From assembly GCA_034696485.1 (NCBI GenBank), contig JAQIWT010000306.1, positions 1 through 23,981 on the forward strand: a stretch of DNA of 23,981 nucleotides, in the 5' to 3' direction. Every line of letters begins with the position of its first letter. The first letter of the stretch is position 1. A program made the position numbers and the translations under genes. The stretch is from Isohypsibius dastychi (Eukaryota > Tardigrada > Eutardigrada > Parachela > Isohypsibiidae). Of this stretch, positions 1 through 23,981 are shown one piece after another. The notes under the pieces are model-generated. The model was not told where the DNA came from, made no database searches, and saw nothing but the letters and a program-made list of their open reading frames with translations.

Positions 1-150
1 ATAGTATACTGAGTAAGTAGATTTCTTCTGAGACAGATTTACTGAGTAAAAAGTAATTAAATTTGGTTTCAAGGGCAGAGATAGTACAGTGAAGTAAAGT
101 AGATTTTTTTGGGCCTTTAAAATTCAGTAAATAGTAAGTAGATTTCAAAA
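1..150. repeat. Degenerate short direct repeats, AGTAAGTAGATTT family
   Basis: The 14-mer AGTAAGTAGATTTC occurs at 12-25 and again at 133-146. A one-base variant (AGTAAAGTAGATTT) lies at 93-106. TACTGAGTAA occurs at 7-16 and 40-49. The spacing is irregular, so this is a cluster of subrepeats and not a clean tandem array. It lies about 260 bases upstream of the Harbinger transposase start and could be a subterminal region of that element or an older repeat. I found no matching inverted copy on the right side of the element. Confidence 0.5.
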
Positions 151-406
151 ACCGCTCAGTAAACAACATTATTTCCAACGACTGATTATTAAATGGCACT
201 CTACAATTATAAATCCTCTGAAATAATTATTTGAAATAATTATCTTCTGTGGTTTTGCCCTCCAACCAATTGCAATTGCAGGAACGGTTTATTATCGTTT
301 TGATTTTGAGCGGTTTAATTAACCCACACAAACCGATGGCTGAATTATTTTTCTCTGAGAAAGTTTGAAGTTATCTAGTTGAAGTTATTCCATTATCCAT
401 TGAACT

Positions 407-1006
407 ATGCCGAAAGGAGACAAGCCGAGGCTACTGAAACGCTAAGACAACATAGTTTCAGTAGCAGCATGTGAACAGCTTTGTTGGAACGATTCTAGTT
501 CTAGCAGCGATGGCGAAAGCGATTCGGAATCTGGTTGTTCTGACGGAGATGATCTTTTTCCCCCGATAGTTATCAGGCCGCTCTGGAGGCAAAAAGATAT
601 TTAGGACCAAGGATGTGTGTGCCAGAGACTAATGAATTCGTGGATGAGGTATTATCTAGCTACGACGACGAACGTTTCCGCCAGCAAGTGCGAATGTCTC
701 GAGCTTCCCATCTTCGGGATCTGAATTCTGCTAGAAAACCATCCAGTATTTGCCAGTTCTTCGAAACATCCTCGGGAAGTCGTTACAAAACAGTTTAACA
801 TCGCTGCACACATCCTTGGCCATAATGGGAATGGGGCATTTGTTGCGAATCTCGCTTCAAGATTCGGAATCGGGGAAGGTACCGTCCGTCTGTATACCTC
901 GAGAGTTCTCACAGACCTTCTGGGTTTAAAGTCAGCTCATCTTGATTGGCCAGATGCGAGGGGAAGAAATGTTATTTCGGAAAGAATTCAAAATCAATCG
1001 GGATTT
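407..1006 (+). pseudogene. PIF/Harbinger transposase, 5' part (broken)
   Basis: N-terminal part of a Harbinger transposase, which in intact form cuts and moves the transposon DNA. ATG at 407 opens MPKGDKPRLLKR, then a TAA stop at 443-445. The same frame then gives an acidic Ser/Asp/Glu-rich stretch (SSSSSDGESDSESG, about 490-560). The frame changes near 560 to YQAALEAKRYLGPR and YDDERFRQQVRMSR (571-690). It changes again near 785 to HILGHNGNGAFV, FGIGEGTVRLYTSRVL and LDWPDARGRN, which is the helix-turn-helix region typical of this family. Reading stops exactly at the retrotransposon junction (1006). One nonsense codon and two frame changes precede the insertion point; introns could explain some but no clear splice pairs are seen. 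The continuation is at 4333. Confidence 0.85.
997..1006. repeat. Left target-site duplication of the retrotransposon
   Basis: ATCGGGATTT here is identical to 4333-4342. The left copy follows the transposase codons for NQSGF, and the right copy precedes codons for LFCVGFADGT. Removing 1007-4342 restores one open frame through a conserved Harbinger region. This is strong evidence that the repeat is a genuine insertion duplication and not chance. Confidence 0.9.
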
Positions 1007-1395
1007 CATTCATGACAAAAATTCCAAAATGACATTAAAAATGCTCCTTTCCTTCATGCCAATTTCCGATCTGTCGGTGCCCCCTTTGCTGCCCAATAAA
1101 TGAGGAATGTTTCTGCGGTACTTTTCGATGAATTTGTTGGGAAGGCCAGCTTTGTGGAGGATCAAGCAAGCCAAAATGGAATTCATGGTGAGCTCCATTT
1201 ACCTGTCTCTTCTTTGAGGAATCTCCTGCCTCCTGCCTTCAGGTCCTGACATTGCATCGCGAAGAAATTTGCTGCTATGAATTCTACCCTCGAAGCACCG
1301 ACGACGGGGTAAGCTTAAGCGCCACCACATCTGCTGCTGTTCTTTTGGACATCTTTGTTGTGGTTTTCTGAAATTCATTTTGCCGCTGATCTGAC
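1007..1395 (+). other. Retrotransposon 5' leader
   Basis: The stretch between the left target duplication and the start codon has no long + strand ORF. A TGA at 1387-1389 is in frame just upstream of the ATG, which supports 1396 as the start. R2-type elements often begin with a self-cleaving HDV-like ribozyme; I could not fold this stretch and see no clear signature, so its role as promoter or ribozyme is open. Confidence 0.55.
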
Positions 1396-4245
1396 ATGTC
1401 CATCTCCCCTGATTTTATTTGTGATCGCTGCAATTTTGTGGCCAAGAATCGTGCTGGACTCTCCATTCACCGCGGAAAGGGAAAATGTCTTCGCAGCTCC
1501 CAGTCCCAAAAAGCCTCTCTACTTCCGCCTTCCACTTCGAATTCTGTTTCTGCGTCTTTCCTAGATAAGCTCAAGCGCTATCGAAGAAACACAAAGATAA
1601 TGCCTCGAATTCCCCGCGGTGCCCGGACTTTTGCTGCTGAAGCCTTGACGAAAGCAGTGAAGGAATGCAACTCGAAAAATGACGTAGCTTCATGGGAATA
1701 TTTGTTGCTCTTCCCCTATCTGGCTTTCGGGCTGCCGTTGGAAAAGAATCCCAAGGAATCTCTTACTTCAATTGTCAAAGCAAATCTCTCCAGAACAGAA
1801 ATCGCAACAGCTGCGCCAGCCAAGAAAAGCTCGAAGAAGCTGCCATCGCCAGATGAAACACTGAAGAAAATGGTGGAAAGCAAGCTTCAAGATGGGAACA
1901 TCTCTGGAGCAGTTCGTATCCTGTCCTCAGATGATTCCGTGGCACCTGTTTCCGCGGAAATTTTGGACATTCTTCGCAGCAAACATCCGCAAGCGCCTTT
2001 GAACCTGGTGAATATAGCAAAGCCCGTTGATGCTCCTGTCGCACCGGAAGTAACCTCGGATGAAATCGTCGACGCAATCAAGTCATTTCCGAATGGTTCT
2101 GCTGGTGGGATTGATAGTTTAAGGCCTCAGCACCTGAAAGATCTCATTGGAAGTCTGCGTGATGAAGCCTCTCTCAAACTTTGTGATGCATTGGCTTCGT
2201 TATGTTCTCTTATTTTGAAGGGCAAAATTCCGGAATCGATCTGCTCTACGTTTTTCGGTGCGTCGCTGACAGCCCTTAAGAAGAAAGATGGCGGAATACG
2301 ACCGATTGCAGTTGGTATCACGTTGAGGAGAATTGTTGGCAAGATTGTGAGCAGGCGTGTGATGAATTCAATGGGTTTATTGCTTCGACCGGTTCAACTT
2401 GGATATGGGACGAGAAGCGGTGCGGAAGCTGCAGTCCACGCCACCCGATCATTTGTTACGGAGGAGTCCAAAAGTTGCCGAGTTTTGTTGAAACTGGATT
2501 TCCGGAATGCCTTCAATTCTGTCCGCAGAGATGCTCTTTTGACGGAAGTCGCTGTTCATCTGCCGTGTTACTTTGACTTTATTCACCAGATGTATGGCTC
2601 GACTTCGCACCTCTTTTTCGGAGAATATTTGCTGGCATCGGAATCCGGGGTTCAGCAAGGAGACCCTCTTGGACCGTTGTTATTTTGTTTGATTGTTCAA
2701 CCTTATATTACACGGCTGAAATCCAGACTCAACCTGTGGTACCTTGATGACGGTACTTTGGGAGGCACTGTAGAGGAAGTGCTGGATGATTTGGCAACAG
2801 TACTCGATATGGGTGAGAAAGTTGGACTTCAGCTCAATTTATCAAAGTGTGAAGTCTTTGTTTGGGGAGGAAATGTGGCAGAGCGCAAGTTGGCTTTGGA
2901 TATCATAACAGAAAGGTCACCGGAAATTCGAGTTCTGCGGGAGTGCGAACTCAACCTTCTGGGATCGCCATTGTCAGTTGATGCTGTTCCCGCTGCGTTG
3001 AACGAGAAAACCTCGCAAGCAACCCGTCTGACTTCCCGACTATCTTTACTCGATTCCCACCAAGCTTTGTTTTTGTTGAAAAATTGTTTCAGCATTCCAA
3101 AGCTAATGTATATCTTGAGGACTGCACCGACATGGAATTTCCGGAAGGAACTTACGGATTTCGATGAAGTGATCCGAGAATCACTATCATCGATATCTAA
3201 CATCGCCATTTCGGAGAAAGTTTGGAGTCAAGCATCACTTCCAGTAAGCAAAGGAGGACTTGGTATTCGGCGAGCAGTGGATTTGGCGCTTCCGGCCTTT
3301 TTGGCTTCCGTCCACTGCACCTCAAAGTTGATATCTGAGATCATACCTGGCGCTGACGTGGACGATATATTGTTTGAACCGAATGCTTTGTGGAACCAGT
3401 TGACGGCTACCGTTGAACCGGTAAACAGGAAAAGCCAAAAAGAATGGGACCTGCCAGTTGCGGATATGATTTTCAACACTTTGATGCAATCGTGCGATCA
3501 AGTTGAGTCTGCTAGGTTGTTGGCGGTTTCTACGAAAGAATCTGGGCTGTGGCTAAATGCGCTTCCCGCTCCAAATCTAGGAACGTTGCTTGATAATGAC
3601 ACCTTCCGGATTTCAGTTGCACTTCGATTGGGAGCTCCTATTTGCCATCCACATGTGTGTCTCTGCGGGAAAATGGTCGACGTTGCGGGTACTCATGGTC
3701 TCTCCTGTAAATTCAGCCGGGGAAGACACTCAAGACACAACGCATTGAATGAAGTTGTTCGGCGTGGTCTCGTTTCAGGATCGACTCCGGCAATTCTTGA
3801 ACCACCGGGACTTGAACGTTCGGATTCCAAGAGACCTGATGGTTTGACCTTAGTGCCGTGGAGTCAGGGGAAGCAGCTCATCTGGGACGTGACATGCGTG
3901 GATACTCTTGCCCAAACGTATTTGTCTGGCTCTGCTGCGGAACCTTGCTACGCGGCAGATTTGGCTGAACGAAAGAAAGTTGAGAAGTATCGAAGCTTAG
4001 AAGGACGTTTTGTTTTCTGCCCCCTTGGCTTCGAGACTTTCGGGGCATGGGGATCATCGGCCAAAGAACTTGTATCCAAGATTGGAAAGAGGATGATTGC
4101 TCAGACAGGGGAAAAGCGTTCTTTGGAATATCTCCGCCAGCGGATTAGTATAGAAATTCAACGTGGAAATTCCGCCTGTGTTTCTGGAACGCTTCCTTCT
4201 TCCCGTGGTCTCGAAGAGGCTTTTTATGTTTTAGCCCTGAAGTAG
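1396..4245 (+). CDS. Retrotransposon polyprotein: zinc finger, reverse transcriptase, RLE endonuclease
   Basis: A 949-residue protein expected to nick chromosomal DNA and copy its own RNA into the nick (target-primed reverse transcription). Seen in order: a CX2CX12HX5C zinc finger (Cys9, Cys12, His25, Cys31), probably for nucleic acid binding; a basic linker; reverse transcriptase from about residue 225, with AGGIDSLRPQHL (236 on), motif A KLDFRNAF (Asp368), motif B GVQQGDPLGPLLF (418-430) and motif C YLDD (Asp451, Asp452); a thumb/connection region; a zinc knuckle (Cys755, Cys757, His767, Cys771); then RHNALN and a PD-(D/E)XK nuclease (Pro814-Asp815, Asp831 in WDVT, lysines 860-864). All catalytic residues are present and no stop or frameshift is seen. 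Motif C is YLDD, not the FADD of typical R2. Expression would depend on the element's own leader or on read-through from outside. Confidence 0.93.
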   Translation: MSISPDFICDRCNFVAKNRAGLSIHRGKGKCLRSSQSQKASLLPPSTSNSVSASFLDKLKRYRRNTKIMPRIPRGARTFAAEALTKAVKECNSKNDVASWEYLLLFPYLAFGLPLEKNPKESLTSIVKANLSRTEIATAAPAKKSSKKLPSPDETLKKMVESKLQDGNISGAVRILSSDDSVAPVSAEILDILRSKHPQAPLNLVNIAKPVDAPVAPEVTSDEIVDAIKSFPNGSAGGIDSLRPQHLKDLIGSLRDEASLKLCDALASLCSLILKGKIPESICSTFFGASLTALKKKDGGIRPIAVGITLRRIVGKIVSRRVMNSMGLLLRPVQLGYGTRSGAEAAVHATRSFVTEESKSCRVLLKLDFRNAFNSVRRDALLTEVAVHLPCYFDFIHQMYGSTSHLFFGEYLLASESGVQQGDPLGPLLFCLIVQPYITRLKSRLNLWYLDDGTLGGTVEEVLDDLATVLDMGEKVGLQLNLSKCEVFVWGGNVAERKLALDIITERSPEIRVLRECELNLLGSPLSVDAVPAALNEKTSQATRLTSRLSLLDSHQALFLLKNCFSIPKLMYILRTAPTWNFRKELTDFDEVIRESLSSISNIAISEKVWSQASLPVSKGGLGIRRAVDLALPAFLASVHCTSKLISEIIPGADVDDILFEPNALWNQLTATVEPVNRKSQKEWDLPVADMIFNTLMQSCDQVESARLLAVSTKESGLWLNALPAPNLGTLLDNDTFRISVALRLGAPICHPHVCLCGKMVDVAGTHGLSCKFSRGRHSRHNALNEVVRRGLVSGSTPAILEPPGLERSDSKRPDGLTLVPWSQGKQLIWDVTCVDTLAQTYLSGSAAEPCYAADLAERKKVEKYRSLEGRFVFCPLGFETFGAWGSSAKELVSKIGKRMIAQTGEKRSLEYLRQRISIEIQRGNSACVSGTLPSSRGLEEAFYVLALK

Positions 4246-4332
4246 CTTTTGCTGTCTTTTTGTTGACCTTTTTGTTGGTGATTCAGGTGTGTTCATATTT
4301 ATTATAATTTAATATTAAATTTTTTGGGACTT
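4246..4332 (+). other. Retrotransposon 3' untranslated tail
   Basis: An 87-base T-rich and AT-rich tail between the stop codon and the right target duplication. In RLE elements the 3' UTR RNA is what the reverse transcriptase recognises to start cDNA synthesis. There is no poly(A) run at the junction. The very short tail is notable but complete, because the duplication follows directly. Confidence 0.6.
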
Positions 4333-4342
4333 ATCGGGATTT
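4333..4342. repeat. Right target-site duplication of the retrotransposon
   Basis: Identical to 997-1006 (ATCGGGATTT). The codon phase of TCG GGA TTT is the same at both sites, so the transposase frame continues from it into FCVGFADGTLVPLAQK. Confidence 0.9.
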
Positions 4343-4682
4343 TTATTTTGTGTTGGATTTGCGGATGGTACGCTTGTACCTCTAGCGCAAAAGCTCACTT
4401 TGGATGGTGAGGACTGTTTTATGAGAAAGAAAAAATATGCAATATCAGCGCTTATTGTTTGCCCTCGCTGCAGAAAACAAAGAATTCAACTTCCGGCTAT
4501 CGCGTATGCGAATGAGTTGGCTGATACCAGAAGACGAGAATGAACCGGAAGTAGAGGCCCGAAGCGCAAAGACTATATCGCACACTGACGGAGAAGTTAA
4601 GCGGGATTTTTTGAAACATGTCGTCCTTGATTCTCAAATGTTGTTCTCTCACTTTGGATATTCAGTAAAATCGAAGAAATAA
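4333..4682 (+). pseudogene. PIF/Harbinger transposase, 3' part (internally deleted)
   Basis: Continuation of the transposase cut at 1006. Frame 2 reads CVGFADGTLVPLAQK, LDGEDCFMRKKKYAISALIVC. This is the start of the DDE domain, and the Asp of DGT (4364-4366) is the first catalytic Asp. The frame then passes to the 4437-4682 frame with ENKEFNFRLSRMRM directly followed by SWLIPEDENEPEVE and EVKRDFLKHVVL. In family members these blocks are separated by the second catalytic Asp, the conserved catalytic Glu (usually in a VER/VE-type motif after the RLSRMRM-like helix) and about 150 residues, all missing here. The deletion is older than, or independent of, the retrotransposon insertion. The catalytic triad is incomplete, so the protein is inactive. 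Confidence 0.85.
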
Positions 4683-4704
4683 GAAGAAAGTTCTCTCAAA
4701 AGAA

Positions 4705-5203
4705 TCATCCATTTTTATTCAATTGCGCTAGCAGGATTTGAAGTAAAAGTCTTTGATTTCCGAGCTCCACCGCTTTGTTCTCGAAATCTTGTAGAGCAAC
4801 TGCAGCTTCTTGGTCAAATTTACGTTGTTGGAACTCGAACTTCATAACATTCAGCTCTTGTTTTTTCTCCGCATTTTTCGAATTTTTTTGAAGCATTTCG
4901 GTCACAATATCGGTCGAGGCCTTCAACTTCTTGGCGGGTTGTTCATCGCTAGCTGGTTCTTTCTTCTCCGCGGACTTTGCGAGACGAGCGGAAATGGTTT
5001 CCACTTCCGGTTCAGGTGATCCACTAATGCAACTTGAAGAAACAAGATACCGTAACAAGCAAATCGATTTTCTGATAATTTTTCTCTTACAATCTTCTTG
5101 GAGCACCGGGTCAACCAAGTTCCTCAACTGTTTCGTCTTCATCCTGCATTTCGTTTTCATAGCGCTTGTCAAAGTCAGAATCCACACTTCCGGTTTGGCT
5201 CAT
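4705..5203 (-). pseudogene. Harbinger accessory coiled-coil (Myb-like partner) protein, probably frameshifted
   Basis: ATG at 5203-5201 opens MSQTGSVDSDFDKRYENE, an acidic start that runs to a TGA about 30 codons on. An overlapping frame (open from 5187) takes over near 5115 and runs to 4705 with PEPEVETISARLAKSAEKK, a Lys-rich PAKKLKAS patch resembling a nuclear localisation signal, and a C-terminal helix (EKKQELNVMKFEFQQRKFDQ then LQDFENKAVELGNQRLLLQI) of coiled-coil type. In PIF/Harbinger elements the second gene encodes a Myb/SANT protein with such a tail, which helps the transposase enter the nucleus and bind the ends. The SANT helices themselves are not visible, so they are deleted or lie in a lost exon. 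A single extra base near 5115 would explain the frame change; a short intron is the alternative. Confidence 0.65.
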
Positions 5204-8200
5204 GGTGGCTTCGAGAATAGGGGAATCTAGCTGCCGTATTATTCTCCAACTTGTGGAAGTCGGTTAATTTGTTCGCACCATAAAAGAGCTGATAGATTGT
5301 CAATTTCATGTTTGTGAGAATCTGACTGGAACGCCATGAAATTACCCGAGTGACGCGTCTTTGAATTCAACTGAATTCATTCGAAATACACTGCTGTTTT
5401 TTACAACCGGGAGTGAGTCAGGTTGTTCATCTGAACTCGAATCAACACTCAAACAACCGGAAATGGATTTTTTATTTTATTTCATTTGTCAAAATGCGTG
5501 ATGCGTATATGGGTGTGCCCATTGGTCAGTCGCAGGCCGCCTTCCGCACATAGCCGCATAAGCTGAGGCGAGGTTTCCATTGCTATTCAGGCACCCCCCT
5601 GAATTTGAGCTTCAGCCAGATAACTTGGAAGAGCTCACATCAAATCAAAAGAGAAATCAGGTTTATTAGTGAATACAAGACACCACTTTCATAAAACTAT
5701 TGGCTGAGTGTTTCGAAAAATGAGAGCGAGTCGAAAAACGCCGAGTCAAATACCGAATATTCTGCATGTCTTAAGAACCGATAATTTTTAAATGGAAGCT
5801 CTGCAAATTAGTATTTTTTATAATTGTGTTCCATGTTTGCCCGGGCTATATCTAAATGCAGTTATCAGTTATAGATGAAAACAGAGTCTGAATGGTTTTC
5901 GAGTCACAAACCAATACTGTGGATCGGTCCGTGTAGGGCGTTGGGTTGGATCATGGTTCAGGTCAATGAGACACATTCCGCGCGAAAACGGCAAGCAATT
6001 CATACAGGCATGACAGAATAATCGATAACGTTCCTTTTGAAACTGAATTAATGCTGGAAGCTTAAAAAACATTGAGCTGACTTGTTGTGAACATTTGATT
6101 TTAGAGAATCAAATACCTATAAATCTGTTCTGGGGTTCGGCACGCTGCTTTCATAAAAACCAGTTAAAAATAACATGGGTCGGTGAGTGCCAAAGAATAC
6201 GAAGAAAAACATCAAGGAAAGTCCACACAGCCGATCGAAGAGAAGTAGTGGGCAGCTAATGATAGATTTATTGCAGCCAGGTACACAGCATATTCAGGTT
6301 TTCTTTTTTCACCATATTTTACCGTTCCATGTGCCGTTGCTTCCGCCAAAAATTGAAAAGATGTACTGAAGATATCGTTGGAGACAACCAACTGGAATTG
6401 TTCGGCTAGACTCTGTCAAGTGAACGATGATCAGTCTTTGTGGCCGTGAGGCAGCGTCCGGGTATCGTTCACAATTGTGAGCCTGAACTTTTTTGTTATT
6501 GCGAAGGCTAAAATTTTAGGATTCTGTTCGTTTTGAGCAACTTTAGAATAGTATTCGACAGGAATCAAATGACGATTCTTCAGTGAAATCGATGCGGAAA
6601 AGTTTCTTCCAAAGATTGATGGCTGAAAGCCTCTTCGTATTACGGCGCGATTTCAGTACCGGATAACAAGTGAGACGTGATTACAATATTCAGGTAGCAC
6701 CATAATGGTGGCGTCCGGAATGATCTGGCCGAAGGGAATATATCTTTACGGCAAAGATATACCGAGCCCATAAACATACGAATGCACTAGTCGAGAGTCG
6801 ATAAATTGAATGTTGTTCATTACCAGCCGGTTATTTCCAAAAACCATGCAAGCACAAGCTTGTCTTATATGCAAGAAAACCAAGGTTGTTTGAAGTGTAC
6901 TCGAGCGTTAGGCTCAATAGGAACAGCTTGGTCAGCTAGGGGTAAAAAATTGTAAGCAAACATAAGTGCGCTCGGGACAATGTCCGTTAGCGCATGGCTC
7001 AGCATAAATCAGTTCGTTTATGTTTAGATGCTTTCACGCAGCATTTGCTTCTCGAGGATGCTACGACTTTTGTTATTTGTTCGCCGTTGCTGAGGACATA
7101 CGAACAACTGTTTCGTCCAAGATGAAAGAAGATCTGAATGTATTTGCAAGTTTTCAGAATTTTTCATGAGTTTCGATTTTGGCGGAATTCATTTTTGATT
7201 TTTGCTCGATCAGTTCTCTCACTTTTCAAACGGACAATTTTTCAATGGAATAAAACATCAGTTCAGTATAACATACTTCATAGAAACTGCTGAGCATCGT
7301 CGCGGCTTTTGTTCGTTATTCTTGAATGAAGATCATCCTTTTCTTTTCAATCAGCCGATGAGCCCGAAGCTTCAGACTTGATTTCCAGAAAAAGATCAAT
7401 GTGATCTTTAAAAGGATATTTCGCCCGATGTTCATAATGCCAACCAGAACACGTTTCCAAAACTCAATATCCATGCGTCAGTGCTTCTTGAATTTCATAT
7501 GAACACCATATTCTCATCAGAGCTCGATCGTCATTGCTGTCGCGACACAGTTGATTGAGCTGTTGCCCCGCAACTGTTTGGCAAAGCGGGAAGAGGAGTT
7601 TCTCGTAGCGGTACGGTTATACATGAAGAGAGAAATCGTTGGGTTAGAGTAACGTACATTAGATCCGGCTAGATATCTGCTCGGTTGAGAACAAATCTCA
7701 AAACGTCTGGTCTTCAGCATTTTCTTGACTAGTATTCCAACATCCAAAATGTTCCCAAATCACCATTGCTCTGACTTGGGATTCCCGATTCGGAATTATC
7801 ATTCGATTGTTCCTTCTTCAAAAATCTCATCGGAAAGGTGTTGGAGCTTCTGCTCTCTACCGAGAGCAAATCCGTGCAATGACTTCGTCAAAAGCGGATT
7901 TCTTGGAAATGAAAGGATCTTCACCACCAAGGTCCAGTTGATTGTGTATTTTCTGGCTTATTTTGTTGTCCCCATGGACGGATCTCCGCTGAAATTCGGT
8001 CACGGGTGCAAAATTGAGCTAAGCTCTCGATCCGAGAATTCACTGACTTGCCGGGCTGAGACTGGATTGACGAAAGATTAACCACTATCAAAGAACCGAC
8101 CCAGATCCACAGAATTATTTGAATCGAAAAGAATCGCACGAAAACTCTCACAAATTTGTTTCGACTTTCTCAGTGATGATTCAGCTTCCAAATTTCCAAA

Positions 8201-8470
8201 AAACATTTTCACCTTGAATCAATGGATCGGACATCAACGAGGAACGGTAGATGAGAAAATATCTCAAGTCGAAAAGTCTGAGAGACCAAGATTCAAAAGT
8301 GGTGAAAAAATTGTTATTCTTACGTCTGGAACAACCGGAATCGATATCTTTCCCCAATTCAGACTTCACTCGATGCTCTTCTTCCATGAACCTGGATTCG
8401 TTTGAAGTAATTCCTTACTAACAAGCTTACTCAAAGAGGAGGTCGACTTAAACTGATGACACAACCCATC
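5204..8470. other. About 3.3 kb without a recognisable gene
   Basis: Only short ORFs are present (for example 6187-6369 + and 7725-8081 +, 118 codons), with no family motif I know and no convincing exon series. It contains the CAAAATGCGTGATGCGTAT repeat (5490-5508) and a small perfect hairpin at 6739-6761 (TATATCTTT, 5-nt loop, AAAGATATA). The stretch 5400-5470 has CAACCGG at both ends and GGTTGT/ACAACC inversions that could belong to a transposon end. The left part may include the remaining 3' end of the Harbinger element. Confidence 0.5.
5490..5508. repeat. Dispersed 19-bp repeat, copy 1
   Basis: CAAAATGCGTGATGCGTAT, itself an ATGCGT doublet, recurs exactly at 18750-18768 in the same orientation. 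Flanks on both sides differ, so only this core is shared. It could be the terminus of a small mobile element or a binding-site pair. Confidence 0.55.
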
Positions 8471-8477
8471 CACCTAC

Positions 8478-8617
8478 CAGGGCAGTGCTGACAGAAAAAT
8501 CAGACCATGAGATGCTCCAATCAATACGATGCTCAGGTACATTAGAAAAAAGTAGATTCGGAAGATTTGCAAGAGACTGTGAGCCAGCACAATGATCACG
8601 CCAACTTCTGTTAACGT
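8478..8617 (-). pseudogene. NPC1: NPC1 exon: C-terminal membrane helices
   Basis: Reads [19 protein letters not shown], then [20 protein letters not shown] and IFLSALP. This corresponds to the [20 protein letters not shown] and GATHGLIFLPVLLSYIGP region of human NPC1. The exon is open throughout. It follows an acceptor (AAATGCAAG, ending at 8618) and ends at a GTAGGT donor (8477). If not spliced, TAG at 8476-8474 ends it. The final LSYIGP exon was not found to the left. Confidence 0.82.
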
Positions 8618-8686
8618 CTTGCATTTCACCACGTACAAAACAAACATTTAAATGAGATCAGTTTCAGTTTGCCGTGTAGTCAACCC

Positions 8687-8802
8687 ACCGACGAGCTCGT
8701 ATTGTTCAGCTTATCATAACTTTTCTAGGTTCTGCCATCCGCTGTACTGAGAACAAACGTTCTAGCGATGTGAACTGGAAACTCTACGGATATGAGAAGG
8801 CT
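8687..8802 (-). pseudogene. NPC1: NPC1 exon: ISVEF region, with in-frame stop
   Basis: Starts after the acceptor CCCACCAG and reads SLLISVEFPVHIARTFVLST, matching SCGISVEFCSHITRAF of NPC1. It then meets TAG at 8724-8722, right after ADGRT. Beyond the stop the frame still resembles the family (KSYDKLNNTSSSV, for the region before SGITLTK), so the stop looks like a mutation inside an exon and not a natural end. The FSGI residues expected before the next exon are missing. Confidence 0.8.
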
Positions 8803-8856
8803 CTGGTGGGAAAATCTTGATTCTAAAGTGGAAAATTTAATCCATTGAAAACGTAC
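8803..8856 (-). other. 54-nt intron in NPC1
   Basis: GTACGT donor at 8856 and CCCACCAG acceptor ending at 8803. Splicing joins NAVSLVNLVI to SLLISVEF in frame, exactly as in the human protein order NAVSLVNLVMSCGISVEF. Confidence 0.85.
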
Positions 8857-9061
8857 AATAACCAGATTCACCAGCGAGACTGCGTTTATTCCGTTTCCAT
8901 ATTCCACCAGTTGAGTCACTCCCATCAAGTTGATTTCGATCATGACAAACGTCCAAACCACAAGAACCGCAGGATAATGATTAAATCATGGCAATACATA
9001 AGTCTCAACAAAGATGGCCATGAATGATGATCCGAGGTTCACCACAGTGTCAGTGGCGATG
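8857..9061 (-). pseudogene. NPC1: NPC1 exon: NAVSLVNLV membrane region, with in-frame stop
   Basis: Reads IATDTVVNLGSSFMAIFVET, then YVLP, TGA (8988-8986), FNHYPAVLVVWTFVMI and NGINAVSLVNLVI. NPC1 has IIDDTIFNLGVSLGAIF, TMVLLG, and LNAVSLVNLVM at these places, with a Gly at the stop position. One G-to-T change (GGA to TGA) would create the stop. A possible acceptor (CTCTATGAGCAG) precedes the exon; the family's FYEQYL block upstream was not found. Confidence 0.82.
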
Positions 9062-9619
9062 CTGCTCATAGAGAAAAGAGCACGTTTTTTACGTGAAATC
9101 TCCGAGACCCAGTCGGTTGGTCATAATATCGATGATGTATGATAAGCCATGGAAAATAATGGCCCAAATGTGCGACTTTGCTGATCTTAATGCAGTGTGG
9201 TTCTGTGAGCTGCATGGCAAAAGCAAAATCGTTAAGACCTGCACTGGGCAAACACGATTCAGCAGAATATTGACATGAATTGTTCAGCTGAAATCTCGGA
9301 TATGCAGATTCAAGAATACGCGCTCAACCTTCAGGCCATGAGTCAGAGTGTCATGAAATACCTGGGAGCAACACAACTCTCACATCACTTCGAAGCAGAT
9401 GTTCTGTACATGCACGAATTTGTGCGCTCATATCTCAATAAGTCACGAGCCGGAATCTCCTCAACATCAACTATAGCATGTGAGTCAGCGCCGGCAACCA
9501 TATCGTCTGGGGAAACAACGCCATGAGCTCAGCGCAGTAAAAAGTAATGTAATAAAGAATAATAACTCGCCGATCTCAACTCAAAAATAGAATTAAGTTG
9601 ATCAGTCTCAGGGGAGTTT

Positions 9620-10020
9620 CACGCGTGTACGCACTCATGAGTTTGGACATTCTCCAGTTCCACAGGAAAGATGTCGATGAGATCCTTCCTGACTGGTTGG
9701 TCATTTCCCGTAGCATAATGACACTTGATGTGGCTACGAGATCAAATTACATCACAGAATTTCCACGACGAGCCTAACTGATCATGATGGGTCATTTGAA
9801 CGCTGCAACAGTTGCCCTCTGTATTTAACCACCTGACTGAATCGTCCAAACAGTTAGCACCGAACAGTTGATATTTCTTGGCTATCGAGTTCACAGCTGA
9901 TCAACTTTCCGCTCTGACTAGCGACGACACCTGCAATTCTGGGTCGTGTTTCGGTAACAAGCCAGTGATTTTGCTCTGAACTGCTCGGTTAGTGTAGTCT
10001 GTTTCATCCGCGAAGACGAA
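9620..10020 (-). pseudogene. NPC1: NPC1 second large lumenal domain, fragments
   Basis: Weak but collinear matches. FVFADETDYTNRAVQSKITG (10020 downwards, stop at 9903-9901) resembles the YFV...DYT...QN segment. CHYATGNDQPVRKDLIDIF followed by a Cys about 15 residues on (about 9735-9620) resembles the C-R-P...F-L-P...C-K-G-G-H segment. The best-conserved YFMTYHT motif is reduced to a possible YFMTL near 9355. Frames are broken between the pieces. I rely mainly on order and position between two certain NPC1 blocks. Confidence 0.5.
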
Positions 10021-10149
10021 ATAGGTATTTAGCCATCAAGTCACGTGAAAATTCATGAAAAGGTCTCAAAAAATGTGTGAGTTTGGCACAAGACCTAGGT
10101 TGTCAAGCTTTGATTGCTCTGAGCGACTCGCTCATGGGGTTTGCAGTAA

Positions 10150-10252
10150 TATTCGCAATGCGAATATTGTGACTTTTATCCGGATATCATCCAGTGTCAT
10201 AAAGCTAACAAAGACCGTAACTTGCATGTGCGAGTTGATGAGTATAGCGAAA
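10150..10252 (-). pseudogene. NPC1: NPC1 exon after the sterol-sensing domain (degenerate)
   Basis: After an acceptor (CTTTCATGCAG) the frame reads FAILINSHMQVTVFVSFMTL then DDIRIK. This lines up with the [24 protein letters not shown] segment that follows the sterol-sensing domain. The preceding FFLGALSTMPAV segment, normally conserved, is absent between the donor at 10354 and this acceptor. The exon ends near a 21-nt perfect palindrome (10148-10168). Confidence 0.6.
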
Positions 10253-10354
10253 CTGCATGAAAGGTGAATAGTCAAACCGCTATCATTCAAAGAAACATCT
10301 TAAATTCCGAATTTCAAACAAAATAAGGCCATGCTGTTGCTTTCTACCGCATAC

Positions 10355-10770
10355 AAAATCTGTGAAACTTGTCAGCATGATGCTGGGACCGCTCCACGCG
10401 ACACATCACTCATTTGCCACACAGTTGCCGAGCGACTGCTGTCGTCTGACACGTTTCGATGAAAGCCGTGCACGATAATAAACATGTTGTCAACAGCAAT
10501 GGCCAGCACAAGAAACGTGATCACTTCGATAATTATTGAAGTCGCAGGTAGACGAAAGTAGCTGTAGAATCCGACTGATGCGACGGAAGACGCAAACACG
10601 ATGGTCACTCCAACCATAATCAGGGTGATTTTCGACCCAATGAGGCTGCTCTTCAGATCAGTGTACCGTCCGAGCGAGAGGGCAATGGAGACGAACATGA
10701 CGATATAACTGAGCGAAACAGTTTTTACATCTGCTTGACTGGATCGCGTTATCTCGTCCTGAATTAAGCG
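10355..10770 (-). pseudogene. NPC1: NPC1 exon: sterol-sensing domain, one frameshift
   Basis: The clearest NPC1 piece. It begins at acceptor TTGCAG with RLIQDEITRSSQADVKTVSL, continues SYIVMFVSIALSLGRYTDLK, GVTIVFASSVASVGFYSYF, and IEVITFLVLAIAVDNMFIIV. The family has SYAIMFLYISLALGH, GILIVLSSVACSLGVFSY and [20 protein letters not shown]. The sterol-sensing domain senses or carries membrane sterol. Near the end the frame runs RGAVP into a stop, while the next frame gives SIMLTSFTDF, matching APSMFLSSFSE. One base is therefore lost within CCC at 10387-10385. The exon would end at a GTATGC donor (10354). Confidence 0.9.
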
Positions 10771-10824
10771 CTGCAACAGAGGGTGTCAGTTCGAATCGAG
10801 TCGGGTGACAGTGACTCCACTTAC
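10771..10824 (-). other. 54-nt intron in NPC1
   Basis: GTAAGT donor at 10824 and CTGTTGCAG acceptor ending at 10771, both near consensus. Splicing joins SPTISYMQG to RLIQDEI in phase 0, matching the order LTISFTAERSIEDELNRES in human NPC1. Confidence 0.9.
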
Positions 10825-10996
10825 TCCTTGCATGTAGGAGATTGTTGGACTCTCAGCGGAAAAGTTGTTCAGAGAATTTATCACAGCAGCTTCCCATGCT
10901 AAGACTCCTTCAATCAACGTTTCATTAGCTGGGTTCTTCACAGGAAACGTAACCACAAGAGCTATGGATTCTCTGTAATCCCTTCCGCCGAAATCT
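10825..10996 (-). pseudogene. NPC1: NPC1 exon: ALVVTFPV lumenal segment
   Basis: Open frame reading GGRDYRESIALVVTFPVKNP, then ANETLIEGVLAWEAAVINSL and SPTISYMQG. Human NPC1 has [32 protein letters not shown] and NLTISF at these positions, so the match is strong. A possible acceptor (CTGGCACTTAG) lies just upstream. About 170 residues of the middle lumenal domain that should precede this exon are not found; upstream DNA goes almost straight to the first-helix region. Confidence 0.85.
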
Positions 10997-11194
10997 CTAA
11001 GTGCCAGGTGAGTTTCAACAGGAACCCCACCCTTGCCACAATGACAAGGTTATGTTCGTTACCAACGATTGGTCCTTAATTATGAGAAGCAGTCTTTCTC
11101 TCGATATAGCACCTGAAACAATGACGAGAAACCTACGTTCCTGTGAAGCTCTTGTGCGACAATCAGTTCAAGCCGTATTTCCCGGAAAGGTTTT

Positions 11195-11800
11195 CTCTTC
11201 GTGGTTTTCTCGCCTTCCACGAACGATGCCGCAGATCACAAAGGTTAGCACCGTTGACGTAGAAAGGTTGAACAGGGAAAGCGATATCATCCACATGCAA
11301 TCATTTTCTACGAACAACAATTTTTGGATATCTGTCATAATTTAACGTGTGGTCATCAAAACACGCTTCTTCCGAAAATTCTGAACTCTGATCTTACTTT
11401 CGAGCCGATGGTCTGAGGTCTGGCAGTTGTCTTCTTTTTGGTGAGTTTCATACTTGGTCTCTCGGTGAATGCTTGAATGTCTCGAGTTTGATTCTGGTTG
11501 CTGGACATAAGGTTCGGAGGGAGGGCTTTGCCAGCAAAGGTATTAAACGGGAAATAATCAAGTCCCCTGTGAGACGTTGGAGTATCTGTGAGGGCATGCT
11601 TTTTCGGGAAGGGTGAGTAAGAACCTGTGGATAATCCCAAGTGAACCCACATGTGCACAGCGCTACACTTTTCTTTTCCATAACGTCACATGTTCCGAAC
11701 AGAATCAAAAAACTATCACCACAAGCGGTCACCCATCCATGAAAGAAGTCTGTGTGAGTGAGGGTTTTGTTCGTCTTGATGAATGTCTGGCTAGCTAGAA
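11195..11800 (-). pseudogene. NPC1: NPC1 end of N-terminal domain and first membrane helix (decayed)
   Basis: At 11315-11195 the frame reads CMWMISLSLFNLSTSTVLTF then VICGIVRGRRENHEE: a hydrophobic helix followed by a basic stretch, as in the first NPC1 membrane helix after the proline-rich linker. Around 11570-11480, YFPFNTF lies where the family has APFTITP. The ACNATNW-type motif and several cysteines of the N-terminal domain are not visible. Homology to the second copy (13230-13860) is seen at the DNA level along the whole block. Confidence 0.5.
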
Positions 11801-11846
11801 ACATCCTCTTTTCTTACTGTTATTTTGGTACAGAAAAATTTCTTAC

Positions 11847-12023
11847 TGTTCAGATTAAAGTCTTGTTCATCTCGACGAAGAAGATGAGTTTGTTCCGGGG
11901 AGCAGGCCATGTGACATGCTAGGGTTCTGAGGTAGAGATAACACTCGATTTTTTCGGCATACGTACTGGCCGTATAAAGGAAAGCTCCCATTGTCTTCAA
12001 CTGATCATTATCACAGCAGAGAT
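11847..12023 (-). pseudogene. NPC1: NPC1 exon 2: N-terminal sterol-binding domain
   Basis: After acceptor CTTCGCCAG the frame reads LCCDNDQLKTMGAFLYTAST, then LRTLACHMACSPEQTHLL. It matches NVSLCCDVRQLQTL and NLFCELTCSPRQSQFL of human NPC1, with the CC, ACxxxC and CSP cysteine pattern kept. Joined to exon 1 by splicing, the junction reads IIRK-DLCCD in frame. Two GTAAGA donor-like sites follow, at 11846 and 11817, within a repeated AACAGTAAGAAA. Confidence 0.82.
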
Positions 12024-12404
12024 CTGGCGAAGTGCCATCAGGAAAACAGAGCGAGAAAAGAACCGTTTTGTGACTGATCATTCCCGAAACGTTTGATTGA
12101 GAAGATAGCGATGCAGCGTGGAGGGCAAGCGGGTGAAATTCTCGCGAGCCAAGAAATTTTAATGAGCACCTCAGGACATTAATTACTGACCGACGCTGGG
12201 TAGTTGATAGCTTATTTGCAAAAAGAACCGCCAGCACAGAAGTAACTGAAAAATTACATGCGTATCTCAGATATCTGAAAATAATGATTCAGGCTTTTTA
12301 GCTTGTCAAAACAGTTGAAACCTTCCTACTTGAGGTGAAAAGCCAACTTAAGACACACTCGCTTGCGTGTAAAATTCAGGACAATTGACTGATGAACGAA
12401 TCAC

Positions 12405-12669
12405 CTTTGCGAATTATGAAAGGGAAGTAGTCCTTTAAAATTCCTATACCATCGGTGTGATTCATGGACCGCGTCGGGCCATCATGAGGGCAGTTCTTTT
12501 TCTTATCTCCCACCTGAGCGCATTTACCATACCAGGTGTATCCTGGTGGTCTGAGAGATGATCCCGTTGACATGCCTGCTGCGAGTGCACCCTCCAACGA
12601 CAGCAAAACAACAGCACCACAGACAATCATCAGCCGAGATCGCGGTCTGCTCTTGCGCTTGATCGACAT
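12405..12669 (-). pseudogene. NPC1: NPC1 exon 1: signal peptide and WYGKC region
   Basis: ATG at 12669-12667 gives MSIKRKSRPRSR, then LMIVCGAVVLLSLEGALAAG: a basic start, a hydrophobic core and small residues for cleavage, which is a good signal peptide. GYTWYGKCAQVGDKKKNCPH follows, matching CVWYGECGIASGDKRYNC at the mature N-terminus of NPC1, then GILKDYFPFIIRK. The exon ends at a GTGATT donor (12404). The frame can be opened upstream to 12702, but only with a non-ATG codon, so 12669 is preferred. This exon is undamaged. Confidence 0.85.
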
Positions 12670-12965
12670 GACGGATGCAAGAACAAATAAAGTCAACAAC
12701 ACTTAAACCGATTCCCGTCGTGCAAATTTGATGGACAGAAAGAAGTCTCAACGGACGAAAGTTAAATCGGGAAAATCAGCGAGCACTAATTTCAGAAACA
12801 GCCCATCGAAACTGGATTCGATTGAACTGGTTGGCTGTATTATCAGGTGATTTCTCCGTGTATGTCCAGTTTGCATAATTAAGGTCATTTTGTATGTGAC
12901 AGGACAGACGACCTGATTCCCAGATCTGCTGAAGCTCAAAAAACCCATTCAGGAAAATTGAACTA

Positions 12966-14200
12966 TTATTTGATCATTTCGATGATGATCAAATTCATAA
13001 ACAGATGAGAGCAGCTGTAATATCCAACTAGAACAATGGAAGGTGCGAACACGATAATCACTCCAGCTGAACCTAGTGTGATTACAACAAAATGCTTATT
13101 CACAACAAGAAATAAAAGGATATAACTTTGTGAAATGTGTACTGAAACAGCGCCAGTAAGGTTACTTTTCTGTGAAGTTCTGGTGAGACACTCAGTTGCA
13201 GCCGTGTCGTTCACCGAAGTCTTTTTGTAGTTTTGTTCTTACCATGCTCCGTGTGGCAGATTGTGGTGCTTGCACGTTCAGCGCATAATGCTCGAAAAAG
13301 ATATCATTGACATGCAGTCCTTACCTGAGAACTACAACGTCTGAAAAATCTTCATAATAAAACGCGATCCAATCACCAAAACTTGCTCCTATCGTATATT
13401 TTGCTGTCTGATTTTTCGTTCGACAAAAGCTTCGCATTTAGGTGGTCGTTATCTTCTTTGAGACTGCTAGTCTTGGCCTCTCAGAATGAGCATGTATCTT
13501 TCGAGTTCGACACTGATCAAGATAAATGAGTTACGGAGTGCGAGATACGACACCAAAGAGAATAAACGGTAAATAATCTACTCAGCCTTGAGACGTCGGT
13601 GTCTACGTGGGGATGTTTTTGATGGAGAAGGGTGCGTGAAACTCGTCTGATTTTTCCAAGTGAGCCAACATGCGGTGAGCACCGCGAAATTCTCTCGCAT
13701 AAACACCACTTGTTTTGATCAGAACGAGTTAATTTTTGGTACGAGCGTTCAGCCATCCTCTGATGTTATCCGAGGGAACAAAGATTTGGATCGGCTTGAT
13801 GAATGTACTGCTTGCTCGGAACACAATTTTGTCTCATTCTCATCCTGGTTACTACTCAGTTTTGAACCCAATTTAATACGAAGAAGAAAGTGACTTTGCT
13901 CATGGTAGCATGCCATGTGACATGCTGGGGTTCTGATGTAGATACAAAATTCGACACCACCTCTGGTAACTGTCTCGCTTGAATGAAGGGAGGTCCCTGT
14001 TGTTTGTGACTGATCATCGTCACAACAGAGATTCACCATGGTGCCCTCTGAAAAACAGAAAATGTAGAGAATCATTTTGTTTATCAATCTGAGTTGCCGG
14101 AACGCTTGAGTAAGAAGATAGCAATGGAGCGTGAAGAGTTAATGGTTCAGACATTAGCAAGAACCGGTTGACGGTAAACAAGTTTGAAAAAAAGATATTT
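12966..14200 (-). pseudogene. NPC1: Second, truncated tandem copy of the NPC1 5' half
   Basis: Same orientation as and directly upstream of the main copy. 14087-13749 reads NLCCDDDQSQTTGTSL and IYIRTPACHMACYHEQSHFL, paralogous to NPC1 exon 2. 13214-12966 reads GVIIVFAPSIVLVGYYSC and LIIIEMI, paralogous to the sterol-sensing exon. DNA between them aligns collinearly with 11100-11780, for example near 13290-13360 against 11280-11350 and 13450-13530 against 11425-11510. Frames are full of stops, no signal-peptide exon is seen, and the lumenal exon (10825-10996) has no counterpart. Identity by eye is far below that of a recent duplicate. This is a dead paralog older than the retrotransposon insertion. 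Confidence 0.75.
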
Positions 14201-14850
14201 AAAAAGTGATGAAATGATTGTTTTTTTATTTCACCATCAGAAAAAACGTCGACAACTGGAATTCTGCACGGAATTACACACAAGATTATTGTTCTGGTTC
14301 CAGTTGACTCACAGTTTCTGACGCAGAGTTTGCATAATCAGCGAGTTTGCCTGAATAAAGAGATGGCATTACGTCAGACTGATCGAGTAATTTCATTAAG
14401 GCTTTTGCGTAACTCTTCACATTCTATGAACGACTGACATTTTCGGCAAACATTGTGTATTCTGAGCGACTGGCGAGATCCCGCCTCCTCGAATGTAAGG
14501 TTATCCAAAATGTGAAGTATATTTTGGTGCACGTGGATCCCGGTTTCATGTTGAGCCACGCGATTGGTCCATTGCCTTGACATTTTGTAAGCCCGTCCCA
14601 CGTTTGATTGATTTTCGATTGCCTGTCGACCTGACTTATCGCCATTTTTTTGAGTTTTCTTTCCTACTGGAAAAAACAGCTATATCTGGCAAGGACGATT
14701 TTTCTGTGCTGTCACAGTTTATGGATTTTTCAAAAGCTGTTACGTTTAGTGCACCTGTTCACACAACTGGAAATCCAGGCGGATGGATCTGTCAAGTTGG
14801 TAGCACCTCCTGTTCAAGAAGTTGACATCGTGCAGCCATAACTTTTCCAG
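14201..14850. other. 650 bases without a recognisable gene
   Basis: Short overlapping ORFs occur on both strands (for example 14374-14601 -, 14577-14825 +), but none shows a motif I know. The right end carries an acceptor-like TTTTCCAG at 14843-14850 before the next coding fragment. It may hold 5' exons of the gene that begins at 14851. Confidence 0.4.
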
Positions 14851-15455
14851 CCTGGAAATCCAGTCAATCCTGAGAGTATCAATACCCAAAAGGCGAAGGC
14901 GAAAACTTCTAGCCCGAGAGAAGATTTGGAAGGGACCAAAACTTTGGCCAAACTGCGTATGCTCCTCACTCATTGCCCATATGGTTGTCCTTCGGAAAAA
15001 AAATGATTCCACCAAAGCCTGGAAGGACGCGCATCGCCAGTTGTTTTTGAATGGAGTAGTCGAATCGACTTCAAAAAGCGCATTGAATACCTACAAGATG
15101 TGTCGTGTCGTCGCAGCATGCAAAAATATGAGGAAACTTTTGAGTGAAACGGAAGTGGTGAAGAACCTGGAGAGCCAATGACGGAGAGAGACATTCTGCT
15201 GCGGGACTTGTGTGGGCTGGAAAGAGAGCTTCGCTTGCAGAAAGAGTCTACTGCCGCCAAGAATGACCGGGCACGAAAAAAGACGAAATGCTGTGGCCAA
15301 TCTTGGAATGCGCACCGGAAATACCGCTTCAAATCTTGCGCGCTTTAACGACGAAATTGCTGTGGAGGCGGATGAGGAGGATTCTGGAGACTAAGAATCA
15401 GCTCATCTGCATAAAGTTGAGGAAAAATATCTGGAAATCCTGGATGCAGGCACTG

Positions 15456-15508
15456 GTGAGTTTTACGATCATGAAAGTACATTCTGCTTCAAAAAACTAT
15501 TTTTTCAG
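15456..15508 (+). other. 53-nt intron
   Basis: GTGAGTTTTAC donor and ACTATTTTTTCAG acceptor, both near consensus, inside the coiled-coil gene. The size matches the two 54-nt NPC1 introns. Confidence 0.7.
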
Positions 15509-15622
15509 TGGGAAAAATACTTGCTTGCAATACAAAAACAGGCTGCATCTACCTCGGCATCTGAAAAAAGCGGGATCCTCTGTTTTTTATATGGCAAATC
15601 ATGATAGCTTGCATTTTCAGCC

Positions 15623-15634
15623 CGGGATATCCCG
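15623..15634. repeat. Palindrome CGGGATATCCCG, copy 1
   Basis: A perfect 12-nt palindrome directly after an acceptor-like GCATTTTCAG. Identical copies lie at 16092-16103 and 17114-17125. Confidence 0.7.
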
Positions 15635-16091
15635 TAAAGTGCGAACAAGACAAAAAAGCTACGAAGCCTATTCGGAGATCCATCAAGCCCATCAGCCGGA
15701 AACACTCGCACCAAACGCACAAAAAACAATAATGATGTTTTTAAAAGGTTGAATGACAGTATGATCAAGTTGACCGAATCAGATCTGCTGGACCGGAAGT
15801 TGGAACGTGAGCAGCGGGAGAAAGACCGCATTTCGCTGGAATCGATTGAGCTGAGGAAACTTAAACAGCAGCGACTCAAGCGGGAAATTTAACGAAAGGA
15901 TCAACAGGATCAAGAAAAAAGAAAGCGCAAAGATCGAATGGATGAACATGAACGAGATCGCGAATTTCGACGAGAAGAAGAGGACGTGAACGAGAGTTTT
16001 ATAAATTGATCCTTAGTTAAAAGGAGTAACGCTTTCACGTAATAACCCGGATAATTCGTAAGAGAACACAAGAGCTTGATTGAACTGACTA

Positions 16092-16103
16092 CGGGATATC
16101 CCG
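16092..16103. repeat. Palindrome CGGGATATCCCG, copy 2
   Basis: A perfect 12-nt palindrome at the 3' end of the transposase pseudogene, preceded by TGAACTGACTA. The same TGAACTGACT precedes the related palindrome at 18146. Confidence 0.7.
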
Positions 16104-17200
16104 GTTTCCGGCATTTTTCAGATAAAACTCCAGAGTTAATGGATCGAGTTGAGAATATTTTAACCAATTTAACACCGTACATGCACGTGTGACGGTTAGC
16201 TAAGATAGCTGAAACAATGTAGATTTCTGCCGGTTGCTGCCAAAAAACTTTCTGGTTTTCTTTGTAATTCCCGAAAGCAAAGTACTGTGCTATCTTTCCG
16301 AACCCATATTCCACAGCAATCCTTGCACCAGTCATGTCCAGGTTCATTTGACGCTGCACAGGAGTGATTTCGCCTTTTAAGGACGTTTGGATCTCATCGG
16401 TCAACGCATAACCTTTATCCCCTTAAATACAATACTCGGGACGTCACTCTTGGTTTTTCGCTCGCAGCCTTGCAAGGAAGTTGCTCTTTAGCACCATATA
16501 ACAGTCATAATGTCTTCCTTCCGCCGGGCCCGACAAATTGGCAATGAGTCCATTAGGAATGAAAATGCTCTAGAATTTAATCACATGTTGCCAGCAATGC
16601 CCGCAATAGAAAGCTCGTTGATCATAGCTTGGTCGACAAACCGCCAGGGCTGTCCCGTCCGTAAATCCCCAGCAATCATCCGCGGAAACATAGATTCAGG
16701 TGGATTACTCCATGAAAACAGGTGGAGGAGCCTGGACACGTACCGTATCTCCCTGTCGCGTGATGGACAGCATCCGCAAATTGAACAATATACTCTCTGG
16801 ATAACCAGGGCTGGTTCAGCGACTCAAGCAAATGGCCATGCAAGTCTTAAATCAGATTGATCGTGTGGCTGGAAATCCACGTCAGCTGAGATTGCTCACG
16901 ACCCAATAAATCGAAAACGTTGTAAGTTAAAAACGTCCATAGAAAACCTGGCGTAATGTCGTTCGAGATAACGTTTGATATTCCAAGCTTTGAGTAGCAT
17001 GAGTTCAGCAAAGCATGCTCTTCTCATGCGTCGTCGTCGTTCAAAACGCGCAAGTATCCGATGGTTAAATTTTTGCAAATCATATAAGGAGTAGGCGAGT
17101 TTATTCCTCAGCACGGGATATCCCGAAAAAAAACTTCGAGGATCCAGATGAACATCCAAATTCAGAACGCAGGAATTAACGAGGAATCTCGGTTGACTGA
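16100..17200 (-). pseudogene. HARBI1-like PIF/Harbinger transposase, decayed
   Basis: Read from the right: RRRRMRRACFAELMLLKAWN and YARFSMDVFNLQRFRF (N-terminal region), HGHLLESLNQPWLSREYI and FADAVHHATG, then WGFTDGTALAVCRPSYDQRA, FYCGHCWQHVIKF, PNGLIANLSGPAEGRHYDCY, GDKGYAL and RIAVEYGFGKIAQYF. These are the ordered motifs of a DDE Harbinger nuclease: Asp of DGT (16659-16657), Asp of GDKGY (16419-16417) and Glu of VEYGFG (16311-16309) are all kept. In the same frame there are three stops, TAG 16572-16570, TGA 16446-16444 and TAA 16425-16423, plus frame changes upstream near 16680-16810. The type differs from the first element (shape of the FIDGT and VE blocks), so this is a separate family. 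It is convergent with the coiled-coil gene on its left. Confidence 0.82.
17114..17125. repeat. Palindrome CGGGATATCCCG, copy 3
   Basis: A perfect 12-nt palindrome within the N-terminal part of the transposase pseudogene. Its context TCAGCACGGG...AAA resembles copy 1 (TCAGCCCGGG...AAA). Confidence 0.7.
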
Positions 17201-17449
17201 CGAGCACAGAGACCAAAACATTCAATCAACTCACTTGATTAATAGTTTCAAGCAAGCAAACCGGAAATGATCTAAACCAATTGTTTTGCACATGTCTGTT
17301 CAAACTACATCACTGAAGTATAAAACTAAATGAATGAATCAATTGAAATTTGGGATAATAAAACAGAGACCGTACAAAAGATATCCAAGAAAAGCTCGTA
17401 GTATTCGGACAGCAATTTCGAAAATTTGAGCTTCAAAGACAGAACAAAA

Positions 17450-17812
17450 TTAAAATCCTCCTCGAAATCCACGAAGGATGTCCGTATCACGCTGAAGACG
17501 TACAGTGTCTCCGTGTTTGCGTTGTAGACGACGCTCTTGATCTTCGAGAGCACGTTCGCGCTTCCGGTCCCAATCCTCCATAGCACGCCCGACCCTGAAC
17601 GTCTTCTTCTTCATTGTGAACGGTGAAAAAACCTTGCTGGAACATTCCCCCTTGGACGCGACTACGTTTTTGATCAACCTCACAAGCTCGAAAAGAATGC
17701 GGACAGACACGTCGGATGTGTCCGTTTTTTTTCACAACGTAAACATGTGAAGTCTTTCCACCATCGCTTTCACCATCGCTTCTACTTCCGGCTTCAACAA
17801 TTTCCGGAATTT
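17450..17812 (-). pseudogene. Unidentified coding fragment, Arg/Glu-rich
   Basis: After an acceptor-like GTCCATTTCAG (ending at 17813) the frame reads EIPEIVEAGSRSDGESDGG, then KTSHVYVVKKNGHIRRVC. A neighbouring frame gives a highly charged helix (RAMEDWDRKRERALEDQE, RRLQRKHGDTVRLQRDTD) ending at 17450. The acidic SDGESD stretch is like the one near the start of the first Harbinger transposase, and the fragment lies just upstream of the second transposase, so it may be a 5' exon or accessory gene of that element. I do not recognise a family. A frameshift or a missed intron separates the two readings. Confidence 0.35.
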
Positions 17813-18197
17813 CTGAAATGGACAAACATATCAGAAACAATCCGTTCTTCCCTTCTATATCTATCAGAGTCACCGTTTTTTATTATGAGAAACAGGGGTG
17901 GGAGAACTGAAAAATTTGCCACTGCTCAACGGCTTTCGTTTTCTCACATGCAGTCGCAGTCAATTTGATTCCGCGGCTCTTACCCGGTTGCCCAGTCTTT
18001 CGAGCAATTCCTGCACAAAACTTCCAAAACACCGCAGGGACTGCTATGAATCACCCAAGATGCTCGCTGGTGGTTAGAAAATCCATTGCTCGTGCAGACA
18101 GATCAGTTGGGAATAATTATTAAATTAGAAACAGTTTGAACTGACTGGATATCCATGAGATGTTTTTCTGACCTACCTGAGTAAAAAAGGCGACGAA
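17813..18197. other. About 385 bases without a recognisable gene
   Basis: No convincing ORF or RNA gene. It contains the palindrome TGGATATCCA (18146-18155), preceded by TTTGAACTGACT, which echoes 16083-16103. Confidence 0.4.
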
Positions 18198-18289
18198 TAC
18201 GTGTGCGCCAAAAAGATCAGCCACTTTGCCCCTGTTCAGTCAGTCAATCGATAGGGTGCAGACTGGCTGAGCATTTTGGCGCACACGTA
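18198..18289. repeat. 92-nt inverted repeat (hairpin)
   Basis: The left arm TACGTGTGCGCCAAAA (18198-18213) is matched exactly by TTTTGGCGCACACGTA on the right (18274-18289). Pairing continues inward through GATCAGCCACTTTGCCCC against GGGTGCAGACTGGCTGAGC with a few mismatches, giving about 35 paired bases and a loop of about 20. The length, continuous stem and small loop would suit a microRNA precursor. A tiny foldback transposon is the other reading. GGATATCC palindromes lie about 50 bases outside each end (18146-18155 and 18343-18354). Confidence 0.7.
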
Positions 18290-18342
18290 CCTAGCGGACC
18301 TGTTTTCAACTGCTGCGGTTGAGCTGAGAAAATAGAATTTTA

Positions 18343-18354
18343 CTGGATATCCAG
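18343..18354. repeat. Palindrome CTGGATATCCAG
   Basis: A perfect 12-nt palindrome sharing the GGATATCC core with the CGGGATATCCCG copies and with 18146-18155. Confidence 0.6.
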
Positions 18355-18418
18355 GATGTAGGTAGCTTGTACTAAATTAAGGAACCTTCTTTGCAGTTTC
18401 CTCCTTTTTCCCTCGCAG

Positions 18419-18564
18419 TGGTCGTACGTCTCATCGACCTGCGCATCTTCGAGCAAGGTGGAGTTGATGGAGGACATACTCCTTCTGTTGTTGAAGAGCA
18501 AGAGACTTTACGAAGAATCAAAGTAAAGTGGAGACAGCAGATCGAGAGACCAAATGCAGGATGA
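18419..18564 (+). other. Possible exon fragment of an unknown gene
   Basis: An acceptor-like tract (CCTCCTTTTTCCCTCGCAG) is followed by an open frame with protein-like composition: VVRLIDLRIFEQGGVDGGHT, then PSVVEEQETLRRIKVKWRQQ, ending in TGA at 18562. No family is recognised and no partner exon is found nearby. The opposite strand also has a frame here (18372-18752), but of low-complexity character. Confidence 0.25.
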
Positions 18565-19560
18565 GAAATGACGAAATGATGCGTCGACGAAAATATAAAA
18601 GTAAATGTAATTTGAGAAAGTGTAGGAAATTGCAAAGGGGCCGAGCCTGACATTTCGTACCCCTTGCCCGACCAAAATGTACGTGGAAAATATATGTCTT
18701 TGGTAGATTGTAAGAGGTCTCGCAAAGGCCCTATTGACTTGTTGTGGCGCAAAATGCGTGATGCGTATGTTCTGTCATCACTCCAGAAACTTTAATTAGA
18801 TAGAGATGCGCAGATGGATTTTGTCCAAATATTTGAAAGCACTGATAAGATCCATGATGTGCAGGAAGTGGCTGGTGGAACAAAGACATTCACTAGGAGT
18901 GGTGACGGAGAAACAGGGGATTATTTGCTGAAAATCTTTTGTGCCAGCATAACTGAACGCTATGATAGCTCGAGCTATTGCAAGATTTCACGATAACATC
19001 ACGGCGGTGATATTTCTGCAAAGCGTGAAGAACATCATTTTCTTGAGGAGCTTGTCAGTCGATTTACCAGCACGAACATTGTCAGATTTCGTAAACGTTC
19101 CGGTTTGAATATGCAGTAGAACTCGGCACCTGAATAGTTCGAACAGACATCTTGTTCGTTTATACATGTAAAAACTCAAGAGCCCACTGCAATATCAAAC
19201 TGTGTCCTTGGAAGAAATACCACAGAGAGATGCGGGAAACGCTCAACGTTTTGTTGATCTAAAAATCGAAGTTCAATCACAAAACGAGCTTGTTCAAAGC
19301 TGATCAAAGTTGTTTTTGCTGGTAATTTGGACTCAAGGTAATCAATGTTATGATAAACTTTTGATTTCGCGATGAACAGCAAGCGTCAATTCACTCGAAA
19401 TAATTGCCTAAATCAGTGCTCCGTCGATGGACATTCCATGGTCGGGCAGAATATACTCGAATGGAATAATGGCGTATACTGTCTCAGAGGCCAGCCCATG
19501 TTTCTCTGAGCTGCTTATCCACGAGTGCATAACATTTTTTTTCTGTAACGCAAGGAAGGG
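18565..19560. other. About 1 kb without a recognisable gene
   Basis: Small ORFs at 18814-18996 (+), 18988-19179 (-), 19176-19382 (-) and 19427-19648 (+) show no known motif. The second copy of the 19-bp repeat lies at 18750-18768. Confidence 0.4.
18750..18768. repeat. Dispersed 19-bp repeat, copy 2
   Basis: Exact copy of 5490-5508 (CAAAATGCGTGATGCGTAT), same orientation, 13.2 kb away, with unrelated flanks. Confidence 0.55.
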
Positions 19561-19566
19561 ACGGCG

Positions 19567-20433
19567 GTGTCCACCGATACTACCAAAAAGAAGACCAGTC
19601 CGTTTGACAAGCGAACCCTACTGTACCGTTTCATTGTTTGCCAGTTGAGTGTTCTGCCCGAGGTAGCTGAATTTGCCTGTCAAAACCGTTCGTCGAAGAG
19701 AGAAGACAGCTGTTTGAATTTACGAAAACAACTCACGAAACCACGGGATGTCGTCTTGGATGCACTCAGGGACCAGTTTCTGGTCTCCAAACACATAGCG
19801 GGAAACCTGCTTGTCCTCCTTCTTAGCTCACCGTCAGTTCAAAGCTTTACTGACATCTTTACCTACAAGCGAACATACATAGAAATCAGCATCTCCTAAG
19901 CTGAGCTTTGCACTTAATCAGACACTGAAAGCAGCAACTGGATCAGCTCATCCTCCAGTGGTGTTCGTTCAAACTTCATGGCCGGCCAACTAGACTGCAA
20001 TCAGTTTACCCGGCATGTGGGAACTTCAGTGACTCAGCTACGATACATATCTTCACTCGATGGTGTGGCCAGTAACATTCTTGGTAACTCGTTACAATGA
20101 AACACTTAAGATCTTATGAATGAGAAATGAGATTCGATCCGCTTTGGAATTTCATCGTTTCACGAAAGAGAACTTCAGACCGATTCAACATTGTTCATTC
20201 GGTGCATTTCAACCCCTCGCCAATGCTCCAGCAACATTCCAACCACTTCAATATTCTTCAAAACTTTTTGCAAATCTCCAGAACGCCTCATGAGTGTCCT
20301 TACGAAAGCGACATGTTACAGCTTGAACGGTACTTCGAGAACTCCACTCAAGACGGGTCAATCGAAAAGTACTCAAACTTTACATTCACTGCCAGAGGCC
20401 ATACACTTGCAAAAAGAGCGTGAAAGTGTGTGA
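19567..20433 (+). pseudogene. Possible LTR-retrotransposon remnant
   Basis: At 19567-19899 a 110-codon frame includes EDSCLNLRKQLTKPRDVVLD and ALRDQFLVSKHIAGNLL, loosely like the gag segment (short helices before a LRDRxxxG motif) of Ty3/gypsy elements. At about 20150-20290 another frame reads FGAFQPLANAPATFQPLQ, recalling the F-G-L-x-N-A-P-A-T-F-Q motif of gypsy reverse transcriptase. No protease, YxDD motif, RNase H, integrase or LTR is seen, and the two parts are too close for an intact element. If real, it is a heavily deleted copy. Chance similarity is a serious alternative. Confidence 0.25.
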
Positions 20434-20725
20434 GTTGGTGAGAAAACATGCATCCGTAAAAAATGCGGGGAACAAGTACGCCACGCGTACACTGAACAGA
20501 CTTGGAGAGGGGTGTTACAGTAGACTAGGAAGAAATCACAAAAATGGGAGGGGGGCGCAGATACGGAAACGGTAGCAGCGAACGACAAACATTCCGGAGC
20601 TATTTGTACGTTTCACGCTTGAGATCACGAAAATAAATTTGTCGTCGATTTCTCTGTTTTCTCCCAATTGCTCAAAAAACACCCATATACACCATGTAGA
20701 AAATAAACCCCGGATTGTATTGCAG
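20434..20725. other. Stretch without a recognisable gene
   Basis: No ORF with a known motif. The right end carries an acceptor-like GGATTGTATTGCAG (20712-20725). Confidence 0.35.
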
Positions 20726-20855
20726 GGACTTCTCTAAAAAAGCGGGAGAGCAAGAGGATCCTCGGGACACGGGAGTGCCTCTTTGGCGCCAGTCCCTTGA
20801 CGTGGATCTTGTTGCCGTCACCATCCCAAGCAAACCTCAAACACTAGAGTGTTAG
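20726..20855 (+). other. Possible exon fragment of an unknown gene
   Basis: After acceptor ATTGTATTGCAG an open frame reads DFSKKAGEQEDPRDTGVPLW, then RQSLDVDLVAVTIPSKPQ, to TAG at 20853. Composition looks like protein, and the good acceptor supports the + strand. No family is recognised. The opposite strand is also open (20840-20625). Confidence 0.25.
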
Positions 20856-20949
20856 GATCAGATATTTAAACTAGTTCAGATTACCATGAACCATTTGGAA
20901 CTCAACTGTAGTGAATGAATCATCAGATAGGAAGTGGAACTGACAGAAT

Positions 20950-21453
20950 GAAGATTGAGACTGTTAAAGCCGACGTTATCGGGGTTGAGCGTATAGCTAA
21001 ACAGCTTGCTAGACAGAAGGCACTCTGTCAGCGTGACCTCACCTGGATTGCGGATGGAATGTAGGCGCAAAAGGTGGAGGATGCCATCGAGGAGGATCGC
21101 AGCAAATTGAGGAGATGAGATGAGAAGAAGTAAGAGGAGTAGCGTCAGCGAGCGTTGGTAAAGTGGTACGATGAGATTGTGAAACGACGTAATAAAAAAG
21201 AAAAGGATGGGGGACTAACCAGAAAACAAAGAGTAAGTAAATTAGGTAAATAAATCCAGCTTCGAAAATGAGCGAGGAAGATCGCGAACCAAGCGATAAG
21301 AAAGACCAGAATGAGGAAAACTATTTGGCCGCCGGCGAGAACAGCGGCTCCAAATCCTTTGGCTAAATCGCGTCCGACAAAGACGATTTTGACGACCACG
21401 AGGAGGATGACGATGACGATATCGATGGAGGAGAAGGTGAGCAGATGAATTAA
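20950..21453 (+). other. Possible decayed coding fragments, helical then acidic
   Basis: A frame starting at ATG 20949 gives MKIETVKADVIGVERIAKQL then ARQKALCQRDLTWIADGM and a stop. At 21268 another ATG opens MSEEDREPSDKKDQNEENYL, with TAA at 21364-21366, then DKDDFDDHEEDDDDDIDGG, ending with TAA at 21451. The acidic run is low complexity, and similar runs occur in many nuclear proteins and transposon accessory proteins. No assignment is possible. Confidence 0.2.
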
Positions 21454-22702
21454 GTTAGAGGGGATGAACGAGAGAGAAACATGCGGGGCATCGCGCAATT
21501 TGGTTGGGAAGGTAAGAAAAGAGCTTCATTTTTCGAAAGGATATTTCTATGACTCGTTCTAGCATTCTATGTCACCCCACCCAAGAATGAGAAGAACAAT
21601 TGTATCCTCTGGTTCTTCTCAGCAAGATCAAATTTAGTGAAAAAGTCCGCCTTGCATTCTCTTTGAGGTCATGGTACTGGTTGACCCTATCGGCTGCTCC
21701 CAAGATCCTGCGAAGATTCTGTTGTTTAATGACTGCCAAAGTGCTTTTGCATATCCCGGTGTAAATGTCAAGTTTGCAAGACTCAACCATTGAGATAAAA
21801 AATTCATTTCAAGACCCACTCGGTTCACCTGCAGCAAAAAAAGCACGATTGGTCAAGCGATTTTTTCACATTTCGTAATTTTTCCCTGATTGTCGATGAC
21901 AAATGCTTTGGCTGATAAAAAGATATGCTTTTTGATTAAGAATATGCCAATACCGAGTGCCTGCGTCTGGCTGGAAGAATCGGGGAGAACCACTCATTCG
22001 ATGCTTGGTGAACGTCTCTGACAAGTCCGTTCGCATTAAATTTTGTTTTCAGAACAATTTTTGGGAAAAATCCACTGGATTCCAAAATATAATGAAGGTC
22101 AGTTTTTGCAGGAATGTTTTTAAAGATGGGGAGCTCGCTGATGTTCATGATTTTCATCACCTCTTTTCATCGATCTGGTTGTTCGATTATGGATAGCGAT
22201 GTCGCACATGTCAGTCTCGGTTTAGATACTTGAAATTGTTTGGGGAATTAACAAAGAGATCGGATTTGTCCGTATGATATGTTCAAATTTGGGCAGATAA
22301 GGTATCATGTTATTAACAGTTACCTGATCGATCGTGATGGTCAGATTGAGATTGATATCACCCCGCTTTCGCAAAACAGTAGTCTATAAACGTAATTCGA
22401 TTCGGCCTAGTCAACTTTCAATCATCTGGCGTTCATTGATCTTCCAGGCCGTTGTTGAGAACGAACAACTCGCAAATGGGTGTGATAAATTTTTCACGAG
22501 ATAGTTGTTGATGTGGACCACTCCGTTGTTCTTTCGGACATGAAGATGTCCACCGCAGATGCTGAGTTCGTCTCTGTGGCGACGGGCGAAAAAGTTTGTT
22601 TTTTAGCAAATTTATCGTAATGGCTGCGCGGGTGAGATTCGACCGCTTCGCTTTACCTATCATAGCAACAACCCGCCCCATTCAGGTTTTCAACAACTCC
22701 CT
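21454..22702. other. About 1.25 kb without a recognisable gene
   Basis: Short ORFs on both strands (for example 21957-22196 +, 22433-22681 -), none with a known motif or clear splice partners. Confidence 0.4.
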
Positions 22703-22714
22703 CCCCCCCCCCCC
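22703..22714 (+). repeat. C12 homopolymer tract
   Basis: Twelve consecutive C residues in a C- and T-rich stretch. Length calls in such runs are error-prone. Confidence 0.9.
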
Positions 22715-23787
22715 AGTTTATTTTTATTTTTTTACCTTTGGTAGTTCTTTCCCCCCTTGGGGCCGGGGGTACCTCCGAAAAAGAGCAAACTGCTTGCATT
22801 TGTAGATATACATTTTTTCCGGGAAAATGTTGGGAATGTTCTCCAGCACACTGGCAGTCGCTGTTCCTGAACAAATTGTTGCCGTAACTCAAATCCCTGC
22901 TGATTTATGCAGCAAAAAAGTTGCAAAACTCAAAAATAACGAAAAAGGTGAAGTTTCACTCATCCCAAATGATTTTCACATGTATGACATCAGTATAAAA
23001 CTTGTATTCGGGCATGAATTCGGGATCGAAACAAAAAGATACTCTATCTACTGTATCGTGGTTATTCTTAACCAGTGGTGGATTTTCGAGGGGGAGCGGG
23101 GAATTTCCCCTCTTATCGCTCAGCTTCCTCCCCATGGCGGCCTTCCTCCCGCGAGGAGGGGAGGAAACTTTTCGGACAGTTTTTGCGATTTTCCTTAGGC
23201 AATATTCATGTCTTCAGGCTACAAAAACAAAAAGACCGCTGAAATTTTGTACGTGGGGAGGGTATACTATTGACCCAGAAAATGCCTTTTGCCTACCGTT
23301 TGGCGGGCATATTGTCCCCCACCCCCTTCATGTTACGCTCATCGCGATTGTAGAAAGTGGAATATTTAATACAACATAAAGAAATTTCTTATGCAACCCG
23401 CTTATTTTATTCACGTCAACCGGAGGCTTTCTAATTTCTCTTGATTATGAAACATTGGAATTAGTCTTTCCCGGTACGGTCATTCTTTGGAAACTCTTAT
23501 GCCGCCATAAGTCGACGTCTGGTACGTCGCCAGTTGAAAATACCTTAACCAAGAATTCAATCAGGAAATAGGTATTAATTCCAAACAGACCCAAAAGTTC
23601 ATCAAATGAAGGCTAGTTTCACATTCATTAAATCAGCTAAATTTCATTGTAAAATACCTGGTAGATCAAAAGTTGTTCTTGACGAAATGGCGAGCAAGTT
23701 TCTTGCTGGTTACCTTGGGTTTTTTGGCGATTGTAAATTTCACGGTGAATATTTCGAAATTTCCTTGGACGGACAGGGCCTAACATA
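22715..23787. other. Gene-poor stretch with GC-rich islands
   Basis: No recognised gene. Between about 22740 and 23350 there are G- or C-runs set in AT-rich DNA, including the near-palindrome GGGGAATTTCCCC (about 23098-23110) and CCTCCCGCGAGGAGG (about 23145-23160), which could form hairpins. ORFs 22827-23198 (+) and 23002-23379 (+) overlap in different frames and look like by-products of these islands. ORF 23606-23788 (+, 60 codons) is unidentified. Confidence 0.4.
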
Positions 23788-23861
23788 GTGTGTTACTTCA
23801 ACACACTGTGTGTAACTTTAAAGATTTGTGTGTGACTTTCAAACTCCTTAAAGTAACACAC
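23788..23861 (+). repeat. 20-nt-period direct repeat with inverted partner
   Basis: GTGTGTTACTT (23788), GTGTGTAACTTT (23808) and GTGTGTGACTTT (23828) are spaced exactly 20 bases apart, about two turns of DNA helix. An inverted version, AAAGTAACACAC, follows at 23850-23861, giving a possible stem with the second or first unit. Such phased units could be protein-binding sites or a transposon end. Confidence 0.65.
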
Positions 23862-23981
23862 AATTGTACGAAAATTACTTTTTTCACGCTGGAAATATGT
23901 TTTGAACCTCTGTTTCAAGTTGAATATTACTTTTGGAGAGTAGTTTTCTATGCCAGTGTTGACAGATAGCATTCTAAAGGC

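What the first reader, a model, noticed from the sequence alone, without database searches (positions are those of the whole stretch)
997..4342. Young RLE retrotransposon caught inside a Harbinger transposase gene, with both junctions visible
Seen directly: ATCGGGATTT duplicated at both edges, an intact 949-codon ORF between them, and a transposase frame that rejoins exactly (SGF-LFCVGFADGT) when the insert and one duplicate are removed. Known: many RLE elements are site-specific for rRNA, spliced-leader, snRNA or other repeats. Inference: this family either targets a Harbinger sequence or inserts freely, and it is recent because nothing in it is broken while the host transposase is.
Basis: partly seen in the sequence, partly recalled or inferred. 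Interest (0 to 1): 0.75.

Follow-up and report, generated by a model that had tools for sequence, protein, structure and literature searches.

The report
Jumping gene inserted inside another transposon
In a water bear's genome, an intact copy-and-paste jumping gene of the R2-like type sits inside a decayed cut-and-paste transposon; its relatives there landed at many unrelated places, so it looks like a non-targeted member of a group best known for aiming at fixed sites, which is tidy but not extraordinary.

Summary
ATCGGGATTT lies at 997-1006 and 4333-4342; between them is a 3,326-bp element with one intact ORF (ATG 1396, TAG 4245, 949 aa). A related transposase gene on contig C1605 of the same genome aligns to the two host flanks joined with one repeat copy, without a gap at the junction, so the insertion and its 10-bp duplication are real. 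The protein is an R2-type LINE protein: zinc finger, reverse transcriptase, zinc knuckle, restriction-like endonuclease with its catalytic residues. The host is probably a hypsibioid tardigrade (BiP 92% identical to Hypsibius exemplaris). Insertion is not site-specific, at most weakly biased. 'Recent' fits the intact ORF, but the closest other copy found is 84% identical over 148 columns, so no recent burst of this line was seen in this possibly partial assembly. New member of a known kind; its named clade (HERO?) could not be tested.

The parts
997..1006 (+). left copy of the 10-bp target-site duplication ATCGGGATTT
   Evidence: exact match to 4333-4342; single copy in the empty-site paralogue alignment
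1007..4332 (+). RLE non-LTR retrotransposon, full insert, 3,326 bp
   Evidence: bounded by the duplication; gapless empty-site paralogue
1007..1395 (+). 5' untranslated region; positions 32-191 of the element align at 75-81% to the 5' region of the C786 copy
1354..1368 (+). conserved 15-nt motif TTTGTTGTGGTTTTC upstream of the ORF
   Evidence: exact in 3 and with 1-2 mismatches in 3 more of 8 copies with an N-terminus
1396..4245 (+). single ORF, 949 aa
1420..1488 (+). N-terminal C-x2-C...H...C zinc finger (residues 10-32 of the 950-aa reading that starts at 1393)
   Evidence: sequence; sub-threshold Pfam zf_C2H2_ZHX at residues 6-26
2278..2862 (+). reverse transcriptase domain, YLDD active site
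   Evidence: Pfam RVT_1 E 2.4e-21, residues 296-490
3658..3708 (+). CCHC zinc knuckle, spacing C-x1-C-x9-H-x3-C
   Evidence: residues 756-772, the four residues invariant in a 38-sequence alignment
3724..4107 (+). restriction-like endonuclease: RPD, WDVT, KVEKY and GAW motifs
4246..4332 (+). 87-nt 3' untranslated region, no poly(A)
4333..4342 (+). right copy of the target-site duplication
593..1006 (+). 5' part of decayed Harbinger-type transposase gene (start of DNA homology to C1605; the gene probably begins upstream)
4333..4680 (+). 3' part of the same transposase gene, with internal loss of at least about 65 codons; end approximate
4705..5199 (-). second, convergent ORF of the host transposon (164 aa), related to the convergent ORF in C1605
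   Evidence: DNA match 4709-4843 to C1605; no Pfam family above cut-off

Best explanation
Window 1007-4332 is a full-length, apparently intact LINE of the restriction-like-endonuclease (RLE) type in a hypsibioid tardigrade. It inserted by target-primed reverse transcription into a Harbinger-type transposase gene that is itself decayed: the endonuclease nicked one strand before ATCGGGATTT and the other strand 10 bp away, the RT copied the element RNA from the nick, and repair made the 10-bp duplication. The family needs no particular target: other copies sit at unrelated places with 10-13-bp duplications, and many are cut short at their 5' end. Shown: boundaries, duplication, ORF, domains and catalytic residues, dispersed targets. 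Inferred: the nicking order and TPRT, and that the element is recent and competent.
For: Empty-site paralogue without a gap at the junction. ORF intact, RT domain. A family profile matches R2 proteins across RT, knuckle and endonuclease (E 4.9e-27 to zebra finch R2, profile 216-901); model pLDDT 90.8; the seven best Foldseek hits are R2 chains. Catalytic RPD, D, KxxKY and GxW present as described for LINE RLEs. Duplications of 10 bp or more in 8 of 16 5'-truncated copies against 5 of 240 mismatched 5'/3' pairs (Fisher p 3.5e-8, rough because the pairs reuse the same 16 windows), and in 2 of 8 longer copies. Flanks of 11 copies share nothing at E 0.01 and their loci hold no Rfam match. No change at 128 near-invariant residues. 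BiP 92% identical to Hypsibius exemplaris.
Confidence: 0.92

Rival explanations
1. The family is targeted to Harbinger transposase genes, and the window shows its home site.
For: The window copy does lie in such a transposase. Transposons are listed among the targets of some site-specific LINEs (PMC4640811 introduction).
Against: Ten duplications are all different; flanks do not resemble each other, and the C1605 transposase matches only the window's flanks among 11 copies; the C1605 transposon copy is empty at this site.
Confidence: 0.03
2. The family has a loose sequence preference at the nick (AT-rich, pyrimidine at -2, A then T at +1/+2) without being site-specific.
For: Information over 30 bp around the nick of 10 sites is 11.57 against 7.39 (sd 1.08) for random positions in the same flanks, 0 of 5000 as high; upstream half alone 9 of 5000 (first seen, 1 of 3000).
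Against: Few sites, mixed sub-lineages, noticed after the sites were listed; A-rich element ends blur the boundary; downstream half alone 110 of 5000; with 11 sites 3 of 5000; in a 6-site subset 104 of 5000 (that subset was meant to hold only elements not ending in A, but L016 does end in A).
Confidence: 0.4
3. The insertion is old and the ORF has been kept intact by selection or chance rather than by youth.
For: No other copy above 84% identity was found, and that one only over a short 3' piece; the window's line stands alone in the tree on a branch of 0.58 changes per site, which is the median there.
Against: Duplication identical at 10 of 10 positions, ORF open over 949 codons and 0 of 128 near-invariant residues changed, while the surrounding transposase is decayed.
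Confidence: 0.12

Closest known systems
R2 retrotransposon (Bombyx, zebra finch, turtle; PDB 8gh6, 9nl3, 9nl2)
   Same: One ORF; N-terminal zinc finger, RT, CCHC knuckle, RLE with PD, D, KxxKY and GxW; profile match from RT to RLE; best Foldseek hits.
   Different: Not in 28S rDNA and not site-specific; one N-terminal zinc finger seen; knuckle spacing C-x1-C-x9-H-x3-C instead of CX2-3CX7-8HX4C.
BLAG, non-site-specific R2-like elements of the German cockroach, with a relative in the tardigrade Ramazzottius (PMC7650587)
   Same: R2-like architecture, 3.2-3.7 kb, dispersed insertion, relative in a tardigrade (sections 3.3-3.5 read).
   Different: The two BLAG-defining motifs are not found in the first 300 residues of the window protein: local scores 22 and 23, reached by 350 and 411 of 500 shuffles.
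HERO clade of RLE LINEs
   Same: PMC4640811 says HERO holds many non-specific families (introduction read), the behaviour seen here.
   Different: No HERO sequence was available, so kinship was not tested; HERO is reported from sea urchin, lancelet and fish (passage of PMC9004415).
Unnamed relatives in Hypsibius exemplaris (P0041), Paramacrobiotus (P0083), Lepidoptera, springtail and psyllid
   Same: 40-54% identical to the window protein among the 120 best listed of 1,507 hits; 38-sequence alignment with mean column identity 46%.
   Different: Some relatives carry further Pfam domains, PF02257, PF00628, PF02338 or PF00443 (recalled as RFX, PHD, OTU and ubiquitin hydrolase); none of these was found in the window protein.

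Membership tests
RLE-type non-LTR retrotransposon | reverse transcriptase of the non-LTR kind | tested here: met
   RVT_1 E 2.4e-21; R2 and LINE-1 RT matches
RLE-type non-LTR retrotransposon | C-terminal restriction-like endonuclease with PD, D, KxxKY, GxW and RH | tested here: met
   P815 D816, D832, K862 K865 Y866, G884 W886, R781 H782 against the description in PMC5678591 (passage); profile aligns into R2's endonuclease
RLE-type non-LTR retrotransposon | CCHC knuckle between RT and endonuclease, CX2-3CX7-8HX4C | tested here: inconclusive
   C756, C758, H768, C772 are invariant in 38 sequences but the spacing is C-x1-C-x9-H-x3-C
RLE-type non-LTR retrotransposon | no LTRs, 5'-truncated copies, target-site duplications | tested here: met
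   8 of 16 truncated copies with duplications of 10 bp or more; no direct repeat of 20 bp or more within the element among those listed for the window
R2 | insertion at the fixed site in 28S rDNA | tested here: not met
   transposase target here; no Rfam match in 11 loci
BLAG | bipartite BLAG motif between zinc finger and RT | tested here: not met
   scores no better than shuffles
HERO | placement with HERO in RT phylogeny | not tested
   no HERO sequence was reachable with these tools
NeSL / Utopia | insertion in U2 snRNA or spliced-leader genes | tested here: inconclusive
   no Rfam match in 11 loci, but a tardigrade spliced leader need not be in Rfam and some Utopia families are only weakly specific
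NeSL / Utopia | placement in RT phylogeny | not tested
   no reference sequences reachable
R4 / Dong and CRE | placement in RT phylogeny | not tested
   no reference sequences reachable
Harbinger/PIF (host gene) | DDE_Tnp_4 transposase | tested here: met
   the empty paralogue C1605 matches PF13359, E 4.6e-21; the window halves align to it. The link of PF13359 to Harbinger is recalled
Harbinger/PIF (host gene) | terminal inverted repeats and short target duplication | tested here: inconclusive
   only a 12/14 inverted match at 368-384 and 5610-5626

The most novel reading that the evidence does not exclude
A broad, well-conserved animal lineage of RLE LINEs, kept as several parallel lines in one tardigrade genome, that has given up a fixed target for a loose short preference at the nick and carries a conserved 15-nt promoter-like motif before its ORF, outside the five named RLE clades.
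Probability: 0.12. Interest if true: 0.5.

Novelty: new member of a known kind. Interest (0 to 1): 0.33.

Why it matters
Most RLE LINEs are described as site-specific (abstract of PMC4640811). A family with clean junctions, an exact empty site, an intact ORF and ten dispersed duplications is a usable natural contrast for asking which part of R2-type proteins sets target choice, a question of interest because R2 proteins are being developed for gene insertion (abstract starts of PMC12222951 and PMC12180492 in the listing). On its own it is one more non-specific RLE family, in a phylum where my five searches showed little on such elements.

Tried and rejected
Harbinger targeting: rejected on flanks. 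Known RNA-gene targets: no Rfam match at gathering scores in the window or in 11 loci; in the 5' region three sub-threshold hits, none of them a ribozyme family; no tRNA in the window. BLAG membership: rejected. C1124, a 970-aa frame that first looked like a second RLE family, reads as an APE-type LINE protein (recalled resemblance of its N-terminus, not searched). Terminal repeats for the host transposon: only a 12/14 match. Mitochondrial COX1 for naming the host: no match in the assembly. Fold comparison does not separate R2 from LINE-1. Duplications in further copies: 15 copies tried with one mismatch allowed (L007 and L058 among them, which were not in the 24); 9-bp candidates only in L012 and, ambiguously, L013; control 3 of 90 pairs. 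The C110 copy (L022, L027, L066), which nearly reaches the C-terminus, was not tested for a duplication. More loci could not be cut out. Flanks printed for minus-strand loci were in the wrong orientation and were redone. Note 1 gives the motif place one base too low; it is 1354-1368.
Full report
What was claimed and what is there. The repeat ATCGGGATTT is at 997-1006 and 4333-4342. The stretch between them holds one open frame, ATG 1396 to TAG 4243-4245, 949 aa. A 10-bp repeat in an area of this size is not decisive: another repeat of 11 bp is found in the same search. The decisive test is an empty site. The own genome (30.4 Mb in 1,648 contigs) was searched with the left and right flanks. Contig C1605 carries a related transposase gene without insert; the two window flanks joined with one repeat copy align to it over 537 columns at 66% identity with 7 gap columns, none at the junction, and the reading frame runs through it. 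The 3' part of the C1605 protein matches DDE_Tnp_4 above cut-off (E 4.6e-21); the part that spans the junction matches it only below cut-off (E 0.0033). The window's transposase pieces match C1605 at 53-60% on the left and 74% next to the junction on the right, with a frame change near 717-719; further right, residues 317-385 of the query (which include four spacer X) have no counterpart and the last 109 are covered by 56 codons. So the host gene is broken in its own right. C1605 has a stop further downstream as well.

Host. BiP from the same assembly is 92% identical to Hypsibius exemplaris and 88% to Ramazzottius in the best local alignment (57% and 61% of the query covered, probably because one exon was left out). 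Among the 120 listed relatives of the retrotransposon protein, the named one with the highest identity is from Hypsibius (53% over 71% of the query). I take the host to be a hypsibioid tardigrade. The contig lengths I saw are all above 10 kb, so short repeat-rich contigs may be missing from this assembly.

The family in this genome. A protein search gives 49 matching stretches, a lower bound (48 of 56 candidates scored); one of them, C1124, is a different LINE. Only C306 (window), C786 and C738 are open over nearly the whole length; many copies keep only the 3' end. In a tree of 33 proteins the genome's five long copies fall into four separate lines, with C1498 and C272 together at 100/100; the window's line stands alone on a branch of 0.58, the median for end branches, and most forks between these lines have modest support. 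The closest DNA to the window element is 84% over 148 columns (C769) and 81% over 226 (C21). Elsewhere in the family C1498 and C793 are 90% identical over 2,032 columns and 98% over 207 residues, so other lines have left closer pairs than the window's line.

Targets. I tested 24 copies that reach the C-terminus. Ten have a perfect repeat of 10-13 bp at the expected places: 8 of 16 truncated copies and 2 of 8 longer ones. Repeats of 10 or more occur in 5 of 240 mismatched pairs made from the 16 truncated copies, repeats of 11 or more in 0 of 240 against 4 of 16 (Fisher p 3.5e-8 and 1.0e-5, rough because the pairs reuse the same windows). The ten targets are ATCGGGATTT, AATTTAAGCTC, AATGATTAGGT, TTCTGAGTCGATT, ATTCTACAAC, TTCTATGGGG, ATACATAATA, ATCTTTTTAGT, ATTCCCTTGG and GTATTTGTCTT. 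With an eleventh, 9-bp candidate (L012), flanks of up to 400 bp (about 110 on the left for L010 and L016) have no match to each other at E 0.01, and the transposase matches only the window's flanks. No Rfam family is found in the 11 loci. Insertion is therefore not site-specific. Base composition at the nick is nevertheless less random than in nearby DNA (0 of 5000 controls reach it with 10 sites, 3 of 5000 with 11). This was noticed after the sites were listed, mixes sub-lineages, and is blurred by A-rich element ends, so I treat it as a lead.

Age. In favour of a recent insertion: perfect duplication, open ORF, and no change at 128 positions that are at least 97% conserved in the other 37 proteins (eight other proteins also score 0, 27 score 1 to 5, two score 7 and 10). 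This shows an element that has not decayed, not a date. No close sister copy was found.

Comparison with known kinds. PMC4640811 (abstract, introduction and the phylogeny section read, passages elsewhere) says that four of five RLE clades are mostly target-specific and that HERO has many non-specific families. PMC7650587 (abstract and sections 3.3-3.5 read) describes the non-site-specific BLAG elements, which group with one from a tardigrade; the window protein lacks their motifs. I could not reach HERO, NeSL, R4 or CRE sequences, so the clade is open. My paper searches on this point were made, in an open-licence library only.

Verdict.

Noticed in passing
window 1354-1368 and upstream of the ORF in L010, L011, L012, L013, L068: A 15-nt motif TTTGTTGTGGTTTTC is kept upstream of the ORF (exact in 3, 1-2 mismatches in 3 more of 8 copies; no clear match in L015 and L067) although the proteins are only about 50% identical and most of the 5' region does not align; promoter or initiation element is a guess.
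   Followed up: partly
L010 (C786), element positions 29-162 and 443-501: Part of the 5' region that is single in the window element occurs twice in the C786 copy, like tandem 5' units.
   Followed up: no
L013, L020, L026, L057, L059 just after the stop codon: One sub-lineage has a small hairpin right after the stop (such as GCTGGTGAATGCACCAGC) with changes that seem to keep pairing, perhaps a 3' recognition structure; seen by eye, not tested.
   Followed up: no
G000:C466:9642-10275 (L040, L050, L054): A short internally deleted relative of the same Harbinger-type transposon, 85% identical to part of the window's right flank, lacking the stretch with the insertion site.
   Followed up: partly
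window 15910-16422, minus strand: A second DDE_Tnp_4-like transposase fragment (E 0.00086, below Pfam's cut-off).
   Followed up: no
window 10372-10785, minus strand: Exon-like frame with a sterol-sensing / Patched domain (E 1.9e-15), a probable host gene.
   Followed up: no
window 1-171: Repeat with several copies at 78-92% identity in the genome, upstream of the Harbinger-type transposon.
   Followed up: no
proteins P0016, P0023, P0026, P0033, P0034, P0042, P0059: Relatives of this retrotransposon from other sources carry PF02257, PF00628, PF02338 or PF00443 in the same protein (Pfam column; recalled as RFX, PHD, OTU and ubiquitin hydrolase), suggesting repeated gain of extra modules.
   Followed up: no
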